Assembly: GCA_016214855.1 (NCBI GenBank) | Contig: JACRMT010000004.1 | Coordinates: forward strand, 124,001-188,000 | Length of the DNA stretch: 64,000 nt | DNA from: Nitrospirota bacterium | GTDB lineage: Bacteria; Nitrospirota; Thermodesulfovibrionia; Thermodesulfovibrionales; UBA6898 | Direction: 5' to 3' | Shown here: positions 1 through 64,000 of the stretch, piece after piece | How the letters are laid out: every line of letters begins with the position of its first letter | Numbering within the stretch: the stretch's first letter is position 1 | The notes under the pieces: model-generated | Database searches by the model: none | Told to the model about the DNA's origin: nothing | The model's input: the letters and a program-made list of their open reading frames with translations, nothing else | Translations under genes and position numbers: made by a program

Positions 1-601
1 CAGCCTTTATGGTGCCAATGGCTGTCAGAAGAGCATCGACCTTTCCCCTCAGCATGTGTACTTCTTTTCGGGCTTTATCGCCGGTGATCCATTTTGATTC
101 TCCCTCCGGGGTCGCGATCTTCCCGTCAAGGGTCATGGCGACCTTGAGGATTACGAAAGGGCGATGCGTCGTAATATGGCTGATATAGAATTCATTAAGT
201 TGTCGGGCCTTTTCTTCGAGAATGCCTGAAATGACCTCGATACCGGCTCTTCTGAGTTCATCGATACCCTTGCCCGCCACCTTGGGATTTGGATCTTTCA
301 TTGCCACAACGACTTTTTTTATGCCTGCTGTCCTGATCTTCTCGGTGCAGGGAGGTGTTCGCTTGTCCTTATGGCAGCACGGTTCAAGGCTGACATAGAG
401 CGTTGAATCCGATGCATCCAGACCGGCCTTTTCGATCGCAATCACCTCGGCATGCGCTGTGCCTGCCTTTTTGTGATAGCCCTCGGCGATGATCCTGCCG
501 CGCCTGACCAGCAGCGCGCCGACCATCGGATTAGGGCTTGTCATGCCTTCTGCTCGTCGGGCAAGCACGAGTGTCCGCCTGATATACGCTTCATCTGTCA
601 T
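1..601 (-). CDS. ribD: RibD, riboflavin biosynthesis deaminase/reductase (C-terminus beyond window)
   Basis: The minus-strand frame opens at ATG 601 and runs off the left edge, so about 200 N-terminal residues are visible. It begins MTDEAYIRRTLVLARRAEG and contains the zinc cytidine-deaminase-type signature: GTAHAEVIAI, then EPCCHKDKRTPPC, with the His-Glu and two-Cys zinc ligands. The start of the reductase domain follows (FVILKVAMTLDGKIA). The family performs two consecutive steps of riboflavin synthesis: deamination of the pyrimidine from GTP cyclohydrolase II, then reduction of the ribosyl side chain. The reductase half is mostly outside the window. It is divergent from the next gene, so 602-716 must serve both directions. 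Confidence 0.95.
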   Translation of the reverse strand, partial: MTDEAYIRRTLVLARRAEGMTSPNPMVGALLVRRGRIIAEGYHKKAGTAHAEVIAIEKAGLDASDSTLYVSLEPCCHKDKRTPPCTEKIRTAGIKKVVVAMKDPNPKVAGKGIDELRRAGIEVISGILEEKARQLNEFYISHITTHRPFVILKVAMTLDGKIATPEGESKWITGDKARKEVHMLRGKVDALLTAIGTIKA

Positions 602-670
602 ATTTTTTAGCTTAGCATAAATTTCTTTTTAGATAACAGGTTGGGACGGATTGAGGGGCGCAGAAAAGAA

Positions 671-712
671 CTGAAGAAATGTCCCGTAATTATGATATAA
701 TTTTACCGGAGG
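671..712 (+). promoter_or_regulatory. Putative promoter and Shine-Dalgarno for the 717 gene
   Basis: A perfect TATAAT lies at 696-701. The best -35 candidate is CTGAAG at 671-676, which is weak and spaced 19 bases. A strong GGAGG at 708-712 sits four bases before ATG 717. The rest of 602-716 shows nothing further that I can name. Confidence 0.5.
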
Positions 713-716
713 ACCA

Positions 717-1100
717 ATGAATACGATTATTTTAACTGTCTTAACCGGTGTTGTGACCATTCTCGCTGCGGTAATGATCCCTCTGCTCCTTGAAATCAGA
801 CGCACCGTAGCTGCGTTGCGCCAGACAACCGAGCAGAACCTGAACCCTGCGCTTCAGGAACTCCAGGAGACGCTGAAGAGCGTGCGGCAGATAACGGATA
901 ATGTGAATGTTATAACCTATGACGTTAAGCAGTTCTCCGGCGCCATCCAGCAGATCGGCAGCAAGATCAACGCGGCAAATGCAATCGTGGACAGCATCAC
1001 CTCATCAATGACCATACGGACTCTAAGCCTGAACGCAGGCGTCAGGGCAGCTGTATCATTTTTTATTGCCAATTTACGCAGAAAAGGAGAGAGATCATGA
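717..1100 (+). CDS. DUF948-type small membrane protein
   Basis: This 127-residue protein has one N-terminal transmembrane segment (about residues 4-26). An amphipathic helical stretch with heptad-like spacing follows (about 30-95: TVAALRQTTEQNLNPALQEL, VRQITDNV). The arrangement matches DUF948 proteins, which in many bacteria sit next to a YtxH-domain gene, as here: the next start overlaps this stop by four bases. The molecular function of the family is not established; envelope or general stress association is commonly assumed. The start is fixed by GGAGG at 708-712. Confidence 0.75.
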   Translation: MNTIILTVLTGVVTILAAVMIPLLLEIRRTVAALRQTTEQNLNPALQELQETLKSVRQITDNVNVITYDVKQFSGAIQQIGSKINAANAIVDSITSSMTIRTLSLNAGVRAAVSFFIANLRRKGERS

Positions 1101-1405
1101 AAGACGAAGGTTTTGGATCAGGATCACTATTATTATCATTTCTTCTGGGAGGCGTTGTAGGTGCCGGCCTGGCATTGCTCGTTGCACCCCAGTCCGGAGA
1201 AGCGACCCGCAGGAAGATAAAGGAACTGGCCGATGATATCAAGGACAGGACGAATGACTATATCAATGAGGCCAGGGAAAAAGTCGGTTCTGTCACTGAT
1301 GAAGGCAAAGGATTCTATGACGAGAAGAAGTCCCTGATCAAGGCTGCCATCGATGCAGGCAAAGAGGCTTACGAAAAGGAAAAAGAGAAGTTCGCAAAGG
1401 GTTAA
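1097..1405 (+). CDS. YtxH-domain membrane-anchored protein
   Basis: This 102-residue protein has a glycine-rich N-terminal transmembrane segment (LLSFLLGGVVGAGLALLVAP, about residues 12-31). The typical YtxH continuation follows (PQSGEATRRKIKEL), then a charged, Lys/Glu-rich helical tail to the C-terminus. The family is a small envelope or stress protein of unknown mechanism. The ATG overlaps the stop of the DUF948 gene, and GGAGAG upstream is a good ribosome site. The two genes are probably co-transcribed, and hypA begins one base after this stop. Confidence 0.8.
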   Translation: MKDEGFGSGSLLLSFLLGGVVGAGLALLVAPQSGEATRRKIKELADDIKDRTNDYINEAREKVGSVTDEGKGFYDEKKSLIKAAIDAGKEAYEKEKEKFAKG

Positions 1406-1406
1406 G

Positions 1407-1751
1407 ATGCATGAGCTTTCGATCGCTCAGAACGTGCTCGAGATCGTTTCTGAACAATGCACCAGGAGCGGGCACACAAAAATAGATTCGGTTAATCTCC
1501 GGATAGGCAGGGCGTCAGGGATCATGCCTGACGCCCTCATTTTTGCTTTTGACGCGATCAAGTCAGACTCGATCGCCCGGGATGCTGTGCTGAATATTGA
1601 AGAAATCCCGGTGACAGGCCTTTGCAATGATTGCTCTCACAGCTTTATCGTTCAGGAGGAATACATTTTGAACTGCCCGGCCTGCAAAGGCAGCTCCTTT
1701 CAGATCAGATCAGGCAGGGAGCTGGATATTATAGATATGGAGGTCTCGTAA
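1407..1751 (+). CDS. hypA: HypA, nickel insertion protein for NiFe hydrogenase
   Basis: The 114-residue product begins MHELSIAQNVLEIV; the N-terminal Met-His-Glu is the HypA nickel-binding signature. A four-cysteine zinc site is visible as CNDC and CPAC, about residues 74-77 and 92-95. HypA delivers nickel with HypB to the hydrogenase large subunit. A longer frame opens at 1353, but the conserved MHELS N-terminus fixes the start at 1407. It is the first gene of hypA-hypB-hypF-hypD-hypE. No hydrogenase structural genes lie in the window. Confidence 0.95.
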   Translation: MHELSIAQNVLEIVSEQCTRSGHTKIDSVNLRIGRASGIMPDALIFAFDAIKSDSIARDAVLNIEEIPVTGLCNDCSHSFIVQEEYILNCPACKGSSFQIRSGRELDIIDMEVS

Positions 1752-1753
1752 AC

Positions 1754-2401
1754 GTGAAGGTCAAGGTCGTAACCAAAATACTTGAAGCAAATGAACGTAT
1801 AGCACGCGAAAACCGCAGGCTTTTTGATAATGCCGCCCTGTTTGTGATCAACCTCATGAGTGGCCCGGGGGCAGGCAAGACTTCCATCCTTGAAAAGACC
1901 CTGACCCTAAAGACCGGACTGAGGATCGGCGTTATTGAGGGCGACATTGCAGGCAGCGACGATGCAGAGCGCATTGAAAAGCACGGGGCTCCGGTTGTCC
2001 AGATCAATACCGGAGGCGCCTGCCATCTCGACGCCAACATGATCCATGAGGTGCTTCAGGACCTCCCGCTCCAGGATCTTGACCTGCTCTTCATAGAGAA
2101 TGTCGGGAACCTTGTCTGCCCTGCTGAATTCAAGGTCGGCGAGGATATCAAGGTCATGGTCTTAAGCATTGCAGAGGGCCACGACAAGCCGCTCAAGTAT
2201 CCTCTGATGTTCCAGGAATCATCTGCCCTGCTTCTGAACAAGATCGACCTTGCTCCTTATCTTGATGTTGATATCAACAAGATCAAAAAAGACGCATTGT
2301 CCCTTAATCCGGGCCTGAAAATTTTCGAGATCTCCTGCAAGACCGGTGAGGGCCTTTCTGCATGGACCGACTGGCTTAAGGAGAAGGCGCTGAGAAGCTG
2401 A
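1754..2401 (+). CDS. hypB: HypB, GTPase for hydrogenase nickel insertion
   Basis: This is a 215-residue GTPase. The Walker A motif is SGPGAGKTSILEK, and the rest of the G-domain is clear (EGDIAGSDDAERIEKHGAP, FIENVGNLVCPAEFKVGE, and LLNKIDLAP as the NKxD motif). The Cys of the VGNLVCP segment is a known metal ligand in the family. There is no N-terminal His-rich stretch, so nickel storage is not expected. The start is GTG 1754, three bases after the hypA stop; the frame extends further upstream but that part overlaps hypA and lacks HypB features. Confidence 0.95.
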   Translation: MKVKVVTKILEANERIARENRRLFDNAALFVINLMSGPGAGKTSILEKTLTLKTGLRIGVIEGDIAGSDDAERIEKHGAPVVQINTGGACHLDANMIHEVLQDLPLQDLDLLFIENVGNLVCPAEFKVGEDIKVMVLSIAEGHDKPLKYPLMFQESSALLLNKIDLAPYLDVDINKIKKDALSLNPGLKIFEISCKTGEGLSAWTDWLKEKALRS

Positions 2402-2415
2402 TCAGCAGGCCGTCT

Positions 2416-4821
2416 ATGCCTGACCGGAAAGATTGCATTACCATAGCCATTCAGGGGATCGTTCAGGGCGTCGGCTTCAGACCCTTTGTGTATAAGCTTG
2501 CCACTGAATTAAGGATCAACGGTTTTGTCTCGAATACCTCAGAAGGTGTTGTTATCACGGCAGAGGGTGAGGATCTCACCCTCTTTATCGAGAGAATAAG
2601 GCAGGAGGCGCCTCCTCTTGCACGGATCATGAAGATGGACATTATCCCTGCAGAAGCGGGCGGCTTTACCGAATTCCTGATCACGGGCAGTTCTGAGGCA
2701 GGCAGTTTTACGCTCATATCCCCGGACATCGCTGTCTGCGATGCCTGCTTCAGAGAGCTGTTTGACCGCAACGACAGAAGATATCTTTATCCGTTCATCA
2801 ACTGCACGAACTGCGGACCCCGGTATTCGATCACAAAGTCTGTTCCCTATGACCGGAAGAATACGACCATGCAGGAATTCATACTTTGCGAACAGTGCTC
2901 TTCTGAATACCACGACCCGCGTGACAGAAGGTTCCATGCCCAGCCGAATGCCTGCGCTGCATGCGGGCCTGAGGTGTCACTTCTCGACAGCACCGGAAAA
3001 GAGATGGCAGCTGCGGATCCGATCAGGAAGGCCATTGGTCTGCTGAAGCAGGGAAAGATCATTGCGGTGAAGGGCCTCGGAGGATTTCATATTGTCTGCG
3101 ATGCTCTGAATGCCGAAGCTGTAGAACGCCTGCGGACAGAGAAGAGAAAGAATAATAAGCCCTTTGCGCTTATGGCTCCTGATAGGGAATCGATCAGGAT
3201 GCAGTGTGTTGCATCGGCAGCCGAAGAAGAGCTCCTCACTGGATTTCAACGGCCGGTTGTGCTTCTGAGGAAGAAGGAAGGGACTGCTCTGCCGTCTGCT
3301 GTTTCACCCGGGAACGCCCGTCTGGGGTTCATGCTGCCCTATACGCCTCTGCACTATCTGCTGTTCTATTATCCTCTGGAGGGACAGGAGCTTCCCGCTT
3401 ATCCGCACTTCAGAGCGCTTGTCATGACAAGCGGCAATATCAGCGAGGAGCCGATCATCATATCCAATAACGAGGCAGTCGAAAGGCTCTCAGTCATTGC
3501 CGATGCCTTCCTTGTGCATAACAGGGATATTTTTATGCGCGTTGATGATTCTGTGATGAGAGTAGGGAATGAGACAGCGGAGGCCGGTCGTTTACCGGGG
3601 AACGGTAATGTCGAAGATGCTCACCCGCTATCCTTCAGCCCTGATCTGTTGCCATGCTTTCTTCGTCGTGCGCGCGGTTATGCCCCTGAGCCAATACCTC
3701 TTATGACTGACGGCCCTGATCTGTTGGGATGCGGTGCTGATATGAAAAACACCTTTACGCTCCTCAGGGGTAAGTATGCGATTGTAAGTCAGCATATGGG
3801 TGACATGGAGAATTATGAAACGGTCCGGTTCTTTGAAGAGACCCTCGAAAACCTGAAAACCGTTTACCGGGCAGAGCCGACTGCAATTGTTCATGATCTC
3901 CATCCCGGTTATTTTTCTGCGAACTGGGCCCTTTCTTATGGGAAAAAGCAGAATCTGAGAACGATCGCGATCCAGCATCACTATGCCCATATCGGCTCTG
4001 TCATGGCAGAGCACGGTCTCAGCAGAAAGATCATCGGTGTTGCCTTTGACGGCAGCGGGTATGGGGCGGACGGCACGCTTTGGGGCGGCGAGTTCCTTGT
4101 TGCTGACACCAGGGGTTTCAGGCGCGCCGGTCACCTGAAGCAGGTTGCGCTTCCCGGGGGTGAGCAGGCAGTCAGGGAACCCTGGCGCGTTGCAGTGAGC
4201 TATCTGAAGGACGCCTTTGGCAGCGATCTTATGCCATTCCTCGGGCCGACCGGATTTATCGAAAAGTACGGCAGGAAAAAGATATCGGACATTCTTCAGA
4301 TCGCCGACAAAAGGAATTTCTCGCCGCTTTCGTCAGGAGCCGGAAGGCTTTTTGATGCCGTATCAGCGCTGATCGGAATTTGTGATCTGAACACCTTTGA
4401 GGGAGAAGCTTCCATGGCGCTCGAATCCCTTGCTGTGAACGGCGTTGACGAGGACTACCCTGTGGACATTCACCTTGATGACCTCATAGAGGTCGATTTT
4501 GGGTACACCATTATCGCCATTGTCGATGACCTGGGTAAAAAAGTCGACAGAGGGATCATCGCGGCGAAATTTCATAATACGGTAGCCATGGCGATCATCA
4601 GGGTTGTCTTAAAGCTTTCTTTGATGAATAATATAAAGACCGTAGCCCTGAGCGGCGGCGTTTTTCAGAATCGGTATCTGCTTGAGAAGGTCAGAGACAG
4701 TCTGCGCACAGAAGCGCTGATGTTATACGTAAATGAGAAAGTTCCCTGCAATGATGCAGGGATCTCACTGGGCCAGGTATTTCTGGCAAGAGAAATGATG
4801 AAAGCAGAAGGAAGCTCATGA
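2416..4821 (+). CDS. hypF: HypF, carbamoyltransferase for hydrogenase cyanide ligand synthesis
   Basis: This 801-residue protein has the complete HypF architecture. An acylphosphatase domain (GIVQGVGFRPFVYKLA) is followed by two zinc-finger motifs (CDACFRELFD with CTNCGPRYS, and CEQCSSEYHDPRDRRFHAQPNACAACGP). A YrdC-like domain (KGLGGFHIVCDA; TSGNISEEPI) and a C-terminal Kae1-like domain (HHYAHIGSVMAEHG; GGVFQNRYL) complete it. HypF forms carbamoyl-AMP from carbamoyl phosphate and ATP and transfers the carbamoyl group to the C-terminal Cys of HypE. Its stop overlaps the hypD start by four bases, leaving no room for hypC, which often sits there. Confidence 0.96.
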   Translation: MPDRKDCITIAIQGIVQGVGFRPFVYKLATELRINGFVSNTSEGVVITAEGEDLTLFIERIRQEAPPLARIMKMDIIPAEAGGFTEFLITGSSEAGSFTLISPDIAVCDACFRELFDRNDRRYLYPFINCTNCGPRYSITKSVPYDRKNTTMQEFILCEQCSSEYHDPRDRRFHAQPNACAACGPEVSLLDSTGKEMAAADPIRKAIGLLKQGKIIAVKGLGGFHIVCDALNAEAVERLRTEKRKNNKPFALMAPDRESIRMQCVASAAEEELLTGFQRPVVLLRKKEGTALPSAVSPGNARLGFMLPYTPLHYLLFYYPLEGQELPAYPHFRALVMTSGNISEEPIIISNNEAVERLSVIADAFLVHNRDIFMRVDDSVMRVGNETAEAGRLPGNGNVEDAHPLSFSPDLLPCFLRRARGYAPEPIPLMTDGPDLLGCGADMKNTFTLLRGKYAIVSQHMGDMENYETVRFFEETLENLKTVYRAEPTAIVHDLHPGYFSANWALSYGKKQNLRTIAIQHHYAHIGSVMAEHGLSRKIIGVAFDGSGYGADGTLWGGEFLVADTRGFRRAGHLKQVALPGGEQAVREPWRVAVSYLKDAFGSDLMPFLGPTGFIEKYGRKKISDILQIADKRNFSPLSSGAGRLFDAVSALIGICDLNTFEGEASMALESLAVNGVDEDYPVDIHLDDLIEVDFGYTIIAIVDDLGKKVDRGIIAAKFHNTVAMAIIRVVLKLSLMNNIKTVALSGGVFQNRYLLEKVRDSLRTEALMLYVNEKVPCNDAGISLGQVFLAREMMKAEGSS

Positions 4822-5912
4822 ATAGGACCATACAGGCGATAAAGGAACTTATGATTTCTATCGGCAGGCCGGTAAAGCTGATGGAAGTCTGCGGTACACA
4901 CACGGTCGCCATATTCAGGCATGGGATTCGGGATCTGCTGCCGAAGGAGATCAGGCTTCTGAGCGGGCCGGGATGCCCTGTCTGCGTTACTTCGATCAGG
5001 GATGTTGATACGGCAATAGAGATCGCCAAACAGTATGATGTGATCGTTACCACCTTCGGCGATATGATGCGTGTACCCGGGGACCGGCAGACCCTTTCCC
5101 AGGCAAAGGCGGAGGGGGGGGATATCAGGATCGTATATTCGCCTCTCGATGCACTGAAGCTTGCCGAAAAGAATCCGTCCAGGACGGTTGTATTTTTTGC
5201 AACAGGATTTGAGACGACATCGCCCCTCGTAGCCGGGACTCTTGCCGAGGCCGAGGCAAGAGGGATCCTGAATTTTTTTATCTACTCTGTGCATAAGACC
5301 GTTCCGCCCGCCCTGAATGCGCTGCTTAACGCGCCTGATGTGCAGATCGACGGTTTTATCCTTCCGGGTCATGTCAGCACGATCATCGGACTGAAACCGT
5401 ATGCATTTCTTGCTGCTGATTATCACAAACCGTCGGTTGTGACCGGGTTCGACGCTGCAGATATCCTGAACGGCGTTCTGATGCTGCTTCAGCAGATAGC
5501 CGGAAACAGGGCAGCTGTTGAGAATGAATATGCCAAGGTCGTAAAAGAGGAGGGAAATCCCCGGGCTGTTTCTCTGCTGCATGAGTTCTTTGAGCCTGAA
5601 GACGCATATTGGAGAGGTATCGGCGTGCTGCCCGGCAGCGGTCTCAGACTGAAGGAGAGATACCGTCATCGCGACGTCATGAAAAAGTATACGATCATTG
5701 TCCCTGAAGGACAGGAACCAAAGGCCTGTTCGTGCGGCGATGTGCTGAAGGGCATAAAGATCCCGACTGACTGCGCTCTTTTCGGAAAGGCCTGCACGCC
5801 TGACAAGCCGGTTGGGGCATGCATGGTCAGCACCGAGGGAAGCTGCGCAGCATACTATAAATATATTGGCACGGCGCTTCAGCCGGCTGCAGATCTGAAA
5901 AAGGGAGATTAG
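4818..5912 (+). CDS. hypD: HypD, Fe-S scaffold for Fe(CN)2CO assembly
   Basis: The 364-residue protein shows HypD signatures: KLMEVCGTHT near the N-terminus, LLSGPGCPVCVT, and the C-terminal cysteine cluster (CSCGDVLKG, FGKACTPDKPVGACMVSTEG) that ligates a 4Fe-4S cluster. In characterised systems HypD works as a complex with HypC to build the iron-dicyano-carbonyl unit, and HypC is absent beside it here. ATG 4818 lies inside the end of hypF (ATGA-type overlap), which implies translational coupling. GAAGG just upstream is the ribosome site. Confidence 0.96.
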   Translation: MNRTIQAIKELMISIGRPVKLMEVCGTHTVAIFRHGIRDLLPKEIRLLSGPGCPVCVTSIRDVDTAIEIAKQYDVIVTTFGDMMRVPGDRQTLSQAKAEGGDIRIVYSPLDALKLAEKNPSRTVVFFATGFETTSPLVAGTLAEAEARGILNFFIYSVHKTVPPALNALLNAPDVQIDGFILPGHVSTIIGLKPYAFLAADYHKPSVVTGFDAADILNGVLMLLQQIAGNRAAVENEYAKVVKEEGNPRAVSLLHEFFEPEDAYWRGIGVLPGSGLRLKERYRHRDVMKKYTIIVPEGQEPKACSCGDVLKGIKIPTDCALFGKACTPDKPVGACMVSTEGSCAAYYKYIGTALQPAADLKKGD

Positions 5913-5913
5913 G

Positions 5914-6912
5914 GTGGAAAGGATCCAGTTGAGCCATGGAGGGGGAGGACGGCTGATGCATCAGCTGGTGAGAGATTACTTTGTCCCCTCTTTTCATCTT
6001 CAGACACTGAACGATTCAGCTGTTGTTGAGGGAATGCCTGCCGGGAAAATAGCCCTTACAACGGACTCTTATGTCATATCTCCGTATTTCTTCCCCGGCG
6101 GCGACATTGGCCTGCTGTCTGTCTGCGGAACGGTAAATGACCTTTCAATGGCAGGGGCGCGGCCTCTCTATCTCACGACCGGATTCATTCTTGAAGAGGG
6201 CATGCCCATAGAAGATTTGAAGAAGATCCTCGCATCCATGAAGACTGTTGCGGACGAGGTCGGCGTAAAGATCGTGGCAGGAGACACCAAGGTTGTTGAG
6301 AAGGGCAAGGGAGACGGCATCTATATCAACACTGCAGGCGTCGGTATTGTCGATGAAGGCATAGACCTTTCCCCTCATAGGATCAGAGCCGGAGATAAGA
6401 TCATTCTGAGCGGCTCGATCGGCAACCACGGCATGGCAGTCATGGCAGAGAGGAACGGCATCAGTTTTGAACCCCCTATCCTGAGCGATGTCCGTGCTCT
6501 CAGTTCCCTGGTCCGGTCCATGCTCGCAACGACCGGAGAAATTCGCGTACTGCGGGATCCGACCCGAGGGGGTATTGCCACAACGCTCAAGGAGTTTGCG
6601 ACTGATTCGTCAAAGTGTATGATAATAGATGAAGAGGCGTTACAGGTTCGGCCGGGCGTGCAGGGTGCCTGCGACCTGCTCGGCCTTGATCCGCTGTACG
6701 TGGCCAATGAGGGGATTCTTATCGCTGTTGTTGCTCCACAGGCGGCTGATGAGCTTGTCAGTGTGATGAAAAGGACAAGGGAAGGCTCAGAAACAGCGGT
6801 GATCGGTGAGGTGGCTGAGCAGCCGAAGCTGATGGTTCTTCTCAGGACAAAGATAGGCGGTACCAGAATTATTGATATGATTACCGGCGAACAATTGCCG
6901 AGGATATGTTAA
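5914..6912 (+). CDS. hypE: HypE, thiocyanate-forming dehydratase
   Basis: This is a 332-residue PurM/AIR-synthase-like protein. The N-terminus (IQLSHGGGGRLMHQLV) and the domain motifs (LTTDSYVISP, GTVNDLSMAGARPLYLT, RDPTRGGIATTL) are typical. It ends PRIC, the strictly conserved C-terminal tail whose Cys is carbamoylated by HypF and dehydrated to thiocyanate. An intact tail argues for a functional enzyme. The start is GTG 5914, one base after the hypD stop. Confidence 0.96.
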   Translation: MERIQLSHGGGGRLMHQLVRDYFVPSFHLQTLNDSAVVEGMPAGKIALTTDSYVISPYFFPGGDIGLLSVCGTVNDLSMAGARPLYLTTGFILEEGMPIEDLKKILASMKTVADEVGVKIVAGDTKVVEKGKGDGIYINTAGVGIVDEGIDLSPHRIRAGDKIILSGSIGNHGMAVMAERNGISFEPPILSDVRALSSLVRSMLATTGEIRVLRDPTRGGIATTLKEFATDSSKCMIIDEEALQVRPGVQGACDLLGLDPLYVANEGILIAVVAPQAADELVSVMKRTREGSETAVIGEVAEQPKLMVLLRTKIGGTRIIDMITGEQLPRIC

Positions 6913-6922
6913 AGGAGGATGT

Positions 6923-7822
6923 ATGGTTATTCGTTTTGGTCTTATGGTTGCAATAGTATCTGCGGCACTGGTTATGGGGGGATGCGCCAGACCGGCCGCT
7001 ACTGTTGACGGCAAAGGTATCAGCAGGGAAAAGATTGACCTTCATATGAAGGACCGGCTGAAGGAGCATAAACTTCAGAATGCGGCAGTTGACGAAAAAA
7101 AGATGAGGGCCGCCATTCTGCAGGAACTGATCGGCGAACAGCTTGTGCTGAATGAAGCTGCCGTGAAAGGCATTATCATTGCCGATGCTGAGATTGATAA
7201 AGAACTCGAACAGCTCCGCAAAAATATGGGTGAGGAGCAATATCAAAAAGCCCTTAAGGACAGGGGTCTTACCCCTGAATCTTACCGCAGCAGGCTCAGG
7301 GAGCGGATCACCTTTACTCGTTTTTTAGAAACTTTTGTGAAGCCGGAAGATGTCAGCGAACAGGAACTGCTGGATGTCTATAAGAACAGTCCGAAGCCAT
7401 TCCTGAAGCCTGCTCAGGTCAATATGAAGATTGTCGAATTTCAGACTGAGGATTCAGCAATTGCTGCTGCTGCTGAAATAAAGAGGACAAAAGCGGACTT
7501 TGACGAGTATGCAAAAAAGCTTGATGCTGAAAAGAAAGCTTCTGTAACGGATTATGGCTGGGTATCTCCGGACTTTTTTTCGCCTTCAATGGCGTCATCT
7601 GTCAAGATGCTTAAAGAAGGTCAGCAGGGCGGCCCTTATAAGGGAAAGACCGCATTTTATCTCGTGAGGGTAAAGGGCGTTCAGCACGAGAGCATAGCTC
7701 CGTTCGCTGAAGTGAAGGAATCGATCCGTGCGACGCTTCTGCAGCAGAAGCGGGGCGAGGCATATACGCAGTGGCTTGAACAGAAACGAAAGAGCGCAAA
7801 GATCGTTATAAATCTGAAATAG
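6923..7822 (+). CDS. PpiC/SurA-type peptidyl-prolyl isomerase lipoprotein
   Basis: This 299-residue protein has a lipoprotein signal peptide with a lipobox ending GGC (Cys about residue 18). A SurA-type N-terminal helical domain follows (SREKIDLHMKDRLKEH, LIGEQLVLNEAAVKG), then one divergent parvulin-like domain (about 155-270: FLKPAQVNMKIVEFQ, YGWVSPDFFSPSM). It is expected to be a membrane-anchored periplasmic foldase. AGGAGG lies before ATG 6923. It follows hypE by ten bases, so it may be read with the hyp genes, although no functional link is obvious. Two further relatives lie at 14664 and 15563. Confidence 0.85.
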   Translation: MVIRFGLMVAIVSAALVMGGCARPAATVDGKGISREKIDLHMKDRLKEHKLQNAAVDEKKMRAAILQELIGEQLVLNEAAVKGIIIADAEIDKELEQLRKNMGEEQYQKALKDRGLTPESYRSRLRERITFTRFLETFVKPEDVSEQELLDVYKNSPKPFLKPAQVNMKIVEFQTEDSAIAAAAEIKRTKADFDEYAKKLDAEKKASVTDYGWVSPDFFSPSMASSVKMLKEGQQGGPYKGKTAFYLVRVKGVQHESIAPFAEVKESIRATLLQQKRGEAYTQWLEQKRKSAKIVINLK

Positions 7823-7841
7823 GTCGTGAGCAGGACTGGTT

Positions 7842-8276
7842 ATGGATGAAGAACAGGTTGTATTAAAATTTCTGGATGGAACAATTATCAAAGGCTATCT
7901 CAGAGATTTTTCCGAGAAGTCAGATGAGCTGAAACTGCAGGAGCCCGACGCCAATGCAGTCCGTACGGTCAAGAGCGATCTCCTGAAGGCGATCTTCTTT
8001 GTGAAGAGCTTTGAAGGCAACCGCCAGTATAGTGAAAAGAAGACCTATGGCATTCGGAAGCCGCATGGGCACAGGACGTTCATCAAATTTATTGATGGAG
8101 AAGACCTGGTCGGTTTTCTGGAGAGCGAGATGCCATGGGATAAGGGTTTTTTTCTCAGCCATCATACCATCAACAATCTCAAGGGATTTTTTCTGCTTCC
8201 TGCGGATGAGGGATCGAATAATATCAGGGTATTTATCTTTGTCCATGCAGTAAAGGATCTGACCGTTGTCCCGTAA
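7842..8276 (+). CDS. Conserved hypothetical protein, DUF6982-like
   Basis: I do not recognise a function for this 144-residue protein. Two similar beta-rich modules can be seen. Each begins with a hydrophobic-FxDG pattern (LKFLDGTIIKGYLRDF near residue 6 and IKFIDGEDLVGFLES near residue 80), as if an ancestral about 70-residue unit had been duplicated. This resembles the DUF6982 family. There is no signal peptide or transmembrane segment, so it is likely cytoplasmic. It lies between a foldase lipoprotein gene and pdxJ on the same strand with short spacers. Confidence 0.6.
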   Translation: MDEEQVVLKFLDGTIIKGYLRDFSEKSDELKLQEPDANAVRTVKSDLLKAIFFVKSFEGNRQYSEKKTYGIRKPHGHRTFIKFIDGEDLVGFLESEMPWDKGFFLSHHTINNLKGFFLLPADEGSNNIRVFIFVHAVKDLTVVP

Positions 8277-8296
8277 GGGGAGGAGTAAGAGGCACG

Positions 8297-9022
8297 ATGA
8301 TACTCGGCATAAATATTGACCATATTGCAACGCTGCGCCAGGCCCGCATGGGTGTAGAACCGGATCCCGTGATGGCAGTGACCCTTGCCGTGCTCGGCGG
8401 CGCCGACGGCATTACGCTTCATCTGCGTGAAGACCGCCGCCATGTCAATGACCGCGATCTGGACATGCTCAGGGGTTTTGTCACGGTGGAACTTAACCTG
8501 GAGATGGCTGCTACGGATGAGATGGTCCGCATTGCTTCAAAGAAACTTCCTGACCTTGTGACCCTTGTTCCGGAAAAGAGACAGGAGCTCACGACCGAAG
8601 GAGGACTGAACCTGAAGGCCGGGCAGAGCGCTCTTAAGAAGGCGGTCAGGATCCTGAAGGACAAGGGCATCATGACGAGCCTTTTTATCAATCCATCGAT
8701 AGCGGATATTGACCTGTCAAAGGATCTCGGCGCTGACATGGTCGAGATCCATACCGGCACCTATGCCAACGCCAGGGGTGATGACCAGGAGCGCGAACTT
8801 GTAAAGGTTGCCAGATCGATCACCCATGCTGCAGAGATCGGGCTCAGGGCGAATGCGGGACACGGCCTGAATTATCAGAATGTTACCAGAATTGCGGAAA
8901 TGGAGGGGCTCAGGGGACTGTATATCGGCCACAGCATCATATCCCGGGCAGTGCTGACAGGCCTGGAAAGAGCGGTCAGGGATATGAAAGAGCTGGTTAT
9001 GATGGCCTGCCCAGTGCAGTGA
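8297..9022 (+). CDS. pdxJ: PdxJ, pyridoxine 5'-phosphate synthase
   Basis: This is a 241-residue TIM-barrel enzyme. It begins MILGINIDHIATLRQARMG and contains GADGITLHLREDRRHV, VTLVPEKRQELTTEGGL, VEIHTGTYANA, NAGHGLNYQNV and a C-terminal GLYIGHSIISRA phosphate-binding loop, all characteristic of PdxJ. It condenses 1-deoxyxylulose 5-phosphate with 3-amino-1-hydroxyacetone 1-phosphate to give pyridoxine 5'-phosphate in the DXP-dependent vitamin B6 route. A purine-rich GAGGAG precedes the ATG. The adjacent acpS is its frequent neighbour in bacteria. Confidence 0.97.
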   Translation: MILGINIDHIATLRQARMGVEPDPVMAVTLAVLGGADGITLHLREDRRHVNDRDLDMLRGFVTVELNLEMAATDEMVRIASKKLPDLVTLVPEKRQELTTEGGLNLKAGQSALKKAVRILKDKGIMTSLFINPSIADIDLSKDLGADMVEIHTGTYANARGDDQERELVKVARSITHAAEIGLRANAGHGLNYQNVTRIAEMEGLRGLYIGHSIISRAVLTGLERAVRDMKELVMMACPVQ

Positions 9023-9037
9023 CCCGGGTGTTCTGAC

Positions 9038-9415
9038 ATGATCTATGGCACGGGTATAGATATTGTGAAGACGCAGCGGATACGTGACGCCGTAGAACGC
9101 TGGGGAGAAAAGTTCCTTGAGCGTGTTTTTACGAAGGACGAAATAGGCTACGCGTATAATCAAAAGGATCCTTTTTTGTCTTTGTCGGTCCGCTTTGCTG
9201 CCAAGGAAGCATTTATTAAAGCTCTTTCGCATGATCAGAATATTCCCCTGATTGATGTTGAAGTGCGTAATAAGGACAACGGCAGACCCATGCTCGAACT
9301 GCACGGCAGAACAGGCGAGTTTTTGATGACGAAGGAGATACAGGCAATTCATCTGAGCCTCAGCCATGAAAAGGACTATGGCGTTGCGTCTGTCGTGATC
9401 GAGGCGCTGGGATGA
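9038..9415 (+). CDS. acpS: AcpS, holo-acyl-carrier-protein synthase
   Basis: This 125-residue protein has the family signature MIYGTGIDIVKTQRI at the N-terminus (the Asp of GIDI binds magnesium) and FAAKEAFIKAL in the middle (catalytic/metal Glu). It ends with LSLSHEKDYGVASVVIE. It transfers the 4'-phosphopantetheine arm of coenzyme A to apo-ACP in fatty acid synthesis. The stop overlaps the nnrD start by four bases. Confidence 0.96.
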   Translation: MIYGTGIDIVKTQRIRDAVERWGEKFLERVFTKDEIGYAYNQKDPFLSLSVRFAAKEAFIKALSHDQNIPLIDVEVRNKDNGRPMLELHGRTGEFLMTKEIQAIHLSLSHEKDYGVASVVIEALG

Positions 9416-10992
9416 AGGTTGTTACTGCGGAGGAGATGCGTAACATTGACCGTGCTACGATCGGGAAATACGGTATCCCCGGCACCGTGCTGATGGAGAG
9501 GGCCGGGCTGGCTGTCGCAGAAAAGATCAGAGCGTTTTTTGATAAAAAGAAGGTGATCGTTCTTGCCGGAGGCGGCAACAATGGCGGCGATGGCATTGCT
9601 GCTGCCAGGAACCTGCATAACTGGGGATGGCATGTAAGGGTGCTTCTGATGCTCAGGGAAAACAAATTGAGCCCTGACTGTCTTGCCCAATACCGTATGG
9701 CAAAGCATTCAGGCGTTGCCATCGAGTTCAGGAAAGCGGTTACGGAAAAGGACCTTCATGGCTCCCTTGTGATCGATGCGCTTCTCGGCACAGGGCTTAA
9801 CAGGGATGTCGCCTCTTTTATGGCTGACGTGATCAGATTCCTGAACACAGCAGACGTGAGGGTCGTAGCTGTTGATATCCCTTCCGGCATTTCATCTGAC
9901 AGCGGCCAGGTCATGGGAACTGCGGTGTTGGCAGATCATACAATCACCTTTGGTTTGCCGAAGACAGGACATTTCCTGCACCCCGGGGCGCATTATTCCG
10001 GTAAACTCCATGTTGAGGATATCGGTTTTCCGGAAACGCTCCTCTCGGCAGAGACACTTGCTTTCGAGACGATTGAAAAAGAGTCGGCGGCTCTCCTGAT
10101 CCCTGAACGGCCGGGATATTCCCATAAAGGCGACTATGGGCATGTCCTGGTGATAGCAGGATCGCCGGGAAAGACAGGCGCTGCACTTATGACTGCCAGG
10201 GCCTGTCTTCGGGCAGGCGCAGGGCTGGTAACGATTGGCATTCCGGAAACGCTTCTACATGTTTTTCAGTCTCGGGTGACTGAGGAGATGCTGCTGCCGC
10301 TTCCTGACACGGGAAAAGGAGCATTTTCTGCAAAGGCATATGATCAGATACGTGATTTCCTTGATACCCGTGCGGATGTCCTGGCTATAGGTCCGGGGCT
10401 CACTGCTGATAAGGATGCTGCAGATCTTGTAAAGAGAGTTCTCGAAACCGTGACCGTGCCGATGGTTCTTGACGCTGATGCCATAAATGTGCTTGCAGGC
10501 AGGAAAGATCTTCTCAGGAAAGTAAAGGCACCGGTCATTCTCACTCCCCATGCTGGTGAAATGGCACGACTTCTGACATCTGTGGCCGGCAGATCCGCTA
10601 AGGACAGAGACAATAAGGAACTGAGAGGCGAGATAGAACGTAACAGGATAGATCTGACCCGGGCGACAGCAGTGGAAACCGGCGCATATTTCGTATTGAA
10701 GGGGTCCCCGACCATTGTTGCAGACCCTGAGGGCAGGATATTTATCAATACTACGGGCAACCCCGGCATGGCAACTGCAGGGTCGGGCGATGTCCTGACC
10801 GGCATGCTGGCCGGCCTGCTCGGACAGGACATGCATCCGGTTGATGCGTGCCGCCTTGCGGTCTTATTGCACGGGCTGGCAGGTGATACGGCTGCAGAAG
10901 CTCGGGGCATGCATTCCCTCATTGCATCGGATATTATTGAGGCAATTCCCCTCGCATTCCTTTCTCTCCGTGCATACCATCGTCATCCCTGA
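9412..10992 (+). CDS. nnrD: Bifunctional NAD(P)H-hydrate epimerase/dehydratase
   Basis: This 526-residue fusion has an N-terminal YjeF_N epimerase domain (about 1-215: ILVLAGGGNNGGDGIAAARN-like region, VAVDIPSGISSD). The C-terminal ADP-dependent dehydratase domain follows (about 225-515: VIAGSPGKTGAALMTARACL, VLAIGPGLTADKDA, LTPHAGEMARLL, GNPGMATAGSGDVLTGM). Together they repair the damaged cofactors NADHX and NADPHX. It starts four bases inside acpS, so translation is probably coupled. Confidence 0.96.
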   Translation: MKVVTAEEMRNIDRATIGKYGIPGTVLMERAGLAVAEKIRAFFDKKKVIVLAGGGNNGGDGIAAARNLHNWGWHVRVLLMLRENKLSPDCLAQYRMAKHSGVAIEFRKAVTEKDLHGSLVIDALLGTGLNRDVASFMADVIRFLNTADVRVVAVDIPSGISSDSGQVMGTAVLADHTITFGLPKTGHFLHPGAHYSGKLHVEDIGFPETLLSAETLAFETIEKESAALLIPERPGYSHKGDYGHVLVIAGSPGKTGAALMTARACLRAGAGLVTIGIPETLLHVFQSRVTEEMLLPLPDTGKGAFSAKAYDQIRDFLDTRADVLAIGPGLTADKDAADLVKRVLETVTVPMVLDADAINVLAGRKDLLRKVKAPVILTPHAGEMARLLTSVAGRSAKDRDNKELRGEIERNRIDLTRATAVETGAYFVLKGSPTIVADPEGRIFINTTGNPGMATAGSGDVLTGMLAGLLGQDMHPVDACRLAVLLHGLAGDTAAEARGMHSLIASDIIEAIPLAFLSLRAYHRHP

Positions 10993-11647
10993 CAATATGA
11001 AGGCGGTAGCCTCTGCCTGTTTTACCGGCAAGAATCCTGGAGTAGAAGTGGATCGCATAGCGGAGCATTACAGGATAGCAAGGAGTCGGATATATCTGCC
11101 GATCCAGAGACATACGGACAAGGTCATGATCATTGGACCTGCGCATGAATCGGCAGTGGCTGACGCTGTAATAACAAAAGAAAAGGGTCTTCTGATCGGT
11201 GTGCAGGTGGCTGACTGTGTGCCGATACTGCTCTGCGATCCGAAAAGGCAGGTTGTGGGTGCTGTTCATGCCGGTTGGCGAGGCACGGCACAGGCGATCC
11301 TGAAAAAGACCCTGCAGACTTTTTCAGACAAGTTTTTCAGCGATCCTGCCGATATCCTTATGGCTATCGGCCCTTCTATCAGGCAATGCTGCTATGAGGT
11401 GGACGGCGATGTGATCAGGGCGGTTTCCCGTGCAACAGGGAACGGCGATTATTATATCGCCAGGGGTGATAAGTTTCTTCTTGATCTCGCCGCTGCAAAT
11501 CAGATCCAGGCATTGACAACCGGCGTGACTGCAGACAATGTTTGGGTAGCCGGCGACTGCACATTCTGCAATCCTCAAAAGTTCTACTCATATCGTTTCG
11601 GCAAGGGATCAGCCGGCAGGCAGGGTGGTTTCATCGGCATCTTCTGA
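10970..11647 (+). CDS. pgeF: PgeF/YfiH-type multicopper-fold (laccase domain) protein
   Basis: The product is about 225 residues with the family motifs GVQVADCVPILLCDP, GAVHAGWRGTAQAIL and AIGPSIRQCCYEV. The conserved Cys and two His form the catalytic metal site. Relatives hydrolyse or repair a wrongly incorporated residue in peptidoglycan precursors or act on purine nucleosides; which applies here is unknown. The start is uncertain: GTG 10970 overlaps nnrD by 23 bases, ATG 10997 would trim the beta strand before ACFTGKNPG, and no clear Shine-Dalgarno favours either. Confidence 0.88.
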   Translation: MHTIVIPDNMKAVASACFTGKNPGVEVDRIAEHYRIARSRIYLPIQRHTDKVMIIGPAHESAVADAVITKEKGLLIGVQVADCVPILLCDPKRQVVGAVHAGWRGTAQAILKKTLQTFSDKFFSDPADILMAIGPSIRQCCYEVDGDVIRAVSRATGNGDYYIARGDKFLLDLAAANQIQALTTGVTADNVWVAGDCTFCNPQKFYSYRFGKGSAGRQGGFIGIF

Positions 11648-11675
11648 AGCGGTTGCGTCCATCCTCAGAATTACT

Positions 11676-11704
11676 TTCACAATTAGCCCCTAACATGCTA
11701 GTAT
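11676..11704 (+). promoter_or_regulatory. Putative sigma70-type promoter for the CBS-domain gene
   Basis: TTCACA at 11676-11681 and TAGTAT at 11699-11704 are separated by 17 bases. GAGGG about 15 bases downstream serves as ribosome site for ATG 11729. This gene has a normal leader, unlike the six leaderless candidates elsewhere. Confidence 0.5.
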
Positions 11705-11728
11705 TATTGAAAAAATAGAGGGTGAACT

Positions 11729-12202
11729 ATGCTCAAGGCAAAGGATGTAATGACCCGTGACGTCATCATTGTAAGCGACGGAATGAGTGTTGACGAGTTA
11801 GGAAGACTATTTATTGAAAAGAAGATCAGTGGCGCTCCGGTTGAAGATTCGAAAGGGGCTCTCATCGGTATTGTTACGGAGAACGATCTTATACGGAAGA
11901 ACGCACGCCTTCATATTCCGACAGTGCTGCGGATCTTTGATGCGATCATCCCGTTGGGAAGGCCGGACAGCGTTGAGGAGGAGATCAGGCGGATCTCTGC
12001 TTCTACGGTCGGGGAGATCTGCACGAAAGAGGTTTTATCGGTGTCGCCTGATGCAAGCATACAGGATGTTTCATCGATCATGTCCGAAAAGGGCGTGCAT
12101 CTTGTGCCTGTGCTTGAGGCAGGAAGGATTGTCGGTATTATCGGCAAGATCGACATCATCAGAGGCATGACCAGTGAAGCTTCTCAGCAGAAGCCCGGCT
12201 GA
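11729..12202 (+). CDS. Two-CBS-domain protein
   Basis: This 157-residue protein is a tandem pair of CBS domains forming one Bateman module. The first covers about 1-60 (AKDVMTRDVIIVSDGMSVDE, ISGAPVEDSKGALIGIVTEN) and the second about 93-150 (VGEICTKEVLSVSPDASIQD, GVHLVPVLEAGRIVGIIGKI). Such modules bind adenine nucleotides and usually regulate a partner. No catalytic domain is fused, so it is presumably a free-standing sensor; the target is unknown. Its end overlaps tsaE by 29 bases. Confidence 0.9.
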   Translation: MLKAKDVMTRDVIIVSDGMSVDELGRLFIEKKISGAPVEDSKGALIGIVTENDLIRKNARLHIPTVLRIFDAIIPLGRPDSVEEEIRRISASTVGEICTKEVLSVSPDASIQDVSSIMSEKGVHLVPVLEAGRIVGIIGKIDIIRGMTSEASQQKPG

Positions 12203-12620
12203 AACAGAGACTGCTGGCTTTAGGCTCGGCAGGCTGCTCAGGGCCGGAATGCTGGTAAAACTGTATGGCGAACTCGGAGCGGGAAAGACGACCATGGTCA
12301 AGGGCATTGCCCGTGCATTCGGTATTGACAAAGATGATGTCATCAGCCCGAGCTTCACAATAATTACGGAATACAGGAGTTCGCCCCGGTTTTTTCATCT
12401 GGACCTTTACCGCATTGCGGGAAGCAGGGATCTGGAAAGCACCGGGATATGGGATTGCATAGGGGATGATGCTGTTGCTGTTGTTGAGTGGCCGGAACAT
12501 GCTGAAGACGAGCTGCCGAAAGATGCGGTGTCGGTAAGGATATTGCACCATGGACCTGATGACAGAGAGATTGAGATAGAGGGTATTGATGAAAAAGATT
12601 GGCATAATTTGCAAACTTAG
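12174..12620 (+). CDS. tsaE: TsaE, ATPase for tRNA threonylcarbamoyladenosine formation
   Basis: This 148-residue P-loop protein has YGELGAGKTTMVKG as Walker A, SPSFTIITEY as the switch-like motif and FFHLDLYRI in the following strand, the hallmark order of TsaE (YjeE). It supports TsaB and TsaD in making t6A37 on ANN-decoding tRNAs. The start is GTG 12174 within the CBS gene, with AGAGG about eight bases upstream. The downstream NAD kinase gene overlaps its end by 32 bases. Confidence 0.94.
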   Translation: MKLLSRSPAETETAGFRLGRLLRAGMLVKLYGELGAGKTTMVKGIARAFGIDKDDVISPSFTIITEYRSSPRFFHLDLYRIAGSRDLESTGIWDCIGDDAVAVVEWPEHAEDELPKDAVSVRILHHGPDDREIEIEGIDEKDWHNLQT

Positions 12621-13440
12621 CAGAAAAGAGCCCCAGGATATACTGAAGGAGCTTTTGCCATGGCTCGGACAGAGAGACTGCGAGGTCTTTGTTGACGAGG
12701 ACACAGCCGCACGCCTGAACGTTAAGGGATATGATCGAAAAGAAATCCCCTCTCTGGTCGAGGCAGTGCTTGTTCTTGGCGGAGACGGGACAATGCTGAG
12801 CGTCAATCGTCTTGTGGCTCAGGCCGGCATACCTGTGCTCGGTATTAATCTCGGCAGTCTCGGCTTCCTGACCGAGGTGAATAAAGAGCAGATCTACGCT
12901 GCAGTCGAAAAGATGCTCTCAGGCGGCTGCGCGATAGAAGAGCGCCTGATGCTCAAGGCGGTCTTGCGGCGAAACGGAAATGTCGTTGATCAGTTCACGG
13001 TTTTAAACGACGTTGTCATTAACAAGGGAGCCCTTGCAAGGATCATCGACCTTGAGGTGAGCATTGACCAGTCCTACGTAACGACGTACAAGGCTGACGG
13101 TCTTATCATCTCCACGCCAACAGGTTCGACAGCCTATTCCCTGTCTGCCGGCGGTCCTATCCTTTACCCTACGATCGAGAATATTGTATTGACTCCCATC
13201 TGCTCCCATACGCTTACGAACAGGCCGATCGTACTTTCTGACAGCGTGCGGATCGCGATCCGGCTGATGTCCACCAGCGAAGATGTCTTTCTCACGCTCG
13301 ACGGGCAGGTGGGATGCGCCCTCAAAACCGAGGATGTCATCGAGGTCGTCAAGGCAGATTATAAGGCAAAACTTCTCGTGGCCGGGGAAGCAGGACATTT
13401 TGACGTGCTTCGCCAAAAGCTGAAATGGGGGGAACGCTAA
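12589..13440 (+). CDS. nadK: NAD kinase
   Basis: The 283-residue product shows the NAD kinase signatures: VLGGDGTMLSVNRL (GGDGT nucleotide site), GINLGSLGFLTEV, GLIISTPTGSTAYSLSAGGP (catalytic and NAD site) and a C-terminal LTLDGQVG. It phosphorylates NAD to NADP, using ATP or polyphosphate. ATG 12589 is preceded by GAGATAGAGGG; a TTG one codon earlier is possible but less likely. It overlaps tsaE by 32 bases. Confidence 0.96.
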   Translation: MKKIGIICKLSRKEPQDILKELLPWLGQRDCEVFVDEDTAARLNVKGYDRKEIPSLVEAVLVLGGDGTMLSVNRLVAQAGIPVLGINLGSLGFLTEVNKEQIYAAVEKMLSGGCAIEERLMLKAVLRRNGNVVDQFTVLNDVVINKGALARIIDLEVSIDQSYVTTYKADGLIISTPTGSTAYSLSAGGPILYPTIENIVLTPICSHTLTNRPIVLSDSVRIAIRLMSTSEDVFLTLDGQVGCALKTEDVIEVVKADYKAKLLVAGEAGHFDVLRQKLKWGER

Positions 13441-13444
13441 GGAT

Positions 13445-14149
13445 ATGGGCCTTGCTGTTGAAGATATAGCGAGCCTCCTGGCGTTCTATCAGGCGCTTGG
13501 CTTCGAAAATCTGCCGATCACCGTGAGTGCGCCCGGAAGGACCGCGCGGATGCTACCTGCACCGAAGACGGGCGATAAGGAAAAGCAGCTCGGAGAATTA
13601 AGAGAGCATATTGGTGATTGCCAAAGATGTAAACTCTCGAGACAAAGGAAGAGCATTGTTTTTGGTTCCGGTGATCCAGGGGCAAGGCTTATGTTTATCG
13701 GTGAGGCTCCGGGGAAGGAAGAAGATCTGCAGGGACTTCCCTTTGTGGGTGATGCCGGCATGCTGCTGACGCGTCTGATCGAAAAGATGGGCATGAAGCG
13801 AGATGAGGTGTATATTGCGAACATTATCAAGTGCAGACCACCTATGAATCGTGATCCTGAAGAGGATGAGGTGGCTGTCTGCAGGGAATTCATTGAAAAG
13901 CAGATCTCGATAATCAGGCCAGCGGTTATCATGACACTCGGAAGAATAGCCTTGCAGGCCCTTATGAACTCTCCCAGGCTGAAGATTACATCAGCGCGCG
14001 GACATTTTCTCGATTATGAGGGCATCCCCGTTATGCCGACATTTCATCCTGCTTACCTGCTCAGAAATCCTCAGGATAAGATGCTTACCTGGTCAGATGC
14101 CCAAAAAGTCCTGGCCAGGATCGAACTTTCAGTCGGTGAAGAGCGATGA
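13445..14149 (+). CDS. Family 4 uracil-DNA glycosylase (Fe-S)
   Basis: The protein has 234 residues. After a poorly conserved N-terminal extension of about 50 residues come the first cysteines of the 4Fe-4S site (CQRCKL), then FIGEAPGKEEDLQGLPFVG, whose GEAPG-EE pattern defines families 4 and 5. Further motifs are IANIIKCRPPMNRDPEEDE, a CREF cysteine, and the C-terminal active-site loop TFHPAYLLRNP. It removes uracil from DNA. The four-cysteine pattern supports family 4. Confidence 0.93.
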   Translation: MGLAVEDIASLLAFYQALGFENLPITVSAPGRTARMLPAPKTGDKEKQLGELREHIGDCQRCKLSRQRKSIVFGSGDPGARLMFIGEAPGKEEDLQGLPFVGDAGMLLTRLIEKMGMKRDEVYIANIIKCRPPMNRDPEEDEVAVCREFIEKQISIIRPAVIMTLGRIALQALMNSPRLKITSARGHFLDYEGIPVMPTFHPAYLLRNPQDKMLTWSDAQKVLARIELSVGEER

Positions 14150-14676
14150 AAGGGGAGAGCATGGATGTTTTATGGGCACCCTGGAGAATGGAATACATCA
14201 AGTCGTCACCAAGGACAGAAGGGTGCGTGTTCTGTGAAAAAATGCTTGACACCAGAGACCGGGACAATCTTCTGCTGTACCGGAGCAGTCATACATTTGT
14301 CCTGATGAACCCCTTTCCGTATAACAATGGTCACCTGATGGTCCTTCCCGGAAAGCATGCACCTGGCATGGAAGGACTTGAGGATGAGGAGCTTCTTGAC
14401 TTGATGAGAACCGCGCAGCTCTGCATTGATTCCCTTCGTGAGGCAATGAGCCCCGAGGGTTTCAATGCGGGCATCAATCTTGGGAAGGTTGCAGGTGCAG
14501 GACTTGCCGATCACCTGCATCTGCACATTGTGCCGCGATGGGCAGGGGACGCAAGTTTTATGACTGTTGTCGGCGAGGTCAGGGTCATCCCTGACCACCT
14601 GCTGAGAACGTATGATTCTCTTTTCGAAATCTTTAAGAGACGGGGCGCCGAGAGGGCAGGCAGTTGCAAAGGGTGA
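14146..14676 (+). CDS. HIT-family nucleotide hydrolase/phosphorylase
   Basis: This 176-residue histidine-triad protein has the catalytic motif HLHLHIVPRW (about residues 124-133). The zinc-type CVFCEKM segment near residue 27 and NPFPYNNGHLMVLPGKH are typical of the Ap4A phosphorylase/HIT branch. Its likely activity is cleavage of dinucleoside polyphosphates or adenylated by-products. It starts four bases inside the preceding gene. The real start may be the second Met (MDVLWAPWRMEYI, 14161), which matches the family N-terminus better. Confidence 0.92.
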   Translation: MKGESMDVLWAPWRMEYIKSSPRTEGCVFCEKMLDTRDRDNLLLYRSSHTFVLMNPFPYNNGHLMVLPGKHAPGMEGLEDEELLDLMRTAQLCIDSLREAMSPEGFNAGINLGKVAGAGLADHLHLHIVPRWAGDASFMTVVGEVRVIPDHLLRTYDSLFEIFKRRGAERAGSCKG

Positions 14677-15614
14677 TACGGTACACTGCGGTATCGGTCC
14701 CTGTTCTTGTCCTGTTTTTTTTCAGCAGCGTATGTTTTGGACTTACGGTTGACAGAGCTCTTGCTGTTGTCAATGGCGAGGTTGTTACCCTTTCTGATTA
14801 TGGCCGGTTCGTAGCGAGGATGGATCAGAAAGCTGACAGGGAAAAGGTCGGCGAGCAGTATTTGAGGACGCTGATCGAGGAAAAGCTTATCCTTCAGGAG
14901 GCAAAACGCAAAGGTTATGATGCGACTGAAGAAGAGGTCAGCCAAAGCATTGCCGGTTTTCTTGAGCAGGCAGGCATGCAGGAAAAGGATTTTGAAAAAA
15001 AGATTGCCCTGGAAAATCTCAGCATGTCGGATTACCGTTCCTTGCTCAGGGAAAATATCATATCCCTGAAATGCATTGAAAAAGAGGTCAATGCAAAGGT
15101 GATCGTAAGCAGCAGCGACCTTTCGCGCTATTATGAAAAGCAGCGTGCCCGTTTTATGGAAAGCCCGGAAAAGGTCCTTGTCATGGCAATCGTTATGAAG
15201 CTGAGCGCAACCCCGAGCCTGACCGAGATCACTGATCTTAAGATCAGGTCGCTGAAGGTCTACTCAGAGATCAGAAACGGAGAATCTTTTGAACGGCAGG
15301 TGTACAAGTATGCTGATGAGTCCGTGAAAAGCCTTGGCGGCAAACTGGGAGAATTCGAGAGGGGTGCGATGATATCTGTTCTCGATGAAAAGATCTTTTC
15401 GATGAAGGAAGGTGAGGTCAGCGAGCCGATCTGGACAAAAGATGGTGTATATATTCTCAAGATAGCAAAGAGGACTCAGGCAGTGTATACTGCCTTCGAA
15501 AAGGTGAAGGATGAGCTGTATGCCAAGGCATACGAAGAGAAGCGAGAGGAAACATTTAACGCATGGATGAAAAAGATATGGGAAAGGTCTTCTGTAAAAA
15601 TACTGCAGCAATAA
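14664..15614 (+). CDS. SurA-like periplasmic peptidyl-prolyl isomerase
   Basis: This 316-residue protein has a cleavable signal peptide (VSVPVLVLFFFSSVCFG). A SurA N-terminal domain follows (VDRALAVVNGEVVTLSDY, LRTLIEEKLILQEAKRKGY), then one parvulin domain (about 165-290: LGGKLGEFERGAMISVLDEK, GEVSEPIWTKDGVYILKI). It is predicted to chaperone outer-membrane proteins. The start is TTG 14664 or GTG 14673, with AGAGGGCAGG upstream. It overlaps both neighbours (13 and 52 bases), consistent with one operon through the giant gene that follows. Confidence 0.9.
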   Translation: MQRVIRYTAVSVPVLVLFFFSSVCFGLTVDRALAVVNGEVVTLSDYGRFVARMDQKADREKVGEQYLRTLIEEKLILQEAKRKGYDATEEEVSQSIAGFLEQAGMQEKDFEKKIALENLSMSDYRSLLRENIISLKCIEKEVNAKVIVSSSDLSRYYEKQRARFMESPEKVLVMAIVMKLSATPSLTEITDLKIRSLKVYSEIRNGESFERQVYKYADESVKSLGGKLGEFERGAMISVLDEKIFSMKEGEVSEPIWTKDGVYILKIAKRTQAVYTAFEKVKDELYAKAYEEKREETFNAWMKKIWERSSVKILQQ

Positions 15615-18600
15615 TCTGTCTGCTCATTGCTCTGCTCTGCTCTGGCGGCAGTTCCGGCGGCGCTGTGCAGGAGGCTGATCTTTTTGAAAAGGCCTATGAA
15701 TATTATCTTGCCCTAAACCCTGAGAAGTCGATTGAGACCTTTGATCAGTTTCTCAAGCAATTTCCCGACAGTTCTGCCCTTGATTCCGTCCTTTTTTGGC
15801 GTGCCAAGGCGCTTATGCAGATGAAAAGGATCGACGAAGCTGCCCGGGGACTCCGCAAATTAAGAGAGACCTTTCCTGAAAGTTCTTACTCCATATTTGC
15901 TGAAAAGGAGCTCGATGCACTTAAGAATCTGCCGCAGAGGACAGATAGAACTGATATTGTCAGGGAAAAGACAGCGAAGATCTCCGACGCCAAAATTGAG
16001 GGTTATGAGAACCGCATAAGAAAGCTTGAAGCTGAAAAGGCTGACCTGGAAAAGCAGCTGTCCGATGCGGAAAGAAAAAGACAGCTCACAGAGAAAGGCC
16101 TGTCTAAGGCACTTGATGACAAGAATGCCCTCGAATCACAACTTGATGAAGTGAAAAAAAGCAGGGATGACCTTGTGCAAAAGGGAGCAGTCCTGGAAAA
16201 GGGAAGCACGGAGACATCAAGATTAGCCGAAGAAAAGAGAGTTCTCGAATCCAGACTGAAAGCTGGAGAGGAAAAGATTGGCAAGCTTTCCGCTGATCTT
16301 AAGCGGACTGAGGAGAAGATTGCGGCCATAAGCGGTGAACTCACCGGCAAAATTCAGCAGGGTCAGAAGGACTGGGAACAGCTCGATCTGCTGTCAAAAG
16401 AGCTTAAGACCCGGAATATGGCCATCGAAACTTCACTAAAAGAGAAGGACAGTGCCCTCTCAGACGCGCAGCAGAGCATGGCGAGCATGAAAAAGAGCAT
16501 GGCAGATTTTCAGTCTGCGAAACAGCGTGATGTTGAGAGCCTGAATCAGTCTGTCGCGAGATTGTCAGCTGAAAAGGTCCTGCTTGCAGAAGAGGCTGCC
16601 GCTGAAAAGAAGAAGGCCGATGATCTCCTGGCCAGGCTGCAGGCGAAAGATGGGGAAGTGAAGAAGCTCCTGTCTGATGAGACAAAACGCAAAGCTTCTG
16701 AATCTGCTGCTGAGGAGAGGTTAAAGCACGGCGTCGCAGAACTTGCAAGGATGCAAGGCGAAAGGGACGACTTGCAGTCGTCGGTCAGAACACTCGAGGC
16801 GCGTTTAAGGGAAAAGAACGATCTTGCGTCACAGGCCGGAGATATCAAAAAGCTGCGCGAAGAGGTAATTTCCAGCACCGCAGAGCTTGATAGAATAAAG
16901 AAGGAAAATAGAGCGCTCCTTGAAGACAGGAAAGTCCTCGAGACCCGGATAGCCGAGGATCAGGAAAAATCGAGACTAAGCGCGCTCAGCAGGGATAAAG
17001 AGGAAGAGAAAGAAAAGAAAGCACTCGTTGCGGAATCCCGCGAACTGGAAAGGAAACTGCATGATGCAGCAGCGCAGGTCAGGCAGCTTCTCGATGACCG
17101 GCAGAAGATGGATGCTGTTCTCAAGGATCGTGATCAGGGTCTTGCAAGGTCACAGGAAGCAATAGCTCTGCTGGAGCGGACACTGAAGGGCGCAGAACAG
17201 GAGAAGGCAAAGCAGATACAGGAACTTGTTGAGCGGAGCAGGACTGCAGACATAGAGAAGAAAACGCTGCAGGATGAGCTGGCCAGGGAGAGAAAAAGAG
17301 TTGCGGAGTTCTCAGGCAGGGTAACAGAAAGGGAGGCTGCCCTGATAGATGAGGTGAAAGCTCTGCAGGGTTCCCGGCAGGAGCTTGAGGCAAGGCTTGC
17401 ATCGGAAAAAGGCGACCGTCGGGACGAAAAGCTGAAACTGGAGGCGGAGCGGGACAGTATACGAAGACAGTTCGAGGAACTTGGCGCGCAGGCAACAAAG
17501 GTCAGGGATGTGTTATCACAACTCGATGAAAGCCGCAAGAAGCAGGAAGAGCTGGCAAAGATTGCTGCGCTGAACGACAAAGAGATCACAAAGCTCAGGA
17601 CCGAAAAGGGAGAATTGGAATCGAGACTCAAGGACGCCGTCAAGAGACAGGATGAAACGGATCTTGCTCTCATCAGGATATCAGAGGAGAAACAGGTCAG
17701 AGAGGCCCAGCTAAAGGATCAGCAGAACAGGCTCACTAAGTCACAGGAGTCAATAACATTGCTGGAGAAGACCCTGAAGGGATCAGAGCAGGAGAAGGCA
17801 AGGCAGCTGCAGGACCTTGATATGCGGGCAATAAAGACCAGGGATGCGTTATCACAGCTCGAAGAGAGTCTCAAGAAGCAGGAAGAACTGGTAAAGATTG
17901 CTGCGCTGAACGACAAAGAGATTACAAGGCTCAGGGCGGAAAAGGCAGGGCTGGAAGACAAGCTCAGGGTGGTTGAGGAAGGGGTCAAGACCTTATCCGG
18001 TATTAAACAGCGGGATGAACGTACGGCAGCAGAAAAACTCGATCTGGAGCAGAAACTGACGAAAGAGCGCGCCAGGTTTGATACTGAAACGCAGAAGATC
18101 GGATCAGAGCGCGATGAACTCAAAAAACAGCTCGGGGGCCTGGAAGCGTTGAGAAAGGAAAAAGAGGGGCTTGCGGCGAGACTTGATGAGACGAAGCGTT
18201 TACATGCTGATGCAATAATGAAGAGTGGTCAGGCGGAGAAAATGGCACAGGATAACCAGATCCTGCTGGATGAAAAGAAGCAGTTGGAGATCAGACTGAG
18301 AGACAGCGAGGAGAAAATTGCAGTCCTTGCCTCGCAACGTGACAAAGACACTGCTCTTGAACGTGAACGAAAAGATCTCGCTGCACGCCTTGACGAGCAG
18401 GAAAGGAAGCTTAAGGAACAACAGGCATCCATCTCAAGGCTTATGGTCGAGAAGGGTGCCATGGAAAAAGAGCTTAAAGAGGGGAGACAGGATATTGCCG
18501 CTGTAAAGGCGCTCAGGGAATCCCGCGACCATCTCCAGCGCGAGGCTGATAGGATGAAGACAGAGCAAAAGCAGATGCAGGCAGAATTATCGGAACTGAA

Positions 18601-19465
18601 AAAAATAGATAAAGAGCATCTGACCGCAAATAAAGCACTGTCCGGCGAACTGGCTGCACTGAGAATGCAGGCACGCGATACTGATAAGCCTTTTCTCCGG
18701 ATAGGACAGGAACGTTTTACTCTTGCCACGGTGATTCGCGAAGGTACGATCGCAGGCAGCGTTGCTGATAAGATCAGGGTAAAGACCGTTCCCTGGAGGA
18801 CAGGGAATATCGTTGATGACTTTATAGCCGAGCAGATACTCGCTCGCAGGGCTCGGGAAGAGGCATTCACGATTGATCCAAAGCTGAAGGGGTCGCTGGT
18901 GAAACAATATGCACTGAACGAAGAAGAGGGCGCGTATCTTGACCGATATCTGGCCATCGACGGACTGTTCAGAAGTAAGGATGCAATTCCTGCCCCAACA
19001 GAGACGGACGCCAGGGAATACTATAATAAACACCGCGAGCAATATCTTCATGGGCGCGAAAGCCGGATCAGGGTTCTCAGCATAAAATACGGAAAGTCTG
19101 ATGAACTTGAAAAGAGCGTTATTGCTGTTGAAATCCACGGAGAGGCTCTTGAGGGAAGACCCTTTGATGCGATTGCGAGAAAACGCCCGGCTGTCGCTTC
19201 GATGAAAGAAATGTCTCTTTCGAAGCTGCCAGAATGGGTTCGCGTGAGGCTTGCCAGCCTTAGGGAGGGAGAGATCAGCAGTATTATTTCAACAGACAAC
19301 GAGTTTATGATCATTCAGGCTTTACCCTCAAAACCGGGATATCGCCCCTTTGAAGAGGTCAAAAAAGAGGTCGAGAAGAAACTGTCGGCTGAGCATTCAG
19401 GCCGGAGGCAGTCCCTTGAGGATTGGTTAAACGCTCAGAAAAAAGAGATAGAGTTCCTGAGATAA
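15563..19465 (+). CDS. 1300-residue fusion: TPR-like N-terminus, long coiled coil, C-terminal PPIase-like domain
   Basis: After a signal-like segment (about 10-28) comes a TPR/YbgF-like region (about 38-120: FEKAYEYYLALNPEKSIETF, QFPDSSALDSVLFWRAKAL). About 900 residues of Lys/Glu/Gln-rich heptad sequence follow (about 140-1040). The C-terminal 260 residues resemble the SurA/PpiC layout: a helical domain (DDFIAEQILARRAREEAF) then a parvulin-like part (ESRIRVLSIKYG, LPEWVRVRLASLREGEISSI). This looks like a periplasmic spacer carrying a foldase at its tip. The start may be ATG 15563 or ATG 15578; the first cysteines do not form a convincing lipobox. It overlaps the SurA-like gene by 52 bases. 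I know no named family with this whole architecture. Confidence 0.85.
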   Translation: MDEKDMGKVFCKNTAAIICLLIALLCSGGSSGGAVQEADLFEKAYEYYLALNPEKSIETFDQFLKQFPDSSALDSVLFWRAKALMQMKRIDEAARGLRKLRETFPESSYSIFAEKELDALKNLPQRTDRTDIVREKTAKISDAKIEGYENRIRKLEAEKADLEKQLSDAERKRQLTEKGLSKALDDKNALESQLDEVKKSRDDLVQKGAVLEKGSTETSRLAEEKRVLESRLKAGEEKIGKLSADLKRTEEKIAAISGELTGKIQQGQKDWEQLDLLSKELKTRNMAIETSLKEKDSALSDAQQSMASMKKSMADFQSAKQRDVESLNQSVARLSAEKVLLAEEAAAEKKKADDLLARLQAKDGEVKKLLSDETKRKASESAAEERLKHGVAELARMQGERDDLQSSVRTLEARLREKNDLASQAGDIKKLREEVISSTAELDRIKKENRALLEDRKVLETRIAEDQEKSRLSALSRDKEEEKEKKALVAESRELERKLHDAAAQVRQLLDDRQKMDAVLKDRDQGLARSQEAIALLERTLKGAEQEKAKQIQELVERSRTADIEKKTLQDELARERKRVAEFSGRVTEREAALIDEVKALQGSRQELEARLASEKGDRRDEKLKLEAERDSIRRQFEELGAQATKVRDVLSQLDESRKKQEELAKIAALNDKEITKLRTEKGELESRLKDAVKRQDETDLALIRISEEKQVREAQLKDQQNRLTKSQESITLLEKTLKGSEQEKARQLQDLDMRAIKTRDALSQLEESLKKQEELVKIAALNDKEITRLRAEKAGLEDKLRVVEEGVKTLSGIKQRDERTAAEKLDLEQKLTKERARFDTETQKIGSERDELKKQLGGLEALRKEKEGLAARLDETKRLHADAIMKSGQAEKMAQDNQILLDEKKQLEIRLRDSEEKIAVLASQRDKDTALERERKDLAARLDEQERKLKEQQASISRLMVEKGAMEKELKEGRQDIAAVKALRESRDHLQREADRMKTEQKQMQAELSELKKIDKEHLTANKALSGELAALRMQARDTDKPFLRIGQERFTLATVIREGTIAGSVADKIRVKTVPWRTGNIVDDFIAEQILARRAREEAFTIDPKLKGSLVKQYALNEEEGAYLDRYLAIDGLFRSKDAIPAPTETDAREYYNKHREQYLHGRESRIRVLSIKYGKSDELEKSVIAVEIHGEALEGRPFDAIARKRPAVASMKEMSLSKLPEWVRVRLASLREGEISSIISTDNEFMIIQALPSKPGYRPFEEVKKEVEKKLSAEHSGRRQSLEDWLNAQKKEIEFLR
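17146..17940 (+). repeat. Degenerate internal duplication within the coiled-coil gene
   Basis: Two blocks recur at both DNA and protein level. Block A encodes SQEAIALLERTLKGAEQEKA near 17150-17230 and SQESITLLEKTLKGSEQEKA near 17745-17825. Block B encodes KKQEELAKIAALNDKEIT near 17535-17590 and KKQEELVKIAALNDKEIT near 17875-17930. In the second copy A and B are contiguous, whereas in the first they are separated by about 260 bases. This suggests duplication followed by an internal deletion or insertion. Confidence 0.8.
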
Positions 19466-19466
19466 T

Positions 19467-20600
19467 ATGGTAGACATTGACAGACAGATAGAGATTGCAA
19501 AGAAAAAGCCGCTCACGGCAGAGAACCTCAACTATATCGGCGACCTGTATCTGAAGAAAGATGATAAGCAGCGGGCTGTTGCATATTTTTTTGAGGCGGC
19601 TGACAAACTTCACTTCGCACAAAAAGAAAAGAAGATCGCCATTTACAAGAAGATCCTGAAGATCTCGCCGGTCTCGGAAAAGGCCTACATCGGCATTATT
19701 GAGATCCTCTCAAAGATGGGGCTTGTGATGGAGGAGAAGAAATACCTGCATATGCTCGCACAGCTTCATGAGAACAGAGGTGACTCGGCAAAAGCTATCG
19801 AGCTTCTCGACAAGATCAGGGAACTTGATCCCCATGTCATGCCGGACGGCACATTTTTCCACCGCGAAGCCCACGAGCAGATAATCGGATACGGCAAGGA
19901 TAGTCGAAGGCAGGAGGCAGCAATAAATGAAGACGAAAACAATGTGAGCCAGCCGGGAGAGCAGTCTCTGCCGGATTTATCGGTATCCGGCCCTGCCGAA
20001 GCTATCGAGGAGGAGAAACTGATTGTGGCCTCGCTTGAAGAAATTCCCCTTGAGGAGCCTCCTCCTGCTGAGGGGGTGTTGAGCGGAATCTCCCGTCGGC
20101 AGTATCTTCTTGGCGGCATCATTCTCGTATTGCTTGTTTTTGCTTCAGGAGTTTTATACTATTCCTTTGGGACACGGGCAAAGCCGGTTGCATCTCTGCC
20201 GGTGTCGAGCCGTCTTAATGGTTATGAGATAACTGTTTCCAGGCTTGCTGACCAGACAGAGGTGACTGGCCTTATCACTGCGCAGGATCTGCGCGATAAC
20301 GATTTCCTTGTGCTTGCCGTCAGCAGTCTTAGCAATTGTATTCCGGACGCATTTGCAACAGCCCCCTACAACATGATATCGTTACGAGACAGGAAAGGCG
20401 GGGCTACGCGCATTAAACCAGTGGACGGACTGCTGAAGACTTCCAGATCAATATCAAAAATGAATGTTTGCGGCAGAGACAATGCAATAGTTTTTGTAAG
20501 GATGATCGTCCCTGTTGACCGACATATCCTTTATTCCGGACTGGCCCTGGACGGACTTCAGAATACCGGGCCGCTCACAATCACATGGGATCTGCGATAA
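19467..20600 (+). CDS. TPR-containing single-pass membrane protein of unknown function
   Basis: The protein has 377 residues. The N-terminal about 130 residues are TPR-like helices (ENLNYIGDLYLKKDDKQRAV, RGDSAKAIELLDKIRELDP). An acidic, proline-rich linker (about 150-205) and one transmembrane segment (about 213-232: YLLGGIILVLLVFASGVLYY) follow, then a C-terminal domain of about 145 residues that I cannot place. A basic SRRQ before the membrane helix suggests the TPR part is cytoplasmic and the C-terminal domain periplasmic. It begins two bases after the giant coiled-coil gene, so the products probably act together. Confidence 0.75.
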   Translation: MVDIDRQIEIAKKKPLTAENLNYIGDLYLKKDDKQRAVAYFFEAADKLHFAQKEKKIAIYKKILKISPVSEKAYIGIIEILSKMGLVMEEKKYLHMLAQLHENRGDSAKAIELLDKIRELDPHVMPDGTFFHREAHEQIIGYGKDSRRQEAAINEDENNVSQPGEQSLPDLSVSGPAEAIEEEKLIVASLEEIPLEEPPPAEGVLSGISRRQYLLGGIILVLLVFASGVLYYSFGTRAKPVASLPVSSRLNGYEITVSRLADQTEVTGLITAQDLRDNDFLVLAVSSLSNCIPDAFATAPYNMISLRDRKGGATRIKPVDGLLKTSRSISKMNVCGRDNAIVFVRMIVPVDRHILYSGLALDGLQNTGPLTITWDLR

Positions 20601-20605
20601 GAGTC

Positions 20606-22051
20606 ATGCGGATCATGCGGTTCATGGTCTTGACAGCTGCTACTATGCTGATCGTGTCACTCTATGCGCCGTTAGCGTCTGCGCTGCCTGAAAAGAAGCC
20701 TGACAGCAGGCTCCTTGCCTTAAAAATACAAAAAAATATTTCTCTGAATGATCTGATCAAGACCTCGGGATACGGCATCAGCGACGAGGCTGTCGTCCTG
20801 TTCCTTACCGATTTCATCGGGCTTAACCCGTCTATCAAAAGTGTCAGTCTGCTGAAGAAGGGAACTTTGGTGCGGCTGCCGATCAAGCATCTGAAGAGGT
20901 CGGAGGAAGGTTCGGCACGTTCCCGGGAAAAAGCCGAACGCGGCAGCCCGCGCTATCGGGTTTCAAAAAGGAGAACTCCGCTTCTCCTTCCCGCTCAGGA
21001 AGTTCTGCGCATTGACAGATCCGTGTTGTTGAAGAACATACAGAGGCTCTTTTCTGAACTGGGAGAGGACGTATCTTTAGTGAAGGAAGGGTTTAAGTAT
21101 TTCTCCCTGGGCGAAAAAAGCGACCTTTCTTTTGATACCGGCCGGTTCCCGATTTTGGAGCTGCGCAGTGATCTCATCCTCATCGTTGACCACACAGATA
21201 CGTTTCCCGAAGACGTGAAAAACATGCTTGAGGTCTCCTGGCCCGAATATCGGGTGGTCAGTCCGCGGGGCAAAGTAGACCTCCGGGGGATTGTTCCTAT
21301 CCTGCTGCATGAGTCAGGATACCTTTTCCAGGAAAACAGCAAGATGATTTCGGGCGGAGCAGCTCAGGTCGAGTATTATGCGGATTTTCTTGTTCATGGG
21401 AAAAATGGTAAGCCTATGGAGAGCGATATTTCGCTGGTCAGTGTTCTTGACAGCAGCGAATACCGGACGCCGCAGGAGATCACTTCATGGTTTAATGACC
21501 GGGATATACGGATCATCGAGCTCGCGGAGCAGGACAGAAAATATATAAACAGAAGTCCTGGATCGGCTCTCGATATGCAGGGGAATCCCCGGAGAAACGT
21601 ATTTGTAGAAGGCGTGCTTACGCTCATGGGTTATCCTTTTTCGCGTGGCCAGAATATCAATATGTCACCGAAGAAGGAGATAACCTTCAACATGCGGGCT
21701 GACCTGCTTATTGATATGGGATACAGGAAGAAGATCATTGAATTTTCAGGCATCACTGAGCAGGAGCTGAAGTATGTGCAAAAGTCAGGGCTGGATATAG
21801 TGCAGATTGAACCATGGGAGTCGAAAAATGATGTGATCAGGAAAGTTATGACTCTCCTGTCTCTTAACTATACGAACTCGTCCAGAAAGAATTCCTCGGT
21901 CCTTTCGCCGAGGAATACCCGCTATCGCCTTTTGGTTCCCGGTTTTGTCGTTAAGTCTCTGAAGGGAGTATTTTTCTTCACGGATGCCAATATAGACGCG
22001 GAACTGCAGAAGAACATCATGGGCGAGGGCATATCGTTGGTCACTTTTTGA
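20606..22051 (+). CDS. Secreted protein with LysM-like N-terminal module, unknown function
   Basis: The product is about 480 residues with a signal peptide (MRIMRFMVLTAATMLIVSLY to ASA). A LysM-like module follows at about residues 45-95 (ISLNDLIKTSGYGISDEAVV, LNPSIKSVSLLKKGTLVRLP), which would bind peptidoglycan. The remaining about 380 residues, including DLILIVDHTDTFPEDVKNML, match nothing I recognise. A frame also opens at ATG 20585, but 20606 has AAGAG five bases upstream and gives a better signal peptide. It is co-directional with the TPR gene. Confidence 0.75.
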   Translation: MRIMRFMVLTAATMLIVSLYAPLASALPEKKPDSRLLALKIQKNISLNDLIKTSGYGISDEAVVLFLTDFIGLNPSIKSVSLLKKGTLVRLPIKHLKRSEEGSARSREKAERGSPRYRVSKRRTPLLLPAQEVLRIDRSVLLKNIQRLFSELGEDVSLVKEGFKYFSLGEKSDLSFDTGRFPILELRSDLILIVDHTDTFPEDVKNMLEVSWPEYRVVSPRGKVDLRGIVPILLHESGYLFQENSKMISGGAAQVEYYADFLVHGKNGKPMESDISLVSVLDSSEYRTPQEITSWFNDRDIRIIELAEQDRKYINRSPGSALDMQGNPRRNVFVEGVLTLMGYPFSRGQNINMSPKKEITFNMRADLLIDMGYRKKIIEFSGITEQELKYVQKSGLDIVQIEPWESKNDVIRKVMTLLSLNYTNSSRKNSSVLSPRNTRYRLLVPGFVVKSLKGVFFFTDANIDAELQKNIMGEGISLVTF

Positions 22052-22068
22052 TTTTTTGTTATTTTTCT

Positions 22069-22098
22069 TTGACATAGAGCATCAAAATATGATTTTAT
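22069..22098 (+). promoter_or_regulatory. Putative promoter for the four-repeat AMIN-like gene
   Basis: A consensus TTGACA lies at 22069-22074, and a T-rich -10 (TTTTAT at 22093-22098, 18-base spacer) lies downstream in an AT-rich stretch. GAGGAATAAGGG precedes ATG 22130. This would allow independent expression of the last gene of the envelope cluster. Confidence 0.5.
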
Positions 22099-22129
22099 AT
22101 ACCTTAATAAATTCATAGAGGAATAAGGG

Positions 22130-24262
22130 ATGGTTCCAGGGAAAAAAGCATCAGAAAAGTATTCTGTACTTCTCATTGCATTTGTCGTCGTGCTCTGCCT
22201 GTACAGTATGGTCTTTGCCGGGACTGTCGTCATAAAGCCCGGTCAATTCGACCATTTTACCGTGCAGATGCCGGAAAAAGCAGTTGCCGGAGAGAACTTC
22301 GTTGTTAAAGTTTCTGTGTATGATGCAAGCAAGAACCTCATAACCAATTTTTCTGAAACAGGCAAGGAGTTCAAGGTCGATGTCAGCGGCGCAGCAACCA
22401 CTCAGCCTGCGGTATTGGGTGCATCCGCCTTTACAGGCGGCATTGCCAGCATTGTGGTCAATAACAAAAAAGCGGAAAAAACAACCTTTTCCATCAGAGA
22501 GGCCGGCGGTTCTGTGCCGGTGATCAGCCGCGAGATCCTGGTTATACCCAACCGCCTTGATCATTTTATTGTTCAGTCGCCGGTATCTGTCACAGCAGGA
22601 AAAAACTTTGATGTTAAGGTAGTTGCAAAGGATATATTTGAAAACACCGTTCAGGACTTTGATATCGGCAAGAATATCAAACTGACCACCACAGGAACGT
22701 CTTCCGTCAAACTGCACGGAAGTGAAGCAATTGACTTCAAAAATGGCCAGGCCGCGGCAGTCTTTGTTTCTGAAAAGGTCGGAGATGTGATCATTGAACT
22801 GCAGGAACTGACTTCCGGCAGTATGGGAAAGACCCAAAATATTCAGGTAAGCCCGGCTAACCTTGCTTATTTCAAGCTGCAGGCGCCAAAGGCAGCGGTT
22901 GCAGGCGAAGCCTTTGAACTGCTACTCTCAGCATACGATACGTACGATAATATGGTCACCAACTACGCTTCAACCGGAAGCGGTATCAGGTTATCGACAA
23001 CAGGCACATCGAAGATCGATCCCTCTGCGGTTAATCCTTCTGAATTCAGGAACGGACAGGCTCTCGTGAAGGTTGCGTATGAGAAGGCTGAAGAGATCCA
23101 GATCGTGGCAAGAGAATTAAATAGCGAGCAGTCCGGCAAGACTTCTGATATTCTTGTTGCGAATGCATCCCCGGATCACTTTGTGGTAGTAACTCCTGAT
23201 ACCGGCGTATCAGGTCAGAAGTTCAAAATCAAGGTTGAGGCATACGACAGGTTCAATAATATTGTTAGGAATTTTAACCTTATCGGTGCTGACGTTATGC
23301 TCAGCACGTCAGGCAATGGTTCTTTGAGCCCAACGAAGGTCCCGGCTCCCGATTTCGCGAACGGTATTGCAGTTGCCGATGTCACTTACGACAGGGCAGA
23401 ATCCTTCCAGATCTCTGCCAGGATGGCATCTGACAGATCGGCCGGAAGAATTTCGGTCAGCGACCGCGAGGTAAAACGCGAAGTGCCTCATGCACCTGCG
23501 AACGCCGAAACAAAAGAACTCAGGAGCCCGGCTGAAACTACGGCCAAGATATCAAAGAAGAAAGAAATAATAGATTTACAGAAGACAAAGCAGGAAAAGC
23601 ATCTTCCTGTTCAGAAAAAGCAGCAAACAAAGCAGGAAGCGAAGAAGGCACCGGTCAAGGCAGCCAAAGAGGTAAAAAAGCCTGAACCCAAAAAAGAAGC
23701 TTCGGAAAAAGCGGAACAAAAACAGGAAACTGGAAAGAAAGAAGCCCCTAAGGCCGTGAGCAGAGAGGCTGCAAAGAAGTCAGCAGAGCCGCAGCAGATC
23801 GTTGCAAAGAAGGAAGTCCCTCCTGCAAGGCCTGTTGAAAAGAAAATAGAGAAGCCTGCTGCCGATGAAGCAAAAAAAGCCATTACGGAGGCACCAAAGA
23901 AAGAAGAAAAAAAGACCGAAAAAGCTCTGTATAACATAAGCAAGGTTTCTATCATTGAGGCAAAGAACAAGGCGATGCTTGTTATCAATATCACCAATCC
24001 TAATGGCAACCTTGACTACGGAGATGAGATCGAATCCAAATACGGCAAAGAGTGGCTCAAGCTGCGAATAAGACCTGCTATTAACAGCACAGAGAAAGCG
24101 TTTAAGTTTAAGTCAGCGTATGTAGGTGAAATGCTTATCGAAGAAGATAAGGCCGGCGGTCAAAATCTTATTAATGTCTTTATCGAACTCCTTCCTTCCG
24201 GCGTCACATATGATATTGCCCGTATAAAGAACACGCTTGTTGTAACATTTTCAAATCCCTGA
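22130..24262 (+). CDS. Four-repeat Ig-like secreted protein with KE/P-rich linker and AMIN-like C-terminus
   Basis: The protein has 710 residues and a signal peptide to about residue 30. Four repeats of about 100 residues begin near 40, 142, 244 and 347 (FDHFTVQMPEKAVAGENF, LDHFIVQSPVSVTAGKNF, LAYFKLQAPKAAVAGEAF, PDHFVVVTPDTGVSGQKF), each with a YDxxxNxVxNF turn typical of bacterial Ig-like beta sandwiches. A low-complexity Lys/Glu/Ala/Pro linker spans about 446-598. The final 110 residues (NISKVSIIEAKNKAMLVINI) resemble AMIN domains, which localise amidases and PilQ to peptidoglycan. A periplasm-spanning scaffold or adhesin is plausible; function is unknown. A terminator follows. Confidence 0.8.
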   Translation: MVPGKKASEKYSVLLIAFVVVLCLYSMVFAGTVVIKPGQFDHFTVQMPEKAVAGENFVVKVSVYDASKNLITNFSETGKEFKVDVSGAATTQPAVLGASAFTGGIASIVVNNKKAEKTTFSIREAGGSVPVISREILVIPNRLDHFIVQSPVSVTAGKNFDVKVVAKDIFENTVQDFDIGKNIKLTTTGTSSVKLHGSEAIDFKNGQAAAVFVSEKVGDVIIELQELTSGSMGKTQNIQVSPANLAYFKLQAPKAAVAGEAFELLLSAYDTYDNMVTNYASTGSGIRLSTTGTSKIDPSAVNPSEFRNGQALVKVAYEKAEEIQIVARELNSEQSGKTSDILVANASPDHFVVVTPDTGVSGQKFKIKVEAYDRFNNIVRNFNLIGADVMLSTSGNGSLSPTKVPAPDFANGIAVADVTYDRAESFQISARMASDRSAGRISVSDREVKREVPHAPANAETKELRSPAETTAKISKKKEIIDLQKTKQEKHLPVQKKQQTKQEAKKAPVKAAKEVKKPEPKKEASEKAEQKQETGKKEAPKAVSREAAKKSAEPQQIVAKKEVPPARPVEKKIEKPAADEAKKAITEAPKKEEKKTEKALYNISKVSIIEAKNKAMLVINITNPNGNLDYGDEIESKYGKEWLKLRIRPAINSTEKAFKFKSAYVGEMLIEEDKAGGQNLINVFIELLPSGVTYDIARIKNTLVVTFSNP

Positions 24263-24283
24263 TACTGAACAGAACAAGGACCC

Positions 24284-24319
24284 AAAAAGCCTGCGGATAT
24301 CATCTGCAGGCTTTTTTTT
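24284..24319 (+). terminator. Rho-independent terminator closing the envelope cluster
   Basis: A perfect 11-base inverted repeat (AAAAAGCCTGC at 24284-24294 with GCAGGCTTTTT at 24306-24316) has an 11-base loop and runs into eight T residues. It lies 22 bases after the stop of the four-repeat gene. Confidence 0.92.
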
Positions 24320-24364
24320 ACCGGCCCGCTTCAGAGGAACAAACGTGAGTCCGTCAGGTTGCGA

Positions 24365-25609
24365 ATGAAAATATTGCTGATTAATCCGAACCGCAATGTG
24401 CTCCCCCCGGTACCTCCTATTGGCCTGGAATATCTTGCGGCCAGTCTTGTTCACGAAGGGCATGAAATAAAAATCCTTGATCTTACCTTTCATGGGCATG
24501 CTGACAATCTTATAGACGATACAATCTCCGGGTTCAGGCCTGAGCTCGCCGGAGTGACGGTGCGAAACATTGACAGTGTCCTGTTCAGTGATAACGAGTT
24601 TTATCTGGATTCTGTGCGTGACGTCGTTCATAGACTGAAGGTCAAGCATGGTCAAACGGTTGTCATTGGCGGGGCAGGTGTAGTGGTTAATCCGGAAGCC
24701 GTCCTTGAATATCTCGGTGCTGACTGCGCTGTTGCCGGTCCGGCTGAAAACGTTATCCATGACCTCCTTGATGCCTTCAGCAGGGGAACAGGGGTAAAGA
24801 AGGTGTGGAGAGGATCCTTCCGGCCCTATTCGTCCTGCTCAAGAATTACCACTGACACGGATTATCAGAAGTATTACAACTCTGGTGGAGTGGCAGGATT
24901 TGAAACGCATAAGGGATGCAGTTCTTCCTGTATTTACTGCATTGAGGCACAATCTATTGTTGCCTTCAAGCGGCCAGAGGATGTGATCAGGGAGATCAGA
25001 GAGTTTGTTGAGCGAGGGTTCAGTCATTTCCATCTTTGCGATGCCGAGTTCAATGAAGATCTTGACCACTCCATTGAATTCTGTTCTACGTTGAAGCGGG
25101 AAAATATGCAGATGCAATGGGCCCTCTATATGAAGCCGGCAAATTACAATCAGAGGCTTTTCCGGCTTATGAAGGAGACAGGCGTCAATCTTATCACTCT
25201 CACGGTCGATTCGTTCAAAAAGTGCCCTCTTTATTGGCATGATGCGGAAAAGATCATCTTCAATGCACAATCGAACGGGATACGCATTGCTGTGGATTTT
25301 CTGACCGGTTTCCCGTATGAAGAGACCGATCTGCTAACATGGTGTCTCGACTTCTTCCGGAGGCTGCAGCCCGACAGGGTAACTATCAATACATTCATTC
25401 GTTTGTACAGACCCTTAATGATAACAAAGATCATTGAGAGAGACGAAACGCTTAAGGCCCATATCCTTGGCAGTCGAGATGACAAGGATATGATACTCCC
25501 GATATTTTACAACCAGACGGATCAGGCCTGGTTAAGAGATTGCATTTCCGGTGATGACCTATTCAGGATTGAAGGGGATGAAAAAGGGGTGAATTATACA
25601 AGGATCTGA
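24365..25609 (+). CDS. B12-binding-domain-like radical SAM protein
   Basis: This protein of about 414 residues has an N-terminal Rossmann-like cobalamin-binding-type domain (MKILLINPNRNVLPPVPPIG, TVVIGGAGVVVNPEAV). The radical SAM core carries the CxxxCxxC cluster motif in KGCSSSCIYC near residue 184. The N-terminal domain shows no clear DxHxxG cobalamin motif, so B12 binding is uncertain. The substrate is unknown; relatives modify lipids, tetrapyrroles or peptides. The frame can open at TTG 24359, but AGG six bases before ATG 24365 favours the latter. It is isolated between a terminator and the nifU-like promoter. Confidence 0.85.
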   Translation: MKILLINPNRNVLPPVPPIGLEYLAASLVHEGHEIKILDLTFHGHADNLIDDTISGFRPELAGVTVRNIDSVLFSDNEFYLDSVRDVVHRLKVKHGQTVVIGGAGVVVNPEAVLEYLGADCAVAGPAENVIHDLLDAFSRGTGVKKVWRGSFRPYSSCSRITTDTDYQKYYNSGGVAGFETHKGCSSSCIYCIEAQSIVAFKRPEDVIREIREFVERGFSHFHLCDAEFNEDLDHSIEFCSTLKRENMQMQWALYMKPANYNQRLFRLMKETGVNLITLTVDSFKKCPLYWHDAEKIIFNAQSNGIRIAVDFLTGFPYEETDLLTWCLDFFRRLQPDRVTINTFIRLYRPLMITKIIERDETLKAHILGSRDDKDMILPIFYNQTDQAWLRDCISGDDLFRIEGDEKGVNYTRI

Positions 25610-25663
25610 ACTGCATTATTCCTTTAACTCTAAGAGGAAACAGCGTTCAAGGAGAGAAATCAC

Positions 25664-25692
25664 TTGAATAATTTAGTGTTTTTTACTAATAC
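25664..25692 (+). promoter_or_regulatory. Putative promoter for the NifU-like gene
   Basis: TTGAAT at 25664-25669 and TAATAC at 25687-25692 have a 17-base spacer. AAAAGGAG follows before ATG 25715. An open frame from 25664 exists, but the promoter lies within it, which supports the later start. Confidence 0.6.
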
Positions 25693-25714
25693 TATTACAG
25701 GAAAAGGAGCCGCA

Positions 25715-25936
25715 ATGCTGAAGGATAAGATCGAGCGGGTTTTGGATAAGGTCAGGGTGAGCCTCAAGGCAGAGGGCGGAGATATTGAGCTTCTGGATGT
25801 CAGAAATGATATTGTGTATGTGAAGCTTACAGGTGCATGTGGAACGTGTCCCATGTCAACTCTCACCATGAAGAGCCTTGTTGAAACGAGCATAAAGAAT
25901 GAGATCCCGGAAATAAAGGCTGTACAGGCAGTCTGA
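25715..25936 (+). CDS. NifU C-terminal-domain (Fe-S scaffold) protein
   Basis: This 73-residue protein begins MLKDKIERVLDKVRVSLKAE and has the NifU-type CxxC cluster site in LTGACGTCPMSTLTMK. The family carries or transfers Fe-S clusters to client proteins. A client such as the upstream radical SAM protein or the family 4 glycosylase is conceivable but not shown. The start is set by AAAAGGAG 10 bases upstream. Confidence 0.9.
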   Translation: MLKDKIERVLDKVRVSLKAEGGDIELLDVRNDIVYVKLTGACGTCPMSTLTMKSLVETSIKNEIPEIKAVQAV

Positions 25937-25948
25937 AGTATCTATGCT

Positions 25949-27127
25949 ATGGAGAATACAATAGGGCGGCTTATTACAAAAAGATTTTTTTCTGTCGTGG
26001 GTGCACTCTTTTTCCTCGCGATATCATCAGTATTCCCTTCTTTCTCTTCCGCTGTTGATAACATAGACGTCACCGATATTCGTTACTGGTCATATCCGGA
26101 TTATACGCGCGTTGTCATAAGCCTGACCAATAGTCCTGATTATGCCGGGAACAAACTTTCAAATCCGGACAGACTGTATTTTGACATCAGAAACAGCCGT
26201 CTGAAGCAGGATCTTCAGAAGACCATATCCGTTGGTAATGGCATGCTCAAGACCGTGCGGGCAGGGCAGTTCAATGAGAGCACCGTGCGCGTTGTGCTTG
26301 ATCTTGATAAAGTGACCAAGTACAAGGTCTTGACCATGGAAGATCCTATTCGTCTTATTATAGACATCTATGGCGAAAAGCCGGCCGCGTCGGTCAAGAA
26401 AAGGATCGTGCTCGATCCCGGCCATGGAGGTCATGACCCGGGAGCGGTCGGTCCGAAGAATTTATACGAAAAAGATGTTGTACTCGACATCGCATTAAAA
26501 CTGAAGAAGATCCTGGCGAACGATCCGAATCTTGAGATATTCCTTACAAGAGAAACGGATGTGTTTATTCCCGTTGAGCAGCGGCCCGCGATTGCGATCA
26601 GCAAGAACGCTGACCTTTTTCTTTCAATCCATGCCAATGCGAGCCCTCGAAGAGATGCGAGAGGGATTGAGACTTATTTTCTCAATTGGACTAACGATGA
26701 AGAAGCAAACAGGGTCGCTGCGCGCGAAAATGCCATATCCCTCAAAAAAATGAAAAAGCTGAATGAAGGAAGGGATGTGCTCGAGGTGATGCTGAGCGAT
26801 CTCAGGAGGGACAATAAACGCGATGAGTCCCTGAAACTCGCAAACTTTGTCCAGCAGAACATGGTGAGCAGCCTGAACAAGAGCTACAGCCATATCGTAG
26901 ATCACGGCGTGAAGCAGGCCCTTTTCTATGTGCTTTTCGGGGCGCAGATGCCTTCCGTGCTGGTTGAGGTGTCCTTTATCAGCAACCCTCTTGAAGAGAA
27001 GCTTCTCTCAAAGGACGGTTACCGTTCAGAACTTGCGAAATCGATTGCATCCGGGATCAACAAATACATGAGTGGGGCACCTGAGGGCCAGACCATAGCA
27101 CAGCGCGGCAGGACCGTTGTCCGCTGA
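25949..27127 (+). CDS. amiC: N-acetylmuramoyl-L-alanine amidase with AMIN domain
   Basis: The protein has 392 residues: a signal peptide (about 1-34), an AMIN domain (about 38-140: IRYWSYPDYTRVVISLTNSP, DRLYFDIRNSRL) and an Amidase_3 catalytic domain (about 150-380). The zinc ligands are visible in VLDPGHGGHDPGA (His), in EKDVVLDIALKLKK (Glu), and in LFLSIHANASP (His). It cleaves the amide bond between MurNAc and the stem peptide, usually for daughter cell separation. It starts 12 bases after the NifU-like gene and overlaps the EcfT-like gene. Confidence 0.95.
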   Translation: MENTIGRLITKRFFSVVGALFFLAISSVFPSFSSAVDNIDVTDIRYWSYPDYTRVVISLTNSPDYAGNKLSNPDRLYFDIRNSRLKQDLQKTISVGNGMLKTVRAGQFNESTVRVVLDLDKVTKYKVLTMEDPIRLIIDIYGEKPAASVKKRIVLDPGHGGHDPGAVGPKNLYEKDVVLDIALKLKKILANDPNLEIFLTRETDVFIPVEQRPAIAISKNADLFLSIHANASPRRDARGIETYFLNWTNDEEANRVAARENAISLKKMKKLNEGRDVLEVMLSDLRRDNKRDESLKLANFVQQNMVSSLNKSYSHIVDHGVKQALFYVLFGAQMPSVLVEVSFISNPLEEKLLSKDGYRSELAKSIASGINKYMSGAPEGQTIAQRGRTVVR

Positions 27128-27734
27128 GTTTCGCATTTTTTCGTATCTGCTATTTATTTTCGTCCTTTTTCTCCTGCCGGATCTCAGATTGTATGCAGGC
27201 ATTTTTGCACTATTGAGCCTCTGCTTGATAACCGTGCCGTTCCGAACACTGAAGGCAGGATGGATGCCGATAGCTATGTTCCTGACCTTTACGTTTGCCA
27301 GTAATGCCTTATATCATTCCGGCAGGATTGTATTTTCCGCCGGCCCGATACTGATTACGCAGGAAGGCCTGCACCTCGCCGCATTAAGAACCATGAGAGT
27401 CCTTCTCATGATAGGCAGCGTAAAGTTTCTCATGGCAAAAACAGGAACTGAACCTCTCGTCAATGCGTTGGCAAATCTGCTCAGGCCTTTTGAGAGGGCA
27501 GGCCTGCCGGTCAAAGATTATTTTCATACCGTGGGCCTTACCTTGAAATGCTTTCCGATCCTGAAAGATGCTATTGCACGTCACTACACCGAACATGTGC
27601 AAAAGGGAGTTGCGCAAGGCATTATAGCCAAGGCGGGACTCATGGCGCAGTTTATACTGCCGCTGTTCGTGGAAAGCATACAATCTCCGGAACTTCTTTT
27701 TCCGGAAGCTGATCAGCATGAAAAAAAGCTTTGA
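27117..27734 (+). CDS. CbiQ/EcfT-type transmembrane protein
   Basis: This is a hydrophobic 205-residue protein with about four N-terminal membrane segments (for example FSYLLFIFVLFLLPDLRLYA and IFALLSLCLITVP). A cytoplasmic region follows (MRVLLMIGSVKFLMAKTGTE, ALANLLRPFERAGLP, FPILKDAIARHYTE) with the pattern of EcfT energy-coupling transmembrane components. No EcfA ATPase or S-component gene lies nearby, so partners must be elsewhere if it transports anything. The start is TTG 27117, overlapping amiC by 11 bases. The stop overlaps the deacylase by 17 bases. Confidence 0.7.
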   Translation: MSAEFRIFSYLLFIFVLFLLPDLRLYAGIFALLSLCLITVPFRTLKAGWMPIAMFLTFTFASNALYHSGRIVFSAGPILITQEGLHLAALRTMRVLLMIGSVKFLMAKTGTEPLVNALANLLRPFERAGLPVKDYFHTVGLTLKCFPILKDAIARHYTEHVQKGVAQGIIAKAGLMAQFILPLFVESIQSPELLFPEADQHEKKL

Positions 27735-29304
27735 TCTCATCATAAAAAGTGGTCTTGTCTTTGACGGCAGGGGTGGCGAGCCTCTCATCTCTGATATTGC
27801 AGTGAGAGATGGACGCATTGTTGGTATCGGGACATTCAGTGAGATAGGTGGTGAAACGGTAATTCAGGCAAAGGGGCTGGCAGTAGCCCCTGGATTTATA
27901 GACAGTCATGCCCATTCTGACTTCACCCTTATTGCAGACAGTCGCGCTGAAGGGAAATTATTTCAGGGCATAACTACCGAGATAAATGGCAACTGCGGCA
28001 TGTCAGCCGCGCCTCTTTATGGGAAGGCGGCTGAACGGCGTGAGGAGGACCTCAAAGAGCTCGGCATACGTGAACGCTGGAATTCGGTAAGTGACTATTG
28101 CGCGCTCATGGAAAAGATTGGCCCGTCCTTAAACTGCGCGATGCTGATCGGTCACGGCAATATCAGAGGCGCCATCGTCGGGTATGACAACAGGAAGCCT
28201 TCCGCAGAGGAGCTGGTATCCATGAAGCATCTTCTTGATACCTCGATCCGGGAGGGCGGCAGAGGGCTTTCGACCGGGCTTATCTATCCCCCCGGCATGT
28301 ACAGCAGAACCGATGAACTTACTGAGCTGGCAAAGGTATTAAAGCCTTACAATATGGTCTATACAAGCCATATGAGGAGTGAGGGCACAGAGCTTCTTGA
28401 ATCAATTCAGGAGGTGATTGCGATCGGTCGTGGAGCCGGTATCAGGACACATATTTCTCATATCAAGACTGCAGGAGAGCAGAACTGGCATAAGTCTGAT
28501 GCTGCCATAGCTTCGATTATGGCGGCAAGAGAGCAGGGATTGCAGATAAGCTGCGACCGCTATCCTTATATTGCATCGAGTACGGATCTTGATTCCCTGC
28601 TGCCTGCCTGGGCATTTGAAGGCGGCAATGAAGAAGAGTTGCAGCGGCTGAACTCAGAAGAAATGCGCATAAAGATGCGGCATGAACTTCTTGAACAGGT
28701 CAGGAACAGGGTGTACTGGGATCGGGTCATCATCTCTTCAGTTGTTTCCTCCGACAATAAATGGATGGAGGGAAAGACCATAGCCCGGATAAGCGAACGT
28801 CTTGGCTGCGATGAGATGGAGGCTGTCTTCAAGATACTTCTGGGAGAAAAACTGCGGGTCGGGGCCATATTCCTCTCGATGAGCGAGGACAATCTCAGGA
28901 AATTTCTTTCCCTGCCTTTCTGTGTCATAGGATCTGACAGTTCTGCCCGCTGCTTTGACGGTCCTACCCGTCTCGGGAAGCCCCATCCGCGGACGTTCGG
29001 AACATTTCCGAGATTTTTCGGCCAGTATGTTAGGGATGAGAAGCTTATGCCCCTGACTGAAGCCGTTCGAAGGGCGACAATGCTTCCTGCAGGGATATTC
29101 GGCCTGAAGGGCAAGGGGCAGATCAAAGAAGGCTTCTCTGCAGACATCGTTATCTTTGACCCTGATACGATATCTGACAGGGCTACGTTCGAAGACCCAT
29201 TTCAAAAGCCCATAGGCATCCCGTATGTGCTGGTCAATGGCGTAACTGCTGTCTGGGAAGGTGAACGCACGCGAAATGCATCAGGCCGAATGCTGACAGA
29301 GTAA
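27718..29304 (+). CDS. N-acyl-D-amino-acid deacylase (amidohydrolase family)
   Basis: This 528-residue metal-dependent hydrolase begins with the amidohydrolase beta sandwich (DLIIKSGLVFDGRGGEPLIS). Metal-site motifs are APGFIDSHAHSDFTLI, EINGNCGMSAAP and RTHISHIKTAGEQNW; SDSSARCFDG supplies the late Asp. The order and length match D-aminoacylases, which remove acyl groups from N-acyl-D-amino acids or D-amino-acid dipeptides. Placement between amiC and a C26 peptidase suggests work on D-residue products of murein breakdown. Confidence 0.9.
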   Translation: MKKSFDLIIKSGLVFDGRGGEPLISDIAVRDGRIVGIGTFSEIGGETVIQAKGLAVAPGFIDSHAHSDFTLIADSRAEGKLFQGITTEINGNCGMSAAPLYGKAAERREEDLKELGIRERWNSVSDYCALMEKIGPSLNCAMLIGHGNIRGAIVGYDNRKPSAEELVSMKHLLDTSIREGGRGLSTGLIYPPGMYSRTDELTELAKVLKPYNMVYTSHMRSEGTELLESIQEVIAIGRGAGIRTHISHIKTAGEQNWHKSDAAIASIMAAREQGLQISCDRYPYIASSTDLDSLLPAWAFEGGNEEELQRLNSEEMRIKMRHELLEQVRNRVYWDRVIISSVVSSDNKWMEGKTIARISERLGCDEMEAVFKILLGEKLRVGAIFLSMSEDNLRKFLSLPFCVIGSDSSARCFDGPTRLGKPHPRTFGTFPRFFGQYVRDEKLMPLTEAVRRATMLPAGIFGLKGKGQIKEGFSADIVIFDPDTISDRATFEDPFQKPIGIPYVLVNGVTAVWEGERTRNASGRMLTE

Positions 29305-29308
29305 GACA

Positions 29309-29974
29309 ATGAGCTCATTACCGCTTATTGCTGTTACCACAGGCAGCCGGGATAATTTCCTGAACAAGCCGCACCTGTATATGCAGGCAATTCAGAGGGC
29401 TGGAGGTATGGCCGAGTTCGTCTATGCCGGATCAGGGAAAAAAGACCTGATTGATCATTTTGACGGGTTTCTGATCCCCGGGGGTAAAGATATCGATCCG
29501 TTGCGGTATAATGAAAAACAGAGCTATGAGATCAGGCACGAGGAGCAGAAGAGGACTGACTTTGAGCTTTTTCTCCTAAGAGGAGCGACAAAAAGAAAGA
29601 AGCCTGTCTTTGGCATCTGTTACGGCATGCAGGTCATCAATCTGTTTTTTAAAGGTTCCCTGTATCAGGATATTGAGTTGCAGATAAAGGATTCTCTCGA
29701 TCACCGAAAGGGCACGCATGCACTTGCCGTGCATCCAAATCCTTTTCTGGCAAACGGAGTTTTTGAGGTGAACAGCAGTCATCACCAGGCCGTAAAGTCG
29801 ATAGGAAAGGGCCTCATACCTTTCGCATATTCGGATGATGGCATTGTTGAGGGTATTTATCTCAGCGACTATCCTTTTCTCCTGGGCATTCAGTGGCACC
29901 CCGAGAGAATGGAAAATTCACTATCAGAAGCAATTTTTAGTTCCTTTATGAAGGAGTGTCATGAGCTCAAATAG
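29309..29974 (+). CDS. Class I glutamine-amidotransferase-like gamma-glutamyl hydrolase (peptidase C26)
   Basis: This 221-residue protein has the class I amidotransferase triad layout: FLIPGGKDIDPLRY, the nucleophile elbow FGICYGMQVINLF (Cys about residue 108), SSHHQAVK, and GIQWHPERM supplying His and Glu. It belongs to the PuuD/C26 group, which hydrolyses gamma-glutamyl amide bonds. Its substrate here could be a gamma-D-glutamyl murein peptide, by neighbourhood only. It begins five bases after the deacylase stop and overlaps the AI-2E-type gene by 14 bases. Confidence 0.9.
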   Translation: MSSLPLIAVTTGSRDNFLNKPHLYMQAIQRAGGMAEFVYAGSGKKDLIDHFDGFLIPGGKDIDPLRYNEKQSYEIRHEEQKRTDFELFLLRGATKRKKPVFGICYGMQVINLFFKGSLYQDIELQIKDSLDHRKGTHALAVHPNPFLANGVFEVNSSHHQAVKSIGKGLIPFAYSDDGIVEGIYLSDYPFLLGIQWHPERMENSLSEAIFSSFMKECHELK

Positions 29975-31028
29975 ATTCTCAACTCCCATGCTTCTTTTTA
30001 TCATTGCCGTACTGGGCTATCTTTCTTATCAGATCATAAGCCCTTTTCTTACTGCCACAGCCTGGGCAATGGTTTTTGCGATCGTTTTTTATCCCGTGTA
30101 TGCCTTTATCTGCAGATATGTGAGATTCAAATCTGTTGCGTCATTGATCACCATAGTTCTTATTCTTATTATAATTATCGGACCGATCTCGTATCTCACT
30201 TCGCTTCTGGTCAGTGAAACACAGGCATTTCTGGCCAGCATCGATCAAGACCGGTTTGAGTCGATACAGAAGTTTTATAGTCACCTGCGTTCCTCTTTGC
30301 TATACCAGAAAATAAGTTCGTACACGGGAGAGCTTCCCTCAGAAAAAGTTATTCTGGAAGGTATGAGAAAGGTCGGAGGGACAATTCTTCAGAACATGTC
30401 TCTTCAGATAACGAATGTGCTGGCGATCATGGCAAACTTCCTCTTTATGATCTTTACTATCTTCTTCTTTCTCAAGGACGGCCCCGGATTCCTCTCGAAG
30501 GCACGTGACTTTATGCCTTTTAGCGAAAGACATAAGGACAGGCTGGCAACACAGATCAAGGACATGATCGTTTCAACCGTATATGGTGGCGCGACGGTTG
30601 CGCTTATTCAGGGCATCCTGGGCGGCCTTGCCTATTATGTGATCGGCATGGAATCTCCGGTAATGTGGGGGGTTGCCATGGCTGTCATGTCCTTTGTCCC
30701 GCTCCTCGGTACATTTTCTATCTGGGGGCCGGGATCGATTTTTTTGCTTCTCACCGGAAGCTATATAAAGGGCATAGGCCTCCTCCTGTTCGGCGTTTTT
30801 GTCATCAGCATGGTCGACAACATCCTGAGGCCGCTGATCATCGGGTCCCGCACCAAAATGCCCACGGTACTGATTTTATTCAGCGTCCTTGGCGGCATTA
30901 AGCAATTTGGCATGATCGGTTTTGTGATGGGGCCTCTCATCATGGCAGCCTTTATCTCTGTCTTCGAAATATTCCGCCATATAGAGGACGACAAGGAAGA
31001 GGACATTGGGACCGGCCGGCAGAGCTGA
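29961..31028 (+). CDS. AI-2E family (PerM/TqsA-like) membrane permease
   Basis: This is a 355-residue integral membrane protein with about eight hydrophobic segments. The family motifs are FLKDGPGFLSKARDFMPFS and, in the C-terminal half, GVAMAVMSFVPLLGTF and FVISMVDNILRPLIIGSRTK. The family name comes from autoinducer-2 export, but many members move other solutes or ions, so the substrate is unknown. AAGGAG lies six bases before the ATG. The following substrate-binding gene starts inside its 3' end. Confidence 0.88.
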   Translation: MSSNRFSTPMLLFIIAVLGYLSYQIISPFLTATAWAMVFAIVFYPVYAFICRYVRFKSVASLITIVLILIIIIGPISYLTSLLVSETQAFLASIDQDRFESIQKFYSHLRSSLLYQKISSYTGELPSEKVILEGMRKVGGTILQNMSLQITNVLAIMANFLFMIFTIFFFLKDGPGFLSKARDFMPFSERHKDRLATQIKDMIVSTVYGGATVALIQGILGGLAYYVIGMESPVMWGVAMAVMSFVPLLGTFSIWGPGSIFLLLTGSYIKGIGLLLFGVFVISMVDNILRPLIIGSRTKMPTVLILFSVLGGIKQFGMIGFVMGPLIMAAFISVFEIFRHIEDDKEEDIGTGRQS

Positions 31029-32580
31029 GATAAGAACTTTTTCCCCGGCGATTTCTTTTTTTCTTGCGCTATCTCTTATTGCCTGCACGGCAAGTGACCG
31101 GATCGCCGGATATGTTCATTACAGGATCAATTACAACCCCACGACCCTTGATCCTGCGCTGATCGTTGATGTCACCGGAGGATTGATCGCGGCCAAACTT
31201 TTTAACGGTCTCGTCAGACTTGATGAAAACCTGGAGGTCAGTCCTGACCTCGCAGAATCATGGAATATCAGTTCTAACGGAACGATATATACGTTTCATC
31301 TGAGAAAAGATGCAAGGTTTTCGAATGGTCGAGCGCTATCTGCGGCTGACGTCAAATACTCCTTTGAGCGCATTCTTGATCCCAGGGGCAAATCCCCCAA
31401 TACCTGGATACTTGACAGCATATCAGGCGCAAAGGCGTTTATGAAAGGCAAGAACTCTGAGGTGGCGGGCATAAAGCTTTCGGGACCTCATACCATCCAG
31501 ATAATCCTCGAAAAGCCTTTTTCCCCGTTTCTTAATCTCCTCACCATGACAGCGGCCTATGTAGTGCCGCAAGAGGAGGTCAGGAAATGGGGAGATGACT
31601 TTACTGCCCATCCGGTCGGTACCGGCCCCTTTCGTCTGACGCAGTGGAAACATAACAGTCATCTCCTGTTAGACAGAAATGAAGACTATTTCGGGGGCAG
31701 GGCAATGAGCAAGGGTCTTCGGTACAGGATCATTCCTGAGGACCTCACCGCAATAACAGAATTCGAGTTAGGCAATCTTGATGTCATCTCTGTTCCGGCA
31801 TCCGAATATCGCAGGATCATTAATACCGCAGATAAAAACCTTGTCTCATCCGTGGAGGGCATTAATACCTATTATCTCGGATTTAACTGCTCCCGTCCTC
31901 CCTTTGACGATATCAGGGCAAGAAGGGCTGTTTCCCTCGCTATTGACAGGAAGAGAATCCTCGAAACATTCTACGAGGGCAGAGGCCGGCTGGCTCATGG
32001 CCCGATCCCTGATATTCTGAGACACTGGGATGCGCCTGTTTTGCCTGACTACGATCCTGCGGGTGCAAGAAAATTAGCCGATGCAGCAGGTCTGAAGGAA
32101 AGAAAAATCCAGTTCTATATAACCGCTGACCCTGAGGTTGTTGATATTGCCGAGATCATTCAATCCTATCTCCGGAGCGCAGGTCTCTCGGTCACCATAA
32201 AACAGCTTGAATGGAGTTCATACAAGGCCGCCATTAACAATGGCGAGGCGGACATGTTCTGGATCAGCTGGTGGGCCGACTACCCTGATCCTGATAACTT
32301 TCTCTTTCCGCTCTTTCATTCCTCGAATCATGGGCCAGGCGGCAACAGAACGCGGTATACGAACAGGGCGGTTGATGCCCTGATAGAGGCAGGGCAGAAA
32401 AGCTCTTCAAGGGTGACCCGCGATCGTTATTACCGATTGGCGGAAAGGGCAATCGTTGAAGACGTTCCCTGGGTTTTTTTCTGGCACAAGAAAGATATCA
32501 CGGTTAGACAGACCACGCTCAGAAATTACCGCATATTTCCTATCTACAGCATTGACAAAGGAATGGAGGTATTTTTTTGA
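31006..32580 (+). CDS. Peptide ABC transporter substrate-binding lipoprotein (SBP family 5)
   Basis: This 524-residue protein has a signal peptide ending in the lipobox LSLIAC (Cys about residue 27). The family 5 opening follows (RINYNPTTLDPALIVDVTGG), then LDENLEVSPDLAESWNIS, TYTFHLRKDARF-type sequence and LDRNEDYFGG. It would capture oligopeptides in the periplasm for the two permeases that follow. The only start is TTG 31006, overlapping the permease gene by 23 bases. Confidence 0.92.
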   Translation: MGPAGRAEIRTFSPAISFFLALSLIACTASDRIAGYVHYRINYNPTTLDPALIVDVTGGLIAAKLFNGLVRLDENLEVSPDLAESWNISSNGTIYTFHLRKDARFSNGRALSAADVKYSFERILDPRGKSPNTWILDSISGAKAFMKGKNSEVAGIKLSGPHTIQIILEKPFSPFLNLLTMTAAYVVPQEEVRKWGDDFTAHPVGTGPFRLTQWKHNSHLLLDRNEDYFGGRAMSKGLRYRIIPEDLTAITEFELGNLDVISVPASEYRRIINTADKNLVSSVEGINTYYLGFNCSRPPFDDIRARRAVSLAIDRKRILETFYEGRGRLAHGPIPDILRHWDAPVLPDYDPAGARKLADAAGLKERKIQFYITADPEVVDIAEIIQSYLRSAGLSVTIKQLEWSSYKAAINNGEADMFWISWWADYPDPDNFLFPLFHSSNHGPGGNRTRYTNRAVDALIEAGQKSSSRVTRDRYYRLAERAIVEDVPWVFFWHKKDITVRQTTLRNYRIFPIYSIDKGMEVFF

Positions 32581-33509
32581 GAGCGTTCATCCTTCGAAGG
32601 ATAGGGCTCATGATACCGCTTCTAGTGGGCATAACCTTTATCACGTTTTCGCTGACCAAGGCACTGCCGGGCGATCCGGTCTTCAGCATTGTGGGTGAAC
32701 GTTCCAGCCCCGAGACCATAGAGAAGATACGAAAGGAGATCGGCGCTGATAAAAGCGTCATAAGGCAGTATGCCGGGTATATCACTCTCCTTTCACAAGG
32801 AGAACTTGGACGATCCTACTATACAAACAGAAACGTAGCTGACGAAATTGCTCTCAAGTTCCCCAATACCCTGCTTCTCGCGTTTGCTGCGATGGGTATT
32901 GCAGTACCGTTCGGTGTGCTTCTCGGATTCATGGCAGCATTGCAGAGGGGAAGGGCTGCTGACAAGATCATTACCATGTTGTCTGTCACCGGCGTCAGCA
33001 CGCCGGTGTTCTGGAGCGGCCTGCTGCTCATGCTTCTGTTCAGTCTCAGGCTGAAAATACTTCCCCCTTCGGGAACTGATGGTCTGCAATATCTTGTTCT
33101 GCCGGCAATAACCCTTTCTCTTCCAGCTCTTGCTGCCCTTGTGAGAGTTACCCGTATCACGGTCGTTGACGTCATGGATCTGCAGTTCATCAGAACAGCG
33201 AAGGCAAAGGGTTTAACAGAAACTTCCATTAACAGGATCCATATCATGAAAAATGCCCTGATACCGGTTATTACCGTCATCGGTCTTGAGTTTGGCAGCT
33301 ATCTTAACGGCGCGGTTCTTACCGAGACCATCTTCGGGTGGGACGGCATGGGACGATTTGCCATGGAAGGTATTATCAAACGCGATTATCCTGTTATTAT
33401 GGGATGTCTTCTCATAGGTACGATCGTTTTTGTGCTCGTGAATCTTATTGTTGATATCGTATATCACTCTGTGGACCCGCGGGTGAGGATGCATGGGACT
33501 GACCGGTAA
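32577..33509 (+). CDS. Peptide ABC transporter permease, DppB-type
   Basis: The 310-residue protein has about six membrane segments. It opens with RRIGLMIPLLVGITFITFSL and GDPVFSIVGE, and contains the ABC permease coupling segment (RTAKAKGLTETSINRIHIMK) and ALIPVITVIGLEFGSYLNGA, all typical of DppB/OppB. The start is TTG 32577, overlapping the upstream stop; a strong GGAGG about eight bases before it supports this rare codon. Confidence 0.93.
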   Translation: MRAFILRRIGLMIPLLVGITFITFSLTKALPGDPVFSIVGERSSPETIEKIRKEIGADKSVIRQYAGYITLLSQGELGRSYYTNRNVADEIALKFPNTLLLAFAAMGIAVPFGVLLGFMAALQRGRAADKIITMLSVTGVSTPVFWSGLLLMLLFSLRLKILPPSGTDGLQYLVLPAITLSLPALAALVRVTRITVVDVMDLQFIRTAKAKGLTETSINRIHIMKNALIPVITVIGLEFGSYLNGAVLTETIFGWDGMGRFAMEGIIKRDYPVIMGCLLIGTIVFVLVNLIVDIVYHSVDPRVRMHGTDR

Positions 33510-34305
33510 AATATCAGCCGTCATACTCGTCCTCATTTTCTTGCTCTCGGTCTGTTCTTTTCTTCTGGTTCCCTATGACCCGGACGCTATCGATCTTGAC
33601 AGTCTCAAACAGCCGCCCTCATTCAGGCATGTCCTCGGCACTGACAACAAGGGCAGGGACATTCTTGCCAGGTTATTGCACGGCGGAAAGATCTCTGTCG
33701 GTATTTCAATGCTTGCAGCGCTCGTGAGCATGACTATTGGCATGGCGGTCGGCCTGGTTTCCGGATATGCAGGCGGCAAGACTGACACCGCCTTGATGGC
33801 CCTGGTAGACCTCATTCTCTCTTTTCCTGCATTCCTGCTTGCCATAGGGGTATCACTTGTTCTGGGTGAGGGTATTTACACGGTTATGATCGCGATCTCT
33901 GCGGTCGGATGGACATCTTTTGCACGGCTCGTCAGAGGGCATGTCTTGTCTCTGAAGGAATCCGCATTTGTTGAAGCCGCTCGCGCATTAGGCTGCAGCC
34001 ACGCACGGGTGATCATGGTTCATCTTCTGCCTCAGTGCATTCCTCTTGCCTTTGTGATGGCAGGACTGAAAGCAGGGGGATATATTCTGACCGAGGCCGG
34101 CCTCAGTTTCCTCGGCCTTGGCGCTCAGCCGCCTACCGCAACCTGGGGCTCGATGATCAGTGCAAGCAGGGTCTTCATCAATTCAGCGCCCTGGATGGTC
34201 TTCTTTCCCGGCATCATGATCGCAGTCACTGCGATCAGTTTTAATCTTTTAGGGGATTCTCTTAAAGAATTCTATGATATCAGCAGAGAGAAAGGAATAC
34301 GATAA
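33493..34305 (+). CDS. Peptide ABC transporter permease, DppC-type
   Basis: This 270-residue permease opens with the DppC N-terminus (VPYDPDAIDLDSLKQPPSFR, LGTDNKGRDILARLLHGGK). The coupling loop is EAARALGCSHARVIMVHLLP, followed by ILTEAGLSFLGLGAQPPTAT. It overlaps dppB by 17 bases and is the last gene of the run. No DppD/DppF ATPase follows: the next gene is convergent. The transporter would have to borrow ATPases coded elsewhere. Confidence 0.93.
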   Translation: MGLTGKISAVILVLIFLLSVCSFLLVPYDPDAIDLDSLKQPPSFRHVLGTDNKGRDILARLLHGGKISVGISMLAALVSMTIGMAVGLVSGYAGGKTDTALMALVDLILSFPAFLLAIGVSLVLGEGIYTVMIAISAVGWTSFARLVRGHVLSLKESAFVEAARALGCSHARVIMVHLLPQCIPLAFVMAGLKAGGYILTEAGLSFLGLGAQPPTATWGSMISASRVFINSAPWMVFFPGIMIAVTAISFNLLGDSLKEFYDISREKGIR

Positions 34306-34390
34306 ATTATTAGGGTATCCATTTTTCAGCAGTTCGTCCCGATTAGTCAAATCAGACTCTGATCAAAAAAGGCATCTCACCAGAGCAGAA

Positions 34391-35386
34391 TTATCCCACT
34401 GCATCCTTAATGCTGTTAATGGCATTAATATCACCCATGAGGATGACCACATCGCCTGATTTTAGTATCGCATTGTCAGGAGGGTTAAATTCATATGAGT
34501 TCTCTGACTGTCTGCTGAGCGCAACAACGGTCACATCCTTCCTGGACGATATTCCCGCTGTCTGAAGTGTCTTATTCCTGTAAGGAGATCGATCATCAAT
34601 GGCAAGTTCATCCACCCTGATGGTCTTCTCCTGTGATCTGAGCATGAGGTCGAGGAATGACACGACCGACGGCCTGATCAGTTCCGATGCCATCCTGAGG
34701 CCACCGATAAAGTTCGGCATTACTACGCTGTCAGCCCCAGCCATTCGTATCTTCTGCTCAGACTCCTCCTCAACTGCCTTGGATATGACCCTGAGAGCAG
34801 GATTAAGTCTTTTAGCGGTAAAGACCACAAGAAGATTCTCAGCGTCTGACTGAAGTGCCGACACAATTCCCCGGGCTCTTTCTATGCCGGCGGTCTGAAG
34901 CACGGTATTATGGGTCGCATCACCCTGAACATAACATATGCCCTGCTCATCAAGCAGCTTAACCGTTACCGGATCTCTGTCTATGGCAACAACATCATTG
35001 CGCGTTCTGACCATTTCTTCAAGGACATGTTTACCGGTCTGTCCAACGCCGCAAACGATAACATGACCTTTCATGTCAGCAATTTTTCTCTGCATTTTTC
35101 TCCTCCTGAGCGTATCTGTCAGCTCTCCCTCAACGATAAAGGCAATTATTGACGAAACGCCGTACACAAGAACGCCTGTACCCCCTAATATGAGGAATAT
35201 CGTAAATATCCTGCCCTGTTCTGAAAGCGGATGTACTTCCATGAATCCGACAGAAGCAATGGTAATGACGGTCATATAGAGTGAATCAAGCAGAGGCCAG
35301 TGTTCGATAAGCATATATCCGCAGACCCCTGAAGAGAACACAAACAGAAGGGCGACACTTATGAAGAACAGTCTTTTTAAGAGCAT
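34391..35386 (-). CDS. Two-transmembrane K+ channel with RCK (TrkA-N/TrkA-C) domains
   Basis: This 331-residue protein has TM1 (about 6-24), a pore loop with filter-like TIASVGFMEV (about 41-50) and TM2 (about 58-80). An RCK Rossmann domain follows (GHVIVCGVGQTGKHVLEEMV, AIDRDPVTVKLLDEQG, YVQGDATHNTVLQTAGI), then a C-terminal TrkA-C domain (about 245-330). The filter departs from the canonical TVGYG: Met replaces the second Gly. It is likely a nucleotide-gated potassium channel or a channel of altered selectivity. It is convergent with the peptide transporter. Confidence 0.9.
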   Translation of the reverse strand: MLLKRLFFISVALLFVFSSGVCGYMLIEHWPLLDSLYMTVITIASVGFMEVHPLSEQGRIFTIFLILGGTGVLVYGVSSIIAFIVEGELTDTLRRRKMQRKIADMKGHVIVCGVGQTGKHVLEEMVRTRNDVVAIDRDPVTVKLLDEQGICYVQGDATHNTVLQTAGIERARGIVSALQSDAENLLVVFTAKRLNPALRVISKAVEEESEQKIRMAGADSVVMPNFIGGLRMASELIRPSVVSFLDLMLRSQEKTIRVDELAIDDRSPYRNKTLQTAGISSRKDVTVVALSRQSENSYEFNPPDNAILKSGDVVILMGDINAINSIKDAVG

Positions 35387-35462
35387 AGATAGAAGATACC
35401 AGAACGAGCAGAAGAAGATAAAGAGCAGGGATGAGAAGCTGCGCGCGCAGCCTCTCTATCAT
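35286..35462 (-). CDS. Possible 58-codon small membrane-peptide frame overlapping the channel start
   Basis: The minus-strand ATG at 35462 overlaps the stop of the upstream gene (ATGA junction). It encodes a basic start then a hydrophobic stretch (RLRAQLLIPALYLLLLVLVS), and continues out of frame through the beginning of the channel gene to TGA at 35286. Only the first about 28 codons look protein-like. It could be a coupling leader peptide, or the original N-terminus of the channel lost by a frameshift. It may equally be chance. Confidence 0.3.
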   Translation of the reverse strand: MIERLRAQLLIPALYLLLLVLVSSIYALKKTVLHKCRPSVCVLFRGLRIYAYRTLASA

Positions 35463-36310
35463 GCTTCATGAAAGGAGATAGCATCGCTATTGTCCAGGTC
35501 ATCGTCCTCAGATATTTCATACGTCAGCTCTTCGGGCATTTCAACGGTCTCACAACGATCTCTCAACTCTGAAAAAAGAAACGGTCGGGTCGATTTTGGA
35601 AGACTCTCATAGGAGTACAGTTCCCTGAGATCATTTGTTTTCATGTCAGGTATGAATCGTGCCACGTGAGTCATGGGCGTATGGAAGTTCCTGATCAGAC
35701 TGTATTTAACGGCATATCGTAACGACCATTTCGGATGTTCGGCTATCATACGAACTACCATGGGCTTTACGGAACGCTTATTGATTATCTCGCAGAGATG
35801 TGTTTCGGTAATAACCGTACTGTCCAAGCAGGCATTGACAACGCTGCCGTCTCCCCGGCCCATAATTGCAATGACGATGGTGCTGCTTGACCTTTTCGCT
35901 AGTGCTATACAAACTCCTGAGGGCATGGAGGGTATTTTCTCTGCAAGCATCAGTTCGATCTTCTGGCGCACGGTCACAGGGACTGCCTGATTTTTTGTCA
36001 GGTCACCGAGATCAAAGAGGCGAATAAATTTCAAAAGAGAAAAAACCACTCTCAGCGGTGTTCGGGGGTTCCTGCAGAGGGCGAGTTGAAGCTTATAGCA
36101 GTGCTTAAACCGGACATCACCGGCAAGAAAGCCCAAAGCCTCGGCAGGCGTGCTCCGTGCTTTCGCAAGAAAGACGGCCATCTCCTCATTAAGGCTTCTG
36201 TTCAGTGTTACATTCAGAATGACCTGGGGATGCGCATCGCGAACCAGTAACCAGAGTTCCTCATCCTGAGCGGTATATGCCCGATCGAGTCTCTGTTCCA
36301 GTGACATCAT
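35459..36310 (-). CDS. Helical-repeat protein (LRV/DUF2336-like), unknown function
   Basis: This is a 283-residue, largely alpha-helical protein. Recurrent units such as DAHPQVILNVTLNRSLNEEM, AGDVRFKHCYKLQLALCRNP and RSVKPMVVRMIAEHPKWSLR have the leucine-rich-variant look, with short helices separated by Pro or Asn turns. An acidic C-terminal tail (EISEDDDLDNSDA) follows. It has no catalytic motif, signal peptide or membrane helix, so a cytoplasmic scaffold is likely. It precedes the K+ channel gene with an ATGA overlap to the small frame there. Confidence 0.65.
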   Translation of the reverse strand: MMSLEQRLDRAYTAQDEELWLLVRDAHPQVILNVTLNRSLNEEMAVFLAKARSTPAEALGFLAGDVRFKHCYKLQLALCRNPRTPLRVVFSLLKFIRLFDLGDLTKNQAVPVTVRQKIELMLAEKIPSMPSGVCIALAKRSSSTIVIAIMGRGDGSVVNACLDSTVITETHLCEIINKRSVKPMVVRMIAEHPKWSLRYAVKYSLIRNFHTPMTHVARFIPDMKTNDLRELYSYESLPKSTRPFLFSELRDRCETVEMPEELTYEISEDDDLDNSDAISFHEA

Positions 36311-36344
36311 AGCCTATAGACGCAAGGGTAGTGATCCCAAGGGA

Positions 36345-37010
36345 TCAGGTTATGGCCCTTCGGATATAGATCTCTTTGGCGATATCAGGATCCAACGCAA
36401 CCGTGGTTTCGTCAATGCTCAAGACAAAGGACGGAGTCTTCTGGATCAGTTTGATCACACTTCCGGCAGCAATGCCAAGCGAGTTCAACTTGCTTATCCT
36501 TGACGGGTCAGAAGGCACTATGAAGGTTATCCTGCCCTTTGCGCCAACTTCGAATTCGGAAAGGCGCATAACTACGGGAGTCACGTCAATCTTGAATTTC
36601 CTGCAGCATTCACCGCGCGGAATAGCCTTGCCGTGGGGGCAGGTTGGAGGATGGCCAAGGAAAGTGCAGACGCTTTCGGTCAATTCTTCGCTTAGAATGT
36701 GCTCCATCTTGCAGGCATCGCTCACGACCGTGTCATCAGACATTTCGAACACATCGGTGAAGAGCCGCTCGGCAAGCCGCTGCCTGCGTATAAGACCACG
36801 CGCTGCTGTCTGTCCCCGCTCCGTAAGAGCGATATCATCGCCGGCAACAGAAGCGAGGCCGTGATGAAGCAGGGTTTCAATGAGGGTATCCGTATCAGCG
36901 TCATCTGAACTTAATTTGAAATGGTTCATGCCCCCATGGTTATCCTCACCGAGGACCCAAAGCAGTTCCAGTGCCTCGTCGATGCGTTCCTGATCAGCAA
37001 TAATGGCCAT
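36345..37010 (-). CDS. DtxR-family metal-dependent regulator with FeoA-like C-terminal domain
   Basis: The protein has 221 residues. A winged-helix N-terminal part leads to the DtxR dimerisation/metal region (SDACKMEHILSEELTESVCT, then LGHPPTCPHGKAIPRGECC; Cys100, Glu103, His104 are likely ligands). An SH3-like FeoA domain covers about 145-218 (RLSEFEVGAKGRITFIVPSD). The extra cysteines 115, 124, 135 and 136 suggest an iron- or Fe-S-type sensor rather than plain Mn2+ sensing. No Shine-Dalgarno is present; a promoter ends five bases before its ATG. Confidence 0.85.
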   Translation of the reverse strand: MAIIADQERIDEALELLWVLGEDNHGGMNHFKLSSDDADTDTLIETLLHHGLASVAGDDIALTERGQTAARGLIRRQRLAERLFTDVFEMSDDTVVSDACKMEHILSEELTESVCTFLGHPPTCPHGKAIPRGECCRKFKIDVTPVVMRLSEFEVGAKGRITFIVPSDPSRISKLNSLGIAAGSVIKLIQKTPSFVLSIDETTVALDPDIAKEIYIRRAIT

Positions 37011-37015
37011 GAATA

Positions 37016-37045
37016 ATTATATGCTATAGAAAGATTTTATGACAA
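37016..37045 (-). promoter_or_regulatory. Promoter of the DtxR-like gene, predicted leaderless
   Basis: On the minus strand TTGTCA (37040-37045) and TATAAT (37016-37021) are 18 bases apart. The ATG begins five bases after the -10 box. The -35 lies within the 3' end of rnhB. Confidence 0.7.
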
Positions 37046-37657
37046 TGCGAGAGGAAGGCCTCCCGTCATGACCCGTCTGAATGTTCTCCTGTGGATAGGG
37101 CAGGGTCCCCACTGTGCGATCATGTCCAGGTGATCTTTCGTGCCGTATCCTTTATGCTTCTTGAACCGGTAAGCGGGATAAAGGCCGTCATAGTGATGCA
37201 TAAGCCCATCTCTGACATATTTTGCAATAATTGATGCAGCAGCTACCGAGGCGCTTTTGGCATCGGCCCTGATGATCGGAAACTGTCTGACCTCCAGGCC
37301 GGGAATGGTTACCGCATCAACAAGCAGGGCGTCCGGGGAGGAGGCAAGATCCTGTACTGCCTGCTTCATTGCTGATTTCGTTGCCTTGAGAATATTTGTC
37401 CTGTCTATTTCCAGGTTATCTACAACGCCCACGCCTACGGCAGCCGCAGATACCATAACCTCCCAGAATAAGCGGGAGCGCTCTTTTTCGGGGACCTTTT
37501 TTGAATCACGGAGGCCATATATTCTTATCTGCCGGGGGAGAATAACTGCGGCGGCTACAACGGGGCCCGCCAGGGGACCCCGTCCTGCTTCATCTATACC
37601 GGCTATGACCGGGAAACCTTCATCTCTGAAAGAATCGTCATGCCGGTAAATGTCCAT
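37037..37657 (-). CDS. rnhB: Ribonuclease HII
   Basis: The protein has 206 residues. AGIDEAGRGPLAGPVVAAAV carries the first two catalytic acids, YGLRDSKKVPEKERSRL is the conserved substrate loop, and LLVDAVTIPG and IRADAKSASVAAASIIAKY carry the remaining acids. It degrades RNA in RNA-DNA hybrids and removes single ribonucleotides. It is the last gene of rpsP-rimM-trmD-rplS-rnhB and starts six bases after the rplS stop. Confidence 0.97.
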   Translation of the reverse strand: MDIYRHDDSFRDEGFPVIAGIDEAGRGPLAGPVVAAAVILPRQIRIYGLRDSKKVPEKERSRLFWEVMVSAAAVGVGVVDNLEIDRTNILKATKSAMKQAVQDLASSPDALLVDAVTIPGLEVRQFPIIRADAKSASVAAASIIAKYVRDGLMHHYDGLYPAYRFKKHKGYGTKDHLDMIAQWGPCPIHRRTFRRVMTGGLPLALS

Positions 37658-37663
37658 AGAGCG

Positions 37664-38014
37664 CTACTTTGCTGCGAAATCTTTCTCTTTGATCTTTGCG
37701 GCCTTGCCCTTCTTCTCCCTGATGTAATACAGCTTTGCCCTTTTAACTTTTCCCTGCTTGATGATCTCGACCCTGTCAACCGTGGGAGAGCAGACAGGGA
37801 AGATCCTTTCCACCCCGACACCAAAGGAGATCTTTCTGACTGTGAAGGACTCGCGGGTGCCGCAGCCCTTCCTGCCGATGACAAGACCCTGGAAAGGCTG
37901 TATTCTTTCCTTGTCTCCCTCGACTACTTTTACAAAGACCTTAACGGTATCTCCGACATTAAAGACTCCAAGATCTCTCTTGAACCCTTCTTCGATTGCA
38001 TTGATGACATTCAT
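37664..38014 (-). CDS. rplS: Ribosomal protein bL19
   Basis: The 116-residue protein begins [20 protein letters not shown], and contains [40 protein letters not shown] and the C-terminal [10 protein letters not shown]-like signature ([20 protein letters not shown]). It sits at the subunit interface of the ribosome. Its ATG overlaps the trmD stop by four bases. Confidence 0.98.
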
Positions 38015-38754
38015 GATGCTTCCTCCTTTATCTGTTCCAAAAGTAATTTCTCTTCAACCGAGAGACTGTATGACTTCAGCAGATCCGGCCTCTTTTGAAT
38101 CGTGGCCTTCAACGACTGTTTTAATCTCCATTTCCGGATATCCTCATGGTTGCCCGAAAGCAGCACCTGAGGAACACTCATATCCCTGAACTGCTCAGGC
38201 CGCGTGTAGTGCGGATAATCAAGCAATCCATGACTGAACGAATCAGCTTCTGCCGACTGGCTATCGCCAAGCACATCCGGTAAAAGTCGTGAAACGGCAT
38301 CTATTATAACCAAAGCAGGCAGTTCTCCGCCAGTCAAAACGTAATCTCCGATCGAAATTTCATCATCAACAAGATGATCACGCACCCTCTCATCAATTGC
38401 TTCGTATCTGCCGCAGAGAAAAATCAATTCTTTTGTCTCATCGGCTAACTCTCGGGCAACGCTCTGAGCGAAGACCCTGCCGCCGGGGGAAAGCATGATA
38501 ACTCTGCGTTTTTCCTTTTCCGGCCACTGCTCCTCAACGATCCGGAAAAACGTTTCAGGCTTCATAACCATACCGGGGCCGCCGCCATATGAATAATCAT
38601 CGACCGTGTGGTGTTTGTCAGTGCTGTAATCACGAAGATTATGTACCGCTACACTGACAAGCCGCCTGTCAATAGCACGCTTCAATATACTGCATCCCAG
38701 ATAGGAGTTTACCATCTCCGGAAAGATTGTTACGATGTTGAAGCGCTTATGCAC
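38011..38754 (-). CDS. trmD: tRNA (guanine-N1)-methyltransferase TrmD
   Basis: The 247-residue SPOUT methyltransferase begins [20 protein letters not shown]. It has [39 protein letters not shown] and [20 protein letters not shown], the trefoil-knot S-adenosylmethionine site. It methylates G37 next to the anticodon to prevent frameshifting. The order rimM-trmD-rplS is the classical one. Confidence 0.98.
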
Positions 38755-38795
38755 AGAACACGGTCCTGTTCATGTCAATATCGGTCTTGACCAGA

Positions 38796-39320
38796 TCAAT
38801 CCAGAAGTCCATCGATCGGCGTTATGGTTATTGTGCCCGTGTTGAGATCAATATCGGCAACGATCTGTTTTACTGCAGGGATCAGATGTTCTTTGTCCTT
38901 GCCCTGAACAACATACAGTTCATTTCCCGGAGTTTCCATGATTCCCGTAACCCTTCCTATCATTGTTCCATCGGCCGTTACGACGGAAAGACCTATTATC
39001 TGATGATAATAGTACTCGTTTTTCGCCAATCCCGGCAGCATGGATGCATCCACCTCGATCATGGCATTCCTGAGCCTCGATGCCTCTTGCCGATCGGATA
39101 TGCCATGAAATGAGATGATGAGGAACTCTCGGTCAGTCCTGATGGAATGAATTGTTTTTTTCTGGACGGTTCCCGCAGGCATGACTACATACGCTTCAGT
39201 CAAAGGGGGAAGTGATTGGGCTGCTTCGGAAAGGGGGAAGGCCTTTACTTCTCCTTTGATCCCCCGTTCCTTTATAATGCGTGCTACGGCAATGTGATTT
39301 AAGGCAGGATCTCCTTGCAC
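38796..39320 (-). CDS. rimM: 16S rRNA processing protein RimM
   Basis: The 174-residue protein has the RimM N-terminal domain (HIAVARIIKERGIKGEVKAF) and a PRC-barrel C-terminal domain (YYYHQIIGLSVVTADGTMIG, LIPAVKQIVADIDL). It assists maturation of the 30S head. The start is probably GTG 39320, which has no good Shine-Dalgarno. An AAGGAG lies just downstream of it, but no in-frame start codon follows that at a usable distance. The region 39321-39407 before it holds no gene. Confidence 0.93.
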   Translation of the reverse strand: MQGDPALNHIAVARIIKERGIKGEVKAFPLSEAAQSLPPLTEAYVVMPAGTVQKKTIHSIRTDREFLIISFHGISDRQEASRLRNAMIEVDASMLPGLAKNEYYYHQIIGLSVVTADGTMIGRVTGIMETPGNELYVVQGKDKEHLIPAVKQIVADIDLNTGTITITPIDGLLD

Positions 39321-39407
39321 GATGATTTCATGAACGCGGCCCCAAGGGATCTTGCCATGCTAAAATCAATCCCTTCATCATCGTCTGCCGATGAGCGGAC
39401 AATGTGC

Positions 39408-39644
39408 TTACGCGCCGGCTTTCTCTATGAGTTTTTTTGCCGTATCCGTAGGCTGAGCTCCCTTTTCGATCCAGTGCTTTGCTCTCGCCACATCAATCTT
39501 GATCTCTGATGGCTCCTTCAAAGGATCATACGTGCCCAAAATCTCGATAAAAGGACCATTTCTGCGCGTGCGTGAATCAGTTACGAGCATCCTGTAGAAC
39601 GGCTTCTTATGTGACCCTAATCTTGCAAGTCTGATTTTTACCAA
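39408..39644 (-). CDS. rpsP: Ribosomal protein bS16
   Basis: The protein has 78 residues and begins (M)[20 protein letters not shown], with [19 protein letters not shown]. The start is the TTG at 39644, eight bases after a strong AGGAGG. A GTG three codons earlier (39653) lies inside that Shine-Dalgarno and would add MFF, which the family lacks. No khpA (KH-domain) gene follows, unlike the common rpsP-khpA-rimM order. Confidence 0.95.
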
Positions 39645-39706
39645 AAAAAACACCTCCTGTTATGATCTAAAATTTTAATATAAATTACTGATAAAAGTAA
39701 AGGAAA

Positions 39707-41026
39707 TCAGAGACAAAAAAATCGAGGCAGCTTTATGTTTTTCTTGCCCTTGAACATCTTAAGCATCTTTTTCAGCTCCACATATTGCTTGACCACTCTG
39801 TTGACATCAGCTACGGTCGTTCCGCTTCCCAGGGCAATTCTTTTTCTCCTGCTTCCGTTGAGGATAGTATGGTTTGAACGCTCTTTTTTTGCCATAGAAC
39901 TGATGATCGCCTCGATCTTTACAAATTCGCGTTCGTCAACCTGCATGTCCTTTACCTTGCTCATGCCAGGGATCATACCCAGAATGCTTTCCAGTGGTCC
40001 CATGCCCCGTATCTTCTTAAGCTGTTCCCTCAGATCGTCAAACGTAAAGGAATCATCCTGTATTCTTTTCTGAAGTGTTTCTGCCTCCTTCTGGTCAAAG
40101 GAGCGTTGCGCATGCTCGATAAGACTGAGGACATCACCCATCCCGAGAATGCGGGAGGCGATTCGATCAGGATGAAATGGTTCGAGCATATCGATCTTTT
40201 CGCCTACACCAATAAACTTGATGGGCTTCTGAGTAATCTCGCGCACAGAAAGAGCTGCTCCGCCCCGGGCATCGCCGTCCATTTTTGTCAGGATAATACC
40301 GTCTATGCCAATCTGATCGTTAAACTGTTTCGCTATGTTCACTGCATCCTGTCCGGTCATGGCATCCGCGACAAAGAGGGTCTCTCCGGGTTCAATGCTA
40401 TTCTTGACGTTCCTGAGCTCAGCCATGAGCGATTCATCTACATGCAGCCGGCCCGCCGTGTCGATGATGAGAATGTCATAGGCCTCCGACCGGGCCTTCC
40501 TGAGGGCCTCAAGGGAAACCGCTACCGGGTCTCTGGTATCTCGTGAAGAAAAGACAGGAACGCCCACCTGTGCTCCCAGAGCCAGGAGCTGATCGATAGC
40601 TGCAGGCCGTTGCAGGTCACAGGCAACAAGAAGAGGACGCCTCCCTTCCTTCTTGAAATGCTTGGCAAGCTTTGCTGCAGATGTGGTTTTGCCGGAGCCC
40701 TGCAGGCCGACCATCATAATAATAGTCGGCGGGTTCGGGGAAAGCATGATCTTGACATTGGCACTTCCCAGAAGAGCGCAGAGCTCCTCATGGACTACCT
40801 TAACGACCTGCTGCCCGGGCGTGAGACTTTCAAGAACTTCCTTGCCCAGAGCTTTTTCTTTTATTCTCTGGACAAAATCTTTCACTACCTTGAAATTCAC
40901 GTCAGCCTCAAGGAGGGCCAGCCTTACTTCTTTCAGCGCTGCATCTATGTCAGCCTCGTTAATGAGACCTCTGCCTTTAAGCTTCTTGAAAATCGAATCA
41001 AGTTTGTCGCTTATGCTTTCGAACAT
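39707..41026 (-). CDS. ffh: Signal recognition particle protein Ffh
   Basis: This 439-residue protein has the SRP54 N-domain (DKLDSIFKKLKGRGLINEAD) and a GTPase G-domain (GLQGSGKTTSAAKLA, VACDLQRPAAIDQL, DTAGRLHVDESLM, TKMDGDARGGAALS). The M-domain covers about 330-430 (LGMIPGMSKVKD, NGSRRKRIALGSGTTVADVN), which binds SRP RNA and signal peptides. I found no SRP RNA gene in the window. It overlaps the TlpA-like gene by one base. Confidence 0.97.
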   Translation of the reverse strand: MFESISDKLDSIFKKLKGRGLINEADIDAALKEVRLALLEADVNFKVVKDFVQRIKEKALGKEVLESLTPGQQVVKVVHEELCALLGSANVKIMLSPNPPTIIMMVGLQGSGKTTSAAKLAKHFKKEGRRPLLVACDLQRPAAIDQLLALGAQVGVPVFSSRDTRDPVAVSLEALRKARSEAYDILIIDTAGRLHVDESLMAELRNVKNSIEPGETLFVADAMTGQDAVNIAKQFNDQIGIDGIILTKMDGDARGGAALSVREITQKPIKFIGVGEKIDMLEPFHPDRIASRILGMGDVLSLIEHAQRSFDQKEAETLQKRIQDDSFTFDDLREQLKKIRGMGPLESILGMIPGMSKVKDMQVDEREFVKIEAIISSMAKKERSNHTILNGSRRKRIALGSGTTVADVNRVVKQYVELKKMLKMFKGKKNIKLPRFFCL

Positions 41027-41550
41027 TACAACAGCTTCTCTATGTGAGCGGACAGTTTATTATCGAGTTCTTCAGAATATCCCTTGTAGATATCGACAAT
41101 ATTGCCATCTTTCCCGATAAGGACGGTGGTAGGTATACTGGTGATGTTATATGTTTTAGGAGTAGCTTCATCTGCAAGAAGAACGGTGTAGTTAATGTTA
41201 TGTGAAGCTGCGAACTGCCTGATTTTTTCCGACGCATCAGAATCAGTGTCTATGGACACCCCAATTAGCATAAAATTCTTCTGCCCGTATTTTTTGTTGA
41301 GTTCAACCAATGCGGGCACTGATGCCTTGCACGGCGGACACCACGTAGCCCAGAATTCGAGAAGCACCACTTTTCCCTTATAATCGGAAAGCGAAATATT
41401 CCGGCCGGCGAGATCCTTGAGCGTAAAATCAGGAGCAGCTGTATTAAGCGCTGCGGCTGACCCGGCAGGGGACTTGCTGTCTGTTTTGGTGCAGGCTGCG
41501 AAAACCAGACCGAGCGCAAAAAAAAGAAAAAAGAAATAGTTCTTTATCAT
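41026..41550 (-). CDS. TlpA/ResA-type thioredoxin-fold lipoprotein
   Basis: The protein has 174 residues: a signal peptide with lipobox VFAAC (Cys about residue 20), then a redoxin domain with the active site EFWATWCPPCKASVPALVEL and cis-Pro in SIPTTVLIGKDG. The CPPC site is typical of ResA/TlpA, which reduce periplasmic disulfides, for example in cytochrome c maturation. A paralogue is at 50624-51157. It lies between trxA and ffh on the same strand. Confidence 0.92.
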   Translation of the reverse strand: MIKNYFFFLFFALGLVFAACTKTDSKSPAGSAAALNTAAPDFTLKDLAGRNISLSDYKGKVVLLEFWATWCPPCKASVPALVELNKKYGQKNFMLIGVSIDTDSDASEKIRQFAASHNINYTVLLADEATPKTYNITSIPTTVLIGKDGNIVDIYKGYSEELDNKLSAHIEKLL

Positions 41551-41586
41551 ATAAATTCCGTGAGTCAGCGTGTCAGAAATTCAGGC

Positions 41587-41916
41587 TCAGGCGAGCAGGC
41601 TGTCAATCTTTGCCTTAAGCTGAGGTTTAGGAACAGCGCCGACAATGCGGTCCGCCTCCTGTCCATTCTTGAAGAAAATAATGCTGGGGATTCCCATGAT
41701 CTTGTATCTGCTTGCTATTTCCGGATTTTCGTCTGTATTAAGCTTCATCACTTTTATTTTTTCAGCATATTCCTTTGCAAGTTCCTCAACCGTCGGGGCT
41801 ATCATGCGGCAAGGACCGCACCAGACTGCCCAAAAATCTACCATAACCACGCCGTTGTGACCCAATACCTCTTTATCCCATGCTGCTGATGTTGCCTCAA
41901 ATACATTTTCAGACAT
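41587..41916 (-). CDS. trxA: Thioredoxin
   Basis: This 109-residue classical thioredoxin has no signal peptide. The active site is FWAVWCGPCRMIAPTVEELA, the conserved VMKLNTDENPEIASRYKIMG follows, and cis-Pro lies in GIPSIIFFKNG. It is the cytoplasmic dithiol reductant. AAGGAGGAGG precedes the ATG. Confidence 0.97.
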   Translation of the reverse strand: MSENVFEATSAAWDKEVLGHNGVVMVDFWAVWCGPCRMIAPTVEELAKEYAEKIKVMKLNTDENPEIASRYKIMGIPSIIFFKNGQEADRIVGAVPKPQLKAKIDSLLA

Positions 41917-41942
41917 GACTGACCTCCTCCTTAGAATTTTGT

Positions 41943-41972
41943 ATTATATTGCCGGTGCTATTTTTTTGTCAA
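41943..41972 (-). promoter_or_regulatory. Strong sigma70-type promoter for trxA
   Basis: On the minus strand TTGACA (41967-41972) and TATAAT (41943-41948), both perfect consensus, are 18 bases apart. A normal leader with AGGAGGAGG follows before ATG 41916. Confidence 0.8.
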
Positions 41973-42020
41973 CGAAGCATCTTAAAAGCACTGAGAAGAC
42001 AGGGGGATAACAATACCACA

Positions 42021-42050
42021 TTGACAGTTATTGCCGGTATCTGGTATGTT
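42021..42050 (+). promoter_or_regulatory. Promoter for the beta-barrel gene, predicted leaderless
   Basis: TTGACA at 42021-42026 and TATGTT at 42045-42050 have an 18-base spacer. Transcription would start near 42057, at the GTG 42058 and downstream of the alternative ATG 42046. Confidence 0.65.
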
Positions 42051-42057
42051 TCAAGGA

Positions 42058-42837
42058 GTGAAAGAACTCCTTATTATTATTGCTTTTTTTCTCCTTTCTG
42101 CCGAGGTTTTCGCTTTTGATATTTCGGGGCTGCAACCTGTTGCACCTGACGGCGTTTTTTCAACATTCAGCGCGGAAAGTCTTCCTAAGAACAAGGCATC
42201 CGTAGAGTTGGCCATGGAACAGTCGAAGGAGCCGAATTTCTATAGATTTCAGCTTAGGGGGGCCTATGGCCTCAGCGATCACCTTGAAGTCTTGTTCACT
42301 GTCCCCTATGTATCCGACTATCTTGGGTCAGTCAACGGAATTGAGGATGTTGCTCTCGGGTTCAAACACCGCTTTTATGACGAGGGCAAATACGGTCCTT
42401 CGCTTGCCTATATTGTTACGGCGTCTCTGCCTACGGGGAATGATTGGCTTACGAGCGGAGGCCGCACTGGTATCGGCCTTATCCTGAGCAAAAGACTTGG
42501 GCCATTTCGCGGAAACTTTAATATCTTTTATGAAAAGCCCGGCAAGGGCAGCCTTCAGCAAGAGCTTCTGTTTGCTTCGGGAGTTGAGTTCTCTGCAAAA
42601 CATGATTCGGATATCCTTGCTGAGTTCCTTGCAAGAAAAATACATTTTTCCAAAGAATATGATCAATTGGAAGCTCGCTTCGGCTATCGTCTCAAGACCT
42701 CTGATTTCATTTATACAACAATTGGAGTTGGCGCTGATTTCAAGGCCAGGTCGCCGGAATTCAGACTTATGTTGTCGATAAGTTTCACGAACGCCAAAGG
42801 GGACAAGAAGATCAGGAAAATCTATGAAGAAGAGTAA
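42058..42837 (+). CDS. Outer-membrane beta-barrel protein (MetA-like transporter-type)
   Basis: The product is about 259 residues with a signal peptide (KELLIIIAFFLLSAEVFA). Alternating amphipathic strands and aromatic ends follow (EVLFTVPYVSDYLGSVNGIE, LAYIVTASLPTGNDWLTSGG), resembling the family annotated as transporters of the MetA phenol-degradation pathway. The C-terminal FRLMLSISF fits a barrel closing strand. Ligand unknown. The frame opens further upstream (TTG 42031, ATG 42046), but the promoter position favours GTG 42058. Confidence 0.75.
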   Translation: MKELLIIIAFFLLSAEVFAFDISGLQPVAPDGVFSTFSAESLPKNKASVELAMEQSKEPNFYRFQLRGAYGLSDHLEVLFTVPYVSDYLGSVNGIEDVALGFKHRFYDEGKYGPSLAYIVTASLPTGNDWLTSGGRTGIGLILSKRLGPFRGNFNIFYEKPGKGSLQQELLFASGVEFSAKHDSDILAEFLARKIHFSKEYDQLEARFGYRLKTSDFIYTTIGVGADFKARSPEFRLMLSISFTNAKGDKKIRKIYEEE

Positions 42838-42854
42838 GAAGGTCTGAGGTAATC

Positions 42855-43133
42855 ATGTTTGACATAGGCTTCCAGGAGCTGATAATCATCTTTGTTGTTG
42901 CGCTTCTTGTCTTCGGGCCCAAGAAACTGCCGGAACTGGCCAAAACCATGGGCAAGTGGATGGCGGAAATCAAAAGGGGTGTCTATATCGCCAAGAGCCA
43001 GATCGAGAATGAGCTTAATGTCGACTACAAGTTGCCGGATGCAGATATTATCAATAGCCTGCCGAAGGATGAAGAGAAAGAAGAACGTCCTTCTGCCGGG
43101 GCTGAGGTCACGGGGAAAGAGGATAAGGGGTAA
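42855..43133 (+). CDS. tatB: TatB/TatA twin-arginine translocase subunit
   Basis: The protein has 92 residues: an N-terminal membrane helix (MFDIGFQELIIIFVVALLVF), the hinge FGPKKLPELAKTMGKW, then an amphipathic helix and an acidic tail. The Glu at residue 8 of the FQEL segment is typical of TatB, and the GPKKLPEL hinge of both TatA and TatB. It feeds folded Tat substrates, such as hydrogenase small subunits, to TatC. The hyp operon in the same window makes that link plausible. No separate tatA is nearby. Confidence 0.92.
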   Translation: MFDIGFQELIIIFVVALLVFGPKKLPELAKTMGKWMAEIKRGVYIAKSQIENELNVDYKLPDADIINSLPKDEEKEERPSAGAEVTGKEDKG

Positions 43134-43134
43134 C

Positions 43135-43905
43135 TTGGAAGAGGATAAGATGCCCCTCACAGAACACCTCACTGAGCTCAGGAAAAGGATATTCATTTCC
43201 CTTGGTTCCGTTCTTCTCATTTTTCTTGTTTCCTTTAATTTTTCCGGGGAAATATTCGGCGCACTTACGCTTCCCCTGAAGGCAGAGATGAAATTGTCCA
43301 TGACATCTCCGTATGTGCAGCTTACAGAAAAACCGCCTACGCCGCTGGTTTTCCTTGCCCCTGCAGAGGCCTTTTGGATGCATTTCAAGGTCGCGTTCAT
43401 GGCAGCCGTTGTCGCGTCGCTCCCGGTTATCTTCCTGCAATTCTGGCAATTCATTTCACCCGGACTCTTGCCGAAAGAGAAGAAGTATTTCCTGCCGTTC
43501 CTGTTCTTTGCTGTTCTTTTATTTACCGTGGGTGCCGTTTTCTGTTTTGTCATCATACTTCCTTTTGCCATGACCTTTCTGCTCGGATACAAGACTGCGC
43601 AGATGACGCCGATGCTGTCGGTCGGCAGCTATATCGATTTTTGCCTGAAGTTCATTCTTGCCTTTGGTGCGATATTCGAACTGCCGCTGGTGATCATCTT
43701 TCTCACCAGATTCGGCATAGTCACGCCGTCCGCGCTTGCACGCAACAGAAAGTATGCTGTTCTTGCAGCCTTTATTCTTGCTGCAGCTCTTACACCAACA
43801 CCGGATGCCTTTAATCAGACCCTCATGGCAGTCCCCATCATTCTTCTCTATGAGATCGGCATACTTCTCTCAAGGATCATGTTCAGGAAGGCATCCCATG
43901 GGTAA
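43135..43905 (+). CDS. tatC: Twin-arginine translocase subunit TatC
   Basis: The protein has about 256 residues and six membrane segments. It has DKMPLTEHLTELRKRIFISL at the N-terminus, FLAPAEAFWMHFKVAFMAAV, the conserved FQFWQFISPGLLPKEK-type loop, and LTPTPDAFNQTLMAVPIILL. It recognises the twin-arginine signal. The start is TTG 43135 (AAGGGG upstream) or ATG 43150 (GAGG six bases upstream). Confidence 0.96.
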   Translation: MEEDKMPLTEHLTELRKRIFISLGSVLLIFLVSFNFSGEIFGALTLPLKAEMKLSMTSPYVQLTEKPPTPLVFLAPAEAFWMHFKVAFMAAVVASLPVIFLQFWQFISPGLLPKEKKYFLPFLFFAVLLFTVGAVFCFVIILPFAMTFLLGYKTAQMTPMLSVGSYIDFCLKFILAFGAIFELPLVIIFLTRFGIVTPSALARNRKYAVLAAFILAAALTPTPDAFNQTLMAVPIILLYEIGILLSRIMFRKASHG

Positions 43906-44176
43906 TGTACGGGGGAAGAGCAATAAAGCACTCACCATGGACGTAGCCGAAGGGTATGTCGCAGTAAATCCGATTTTTTTGAAACCCTTTGAGCCCGAGG
44001 CGCTGAAAGAGTTCTATCACGAAATCGACAAGACCCAAAAATTTATCCGCTCGCAGAAATTTCCGGCAAATGATATTGAGGCGATAAGGATGAGGAATCT
44101 TAAACTCCAGCGGCTGTATCTGGCGACCGTTGTAATAAGGACTTTTGCACGCGAGCGCCGGATCACGCTGATTTAG
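43898..44176 (+). CDS. Conserved small protein of unknown function after tatC
   Basis: This 92-residue soluble protein overlaps the end of tatC by eight bases. It has no signal peptide or membrane helix. The C-terminal half is helical and basic (AIRMRNLKLQRLYLATVVIR). I do not recognise the family. An internal Met (43937, MDVAEGYVAVNPIFLKPFEP) is a possible start. The coupling to tatC and its codon pattern suggest a real gene. Confidence 0.65.
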   Translation: MGNVRGKSNKALTMDVAEGYVAVNPIFLKPFEPEALKEFYHEIDKTQKFIRSQKFPANDIEAIRMRNLKLQRLYLATVVIRTFARERRITLI

Positions 44177-44182
44177 CTGTTA

Positions 44183-44211
44183 TTGACAACCGGTTATGCC
44201 TATGATAAGTA
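44183..44211 (+). promoter_or_regulatory. Promoter of the HEAT/HD-GYP pair, predicted leaderless
   Basis: A consensus TTGACA lies at 44183-44188 and TAAGTA at 44206-44211, with a 17-base spacer. The ATG at 44220 begins eight bases after the -10, and no Shine-Dalgarno is present between them. Confidence 0.55.
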
Positions 44212-44219
44212 ATTAACTG

Positions 44220-45869
44220 ATGGAACAGCAAGACGATATAAAAGCTTCGAAAGAAGTAATACAGGCGATCCTTAAATCAAAGAAGATGATACGCATGTAT
44301 CCGTCGAACAATCCTATTTATGTCAAGACCCTTGAGGACACCTATGCCCGTTTCGGAGATTTCTTTGACTACCATGAGGTCCTGCTCCTGAAGATACGGC
44401 AGAACGACATCATGTGGGAGAACGAACAGGTTTATTCCAGTGCAGAGAAAGAGGACAATCTCGCTCTCTTCCTGTTCAAGGATGGTCTGAGAGAGCTGAC
44501 GTTCAAGAAGGGACTGACTGCCGAAGAGATGGAAGAGTTCCTGAAGATCACGGCAACAGATTTTGAGCGTGATGTCCTGGACGACGACATTGTCACGCTC
44601 TTGTGGGAAAAGGATTTTCAGAACATACAGCATGTTGCTGACGATGTGATCCTTGCTGATGAGGAGAATTACGAGGTGAATGCCGTCGAGCAAATCGCGG
44701 AAGCTGCCAATGACCCTGACAATGTAATGAAGGCTTACCAAGATGCATTTAAGGAGGATGAGGTCCTTAAGGACGTGGATATTGTTCCGCTTACAGACAA
44801 AGACCTGCAGCATCTGATGCAGGAGCTGGAGAGGGACGCTATGGACAAGACAAAAAAACTGGTTGACATACTCTTTGAACTCATGTATCTGGCTGAATCA
44901 CGCAATGACTTTGACGACCTCTCGGTCTATTTCATGAGTGCCGTTGAGTTTGCGATGACGCAGGGCGATATACCAATGGTTACCAGCATCCTGTCGCGCC
45001 TGCAGAATGTCATGGATGACGCGAACGTTGACCAGGAGATCAAGAAGTATCTGAGAAAGATCATTGCATATACCGGAAGTGATGCCATCATAAAGCTTCT
45101 CGGCGAAATTCTGGATTCCGGACAGGAGTTGGAGGATAAGATCATCGAGGACCTTGTTAAGCATCTGGACAAGAATTCGGTATCACCATTAATGAACATT
45201 TTGGGTGAACTGAAAAGTATCCATGCCAGAAAGGTTGTGATCGACGCACTCATCTTTATCGGGCCAAAGGATATCATGACCCTGTCCAAGGGGCTGAACG
45301 ATTCCCGCTGGTATGTAGTAAGGAATATCATCTACATACTCAGGAAAATATCTGACAAGCGCGCGGTAGAATTTCTGCTGAAGACCGTGCGCCATACCGA
45401 CATCAGGGTCAGAAAGGAAGTGATCAGGGCATTGGGAGAACTTGGCGGCGGAGGCGTCTTTCAGACACTGAGGGAGTGTCTCGATGACCCGGAGATCCAG
45501 GTGCGATCGGCAGCGGTCAGGGCACTGGGCACTATTACGTCTGAGGCAGCGAAGAGGATCGTTATGGACCGCATCAATGACAAGACCTTCAAGGACAAGG
45601 ATTTCGAAGAGAAAAAAGAATATTTTGAGGTCCTTTCCCACTGGAAAGACAAGGAAGTATTTTCTTTTCTCTCAGAAACCCTTAAGAAAAAATCGTTTTT
45701 CTTTGGAAGCGCCAGAAGTGACGAAGCCAGGGCATGTGCTGCATATGGTCTCGGCCTGCTCGGGAACAAGGAAGCAATTTCTCTGCTGCAGAAATTCAAG
45801 GGAGAGAACAGCAAACTGATCAGAGAGTTCTCCTATACTGCTATCAAGAGGCTTGAACATGGACAGTAA
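44220..45869 (+). CDS. HEAT-repeat protein, partner of the HD-GYP protein
   Basis: The protein has 549 residues. The N-terminal about 230 residues are acidic and unclassified (LKSKKMIRMYPSNNPIYVKT; MEEFLKITATDFERDVLDDD). The C-terminal part (about 330-545) is a run of HEAT repeats (KGLNDSRWYVVRNIIYILRK, VRHTDIRVRKEVIRALGELG, LDDPEIQVRSAAVRALGTIT). It is likely a protein-binding scaffold. Its end overlaps the HD-GYP gene by 11 bases, and the N-terminus of the HD-GYP protein has a similar tone (HKHSKELINQ; NTFIEQERIITLELRGEFFY). The two may share an input domain. Confidence 0.85.
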   Translation: MEQQDDIKASKEVIQAILKSKKMIRMYPSNNPIYVKTLEDTYARFGDFFDYHEVLLLKIRQNDIMWENEQVYSSAEKEDNLALFLFKDGLRELTFKKGLTAEEMEEFLKITATDFERDVLDDDIVTLLWEKDFQNIQHVADDVILADEENYEVNAVEQIAEAANDPDNVMKAYQDAFKEDEVLKDVDIVPLTDKDLQHLMQELERDAMDKTKKLVDILFELMYLAESRNDFDDLSVYFMSAVEFAMTQGDIPMVTSILSRLQNVMDDANVDQEIKKYLRKIIAYTGSDAIIKLLGEILDSGQELEDKIIEDLVKHLDKNSVSPLMNILGELKSIHARKVVIDALIFIGPKDIMTLSKGLNDSRWYVVRNIIYILRKISDKRAVEFLLKTVRHTDIRVRKEVIRALGELGGGGVFQTLRECLDDPEIQVRSAAVRALGTITSEAAKRIVMDRINDKTFKDKDFEEKKEYFEVLSHWKDKEVFSFLSETLKKKSFFFGSARSDEARACAAYGLGLLGNKEAISLLQKFKGENSKLIREFSYTAIKRLEHGQ

Positions 45870-47262
45870 GCAGGAGCGCGAGCTGCACAAACACTCCAAA
45901 GAATTGATCAACCAGCTCTCTGTTGTGCTGCGCACCTCCCAGATACATGATGCCAATAACGTTGCCCTGGTATCCTCGATCAGCAGGATTGTTGCAATGC
46001 TCAATACCTTCATTGAACAGGAACGGATTATTACGCTGGAACTGCGCGGCGAATTCTTTTATATCAATGAATATCGTATTCGCTATTCAATGGAGTATCT
46101 GCTCAACTTTGACTTTTTGGTCAGGGAATTCAAGAAGCGGGAACTTGGCAGCGTTGTCTTTAAGGATCAGATAAAATCGGAAGATATTAAGATCTTCATA
46201 CGGGCCTTCATCGCAGCGAGTTTCTCGCAAGAACCCTTTTCGGTACTCGAAGAAAAGTTGGCTGATGTCAGGTCCATCGGTATAGGGCGGTTGCAAAAAG
46301 TTGTTGAAGAGGACTCATATGATGTCCGGAAGATGGTAAAAAAGACCTATTTTAATGCGGTTTCATTTACCCACGGCATCATGAATAAGATGAAGTCCGG
46401 AGAAAAGGTCAATGTAAAGAAGGCAAAAAGAGTGGTTGAATCCATGGTGGATCAAATCCTTGAAGAAGAACAGATGCTTCTTGGCATGACGGCAATAAAG
46501 GATTATGATGAATATACCTATCATCATTCCGTTAATGTGAGCATATTGTCGGTAGCGCTTGGCCAGAGACTGGGGCTCAATAGGAAAATGCTGACTGAAC
46601 TTGGCATGGTTGCATTGTTTCATGACGTAGGAAAAATGGAGATTCCTAATGAAGTCCTGAATAAACCGACCAATTTCACTGATGATGAATGGAAGATCAT
46701 CAGAAAACATCCTGTCTGGGGCCTCAAGGCTGTACTGAAACTCAAGAAATTTGATGACCTTACCATAAAATCCGCTATTGTTGCGTTTGAGCATCATATG
46801 AACTTCGACCTTTCGGGATATCCCAAAATACGCAAACCTCTTGAGCTTGAACTGCACAGTCGCATCGTAAGTCTTGCGGACCAGTATGATGCGATGACCT
46901 CAGCGCGGGTCTATTCACGAACTCCCATGTCCCCTGACAAGGCGCTCAGTATTATGATGGAGCGTGCAGGCACACAGCTCGATCCTTTGCTGTTCAAATT
47001 CTTTACCAATATGGTCGGCGTTTATCCTATCGGAACTCTTGTCATGCTCGACACAAAAGAACTCGGCCTGGTCTGTGAGAGCAATCAGATATTCCCGGTG
47101 CGTCCCCGCGTCATGATCATTGTTGACAGCAAAGGCAACAGGATCAGGGGAACAACGGTCGACCTGACCGAAAAGAACGAACGGGAAGTTTTTTTGCGTT
47201 CGATCAGCAAAACCATGGATCCCAATAAATACAAGATAAACCTCGCTGAATATCTCCTGTAA
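45859..47262 (+). CDS. HD-GYP domain protein (probable cyclic-di-GMP phosphodiesterase)
   Basis: This 467-residue protein has an N-terminal sensory-type region (about 1-200) and then an HD-GYP domain. The metal motif is ALFHDVGKMEIPNEVLNKPT (HD about residues 255-256). The HHE-type motif reads EHHMNFDLSGYPK, where canonical forms read HHExxDGxGYP: the Gly after Asp is Leu and the Glu is Met. DQYDAMTSARVY follows. Enzymatic activity is therefore likely but not certain. It may start at TTG 45853. No diguanylate cyclase lies in the window. Confidence 0.9.
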   Translation: MDSKQERELHKHSKELINQLSVVLRTSQIHDANNVALVSSISRIVAMLNTFIEQERIITLELRGEFFYINEYRIRYSMEYLLNFDFLVREFKKRELGSVVFKDQIKSEDIKIFIRAFIAASFSQEPFSVLEEKLADVRSIGIGRLQKVVEEDSYDVRKMVKKTYFNAVSFTHGIMNKMKSGEKVNVKKAKRVVESMVDQILEEEQMLLGMTAIKDYDEYTYHHSVNVSILSVALGQRLGLNRKMLTELGMVALFHDVGKMEIPNEVLNKPTNFTDDEWKIIRKHPVWGLKAVLKLKKFDDLTIKSAIVAFEHHMNFDLSGYPKIRKPLELELHSRIVSLADQYDAMTSARVYSRTPMSPDKALSIMMERAGTQLDPLLFKFFTNMVGVYPIGTLVMLDTKELGLVCESNQIFPVRPRVMIIVDSKGNRIRGTTVDLTEKNEREVFLRSISKTMDPNKYKINLAEYLL

Positions 47263-47297
47263 CAAAGTGCGATTCTTCTGGTTTCTCCTTAAAAATA

Positions 47298-47327
47298 TTG
47301 ACTTTTTAAACCCTTATCGTTTTTAAT
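47298..47327 (+). promoter_or_regulatory. Putative promoter for rplU-rpmA
   Basis: TTGACT at 47298-47303 and TTTAAT at 47322-47327 have an 18-base spacer. GGAGGTGAG before ATG 47351 is a strong ribosome site. Confidence 0.6.
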
Positions 47328-47350
47328 ATACGATCGGAGGTGAGTTAACT

Positions 47351-47671
47351 ATGTATGCGATTATTGAGGCAGCAGGATTTCAGATTAAGGTTGCACCTGG
47401 AGATACCATAAGGGTCCAGAAAATAACTACTGTGGGTGATAGTGCGAATGTCACCTTTGACAAGGTTCTCTTCGTATCATCTGACGAATCGAGCATGATC
47501 GGCAGTCCTTATATTAAGAACGCGTCGGTAAAAGCCGAAATTCTGAAGGACGATAAGGCGCGGAAGGTTATGATTTTCAAGAAGAAGCCCCGCAAGGGAC
47601 ATAAAAAGCTGAGAGGGCACCGTCAGCCGTACTCTCTCGTAAAAATTCAGGACATTGTAGTCGGAGGATAG
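47351..47671 (+). CDS. rplU: Ribosomal protein bL21
   Basis: The 106-residue protein begins [20 protein letters not shown], with [20 protein letters not shown] and the C-terminal RNA-binding [20 protein letters not shown]. It is a 50S protein, in the conserved rplU-rpmA-obgE order. Confidence 0.98.
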
Positions 47672-47672
47672 C

Positions 47673-47936
47673 ATGGCACACAAAAAAGGAGTTGGCAGTT
47701 CAAGGAACGGGCGTGATAGTCAGTCACAGCGGCTCGGGGTCAAACGGTTTGGCGGGCAGATCGTAAAGGCAGGGAATATCCTTGTCAGGCAGAGGGGAAC
47801 AAAATTTCATCCCGGCAATAACGTAGGGAAGGGTTCTGATGATACTCTTTTCGCATTGATCGACGGGGTCGTTCAGTTCGAGAGAAAAGACAATATAAGG
47901 CTTAAGATAAGCGTTTATCCCGCAGCTCAGCAATAA
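47673..47936 (+). CDS. rpmA: Ribosomal protein bL27
   Basis: The 87-residue protein begins [20 protein letters not shown] and has [20 protein letters not shown] and [20 protein letters not shown]. The N-terminus lacks the cleavable extension seen in Firmicutes, so it reaches the peptidyl transferase centre without processing. GGAGG at the end of rplU is its ribosome site. Confidence 0.98.
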
Positions 47937-47956
47937 GTCCAGCTTGCAGGAGGAGC

Positions 47957-47990
47957 AAAAAGGCAGAGTTACATCTGCCTTTTTTATTTT
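47957..47990 (+). terminator. Terminator-like hairpin between rpmA and obgE
   Basis: AAAAAGGCAGA (47957-47967) pairs with TCTGCCTTTTT (47974-47984) over a six-base loop, followed by TTATTTT. Its T-tract ends three bases before the obgE start codon at 47994. Confidence 0.88.
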
Positions 47991-47993
47991 TTA

Positions 47994-49001
47994 ATGAAAT
48001 TCGTTGATTATGCAGAGATATTTGTACAAGCGGGAAGAGGAGGGCGCGGATGCGTCAGCTTTCGGCGAGAGAAATACGTTCCCAGGGGAGGCCCTGACGG
48101 CGGCGATGGCGGCAGGGGCGGCCACATCATCTTTCGTGCTGCACGGGACCTGAATACGCTTCTGGATTTCAGATACCGCAGGGAATACAAGGCACCTGGC
48201 GGGCAGCATGGCATGGGCCAGAGAATGCACGGAAGAGACGGTGTGGATCTTGTGATTCCTGTCCCTTTAGGCACGGTGATCAGGGACAAGGAATCTGGTG
48301 CTGTTGTCGCCGATCTTGTTGAAAATGCCCAGGAGTTCATTTCTGCGCGGGGCGGAAGAGGCGGCCAGGGGAATCAGCATTTTGCAACTGCCACGCGGCA
48401 GGTTCCGCGTTTTGCACAGCCCGGCGAAGAAGGCGAAGAGAAGCATCTTCTCCTTGAGCTGAAACTTCTCGCTGACGTCGGACTGGTCGGTCTGCCCAAT
48501 GCCGGTAAGTCGACACTGATATCGGTCATTTCATCAGCCCGTCCAAAAATAGCTGATTATCCTTTTACAACGCTTGTCCCTAATCTTGGCGTTGTAAAGT
48601 TCGGCGACTATGCAAGCTTTGTTGTCGCTGATATCCCGGGGCTCATAGAGGGGGCACACAGGGGGGCAGGGCTCGGTTTTCAGTTCCTGCGCCACATTGA
48701 GCGGACCAGAATATTCCTTCATCTTGTCGACGTATCTGACATGTCTGAAACAGACCCGGTGGAACAGTATGAGAAGATCAGACAGGAACTGAACCTTTAC
48801 CGCGATGACCTCATCTCAAAGAAACACGCTGTTGTTGCATCAAAAATTGATGCAGCCTCTGATTCAGGAAGGCTTGACTTGATCAGCGAATATTGTAAAA
48901 CTAACGCTATTGATTTTTTTGCCATCTCTTCAGCAACACGAAAGGGAATAAGAAAAATGCTCAGGTATCTTGGGGATACCCTCATCAGGGAGCGGGAATA
49001 A
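47994..49001 (+). CDS. obgE: Obg GTPase (CgtA)
   Basis: The protein has 335 residues. The glycine-rich Obg domain (about 1-158: VQAGRGGRGCVSFRREKYVP, GPDGGDGGRGGHIIF) is followed by a GTPase domain (GLPNAGKSTLISVISSARPK, VADIPGLIEGAHRGAGLGFQ, ASKID). It ends at about 335 without the C-terminal OCT extension. It acts in 50S assembly and the stringent response. ATG 47994 is fixed by the family start MKFVDYAEIFVQ, but no Shine-Dalgarno precedes it. Confidence 0.97.
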   Translation: MKFVDYAEIFVQAGRGGRGCVSFRREKYVPRGGPDGGDGGRGGHIIFRAARDLNTLLDFRYRREYKAPGGQHGMGQRMHGRDGVDLVIPVPLGTVIRDKESGAVVADLVENAQEFISARGGRGGQGNQHFATATRQVPRFAQPGEEGEEKHLLLELKLLADVGLVGLPNAGKSTLISVISSARPKIADYPFTTLVPNLGVVKFGDYASFVVADIPGLIEGAHRGAGLGFQFLRHIERTRIFLHLVDVSDMSETDPVEQYEKIRQELNLYRDDLISKKHAVVASKIDAASDSGRLDLISEYCKTNAIDFFAISSATRKGIRKMLRYLGDTLIRERE

Positions 49002-49003
49002 GG

Positions 49004-50101
49004 ATGAGACGCATTGTCGTTAAAATTGGAAGCAATATCATTGCTTCTGCCCGTGAAGGCCTTGATACGAATATGATCGACCGCATCTCCGGCGACATAT
49101 CGATTATCGCATCTGAAGGCAATGATGTGGTTATCGTTTCCTCAGGAGCTGTCGCGGCCGGCATGAAAAAACTCGGCATGAAGACAAAGCCGACCGACAT
49201 CAGGTTTAAGCAGGCTGCAGCAGCAGTTGGACAGAGCAGTCTGATGTGGGCATATGAAAAGGCCTTTGCCGATAAGGGGAAAAAGGTCGCGCAGGTGCTT
49301 CTTACACGAGAGGACTTTGCGGAAAGAAAGAAATATATCAATGCAAAAAATACGCTCCTCACGCTGCTCTCCTATGACGTCATCCCGGTTATCAATGAAA
49401 ATGACACGGTTACAACAGACGAGATAAAATTCGGCGATAATGATAATCTTGCAGCCCTTGTTGCGATCATGATAGAGGCAGATCATCTTTTCATTCTTTC
49501 CGATGTTGACGGTCTGTTTGAGAACGATCCGCGAACCAATCCGCAGGCAAAGATCATCTCTTATGTTGATGAGATCACGCCTGACATAGAACAGCTGGCA
49601 GGCGACGCAGGAAGCAGCGTCGGAACCGGAGGAATGTATTCCAAAGTGCTTGCAGCAAAAAAGGCTACATCACACGGGATAGCAGTGAATATTATCAACG
49701 GAAAGAAGGCGGGATTGCTTATCCCTGCGGTTACGGGTCAGCATTACGGCACTTGTTTCAGACCCGGTGAGGACAGGATGTCGCAGAGAAAAGGCTGGAT
49801 CGCGTACAGCAGCCGCTCGAAGGGGAGCGTTATCCTTGATGAAGGAGCGGTCAGCGCTGTCAGGGACGCCGGCAAGAGCCTTCTTCCCTCCGGTATTGTC
49901 TCAGTCGAAGGGACCTTTGAGATCGGCGATTCGGTCTATTGTCTTACTGCCAGGGGTAAGAGGATCGCCAAAGGCCTGATCAATTATTCGTCAACTGATC
50001 TGAAAAAAATCATGGGAAGAAAAACGGGTGAGATCGAGGAGATCCTGGGTTTTAAATATTCTGATGAGGTGATACACCGGGATAATCTGGTGCTTGTCTG
50101 A
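49004..50101 (+). CDS. proB: Glutamate 5-kinase
   Basis: The protein has 365 residues. It has an amino-acid kinase domain (RRIVVKIGSNIIASAREGLD, VIVSSGAVAAGMKKLGM, PVINENDTVTTDEIKFGDND, GTGGMYSKVLAAKKATSHGI) and a C-terminal PUA domain (about 275-360: GSVILDEGAVSAVRDAGKSL). It makes gamma-glutamyl phosphate, the first step to proline. proA does not follow. The gene overlaps the convergent DUF4416 gene by 50 bases. Confidence 0.97.
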   Translation: MRRIVVKIGSNIIASAREGLDTNMIDRISGDISIIASEGNDVVIVSSGAVAAGMKKLGMKTKPTDIRFKQAAAAVGQSSLMWAYEKAFADKGKKVAQVLLTREDFAERKKYINAKNTLLTLLSYDVIPVINENDTVTTDEIKFGDNDNLAALVAIMIEADHLFILSDVDGLFENDPRTNPQAKIISYVDEITPDIEQLAGDAGSSVGTGGMYSKVLAAKKATSHGIAVNIINGKKAGLLIPAVTGQHYGTCFRPGEDRMSQRKGWIAYSSRSKGSVILDEGAVSAVRDAGKSLLPSGIVSVEGTFEIGDSVYCLTARGKRIAKGLINYSSTDLKKIMGRKTGEIEEILGFKYSDEVIHRDNLVLV

Positions 50102-50624
50102 GGTTCCTTGTCAGCTTCTTCAATTCTTTTCTCGCTTTTTCGAATATGTCCAGGCCGCGCGGTTCCCGGTAATCCTGATACGTGTAGGGCATGGGGTGAA
50201 ATCTGTTCCCCTGAAAATAGAGTGCCACCTCCCCATAGATCCCCCTCCCCAGATAGAGTCTGTGTGAATAGTCCTTGGCCGATGCCAGAACCACCTTTGA
50301 AGACGTGATATAACCAGGATCAATATTGATCCTTCTTTTGCCGTCCTGAGAGAATACGCCTTCCAGGCAGTTGGTATCAAGCTTGATCTCAGGCAGTGTC
50401 GAGGCGTCAAAAAGACCCCTGAAGAATATGAAGCGTCTGAGCACAGGTATTCCAAGCTCCCTATCGTAATAATGCGAGTGGCTCCAGTCAGACTCAGGAC
50501 TTTCGAACAGAACAGCACCGAAACGCTCTCTCAGAATCGGCAGAGCTAAATCAAAGGCCTCTCTGGCGGCGAACAGAAGTGCCAAAAAAAGAAGTGCTTT
50601 TTCGGGCGGGTGGGGGGTTCCCAT
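50052..50624 (-). CDS. DUF4416 family protein
   Basis: This 190-residue protein has the DUF4416 pattern: an N-terminal region with LFFALLFAA-type sequence, FESPESDWSHSHYYDRELGI, then KLDTNCLEGVFSQDGKRRIN, IDPGYITSSKVVLASAKDYS and YRLYLGRGIYGEV-like sequence. Members are common in Deltaproteobacteria and Nitrospirota. The function is unknown, despite occasional labels as GTP-binding. It is convergent with proB, sharing 50 bases, and follows the TlpA-like gene with a one-base overlap. Confidence 0.85.
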   Translation of the reverse strand: MGTPHPPEKALLFLALLFAAREAFDLALPILRERFGAVLFESPESDWSHSHYYDRELGIPVLRRFIFFRGLFDASTLPEIKLDTNCLEGVFSQDGKRRINIDPGYITSSKVVLASAKDYSHRLYLGRGIYGEVALYFQGNRFHPMPYTYQDYREPRGLDIFEKARKELKKLTRNLRQAPDYPGVSPHQNI

Positions 50625-51157
50625 TATTCAGACAGGAGTGAATTGATAAGAGCCTTGGCCTCTGCCGAATTCCAGTCAGCAGGGCCGATCACCCGTTTTC
50701 TCAGTGCTCCTTTTTTGTCGATCAGATAGGTCTCCGGCACACCTGTTACTCCGTAACGTTTTGCCGATGCGCCGCCATGATCAGTGAACAAAGGGAAGGT
50801 ATAGCCGTTTGCACCCATATAGTCCAGGGCTGTCTTTGCATCGTCTTTATAGAGGATTGTAACCATAAGAAATGCCCCATTTTTCTGCAGATCTCTGTGC
50901 AGTGCTTCTATCGAAGGCATCTCCTCTCTGCAGGGTGGGCACCATGTTGCCCAGAAATTAACAAAAATGACCTTGCCTTTGAGCTGAGAGATGTCCACGG
51001 TCTGACCAGACCGCACATCGACGACATCGAGCTTCGGGGCGCGAGTTCCCTCTGCCACCTCTGTCTTCTTTTCAGCGCAGGACGCAAAAAGGATTATCAT
51101 GACTAAAACAACCGGCACGGATGCCGCACTCAGAAGCCGCCTCATCTGACGGGACAC
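50624..51157 (-). CDS. TlpA/ResA-type thioredoxin-fold lipoprotein (second copy)
   Basis: The protein has 177 residues. A signal peptide with lipobox LFASC (Cys about residue 27) leads to a redoxin domain with FVNFWATWCPPCREEMPSIE and the cis-Pro of VTGVPETYLIDKKG. It is likely a periplasmic disulfide reductase anchored to the membrane. It is distinct in sequence from the paralogue at 41026-41550. It sits between clpC and a DUF4416 gene. Confidence 0.92.
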   Translation of the reverse strand: MSRQMRRLLSAASVPVVLVMIILFASCAEKKTEVAEGTRAPKLDVVDVRSGQTVDISQLKGKVIFVNFWATWCPPCREEMPSIEALHRDLQKNGAFLMVTILYKDDAKTALDYMGANGYTFPLFTDHGGASAKRYGVTGVPETYLIDKKGALRKRVIGPADWNSAEAKALINSLLSE

Positions 51158-51163
51158 ACCATT

Positions 51164-53605
51164 CTAATTTACCCCGGAGAGAACGGACGCTTCGTCAGCA
51201 ATAACGAATATCGGCGTTCCTGACTCAAGCAGGACCTTGATCTTATGTCCACCTTTAAAATTGCCCTTGAGGATTTCTTCAGAAAGGGTATCCTCGATTT
51301 CCCTCTGAATAGCCCGTCTCATCGGCCGGGCGCCATAAGCCGGCTTGAAGTGTTTATCCAGCAGCCATTCTTTGACTTCATGAGACAACTCGACAACAAG
51401 TTCCTGATCGATAAGTTCCTTGTTCATCTCTTCAACGAGCAGATCAATAACTGAGAGAAGATGATTCTTGTCAAGGGGATGGAATACTACGATCTCGTCA
51501 ACGCGGTTCAGAAACTCGGGGTTAAAGGTTTTTTTCAATTCGCTCAGAACATTTTCCTTGATGTTCTCGTAAATCTCACCTGATTCATGGCGCTGGAATC
51601 CCAAAGGCGTAGCCTTTTCAATAATTCTCGCGCCGAGGTTTGAGGTCATGATTATAAGGGTGTTCCTGAAGTCGACCTTTCTTCCAAAATTATCGGTCAG
51701 AACTCCTTCGTCAAGAACCTGCAGCAGCATATTAAAGACATCAGGATGCGCCTTCTCGATCTCATCGAACAGAATGACCGCATACGGTTTTTTTCTTACC
51801 TGTTCAGTGAGCATGCCTCCTTCGTCATATCCGACATAGCCGGGAGGCGCACCAGTCAATTTCGAAACATTGAAGCGCTCCATGTACTCGGACATGTCAA
51901 TTTTAATGAGAGCGCTTTCATCGTTGAACATGAATTCCGCAAGGGCCTTTGCAAGTTCGGTCTTGCCGACGCCTGTCGGCCCGAGAAAGAAGAAGGAGCC
52001 AATCGGGCGCCTGACGCTCTTCAGTCCTGCTCTGGACCGGCGGATAGCCCGCGAAACCGCTCTGATAGCCTCTTCCTGCGCAATGATGCGATGGTGAAGC
52101 TGCTCTTCCATCCTGATAAGCTTGTCAGATTCGCGTTCTTCTATCTTGACAATAGGGATACCGGTCATCTTGGCGATGGTATAGGCAACGTCATCTTCAT
52201 TCATGACCGGTATTTCTCTGCTCAGACGCTCTTTCCATGAAATCTGCATCTGTTCAAAGAGCTTTTTGAGCTTCTCTTCATCGATACGAACTGCGGATGC
52301 CTTTTCCAGATCGTGCAGTTTTATATACAGATTCTTTTCCTTTGAGAGCCTGTTCAGCTTATATTCAAGATCCTTAAGTTCAAAAGGAGGCGTTAAGCGC
52401 TTCAATTTTATGCGAGCCCCCGTCTCATCGATCACATCGATCGCTTTGTCCGGGAGAAACCTGTCCTGAATATAACGGTCAGAAAGCTTGGCAGAAGAGC
52501 TCAGCGCCTCAGGAGCAATCTTTACCTTGTGGTGAGACTCATACCGTGATTTGAGACCGGTAAGAATATCTACGGTTGTATTCACATCAGGCGGCTGAAC
52601 CTGTATGGGCTGGAACCTTCTCTCGAGTGCCCTGTCTTTCTGGATATACTTCCTGTACTCGTCAGGCGTTGTGGCTCCGATGCACTGAATCTCACCGCGG
52701 GACAGGGCAGGCTTCAGCATGCTGGAGGCATCTATTGATCCCTCGGCCGCACCGGCGCCTATCAGAGTATGAAGCTCGTCAATAAAGAGAATGATATTGT
52801 CAGCCTGAACGATCTCCTTCATGACTATCTTTAGTCTTTCTTCAAACTGCCCGCGATATTTTGTGCCCGCGATGAGGGCGCCGAGATCAAGAGAAATGAT
52901 CCTCTTGCCGAGCAGCGTTTCCGGGATATCGCCGGACACGATACGCTGGCAAAGCCCTTCAACAATTGCAGTCTTTCCGACGCCGGGTTCGCCTATAACT
53001 ACCGGGTTATTCTTGATCCTTCTGCCGAGCACCTGAAGCAGACGCTCGATCTCATCTTCTCTGCCGATCACCGGATCCAGCCGGTTCTCTTTAGCGAGCA
53101 TGGTGAGATCCCTGCCGAATTCATCAAGGGCAGGGGTGCTGCTCTTCTTTTCCCGTGCCTGAACATATGACTTCATCGAGAGATTGATCGTAAGCTGGCG
53201 CGCTCCAAGAAGATTTGCTCCCAGGTTGCGAAGAATTTTTCCTGCAATACCCTCATCTTCACGAATGAGCCCGAGGAGCAGATGCTCACTTCCTATGTAG
53301 TTGTGGCCGAGCAACCGTGCTTCTTCAACAGCGAGCTCCAGCACCTTTTTAGCCCTGGGCGTAAAGGGGATATCACCGAAGCTGAGGAGATTCATGCCTG
53401 CAGGAAGATTCCTTTCAATCTCCATCCGCAGTTCCTCTATGGTCAAGCCCATCTTCTTCAGTATGGCAACGGGCAATCCATCTTCTTCTCTCAGTATTGC
53501 CAGGAGAAGATGCTCTGTTCCGAGGTAATCATTCTGTCTTTTCTCCGCCTCTTCCTTGGCAAAGATAATGACCTTTCTTCCACGCTCTGTAAATTTCTCA
53601 AACAT
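51164..53605 (-). CDS. clpC: ClpC-type AAA+ unfoldase
   Basis: This 813-residue protein begins [20 protein letters not shown]. Two Clp_N repeats cover about 1-145. The first AAA module has [20 protein letters not shown] and [16 protein letters not shown]; a middle coiled region follows; the second AAA module has [20 protein letters not shown] and [20 protein letters not shown]. It unfolds substrates for the ClpP protease, which is not in the window. AAGGAG precedes the ATG. It could be called ClpA in some schemes, but the length and N-terminus favour ClpC. Confidence 0.95.
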
Positions 53606-53644
53606 TCAGGTCTCCTTATATAGATCCCTATTCTTCCTGTTTTA

Positions 53645-53674
53645 ATTTTACAGCGATTTCCTGTAGAAAGTCAA
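53645..53674 (-). promoter_or_regulatory. Putative promoter for clpC
   Basis: On the minus strand TTGACT (53669-53674) and TAAAAT (53645-53650) have an 18-base spacer. A leader of about 35 bases with AAGGAG follows. I see no CtsR-type repeat. Confidence 0.65.
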
Positions 53675-53772
53675 TAAATGCTTTTTTTGCAATGAGTTAT
53701 GAATAGATCGCAAAACCCATCTCATGAAAGGTCAGCACGTTTGCCGGCAGACCTGAGGCACGAAGGACGAAC

Positions 53773-53805
53773 AAAAAGGCGTGAGCATCCATCATGCTTC
53801 ACGCC
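53773..53805 (-). terminator. Intrinsic terminator after the NDK gene
   Basis: Read on the minus strand, GGCGTGAAGCAT and ATGCTCACGCC form a stem with one bulge and a short loop, followed by TTTTTGT. It lies about 40 bases beyond the stop of the NDK gene. A second perfect 7-base stem, CTGCCGG/CCGGCAG, sits at 53815-53835 between gene and terminator. Confidence 0.8.
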
Positions 53806-53847
53806 ATAAGACAACTGCCGGGAATATGCCGGCAGAGCGAGATTCGT

Positions 53848-54585
53848 TTATATTTTTTCAGTATTGATAAGATATTTTGCAGCTACCGATCCCAGGGAGG
53901 TGGCTGAAGATGCTCCTTGCTGAAGTGAGCGAAGCGCATCAAGATCGGTCTTCCATGCAATATCCCCTGGAGCGAGAAGGCAAACGCTGCCGGGCTCATG
54001 ATCGAGAAAAATCCTGCCGTCCTTATAATAGTAGAATGCCTCATTTACCTCAGTAGGGTAGGTGCGCATGAAAGGCGGGATATCTGCAGGAATAAACCAA
54101 AGCTTGATCTCCCGCTCTGCATCAGCCGGCACGGCAGAAGCATGAATAAGGTTGTCCATGCGCTCGCCGATAACGGTTCCATCGGCATCCTTAAGCGGAA
54201 CGAGAGCGCCAAGCGCCCTGATGCACCCCGGACTTTTTTCCCGGGCAACGTGCGGGTTCGTAGGGCCGCATATATCCCTGATCTTCTGCACCGCATCATT
54301 GCCCTGATACACCAGCGCGATCACGCGCCTTTTCCATGGCTCATTCGGGTAATGCAGTTCGCCTTTTATATACTCCAGAAGCGAAGGAAAAAATATTTTG
54401 CCACGATGTTCTGCGTAATGTTCTTCAGCAAGCAGGTCGCTGACATACACGATCTTTGCTCCGGCAAAACGAAGTCCCGTGTGAAATTCTGAAAGCAGGG
54501 AGAGCACGTACCCAGTCAATGAATTTTTAAGGGCATCCGGCTTAATAAGTACCAGGGTCTGATCCATTTCTTCTTTTTGTTCCAT
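53848..54585 (-). CDS. ndk: Nucleoside-diphosphate kinase-like protein with C-terminal extension
   Basis: This is a protein of about 245 residues. The NDK fold is clear: QTLVLIKPDALKNSLTGYVL, LLAEEHYAEHRGKIFFPSLL, GPTNPHVAREKSPGCIRALG, and MDNLIHASAVPADAEREIKL, where the His corresponds to the phosphorylated His. It has a small insert between IRALG and the His loop, and about 80 extra C-terminal residues (EVNEAFYYYKDGRIFLDHEP) not found in the standard 140-residue enzyme. The start at 54585 has GGAGGA five bases upstream. Whether it is a true NTP-balancing kinase is uncertain. Confidence 0.85.
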   Translation of the reverse strand: MEQKEEMDQTLVLIKPDALKNSLTGYVLSLLSEFHTGLRFAGAKIVYVSDLLAEEHYAEHRGKIFFPSLLEYIKGELHYPNEPWKRRVIALVYQGNDAVQKIRDICGPTNPHVAREKSPGCIRALGALVPLKDADGTVIGERMDNLIHASAVPADAEREIKLWFIPADIPPFMRTYPTEVNEAFYYYKDGRIFLDHEPGSVCLLAPGDIAWKTDLDALRSLQQGASSATSLGSVAAKYLINTEKI

Positions 54586-54698
54586 CTGATCCTCCATAAC
54601 ATGACAGAAGAATTCTGTCATACTGATTAATTACCTGTTAATTACCTACAACAACGGGGTGTTCTCACCATGATCCGGACATCGGCATCCTGCAGAGC

Positions 54699-55628
54699 CT
54701 AAGAGAGATTCAGTGTACCGATCATCGCCTTGACTGCTGCAGCTGAGCTGCTGAACATGGCGGTCTCTTCCTGCAGGAGGGATATGACAACGATCTTCTC
54801 GATCCCGCGCCTGCCTAGGACGACAGGAACACCGGCAAAGACATCGGAAAATCCGTATTCGCCCTGAAGATATGCTGAACACGGAAGAATTCTTTTTTCA
54901 TCGAACAGTATTGACCGTACCATCTGTACGGTGGACGCTGCCGGCGCAAAAAAAGCGCTGCCGCTTTTCAGGAGACTGACGATCTCAGCGCCGCCGGTCC
55001 GAGTCCTCCCGATCAGATGTTCGATCGTTTCCTTTCCCATCAGTTCAGGGATAGGTATGCCTTTTACGGTCGTAAAGCGGGGCAGGGGGACCATCTGATC
55101 GCCATGTCCGCCCAGCACAAGTGCTTCTACGTCAGCAGCGGATACGCCGGCCTCCATGGCAACAAAGGTCCTGAACCGGGCTGAGTCCAGCACGCCTCCC
55201 ATGCCTATGACGCGTTCACGGCTAAAACCGGACACCTTCATGGCAGTATATGCCATAACGTCCATCGGGTTGGTCACCACAACGATGATGCTGTCCGGCG
55301 AATATTTCACGGTGCCTTCTGTTACCGCTTTAATGACATCTGCATTGGCAATAAGCAGATCATCCCTGCTCATGCCAGGTTTTCGGGGGAAACCTGCCGT
55401 TATGACCACGATATCGGATCCAGCGGTCTCCTCAAAATTGCCGGTGCCGGTAACAAGAGACGGCGAGCCCCAGACTGGACAGGCTTCTGTTATGTCAAGC
55501 GCTTTGCCTTTAGCAATGCCCTCCTGAATATCAAAGAGGACAACATCAGCAAGTCCATCCCTTGCAATGAGCTCTGCGGTGGTTGCTCCGACGTTTCCTG
55601 CTCCGATGACAGATATCTTTGTTTTCAT
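54699..55628 (-). CDS. mdh: Malate dehydrogenase
   Basis: The protein has 309 residues. It starts KTKISVIGAGNVGATTAELI (Rossmann), with SDIVVITAGFPRKPGMSRDD, VVVTNPMDVMAYTAMKVSGF, VLGGHGDQMVPLPRFTTVKG (catalytic His) and LQGEYGFSDVFAGVPVVLGR. Arg in RKPGMSR and GHGD favour malate over lactate specificity. An open frame extends to 55667, but the promoter described next lies in it, so ATG 55628 is preferred. It interconverts malate and oxaloacetate. Confidence 0.95.
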   Translation of the reverse strand: MKTKISVIGAGNVGATTAELIARDGLADVVLFDIQEGIAKGKALDITEACPVWGSPSLVTGTGNFEETAGSDIVVITAGFPRKPGMSRDDLLIANADVIKAVTEGTVKYSPDSIIVVVTNPMDVMAYTAMKVSGFSRERVIGMGGVLDSARFRTFVAMEAGVSAADVEALVLGGHGDQMVPLPRFTTVKGIPIPELMGKETIEHLIGRTRTGGAEIVSLLKSGSAFFAPAASTVQMVRSILFDEKRILPCSAYLQGEYGFSDVFAGVPVVLGRRGIEKIVVISLLQEETAMFSSSAAAVKAMIGTLNLS

Positions 55629-55637
55629 AGGAGAAAT

Positions 55638-55667
55638 AGTATAGTGGATAGAAATTAAGAATGGCAA
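55638..55667 (-). promoter_or_regulatory. Promoter of mdh, predicted leaderless or near-leaderless
   Basis: On the minus strand TTGCCA (55662-55667) and TATACT (55638-55643) are 18 bases apart. The ATG lies nine bases after the -10, with no Shine-Dalgarno (the intervening bases are pyrimidine-rich). Confidence 0.6.
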
Positions 55668-55692
55668 GGAGAAAGTGTTTGAGATTAACTTC

Positions 55693-55722
55693 TTGACTTC
55701 ATATGAATCTTTAATATATAAA
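55693..55722 (+). promoter_or_regulatory. Putative promoter for the inositol-phosphate synthase gene
   Basis: TTGACT at 55693-55698 and TATAAA at 55717-55722 have an 18-base spacer. AAAGGGGAG lies before ATG 55770. It is back-to-back with the mdh promoter. Confidence 0.6.
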
Positions 55723-55769
55723 ATTTTGTTAACGATTAAAGATAACTCTAAAGGGGAGCCCTCGTTACT

Positions 55770-56867
55770 ATGAAAGAAATCCGTATTGCGATTGCAGGCG
55801 TAGGCAACTGCGCGAGTTCGCTTGTACAGGGCATTGAGTTTTACAAAAAAAGCAAAAAGAACGCTTCTTCTTCCGGATTAATGCATTATGATCTGGGCGG
55901 ATACCTGCCTGAGCACATTACGGTTGTCGCTGCGTTTGACATCGACAAACGCAAAGTCGGCAAGCCGCTTCATCAAGCCATTTTTGCAAGGCCGAATTGT
56001 ACGAAATCTTTTCAGCAGATGAACTCGCGATCCAGGGTGATCGTAAGCATGGGAAATATCCTGGACGGTGTTGCCGGCCATATGGGACAGTACCCGGATG
56101 ACAACCGATTCATCCCTTCGGACAGGAAGCCCGCTGATATCGTGAAAGTCCTGAAGACAACAGGAGCGGAGATCCTGCTGAACTATCTTCCGGTGGGGTC
56201 TGAAAAAGCCACGGCATTTTATGCAGAAGCATGTCTGAAGGCAGGAGTCAGCTTTATTAATTGCATACCGGTTTTTATAGCGTCACAGAAGTCGTGGGCC
56301 CGCAGATTCGAGGAAAAAGGCATTCCCATTATTGGGGACGACATCAAAAGCCAGATCGGCGCAACGATCATACATCGCAGCCTTACGAAACTATTCGAGG
56401 ATCGCGGCGTTACCATAGACCATACGTACCAATTGAATGTCGGAGGCAACACGGACTTTCTTAACATGCTGAACCCTCAGCGCCTTGCCATGAAAAAAAT
56501 ATCCAAGACCGAGGCTGTTCAGTCTCAGATGCAGTCGCCGCTTTTTCATGAAGATATCCACATCGGCCCGTCGGATTATATCCCCTGGCTCAACGATAAC
56601 AAGGTCTGCTTCCTGAGAATAGAAGGGCGGGGCTTCGGCAATATGCACCTTCATCTTGAGATGAGACTTTCGGTCGAGGACTCGCCAAACAGTTCAGGTG
56701 TTGTGATAGACGCAATTCGGTGCTGCCGTCTTGCAAGGGACAGAAAAGCCGGGGGTCCGCTTATTTCTCCGTCTGCCTATTTCATGAAACACCCTCCCAA
56801 ACAGTACTCAGATGACGCCGCAAGGGACATGGTCGAAGAGTTCATCAGGGCTGAACGCATCAGCTGA
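55770..56867 (+). CDS. ino1: myo-inositol-1-phosphate synthase
   Basis: The protein has 365 residues. The N-terminal Rossmann region RIAIAGVGNCASSLVQGIEF and domain motifs (YLPVGSEKATAFYAEACLKA, FINCIPVFIASQKSWARRFE, IGDDIKSQIGATIIHRSLTK, LNVGGNTDFLNML) define the short archaeal/actinobacterial-type synthase. It converts glucose 6-phosphate to inositol 1-phosphate with NAD. The next gene is a CDP-alcohol phosphotransferase, the pair typical of inositol-lipid synthesis. Confidence 0.95.
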   Translation: MKEIRIAIAGVGNCASSLVQGIEFYKKSKKNASSSGLMHYDLGGYLPEHITVVAAFDIDKRKVGKPLHQAIFARPNCTKSFQQMNSRSRVIVSMGNILDGVAGHMGQYPDDNRFIPSDRKPADIVKVLKTTGAEILLNYLPVGSEKATAFYAEACLKAGVSFINCIPVFIASQKSWARRFEEKGIPIIGDDIKSQIGATIIHRSLTKLFEDRGVTIDHTYQLNVGGNTDFLNMLNPQRLAMKKISKTEAVQSQMQSPLFHEDIHIGPSDYIPWLNDNKVCFLRIEGRGFGNMHLHLEMRLSVEDSPNSSGVVIDAIRCCRLARDRKAGGPLISPSAYFMKHPPKQYSDDAARDMVEEFIRAERIS

Positions 56868-56878
56868 TCTTCTCTTCA

Positions 56879-57451
56879 ATGTTGAGCGAAAAATTAGGTC
56901 ATTCCCTGGACAAGCCGCTGGAGGCACTTGCCAGAAAAATTCCTGTCAGCCCAAATACCATAACGATCACCGGCTTTACCCTTACGATGGCCTCAAGCAT
57001 TTTGCTGGCCCATGACCTGACGATGGGAGCGTTCTGCCTGCTGCCGGCTGGACTTCTTGACATGCTTGACGGTATCGTTGCGAGAAACAGGGGGGAAAGT
57101 TCAGCGTTCGGAGCCTTCCTGGATTCAGTGCTCGACAGGTATTCTGACGCTGCAATTTTACTGGCAATTGCGTGGAACCTGGGAAGTAACGGACAATTGA
57201 CAGGGGTTATTCTCGCCCTTATTACGCTGGTTGGTTCTCTGATCATCAGTTACGCAAGAGCGAGAGCAGAAGGGCTCGGGGTGTCATGCAATCATGGTCT
57301 CATGGAACGACCGGAACGCTTAATAGTGCTCTTTATTGGAGCGGTTAGCGGGTACATGGTTCCGATGCTGTGGCTGCTTGCCGGTCTTACCCATCTCACT
57401 GTTCTGCAAAGAATTCTCTACGCAATGAAGCAGTTCAGGAAGACACGTTAG
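56879..57451 (+). CDS. CDP-alcohol phosphatidyltransferase, probably inositol-phosphate lipid synthase
   Basis: This 190-residue membrane protein has the CDP-alcohol signature in LLDMLDGIVARNRGE and FGAFLDSVLDRYSD: the four Asp, Gly and Ala-Arg positions are intact. Several membrane helices follow. Placed 12 bases after ino1, it most likely joins a CDP-diacylglycerol-type lipid to inositol 1-phosphate (PIP synthase-like). A PgsA-type reaction cannot be excluded from sequence alone. Its 3' end overlaps the convergent cobO gene by four bases. Confidence 0.88.
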   Translation: MLSEKLGHSLDKPLEALARKIPVSPNTITITGFTLTMASSILLAHDLTMGAFCLLPAGLLDMLDGIVARNRGESSAFGAFLDSVLDRYSDAAILLAIAWNLGSNGQLTGVILALITLVGSLIISYARARAEGLGVSCNHGLMERPERLIVLFIGAVSGYMVPMLWLLAGLTHLTVLQRILYAMKQFRKTR

Positions 57452-57975
57452 ATCTCAATACCCCTTCGTGCTTTTATTCCCCTGTCATAGGGATGCTTAA
57501 TGTGTTTCATGTAGGTCACGTAGTCTGCCTCTGCCATTATTCCTTCTGTTGCGCCCCTTCCGGTAAGAACAAGCTCGAGCGGCTCCGGTTTCTGACGCAT
57601 AAAGGCTATAGCTTCGCTCTCCGAGATAACATCCTCAGAGACCAGACATATGAACTCATCCAATATGACCAGATCAAGAGCATGAGTGGAAATGACCTTC
57701 TGCAGTGTTTTAACGGCTTTTTCAGTCTCTTCTCTCAGGTGAGCTCTCCCGATAGAAGGATGAAAGAACGGGGATTTGATCGCATCAAAAACCACAACGT
57801 CAACTCCGAGCTGCTCCAAAAGGGAGAGTTCGCTCAGGTCATCTTTTTCCTTAAAGAACTGGGCAAAAAGGATCTTATTGCCCCGGCTTCTTGCTCTAAG
57901 CGCAAGACCGATGGCTGAGGTGGTTTTTCCCTTGCCTTCGCCTGTGTATATGTGAATCAGTCCTTTTTCGGCCAT
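57448..57975 (-). CDS. cobO: Cob(I)yrinic acid a,c-diamide adenosyltransferase
   Basis: The 175-residue product has GLIHIYTGEGKGKTTSAIGL (P-loop), GNKILFAQFFKEKDD and LDLVILDEFICLVSEDVISE (Walker B), as in CobO/BtuR/CobA. It adenosylates the cobalt of corrinoids. The frame opens at 57993, but the family start fits ATG 57975 (MAEKGLIHIYTG). It may supply adenosylcobalamin to B12-dependent enzymes. No other cobalamin gene is in the window. Confidence 0.94.
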   Translation of the reverse strand: MAEKGLIHIYTGEGKGKTTSAIGLALRARSRGNKILFAQFFKEKDDLSELSLLEQLGVDVVVFDAIKSPFFHPSIGRAHLREETEKAVKTLQKVISTHALDLVILDEFICLVSEDVISESEAIAFMRQKPEPLELVLTGRGATEGIMAEADYVTYMKHIKHPYDRGIKARRGIEI

Positions 57976-58005
57976 GTGACATTCTTTACTCATCGATGGG
58001 GATTC

Positions 58006-58080
<75 letters not shown>

Positions 58081-58088
58081 GTGCGTAT

Positions 58089-58118
58089 TTTATAAATCAG
58101 CAGGTACTCAAATGTCAA
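58089..58118 (-). promoter_or_regulatory. Putative promoter for tRNA-Gly
   Basis: On the minus strand TTGACA (58113-58118) and TATAAA (58089-58094) have an 18-base spacer. The -10 ends eight bases before the mature tRNA 5' end, as expected for a tRNA gene with a very short leader. Confidence 0.7.
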
Positions 58119-58597
58119 GAAAGCCTGTTTACTTCAGCTTTTTCCCTGGATCTACAAAACAGATGTTCATAGTCAATCCTGCCTATTACTTGTCGCTCGG
58201 CAGTCCGGAAATATAGCATAAATATTAATTAATATCCGTAAATTAAGATGAGAGCTTAAAGTATATCTTTATATTATTACAAACTCCCATGAAATACATT
58301 TAATATTAAACTTTAAGACTTGACCTATATGCATGGCATTGCAACACTAGGGAGGGTCGGCATACGTGCAATCTGTCCTGAGAACAACCCAAAGCAATAA
58401 GACCGTTCTATCATTACGAATCTGCTCATGTTATTTAACATAATATATCTTATCGGACATTACATATAAACAGTTTCTGTTCATATGTTGTTAATATCAC
58501 CGTGGAAAAGGATGCCTTAGCGTTGATGATACGCCCTGCGGCTATGTTGTCTATGTATTAGGCAGCAAATTATGCCTTAAAATTCAATAAGTTGCAG
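58119..58597. other. AT-rich gene-free stretch between tRNA-Gly and mtaB
   Basis: About 480 bases with no convincing open frame and clearly lower GC than the surroundings. It includes a perfect 14-base AT palindrome ATATTAATTAATAT at 58222-58235. No tRNA, 4.5S RNA or tmRNA signature was found. It may hold an unrecognised small RNA, a decayed gene or the mtaB 3' untranslated region. Confidence 0.6.
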
Positions 58598-59845
58598 CTA
58601 ACTAATCATAACTCCAATCAGTCTGTCATCGATAACCGCTATAGACCTAACAAATACCGCACTCCCCCTGCGGAGTCTGCTGCCTTTCATCGCGATCTTC
58701 AGGTAATTACTCGTTGTTGCGGTCGTATGTCCCCTGGCATCATGTTCTTCCGCAATAGCATCAAGGATTTTATCTGTCTGTGCAGAAGCGAATGCAGTCT
58801 TCTTGGCTGCAGCAAGCTCTTTCATGGCCTTCGCCCGATCAGCAATTATATCACCTGCTACATGAGGTTTTAACTTTGCCGCCAAAGTACCCTTTCTTGC
58901 TGAATAGGGAAAGGCATGAATATAGGAGAACGGGAGCTCTCTTAAAAGTTCATAGGTAACCATGAATTCCCTATGCCCCTCACCCGGAAATCCGACAATG
59001 ACGTCTGTACCAAGTGCCATGTCAGCAGATATGTCCGACAGGCGGAGAAGCTTCTTCTGAAAAGCACTTACTGTATAATTTCTGTTCATGAGTCTGAGTA
59101 TCTGATCGTTGCCGCTCTGAATAGGCAGATGAAGATGTCTGCAGACTCTGGCATCCCCCAAAAGTTCAATAAGTGCATCGTCAATCTCGTTGATCTCGAT
59201 CGAACTAAGCCTGATCCTGAGACGAGATGTCCCTGATAGAATTGACCTAATGAGACATGCAAGGCTTGTTTTAGGGGTCAGGTCCTGCCCATAGCTGCCG
59301 AGATGGATGCCGGTCAGCACAATCTCATGATACCCCTTCAACTCGATATCAACTGCTCGACTGACCGCATCATTTAATGCCAGGCTCCTGGACCTCCCCC
59401 TTGCCAGGGGCACGGCACAGTAGGTACAGCTGAAATTACACCCGTCCTGGACCTTGAGATAGGGTCGCGCACGATCGTGCAATGAATATACAGGATCAAC
59501 GTCGTAGCCCAGCACACGTGATATGATTTTTTCCTTGTCACTGGATGGAACCACTGCGCAAACACCCTGAAGTTCGCAGACTTTGCTCTTTTCCAGCTGT
59601 GAGAAGCATCCTGTCACCACAACCTGTGCTCCTGTTCTCGTTGCCCTGCGAATAAGGTATCTGGAGCTGGCATCGCTTTTTCCTGTGACCGTGCAGGTAT
59701 TAACAATGCAGATATCAGGATGCTCGTCCAGGGTAACTATTGAGACACCATGCTTTTTTAGTGTTCCCTCTATAACAGAGCTCTCGGATTGATTGACCCT
59801 GCATCCCAGGGTCAATACAGCAACCTTCTTCTTCAGTTCCTGCAT
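58598..59845 (-). CDS. mtaB: MtaB, tRNA t6A37 methylthiotransferase
   Basis: The protein has 415 residues. The UPF0004 N-terminal domain (VAVLTLGCRVNQSESSVIEG, CIVNTCTVTGKSD, VVVTGCFSQ) carries one Fe-S site. The radical SAM motif is VQDGCNFSCTYCAVPLARGR, and a TRAM domain lies at the C-terminus. The GCRVNQSE form marks MtaB rather than MiaB. It adds a methylthio group to t6A37 of tRNA, using the product of TsaE-dependent synthesis. The start at 59845 lies seven bases after the miaB stop; the frame extends further into miaB but without family features. Confidence 0.94.
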   Translation of the reverse strand: MQELKKKVAVLTLGCRVNQSESSVIEGTLKKHGVSIVTLDEHPDICIVNTCTVTGKSDASSRYLIRRATRTGAQVVVTGCFSQLEKSKVCELQGVCAVVPSSDKEKIISRVLGYDVDPVYSLHDRARPYLKVQDGCNFSCTYCAVPLARGRSRSLALNDAVSRAVDIELKGYHEIVLTGIHLGSYGQDLTPKTSLACLIRSILSGTSRLRIRLSSIEINEIDDALIELLGDARVCRHLHLPIQSGNDQILRLMNRNYTVSAFQKKLLRLSDISADMALGTDVIVGFPGEGHREFMVTYELLRELPFSYIHAFPYSARKGTLAAKLKPHVAGDIIADRAKAMKELAAAKKTAFASAQTDKILDAIAEEHDARGHTTATTSNYLKIAMKGSRLRRGSAVFVRSIAVIDDRLIGVMIS

Positions 59846-59852
59846 ATCTGAG

Positions 59853-61139
59853 CTACGAGAGTATTTCCCCGTGCAGGGAATGGTGCCGGGCTTTCTGAAT
59901 ACGAACGTTAAAGACAGTTCCTTCATGCGCTCCGTTACTGCAAAAGGTAACGATCTTGTTAGACCTGGTCCGCCCCATAAGCATCAAGGGATCTGTTGCC
60001 GAAGGCCCCTCAACAAGTATCTCCTGAACAGAACCTTCAAGTGCCCTGTTCTTTTTCAGTGCAATGTCCTCCTGCAGATGAAGCAGCCTGTCAAGTCTCT
60101 CTGCCTTGACAGCCTCCGCAACCTGATCAGGCATATCATAAGCCCTGGTGCCTTTTCTCTTCGAGTATTTAAATGCGAACATGCCGTCAAATTCCATTTC
60201 TTCTATGGCCCTTGCTGTCTGCTCAAAGTCGCGCTCAGTCTCACCGGGAAAACCGACGATAATATCCGTAGATACCGTGACCAACGGCACCTTACTGCGT
60301 ATCAGCCGGATCTTTTCGCAATATTCTGCATAGGAATATCTCCTGTTCATGGCCTGAAGAACACTATCAGAGGCTGATTGCAGCGGCAGATGAAGATTAT
60401 TGCAGAGACTCGGCAGTTCAGGCAACGCATCGATCAGGGAAGAAGAAAGGTCTCTCGGATGCGATGTCACAAAACGCACACGTTCGACGCCTATGGTGTC
60501 GATCTGGCGGAGAAGTCTGACAAAGTCCAGATCACTGCGGTATGAGTTTACGTTCTGGCCAAGCAGAGTGACCTCCTTGTATCCCTTCTCCTTAAGCCCC
60601 CTGATCTCGGTCAGAATGCCTGAGCTCGGCCGGGACACCTCCCTTCCCCGCGTATACGGGACTATGCAGTAGCTGCAATAATTATTACAGCCGTACATAA
60701 TGGAGACCCATGCCCGCGTTGCGGATCCTCTGTTCATCTCGTAATCCTGATATGCGATATCAGGATTTTCGTCGGTAAAAAGTCTGGTCTTCGAATCCTG
60801 AAGACTGGCAAGCAGGTGCAGATTCTGTGGGCCAAGAACATAGTCAACATGAGGGGCCCTTTTCATGACCTTCTGCCGGGAATCCTGGGCAACGCATCCT
60901 GCAACTGCAATTTTCAATAACGGATTGCTCTGTTTGAGATGCTTTATCCTGCCGAGCTGGCTGTAAAATTTATGCTCTGCTTTTTCCCGGATGGCACAGG
61001 TATTAAAAATGATCAGATCTGCTTTTTCCGGCGCTTCTGCAACAGAGTATCCGTCCTGCGCAAGGGTGCCGAGCATCTTCTCGGAATCATGCAGGTTCAT
61101 CTGACAGCCATAGGTGTAGATATAAACGAATTTCTTCAT
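59853..61139 (-). CDS. miaB: MiaB, tRNA i6A37 methylthiotransferase
   Basis: This 428-residue methylthiotransferase starts KKFVYIYTYGCQMNLHDSEK, with FNTCAIREKAEHKFYSQLGR and VAGCVAQDSRQKVMKRAPHV. The radical SAM site is IMYGCNNYCSYCIVPYTRGR, followed by a TRAM domain near the C-terminus. It converts i6A37 to ms2i6A37. ATG 61139 is chosen over GTG 61169 because a -10 box ends five bases upstream, in the longer frame. It is directly followed by mtaB, an unusual tandem of the two paralogues. Confidence 0.95.
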   Translation of the reverse strand: MKKFVYIYTYGCQMNLHDSEKMLGTLAQDGYSVAEAPEKADLIIFNTCAIREKAEHKFYSQLGRIKHLKQSNPLLKIAVAGCVAQDSRQKVMKRAPHVDYVLGPQNLHLLASLQDSKTRLFTDENPDIAYQDYEMNRGSATRAWVSIMYGCNNYCSYCIVPYTRGREVSRPSSGILTEIRGLKEKGYKEVTLLGQNVNSYRSDLDFVRLLRQIDTIGVERVRFVTSHPRDLSSSLIDALPELPSLCNNLHLPLQSASDSVLQAMNRRYSYAEYCEKIRLIRSKVPLVTVSTDIIVGFPGETERDFEQTARAIEEMEFDGMFAFKYSKRKGTRAYDMPDQVAEAVKAERLDRLLHLQEDIALKKNRALEGSVQEILVEGPSATDPLMLMGRTRSNKIVTFCSNGAHEGTVFNVRIQKARHHSLHGEILS

Positions 61140-61144
61140 CCTAA

Positions 61145-61174
61145 AATTTACCACGGCATAGTCGTTCACATCAA
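61145..61174 (-). promoter_or_regulatory. Promoter of miaB-mtaB, predicted leaderless
   Basis: On the minus strand TTGATG (61169-61174) and TAAATT (61145-61150) have an 18-base spacer. The ATG at 61139 is five bases after the -10, and only AGG intervenes. Confidence 0.5.
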
Positions 61175-61212
61175 ATTTCCTTGATTTTCAAATGCTTAGT
61201 GAGACTCTCTTC

Positions 61213-61241
61213 TTGAAATATTGGCCCTGTTCATTTAATAT
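61213..61241 (+). promoter_or_regulatory. Promoter of secA, predicted leaderless
   Basis: TTGAAA at 61213-61218 and TAATAT at 61236-61241 have a 17-base spacer. ATG 61247 begins five bases after the -10, and no Shine-Dalgarno is present. Confidence 0.7.
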
Positions 61242-61246
61242 GTCAT

Positions 61247-63854
<2,608 letters not shown>

Positions 63855-63862
<8 letters not shown>

Positions 63863-64000
63863 GATCTTTTATATCGGTTCAGTCGGCATCAACAGGGAGA
63901 TCGAGGAACTGCTTCTCGACAGTGGAGTTGTCCTGTTCCGTTTTCGTTCGATAGGAACAGTGCGATATCGTGCTGATGACAGTCCGGACCTGTTGATCAT
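63855..64000 (+). CDS. Unidentified gene, N-terminus only
   Basis: The first 48 codons are visible: [20 protein letters not shown], then a Phe/Arg-rich stretch ([20 protein letters not shown]). It resembles the opening of a response-regulator-like or PAS-type signalling protein, but too little is visible to name it. ATG 63855 overlaps the secA stop, suggesting co-transcription. Confidence 0.5.

Follow-up and report, generated by a model that had tools for sequence, protein, structure and literature searches.

Four co-inherited proteins of a Nitrospirota family as a candidate envelope scaffold between inner membrane and murein

In the window (the whole 64-kb stretch of DNA that was analysed), five consecutive open reading frames, here called P1 to P5, lie on the plus strand (Table 1). 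P1 overlaps P2 and P3 overlaps P4, while gaps of 1 bp and 78 bp separate P2 from P3 and P4 from P5, respectively. These coordinates agree with the original prediction, both in the five same-strand genes and in the tiny overlaps and gaps up to 22051. The left edge of the set is arbitrary, because P1 overlaps an upstream gene of the HIT family (14146-14676), and this gene, a NAD kinase gene and a uracil-DNA glycosylase gene all run in the same direction as P1 to P5. At the right end, the strong terminator that had been proposed to close the set was recovered, with none of 200 shuffled sequences reaching a folding energy as good as that of 24278-24322.

Table 1. Predicted features of the cluster (positions in the window)
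Feature	Position	Strand	Predicted content
P1, SurA-like periplasmic foldase	14664..15614	+	SurA_N 14748-15065; parvulin 15120-15473 (Pfam)
P2, exported	15563..19465	+	TPR 15680-15928; long coiled-coil-like middle; C-terminal parvulin ~18995-19366
P3	19467..20600	+	TPR ~19491-19877; acidic linker; TM helix 20103-20159; periplasmic domain 20181-20597
P4	20585..22051	+	signal sequence; LysM-like domain 20717-20893; core ~21017-22048
P4 core duplicated unit	21209-21532 and 21557-21874	+	internal repeat, hhalign 80.8%
P5	22130..24262	+	signal sequence; four Ig-like repeats ~22241-23440; Lys/Pro/Glu-rich spacer; AMIN-fold domain 23909-24259
Rho-independent terminator, end of set	24284..24317	+	15-bp stem; -21.4 kcal/mol (24278-24322), z -6.19

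As judged from its sequence, P1 is a SurA-type foldase, with both the SurA N-terminal domain (SurA_N, 4.3e-10, 40.2 bits vs. a Pfam cut-off of 30.8) and the parvulin domain (Rotamase_3, 9.6e-15, 55.6 bits vs. 22.5). In P2, which contains TPRs (TPR_6, 2.4e-6), the last 267 aa match the Rotamase_2 parvulin model (2e-8, 35.5 bits vs. a Pfam cut-off of 27), and the two foldase modules expected in the cluster are present. Both proteins resemble SurA/parvulin foldases in these domains, but in P2 the parvulin domain comes last, after the TPRs and a coiled-coil-like stretch of great length. An orthologue of P1 was found in 20 of the 27 genomes of the family and a clear relative of P2 in 17. A scan of named genomes with P1 returned only JACRHC010000009.1 (a Nitrospirae groundwater MAG) and one distant parvulin. 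A placement of P2 in the Tol-Pal system, based on weak YbgF-like and BamD-like TPR matches, was dropped.

P3 has a single hydrophobic helix at residues 213-231. TPR models match all nine of its members, and the linker carries a negative net charge in each of them (-2 to -19). The predicted topology places the TPR side in the cytoplasm and the C-terminal domain in the periplasm. A further protein, P6, is encoded elsewhere in the genome and exists in two forms; it consists of a predicted cytoplasmic coiled coil, a TM helix, and then the periplasmic domain of P3. P6 is not visible from the 64-kb window and was found via this common domain and a matching presence pattern. It adjoins a PilZ-DUF4388-DnaJ protein in five genomes, and only three of nine family genomes have that pairing; a PilZ-type gene beside P5 in locus L185 was assigned to its group from its length and position. 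The literature searched, which covered few subscription journals, contained no account of PilZ with DUF4388 and DnaJ, of DUF4388 or Nitrospirota PilZ with c-di-GMP, or of periplasmic LysM with tetratricopeptides in Nitrospirota.

For the start domain of P4, the label LysM-like is tentative. Comparison with four E. coli LysM domains by hhalign gave a weak match (20.5% probability, P 0.0011; controls P 0.07-0.72), and Pfam LysM had no match in 17 copies of the domain. A strand-helix-helix-strand order appears in it, at low confidence, in an AlphaFold model of the whole protein built from two sequences; the pLDDT of this model is 35, and the P4 core is therefore left without a fold assignment. 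PDB sequence searches returned only fragments of designed TIM barrels for P4 and only weak, unrelated matches for its start domain, and scans of viral contigs with P4 and P5 found no relatives.

Ig-like repeats were found in P5, with Big_1 not reaching its cut-off for the copy in the window. The Pfam AMIN model is listed for none of nine P5 members, and a PDB sequence search with P5 returned nothing. Comparison of the P5 end with six AmiC AMIN domains by hhalign, the neighbouring AmiC included, gave no significant match and pointed to rejection of an AMIN assignment; the fold search reversed that. The predicted model of the last 117 aa (pLDDT 76.4, from two sequences) matched AmiC (4bin, Z 12.1, with 105 residues superposed at an rmsd of 3.0) and PilQ (Z 12.0, 10.7 and 10.5), and the first small heat-shock match lay at Z 7.0. 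By the match of this predicted model, the C-terminus of P5 is an AMIN fold, and the AMIN-like module originally proposed here stands at the level of fold, not of sequence profile. P5 shares this fold with the PilQ secretin and the AmiC amidase but has neither a secretin nor an amidase domain, and it has Ig repeats and a charged spacer instead. The N-terminal domain of PflA, a Campylobacter flagellar motor scaffold, is also among the fold matches, but its Z of 7.6 is near background and the remainder of P5 is dissimilar. Among the literature matches listed for Nitrospirota and AMIN, none looked related, judged by title.

The same nine of the 27 family genomes carry P3, P4 and P5, always in one order beside P1 and P2; the other 18 lack all three. 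P6 follows exactly this pattern, with one copy each of P3 to P6 per genome. When only genomes with completeness of 90% or more and contamination of 5% or less are counted, P4, P5 and the P3/P6 domain are present in 9 of 19. By parsimony, the presence pattern takes five changes on a tree built from 17 of the 27 family genomes and one outgroup, and therefore P3 to P6 change together repeatedly. All P5 sequences of the family fall into a single clade (support 71), whose branching mostly agrees with that of the neighbouring genes; this speaks for vertical inheritance and subsequent loss. Sites free of the block keep the same neighbours: in G171, P1 leads directly to a radical SAM gene; G168 and G167 show the arrangement of G169 minus P2-P5; and G148, G152 and G162 show that of G122 and G158 minus P3-P5.

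Across the phylum, P5 was found in 50 of 375 genomes, a count inflated by kinship, and 13 of the 14 genomes of this sample with the P3-type periplasmic domain also have P5. The P3/P6 domain was not detected in 37 of the 50 P5-bearing genomes, all outside the family, where P5 stands alone beside various genes; thus, P5 may work alone there, or P6 may lie below detection. The greedy gene calls may miss or mis-start genes, and P5 was missed in L186 and split in L192. The single five-gene machine of the original prediction is half right. Conserved synteny holds for P3-P4-P5, which are co-inherited; the tight unit does not include P1 and P2, whose wider distribution puts them outside, and the unlinked P6 belongs with the set. 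P3, P4 and P5 together with P6 very probably form a co-inherited functional unit.

Our preferred, still tentative, reading is that P3-P6 make up one envelope scaffold across inner membrane, periplasm and murein, with a FimV/HubP-like landmark as the nearest model. That they link the inner membrane to murein is somewhat probable, and a landmark role is rather doubtful. We infer peptidoglycan binding and contacts among the four proteins. P5 would be exported, its AMIN domain would bind denuded (septal or polar) peptidoglycan, and its Ig repeats and charged spacer would serve as a reach arm. P4 would be periplasmic and bridging, and P3 and P6 would be single-pass inner-membrane proteins with one common periplasmic docking domain, the TPRs of P3 and the coiled coils of P6 collecting clients in the cytoplasm. 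The foldases P1 and P2, from the same operon, would probably aid folding of the exported parts without being dedicated to them. A link from inner membrane through murein to outer membrane had been proposed; the first two fit P3, P6 and the AMIN domain of P5, and the sole hint of the outer membrane is that the P4 start domain also occurs on secretins and outer-membrane barrel proteins.

According to published work, the type IVa pilus machine is positioned at the peptidoglycan of the septum by PilQ AMIN domains and the FimV LysM (PMC5285504; PMC10653833), and FimV/HubP features are given as a LysM-like periplasmic module, an inner-membrane helix, an acidic cytoplasmic linker and TPRs (PMC12918733). 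The present set has a tentatively LysM-like start in P4 and the TM helix, acidic linker and TPRs, presumably on the cytoplasmic side, in P3. However, what is one polypeptide in FimV/HubP is split here over P3 and P4, and the order in P3 is reversed, with the TPRs first and the periplasmic domain last. NCBIfam includes FimV C-terminal family models, and neither P3 nor P4 had a FimV model among its listed matches (E up to 1). The P3 TPRs also match the SgmX model (Myxococcus xanthus) weakly (3.7e-9, 35 bits vs. a cut-off of 1800), but only this part of P3 matches.

The P4 start domain also occurs at the C-terminus of secretin-type (GspD-type) proteins in five genomes of another family, f2 (three of the five confirmed by family models), and at the N-terminus of BBP2_2/EpsL-like barrel proteins in G170 and G158, and P5 is present in 13 of the 14 genomes that carry the domain. 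Such a distribution would suit accessory anchors of a secretion machine in the outer membrane, for type II secretion or for polysaccharide export, with the start domain as a docking tag holding secretins or barrels to murein or P5. We consider this unlikely, since the genes identified beside the cluster, in the window and in its relatives, include no secretin, assembly ATPase, pilin, or other pilus or secretion gene, and in f2 the P4 core was seen in one genome only (G258) and the P3-type periplasmic domain in none. Likewise, no flagellar gene was identified near P5.

Slightly less likely still is a service in wall growth, where P5 would partner the elongation or division machinery and the cluster would tune murein remodelling. 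In G014 and G047, P5 adjoins a divergent operon with mreB (in G014 also mreC; both from translations) and has ftsY (Pfam SRP54) after it, and G142 and G079 have genes of matching sizes and order; moreover, the window's genus has amiC, with its own AMIN domain, three genes downstream, and the fold at the P5 end is that of AmiC. Yet the neighbours of P5 vary between families (tpiA-secG, ruvC-ruvB, polysaccharide-type genes), and amiC is kept in place in G171, G168 and G167, all without P2-P5. The least likely account is that there is no single machine and that a P1-P2 foldase operon gathered envelope genes, with P3-P6 lost jointly through bulk shedding of surface proteins in some lineages: many genomes have P1 and P2 without the rest, P5 wanders outside the family, and absence from a draft genome is indistinguishable from a gap, but the unlinked P6 matches the exact nine-genome pattern and shares a domain with P3, and the close relatives G170 and G171 differ while neighbouring genes stay.

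Within the scaffold reading, a more specific form, a little more doubtful than a landmark role in general, is an undescribed FimV/HubP-like landmark built from separate proteins, in which the AMIN domain of P5 and the LysM-like domain of P4 would read septal or polar murein and P3 and P6 would relay to the cytoplasm, with c-di-GMP wiring in some lineages through the PilZ-DUF4388-DnaJ protein. The analysis singles out four uncharacterised envelope proteins as a set that can be tested. If P3-P6 work together, they would represent murein-site marking and relay across the inner membrane in bacteria far from the proteobacterial models.

Five open reading frames (P1 to P5) lie on one strand of the window between 14664 and 24262, and a strong terminator closes the set, as the original prediction had stated. 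Its left border, however, is not natural, since P1 overlaps a HIT-family gene and extends a run that includes NAD kinase and uracil-DNA glycosylase. The parvulin domain of P2 exceeded the Pfam cut-off when the last 267 residues were scanned alone, and no Pfam family matched P4. The genome carrying the window is 3.3 Mb in size, and a groundwater Nitrospirae MAG is a close relative (L014; 82% identity in P1).

Features of the P1-P5 region and related genes in the window
Feature	Position	Strand	Description
Second SurA-like foldase	6923-7822		At the end of a hypF-hypD-hypE hydrogenase maturation run
P1	14664-15614	+	SurA-like; SurA_N 4.3e-10, parvulin 9.6e-15 (Pfam)
P2	15563-19465	+	TPRs, long charged helical middle, C-terminal parvulin domain
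P3	19467-20600	+	TPRs, single hydrophobic helix at 213-231, none at the start
P4	20585-22051	+	Signal-like helix at the N-terminus
P5	22130-24262	+	Signal-like helix, Ig-like repeats, Lys/Pro/Glu-rich spacer
amiC	25949-27127		AMIN domain; three genes downstream; retained in genus members without P2-P5

Among the 27 genomes of the surrounding family, P4, P5 and full-length P3 are present in the identical nine, while P1 orthologues (identity of at least 35%) and P2 relatives (E < 1e-29) occur in 20 and 17, respectively. These sets are nested: all genomes with P3-P5 have P2, and all with P2 have P1. The order P1-P2-P3-P4-P5 is identical in all nine positive genomes; contig breaks interrupt it in G169, G172 and G154. 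The neighbours are unchanged in genomes without the block: a radical SAM gene directly follows P1 in G171, and G168 and G167 resemble G169 minus P2-P5. In G148, G152 and G162, P2 is shorter, and the next gene encodes the small Cys-rich protein found behind P5 in G122 and G158; in G164 and G165, an opposite-strand gene comes after P2. In G158 and G160, a pair of overlapping ORFs corresponds to P2 (L121:12506-15912 and L123:11094-15262), representing either a frameshift or a two-gene form.

A profile of the P3 periplasmic domain matched twice in every one of the nine positive genomes and never in the remaining 18 family genomes. The second copy belongs to P6, which is unlinked to P1-P5 (contig 7 of G000, ORF of 1160 aa). 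This protein combines an extended coiled-coil-like region with a single TM helix and the P3-type domain, and the three P6 proteins scanned gave no Pfam match above cut-off. P3-P6 are thus co-inherited. The set proposed in the original prediction is real, and co-conservation holds for P3-P4-P5, but P1 and P2 are distributed more widely and P5 occurs alone in other families. The tightly linked set thus consists of P3-P4-P5 and the distant P6, whereas P1-P2 are adjacent foldases of a general kind.

P6 adjoins a member of one protein family in G122, G158, G160 and, in another bacterial family, G101 and G130 (in G130 with an ankyrin-like gene in between). The G122 neighbour contains DUF4388, DnaJ and TPR as well as a PilZ match below threshold (19.5 vs 22.5 bits); its relative adjoining P5 in G101 has PilZ above cut-off. 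In the remaining six of the nine positive genomes P6 lies at other sites, and five of these have a small protein resembling a zinc ribbon nearby (Pfam check in G000). The pairing of a PilZ-DUF4388-DnaJ-TPR protein with a coiled-coil TM protein bearing the P3-type domain was seen at L207, L208, L209, L210 and L237, and a literature search by domain names found no paper on it.

In the sample of 375 phylum genomes, P5 was found in 50. Profiles detected no P1-P4 beside P5 in 20 stretches around distant P5 or P4 matches, and its neighbours outside the family vary, such as triosephosphate isomerase and SecG (G104), ftsY on one side and mreB on the other (G014, G047), or a PilZ-DUF4388-DnaJ protein with ruvC and ruvB (G101). 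Therefore, P5 predates the cluster. A divergent operon with mreB adjoins P5 at L182, L187, L188 and L194 (MreB/MreC read from translations at two loci). The P3-type domain occurs in 14 genomes, 13 of them with P5 (Fisher test 1e-11, which ignores kinship). The start domain of P4, tentatively LysM-like, was found in 14 genomes, 13 of them with P5; the P4 core was found outside the family in G258 only. This start domain, ~65 aa long, is C-terminal on secretin-type proteins in five genomes of another family, f2 (L140, L141, L142, L143 and L145), three of the five being confirmed secretins; it is N-terminal on BBP2_2/EpsL-like outer-membrane barrel proteins at L011:1399-3258 and L013:1390-3201. 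In G136, from another family, a SurA-like P1 precedes a 154-aa protein that matches the TPR part of P3 only and has no periplasmic domain (the two genes at L212:8033-9730), which suggests that P3 arose by addition of a TM helix and periplasmic domain.

On a tree of four neighbouring proteins (17 of the 27 family genomes and one outgroup; two nodes weakly supported, 51 and 63), cluster-positive and -negative genomes are intermixed, requiring 5 changes by parsimony. As 478 of 2000 shuffles needed ≤5 changes, presence and absence are scattered much as in shuffled data, and descent in one clade fails to explain the pattern. The nine family P5 sequences group together (support 71) in a P5 tree that largely agrees with the gene tree, except that G169 groups with G000 and G170. 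Vertical descent with repeated joint loss fits best.

For the P5 end (last 117 aa), a model from two sequences reached pLDDT 76.4, one of five models, the other four ranging from 36 to 66. It matches the AMIN domains of AmiC and PilQ, scoring above unrelated rows, and the P5 end is accordingly modelled as a probable AMIN fold; sequence profiles missed AMIN, and Foldseek alone gave nothing below 1e-3. Within the P4 core, one unit is present in duplicate (80.8% by hhalign, 47 columns). PilQ AMIN domains and FimV LysM are described as binding murein and positioning pilus machines at septa and poles (PMC5285504, PMC10653833), and FimV/HubP as combining LysM-like, TM, acidic linker and TPR parts (PMC12918733). 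P3 and P4 jointly have the same kinds of parts, the LysM-like one being tentative, but in reverse order and spread over two proteins. We therefore favour a reading in which P3-P6 would form a scaffold anchored to murein: P3 and P6 would sit in the inner membrane, and P5 and P4 outside it. A possible connection of this scaffold to c-di-GMP is suggested by the genes adjacent to it in five genomes.

Follow-up and report, generated by a model that had tools for sequence, protein, structure and literature searches.

A conserved exported Nitrospirota protein joining a TPR head, a coiled coil of variable length and a SurA-like module without parvulin catalytic residues

The 1300-residue open reading frame at 15563-19465 (+ strand) of the window, the whole 64,000-nucleotide stretch of Nitrospirota DNA analysed here, encodes a genuine, conserved exported Nitrospirota protein. 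Its parts follow one another, from the N- to the C-terminus, as a signal peptide, a TPR head, a coiled coil and a SurA-like module (residues 1043-1300; Table 1). The initial annotation had read this frame as a fusion of a TPR-like head, a coil of about 900 residues and a SurA/PpiC-like C-terminus, and both its coordinates and all three parts were confirmed. No account of a TPR-coil-SurA-like architecture was found in the open-licence literature; it is apparently new there, within a known class of chaperones. This periplasmic class thus gains an arrangement in which one chain, starting within surA, carries both a putative docking head and a SurA-like core that has lost its catalytic residues.

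The longest version of the frame begins at 15563, while the second ATG, at 15578, is the likely start, which yields MGKVF ahead of a hydrophobic stretch and is kept in relatives. The ATGGGAAA start is conserved in orthologues. The hydrophobic segment of the signal peptide is the sole strong hydrophobic stretch of the protein.

Table 1. Features of the fusion gene and its neighbours (window positions)
Feature	Position	Strand	Basis
SurA-like chaperone gene, overlaps fusion by 37-52 nt	14664-15614	+	SurA_N and Rotamase hits
Signal peptide, likely start ATG 15578	15578-15664	+	n-region KVFCK and hydrophobic AAIICLLIALL
TPR head, residues 34-121	15662-15925	+	TPR_6 above cut-off; profile reaches CpoB/YbgF/BamD in PDB
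Coiled coil, ~900 residues (122-1038)	15926-18676	+	heptad period far above shuffles; helix in modelled short orthologue
Internal duplication copy 1, 170 nt, 79% to copy 2	17464-17633	+	DNA repeat; protein-level shift of 112 residues
Internal duplication copy 2	17800-17969	+	DNA repeat and protein-level self-match
SurA-N-like module, beta hairpin and helices (residues 1043-1144)	18689-18994	+	AlphaFold2 model aligned to SurA/PrsA/LIC12922
Parvulin-like (Rotamase_2) domain without catalytic residues (1145-1268)	18995-19366	+	PF13145 2.2e-8; Z 11.5 to SurA P1; catalytic-position alignment
C-terminal helix of SurA-like core	19367-19462	+	model helix CT 265-275; alignment extends to SurA residue 427
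Gene for TPR, one transmembrane segment and extracytoplasmic domain	19467-20600	+	starts 1 nt after fusion; synteny
Gene for exported 488-aa protein, no assigned family	20585-22051	+	16-nt overlap with TPR-membrane gene
Gene for Ig-like repeat protein, 710 aa	22130-24262	+	weak Big_1 match; 78 nt after 488-aa gene

SurA-like tail and TPR head

A domain search of the C-terminus against parvulin families returned Rotamase_2 (PF13145) above its cut-off (2.2e-8, 35.4 bits against 27), and the Pfam search gave no sequence match of the tail to the SurA_N family. A tail profile also detects, at ~1e-16, ordinary isomerases of 330 residues from the phylum. An AlphaFold2 model of the tail built from 11 sequences has pLDDT 84 and pTM 0.49, and its domain arrangement is less certain because the rmsd over the whole module is high. 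Foldseek ranks LIC12922, SurA and PrsA first among matches to this model (E 6e-11 to 2e-9, ~300 columns). A PpiD-YfgM entry is also among the structural matches. Aligned by VIA-align, the model matches SurA P1 with Z 11.5 and rmsd 2.1 Å over 91 residues, and its residues 20 to 280 can also be aligned to whole SurA. Structure prediction and PDB comparison thus agree with the SurA/PpiC-like C-terminal fold initially proposed, and the model places the tail in the SurA/PrsA/PpiD parvulin class, with an N-module and a C-terminal helix around a parvulin domain. With SurA, PrsA and LIC12922 the last 260 residues share the hairpin and helices, the single parvulin domain and the closing helix; unlike in these proteins, the core caps a rod formed by TPR head and coil and is devoid of catalytic residues. 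Against the PpiD equivalog PRK10788 the fusion scores 19.3 bits, far below the cut-off of 493.

All 11 aligned orthologous tails lack both parvulin catalytic histidines, on the first and last strands, as well as the GGDLG loop. The first-strand histidine is replaced by V, T, S, Y, M or A, the loop is shorter by about 7 residues, and GxHI is changed into forms such as EFMI. In the same alignment, a parvulin of the source genome (L078) retains ASHILV, GGDLG and GFHII, and E. coli PpiC retains all catalytic features. Because these positions are lost throughout the aligned orthologues, the tail is probably a chaperone-type pseudo-parvulin and not an isomerase, so that the term foldase, used for it initially, does not hold in the enzymatic sense. 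The loss resembles that in the first parvulin domain of SurA and in PpiD, whose parvulin domain reportedly lacks activity although the protein still acts as a chaperone (PMC2956729). The family shows that a parvulin chaperone core can persist without its catalytic residues.

The head is matched by TPR_6 above the Pfam cut-off and by YfiO/BamD slightly below its own. A PDB search with a profile of 12 orthologous heads retrieved CpoB (3.7e-12), YbgF (3.6e-9) and BamD (6e-8). The score against BamD subfamily TIGR03302 is 31.2 bits, under the cut-off of 81.4, and since a separate BamD gene is present in the source genome, the head is not a missing BamD. In CpoB, a short coil precedes the TPR. CpoB (YbgF) and the fusion have in common TPR repeats of the same type, export, and a coiled coil in one chain. 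Identity with CpoB proper was rejected, as the order in the fusion is reversed, TPR first and then a 900-residue coil and the SurA-like module, and the gene lies outside a tol-pal cluster. CpoB is a regulator at the Tol/PBP1B interface (PMC4458516).

A TPR domain combined with a SurA-like core whose parvulin is inactive also recalls the Sec-associated YfgM-PpiD pair of E. coli, in which the YfgM TPR domain holds the SurA-like core of PpiD (PMC9643414, PMC2956729). Unlike this pair, the fusion is a single polypeptide with a long coil and, apart from the signal peptide, no membrane anchor. YfgM-PpiD may serve as the best available model for cooperation between head and tail, by analogy and not by membership. 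The source genome also encodes a short PpiD-like protein (221 aa, parvulin domain absent) and a YfgM-like TPR membrane protein (L105:3220-3885 and L106:2439-3140), and replacement of YfgM-PpiD by the fusion was therefore rejected.

Coiled coil: pattern, length and duplications

The coil is 44% charged, and proline is absent across residues 141-1040. Its hydrophobic residues recur with a period of 3.5 residues, at a local amplitude of 2.49 compared with 1.24 +/- 0.11 in shuffled sequences (shuffle maximum 1.49), which argues for a heptad coiled coil and not simply a charged helix; a heptad signal this strong, across 900 residues with hardly any proline, indicates that the coil is maintained as such. 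In the model of a short-coil orthologue, helices 136-214 and 221-260 lead directly into the strand with which the tail begins. An SMC identity was rejected: the coil-only match (38.5 bits, cut-off 567) is compositional, and the ends are a signal peptide with TPR and a SurA-like module.

Coils delimited by HMM in members of the A group measure 901 (window), 876, 606, 599, 423, 324, 280, 280, 279, 273, 216 and 124 residues. An A-type member of 410 aa in G006 has ~75 coil residues, judged by eye, and has lost the SurA-N helices as well; in the tree its closest kin are the two 900-residue forms, a placement made unsure by its long branch. Coil length at one locus therefore differs more than tenfold among relatives, with both ends kept. 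Between the window protein and that of G003, heads are 67% and tails 61% identical, both without gaps, and coils 48% identical with ten gaps, so head and tail are under stronger constraint than the coil. This range of spacers offers a natural series for testing the distance between docking site and chaperone.

Two DNA-level duplications are found in the coil of the window, of 170 nt at 79% and 117 nt at 74%, and its protein shifted by 112 residues against itself scores 181, the shuffled maximum being 86. Scored by an ungapped diagonal scan against a register-preserving shuffle, the best internal matches reach 181-348 in the window, G003, G010, G014 and G009 (shuffles at most 104), and little or nothing beyond shuffles in the coils of G020 and G019 (280-324 residues). 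These comparisons indicate that long coils enlarge by lineage-specific internal duplication.

With a coiled-coil rise of ~0.1485 nm per residue, the 901 residues would measure ~134 nm if extended. This is about fourfold the periplasm of E. coli, taken here in place of that of the host, where the distance from inner to outer membrane is 30-32 nm in one study (PMC8824477). Considering this length, the more than tenfold range and growth by duplication, a straight trans-periplasmic strut of fixed length, as the periplasm-spanning device of the initial annotation implied, is unlikely; tilted, folded-back or murein-parallel layouts are compatible. The envelope proteins SlpA and Omp-alpha are likewise long coiled coils, of 28 nm and 45 nm, with an SLH wall-binding domain and an outer-membrane anchor (PMC9388160), neither of which was found in the fusion by domain search.

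Locus and distribution

The fusion was found adjacent to a SurA-like gene already in the initial annotation, and the link is stronger than noted there, as the two genes overlap and the first signal-peptide codons lie inside the overlap. In all 19 intact loci, from two families, the fusion starts inside surA. Overlaps of the longest frames are 31, 37, 46 or 52 nt, in one phase throughout, and part of this constancy is expected because the start codon falls within conserved codons at the surA end. The order NAD kinase, uracil-DNA glycosylase, (HIT), SurA, fusion is conserved, and the fusion is probably produced together with SurA. Three members of the same genus (G002, G005 and G007) carry surA with no fusion behind it, which shows that SurA is independent of the fusion. 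Both parvulin histidines are absent from the neighbouring, canonical-looking SurA, and its GGKLG loop is kept. A second exported SurA-like gene (6923-7822, + strand, 299 aa) begins like a lipoprotein and likewise lacks the parvulin histidines.

Downstream, the genes for the 488-aa and Ig-like proteins occur in the identical 9 of the 27 genomes of the family, every one of them fusion-bearing (Fisher p 0.005, kinship ignored), and are absent from eight others that carry the fusion. Coils tend to be longer where this cassette is present (p 0.03, 6 vs 7, kinship ignored). PDB sequence searches with the two proteins gave no convincing match. An amidase-like gene, identified by eye, is located farther downstream (25949-27127), and Tol-Pal genes were not seen beside the fusion.

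Of the 27 genomes in its Nitrospirota family, 17 carry an A-type fusion (E <1e-29), and four genomes of a sister family (G057, G295, G195, G209) carry the fusion at the same locus position; absence from close relatives, which the initial annotation would have taken as a sign of an assembly artefact, is thus not observed. The named relatives are Nitrospirota metagenome assemblies, one of a Thermodesulfovibrio sp. A contig profile search with the head alignment gave Nitrospirota matches only, by a single narrow pattern that could miss others, and DNA similar to the fusion was not found in the plasmid collection. Two metagenome-derived relatives (L041:7092-11263 and L046:8504-11913) have a gene interrupted within its coil, one by an N run and the other by a frameshift next to a repeat; assembly trouble is the probable cause. 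A B-type paralogue of 678 aa (L068:6561-8597) is found elsewhere in the source genome and is related to copies in other genomes of the genus. In the B-type copy of G002 (L047:7127-8219), where the coil is nearly missing, head and tail are encoded by two overlapping frames, through either a natural split or a frameshift.

Proposed function and alternative explanations

Tentatively, we favour the fusion being a periplasmic non-enzymatic SurA-type chaperone or scaffold on a rod of variable length. Its TPR head would dock on a partner in the envelope: most plausibly a SurA-like core, bound as that of PpiD is by the TPR domain of YfgM, or else a BAM or cell-wall component. The coil may mediate oligomerisation and would set reach and valency instead of a fixed distance; in long-coil species it would have to be tilted, folded back or laid along murein. 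The SurA-like tail would bind unfolded or partner protein without isomerising it, and it is from the modelled fold that such chaperone activity is argued. A further, quite improbable arrangement is that heads and tails of neighbouring chains, or SurA, dock into each other as in YfgM/PpiD, producing a filament or mesh of ~100 nm along murein that arrays dead SurA modules at a spacing tuned by coil duplication.

A cell-wall or division scaffold is a somewhat unlikely alternative. Here the head would be CpoB-like, the tail an adaptor no longer handling folding clients, and the long coil would run along the envelope and organise the downstream TPR-membrane, 488-aa and Ig-like proteins. CpoB as the best head match, the cassette shared by fusion-bearing genomes with a tendency to longer coils, and the amidase-like gene are consistent with this, but CpoB-type TPRs are common, the cassette is missing from the eight fusion-bearing genomes and no adjacent Tol-Pal genes were seen. 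We consider it unlikely that the coil is a repeat expansion that is tolerated and drifts, with a functionless length and only head and tail of importance. Lineage-specific duplications, the wide range of lengths and the nearly coil-free B-type copy of G002 would fit such drift; however, the near absence of proline, the heptad pattern across 900 residues and the 48% identity to the G003 coil argue against it.

Export, the SurA-like tail and the SurA neighbour could also be accommodated by a fixed-length periplasm-spanning strut that positions a catalytically active foldase at the outer membrane or across the murein, but the missing catalytic residues, coil lengths that do not fit one periplasm width and the extended length of ~134 nm make this very improbable. 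Practically no weight is given to an assembly or annotation artefact, to which the two broken metagenome-derived genes might point: the gene is a single open frame in many independent genomes, with constant order of parts and constant surA overlap, and its presence in independent assemblies has already refuted this explanation.
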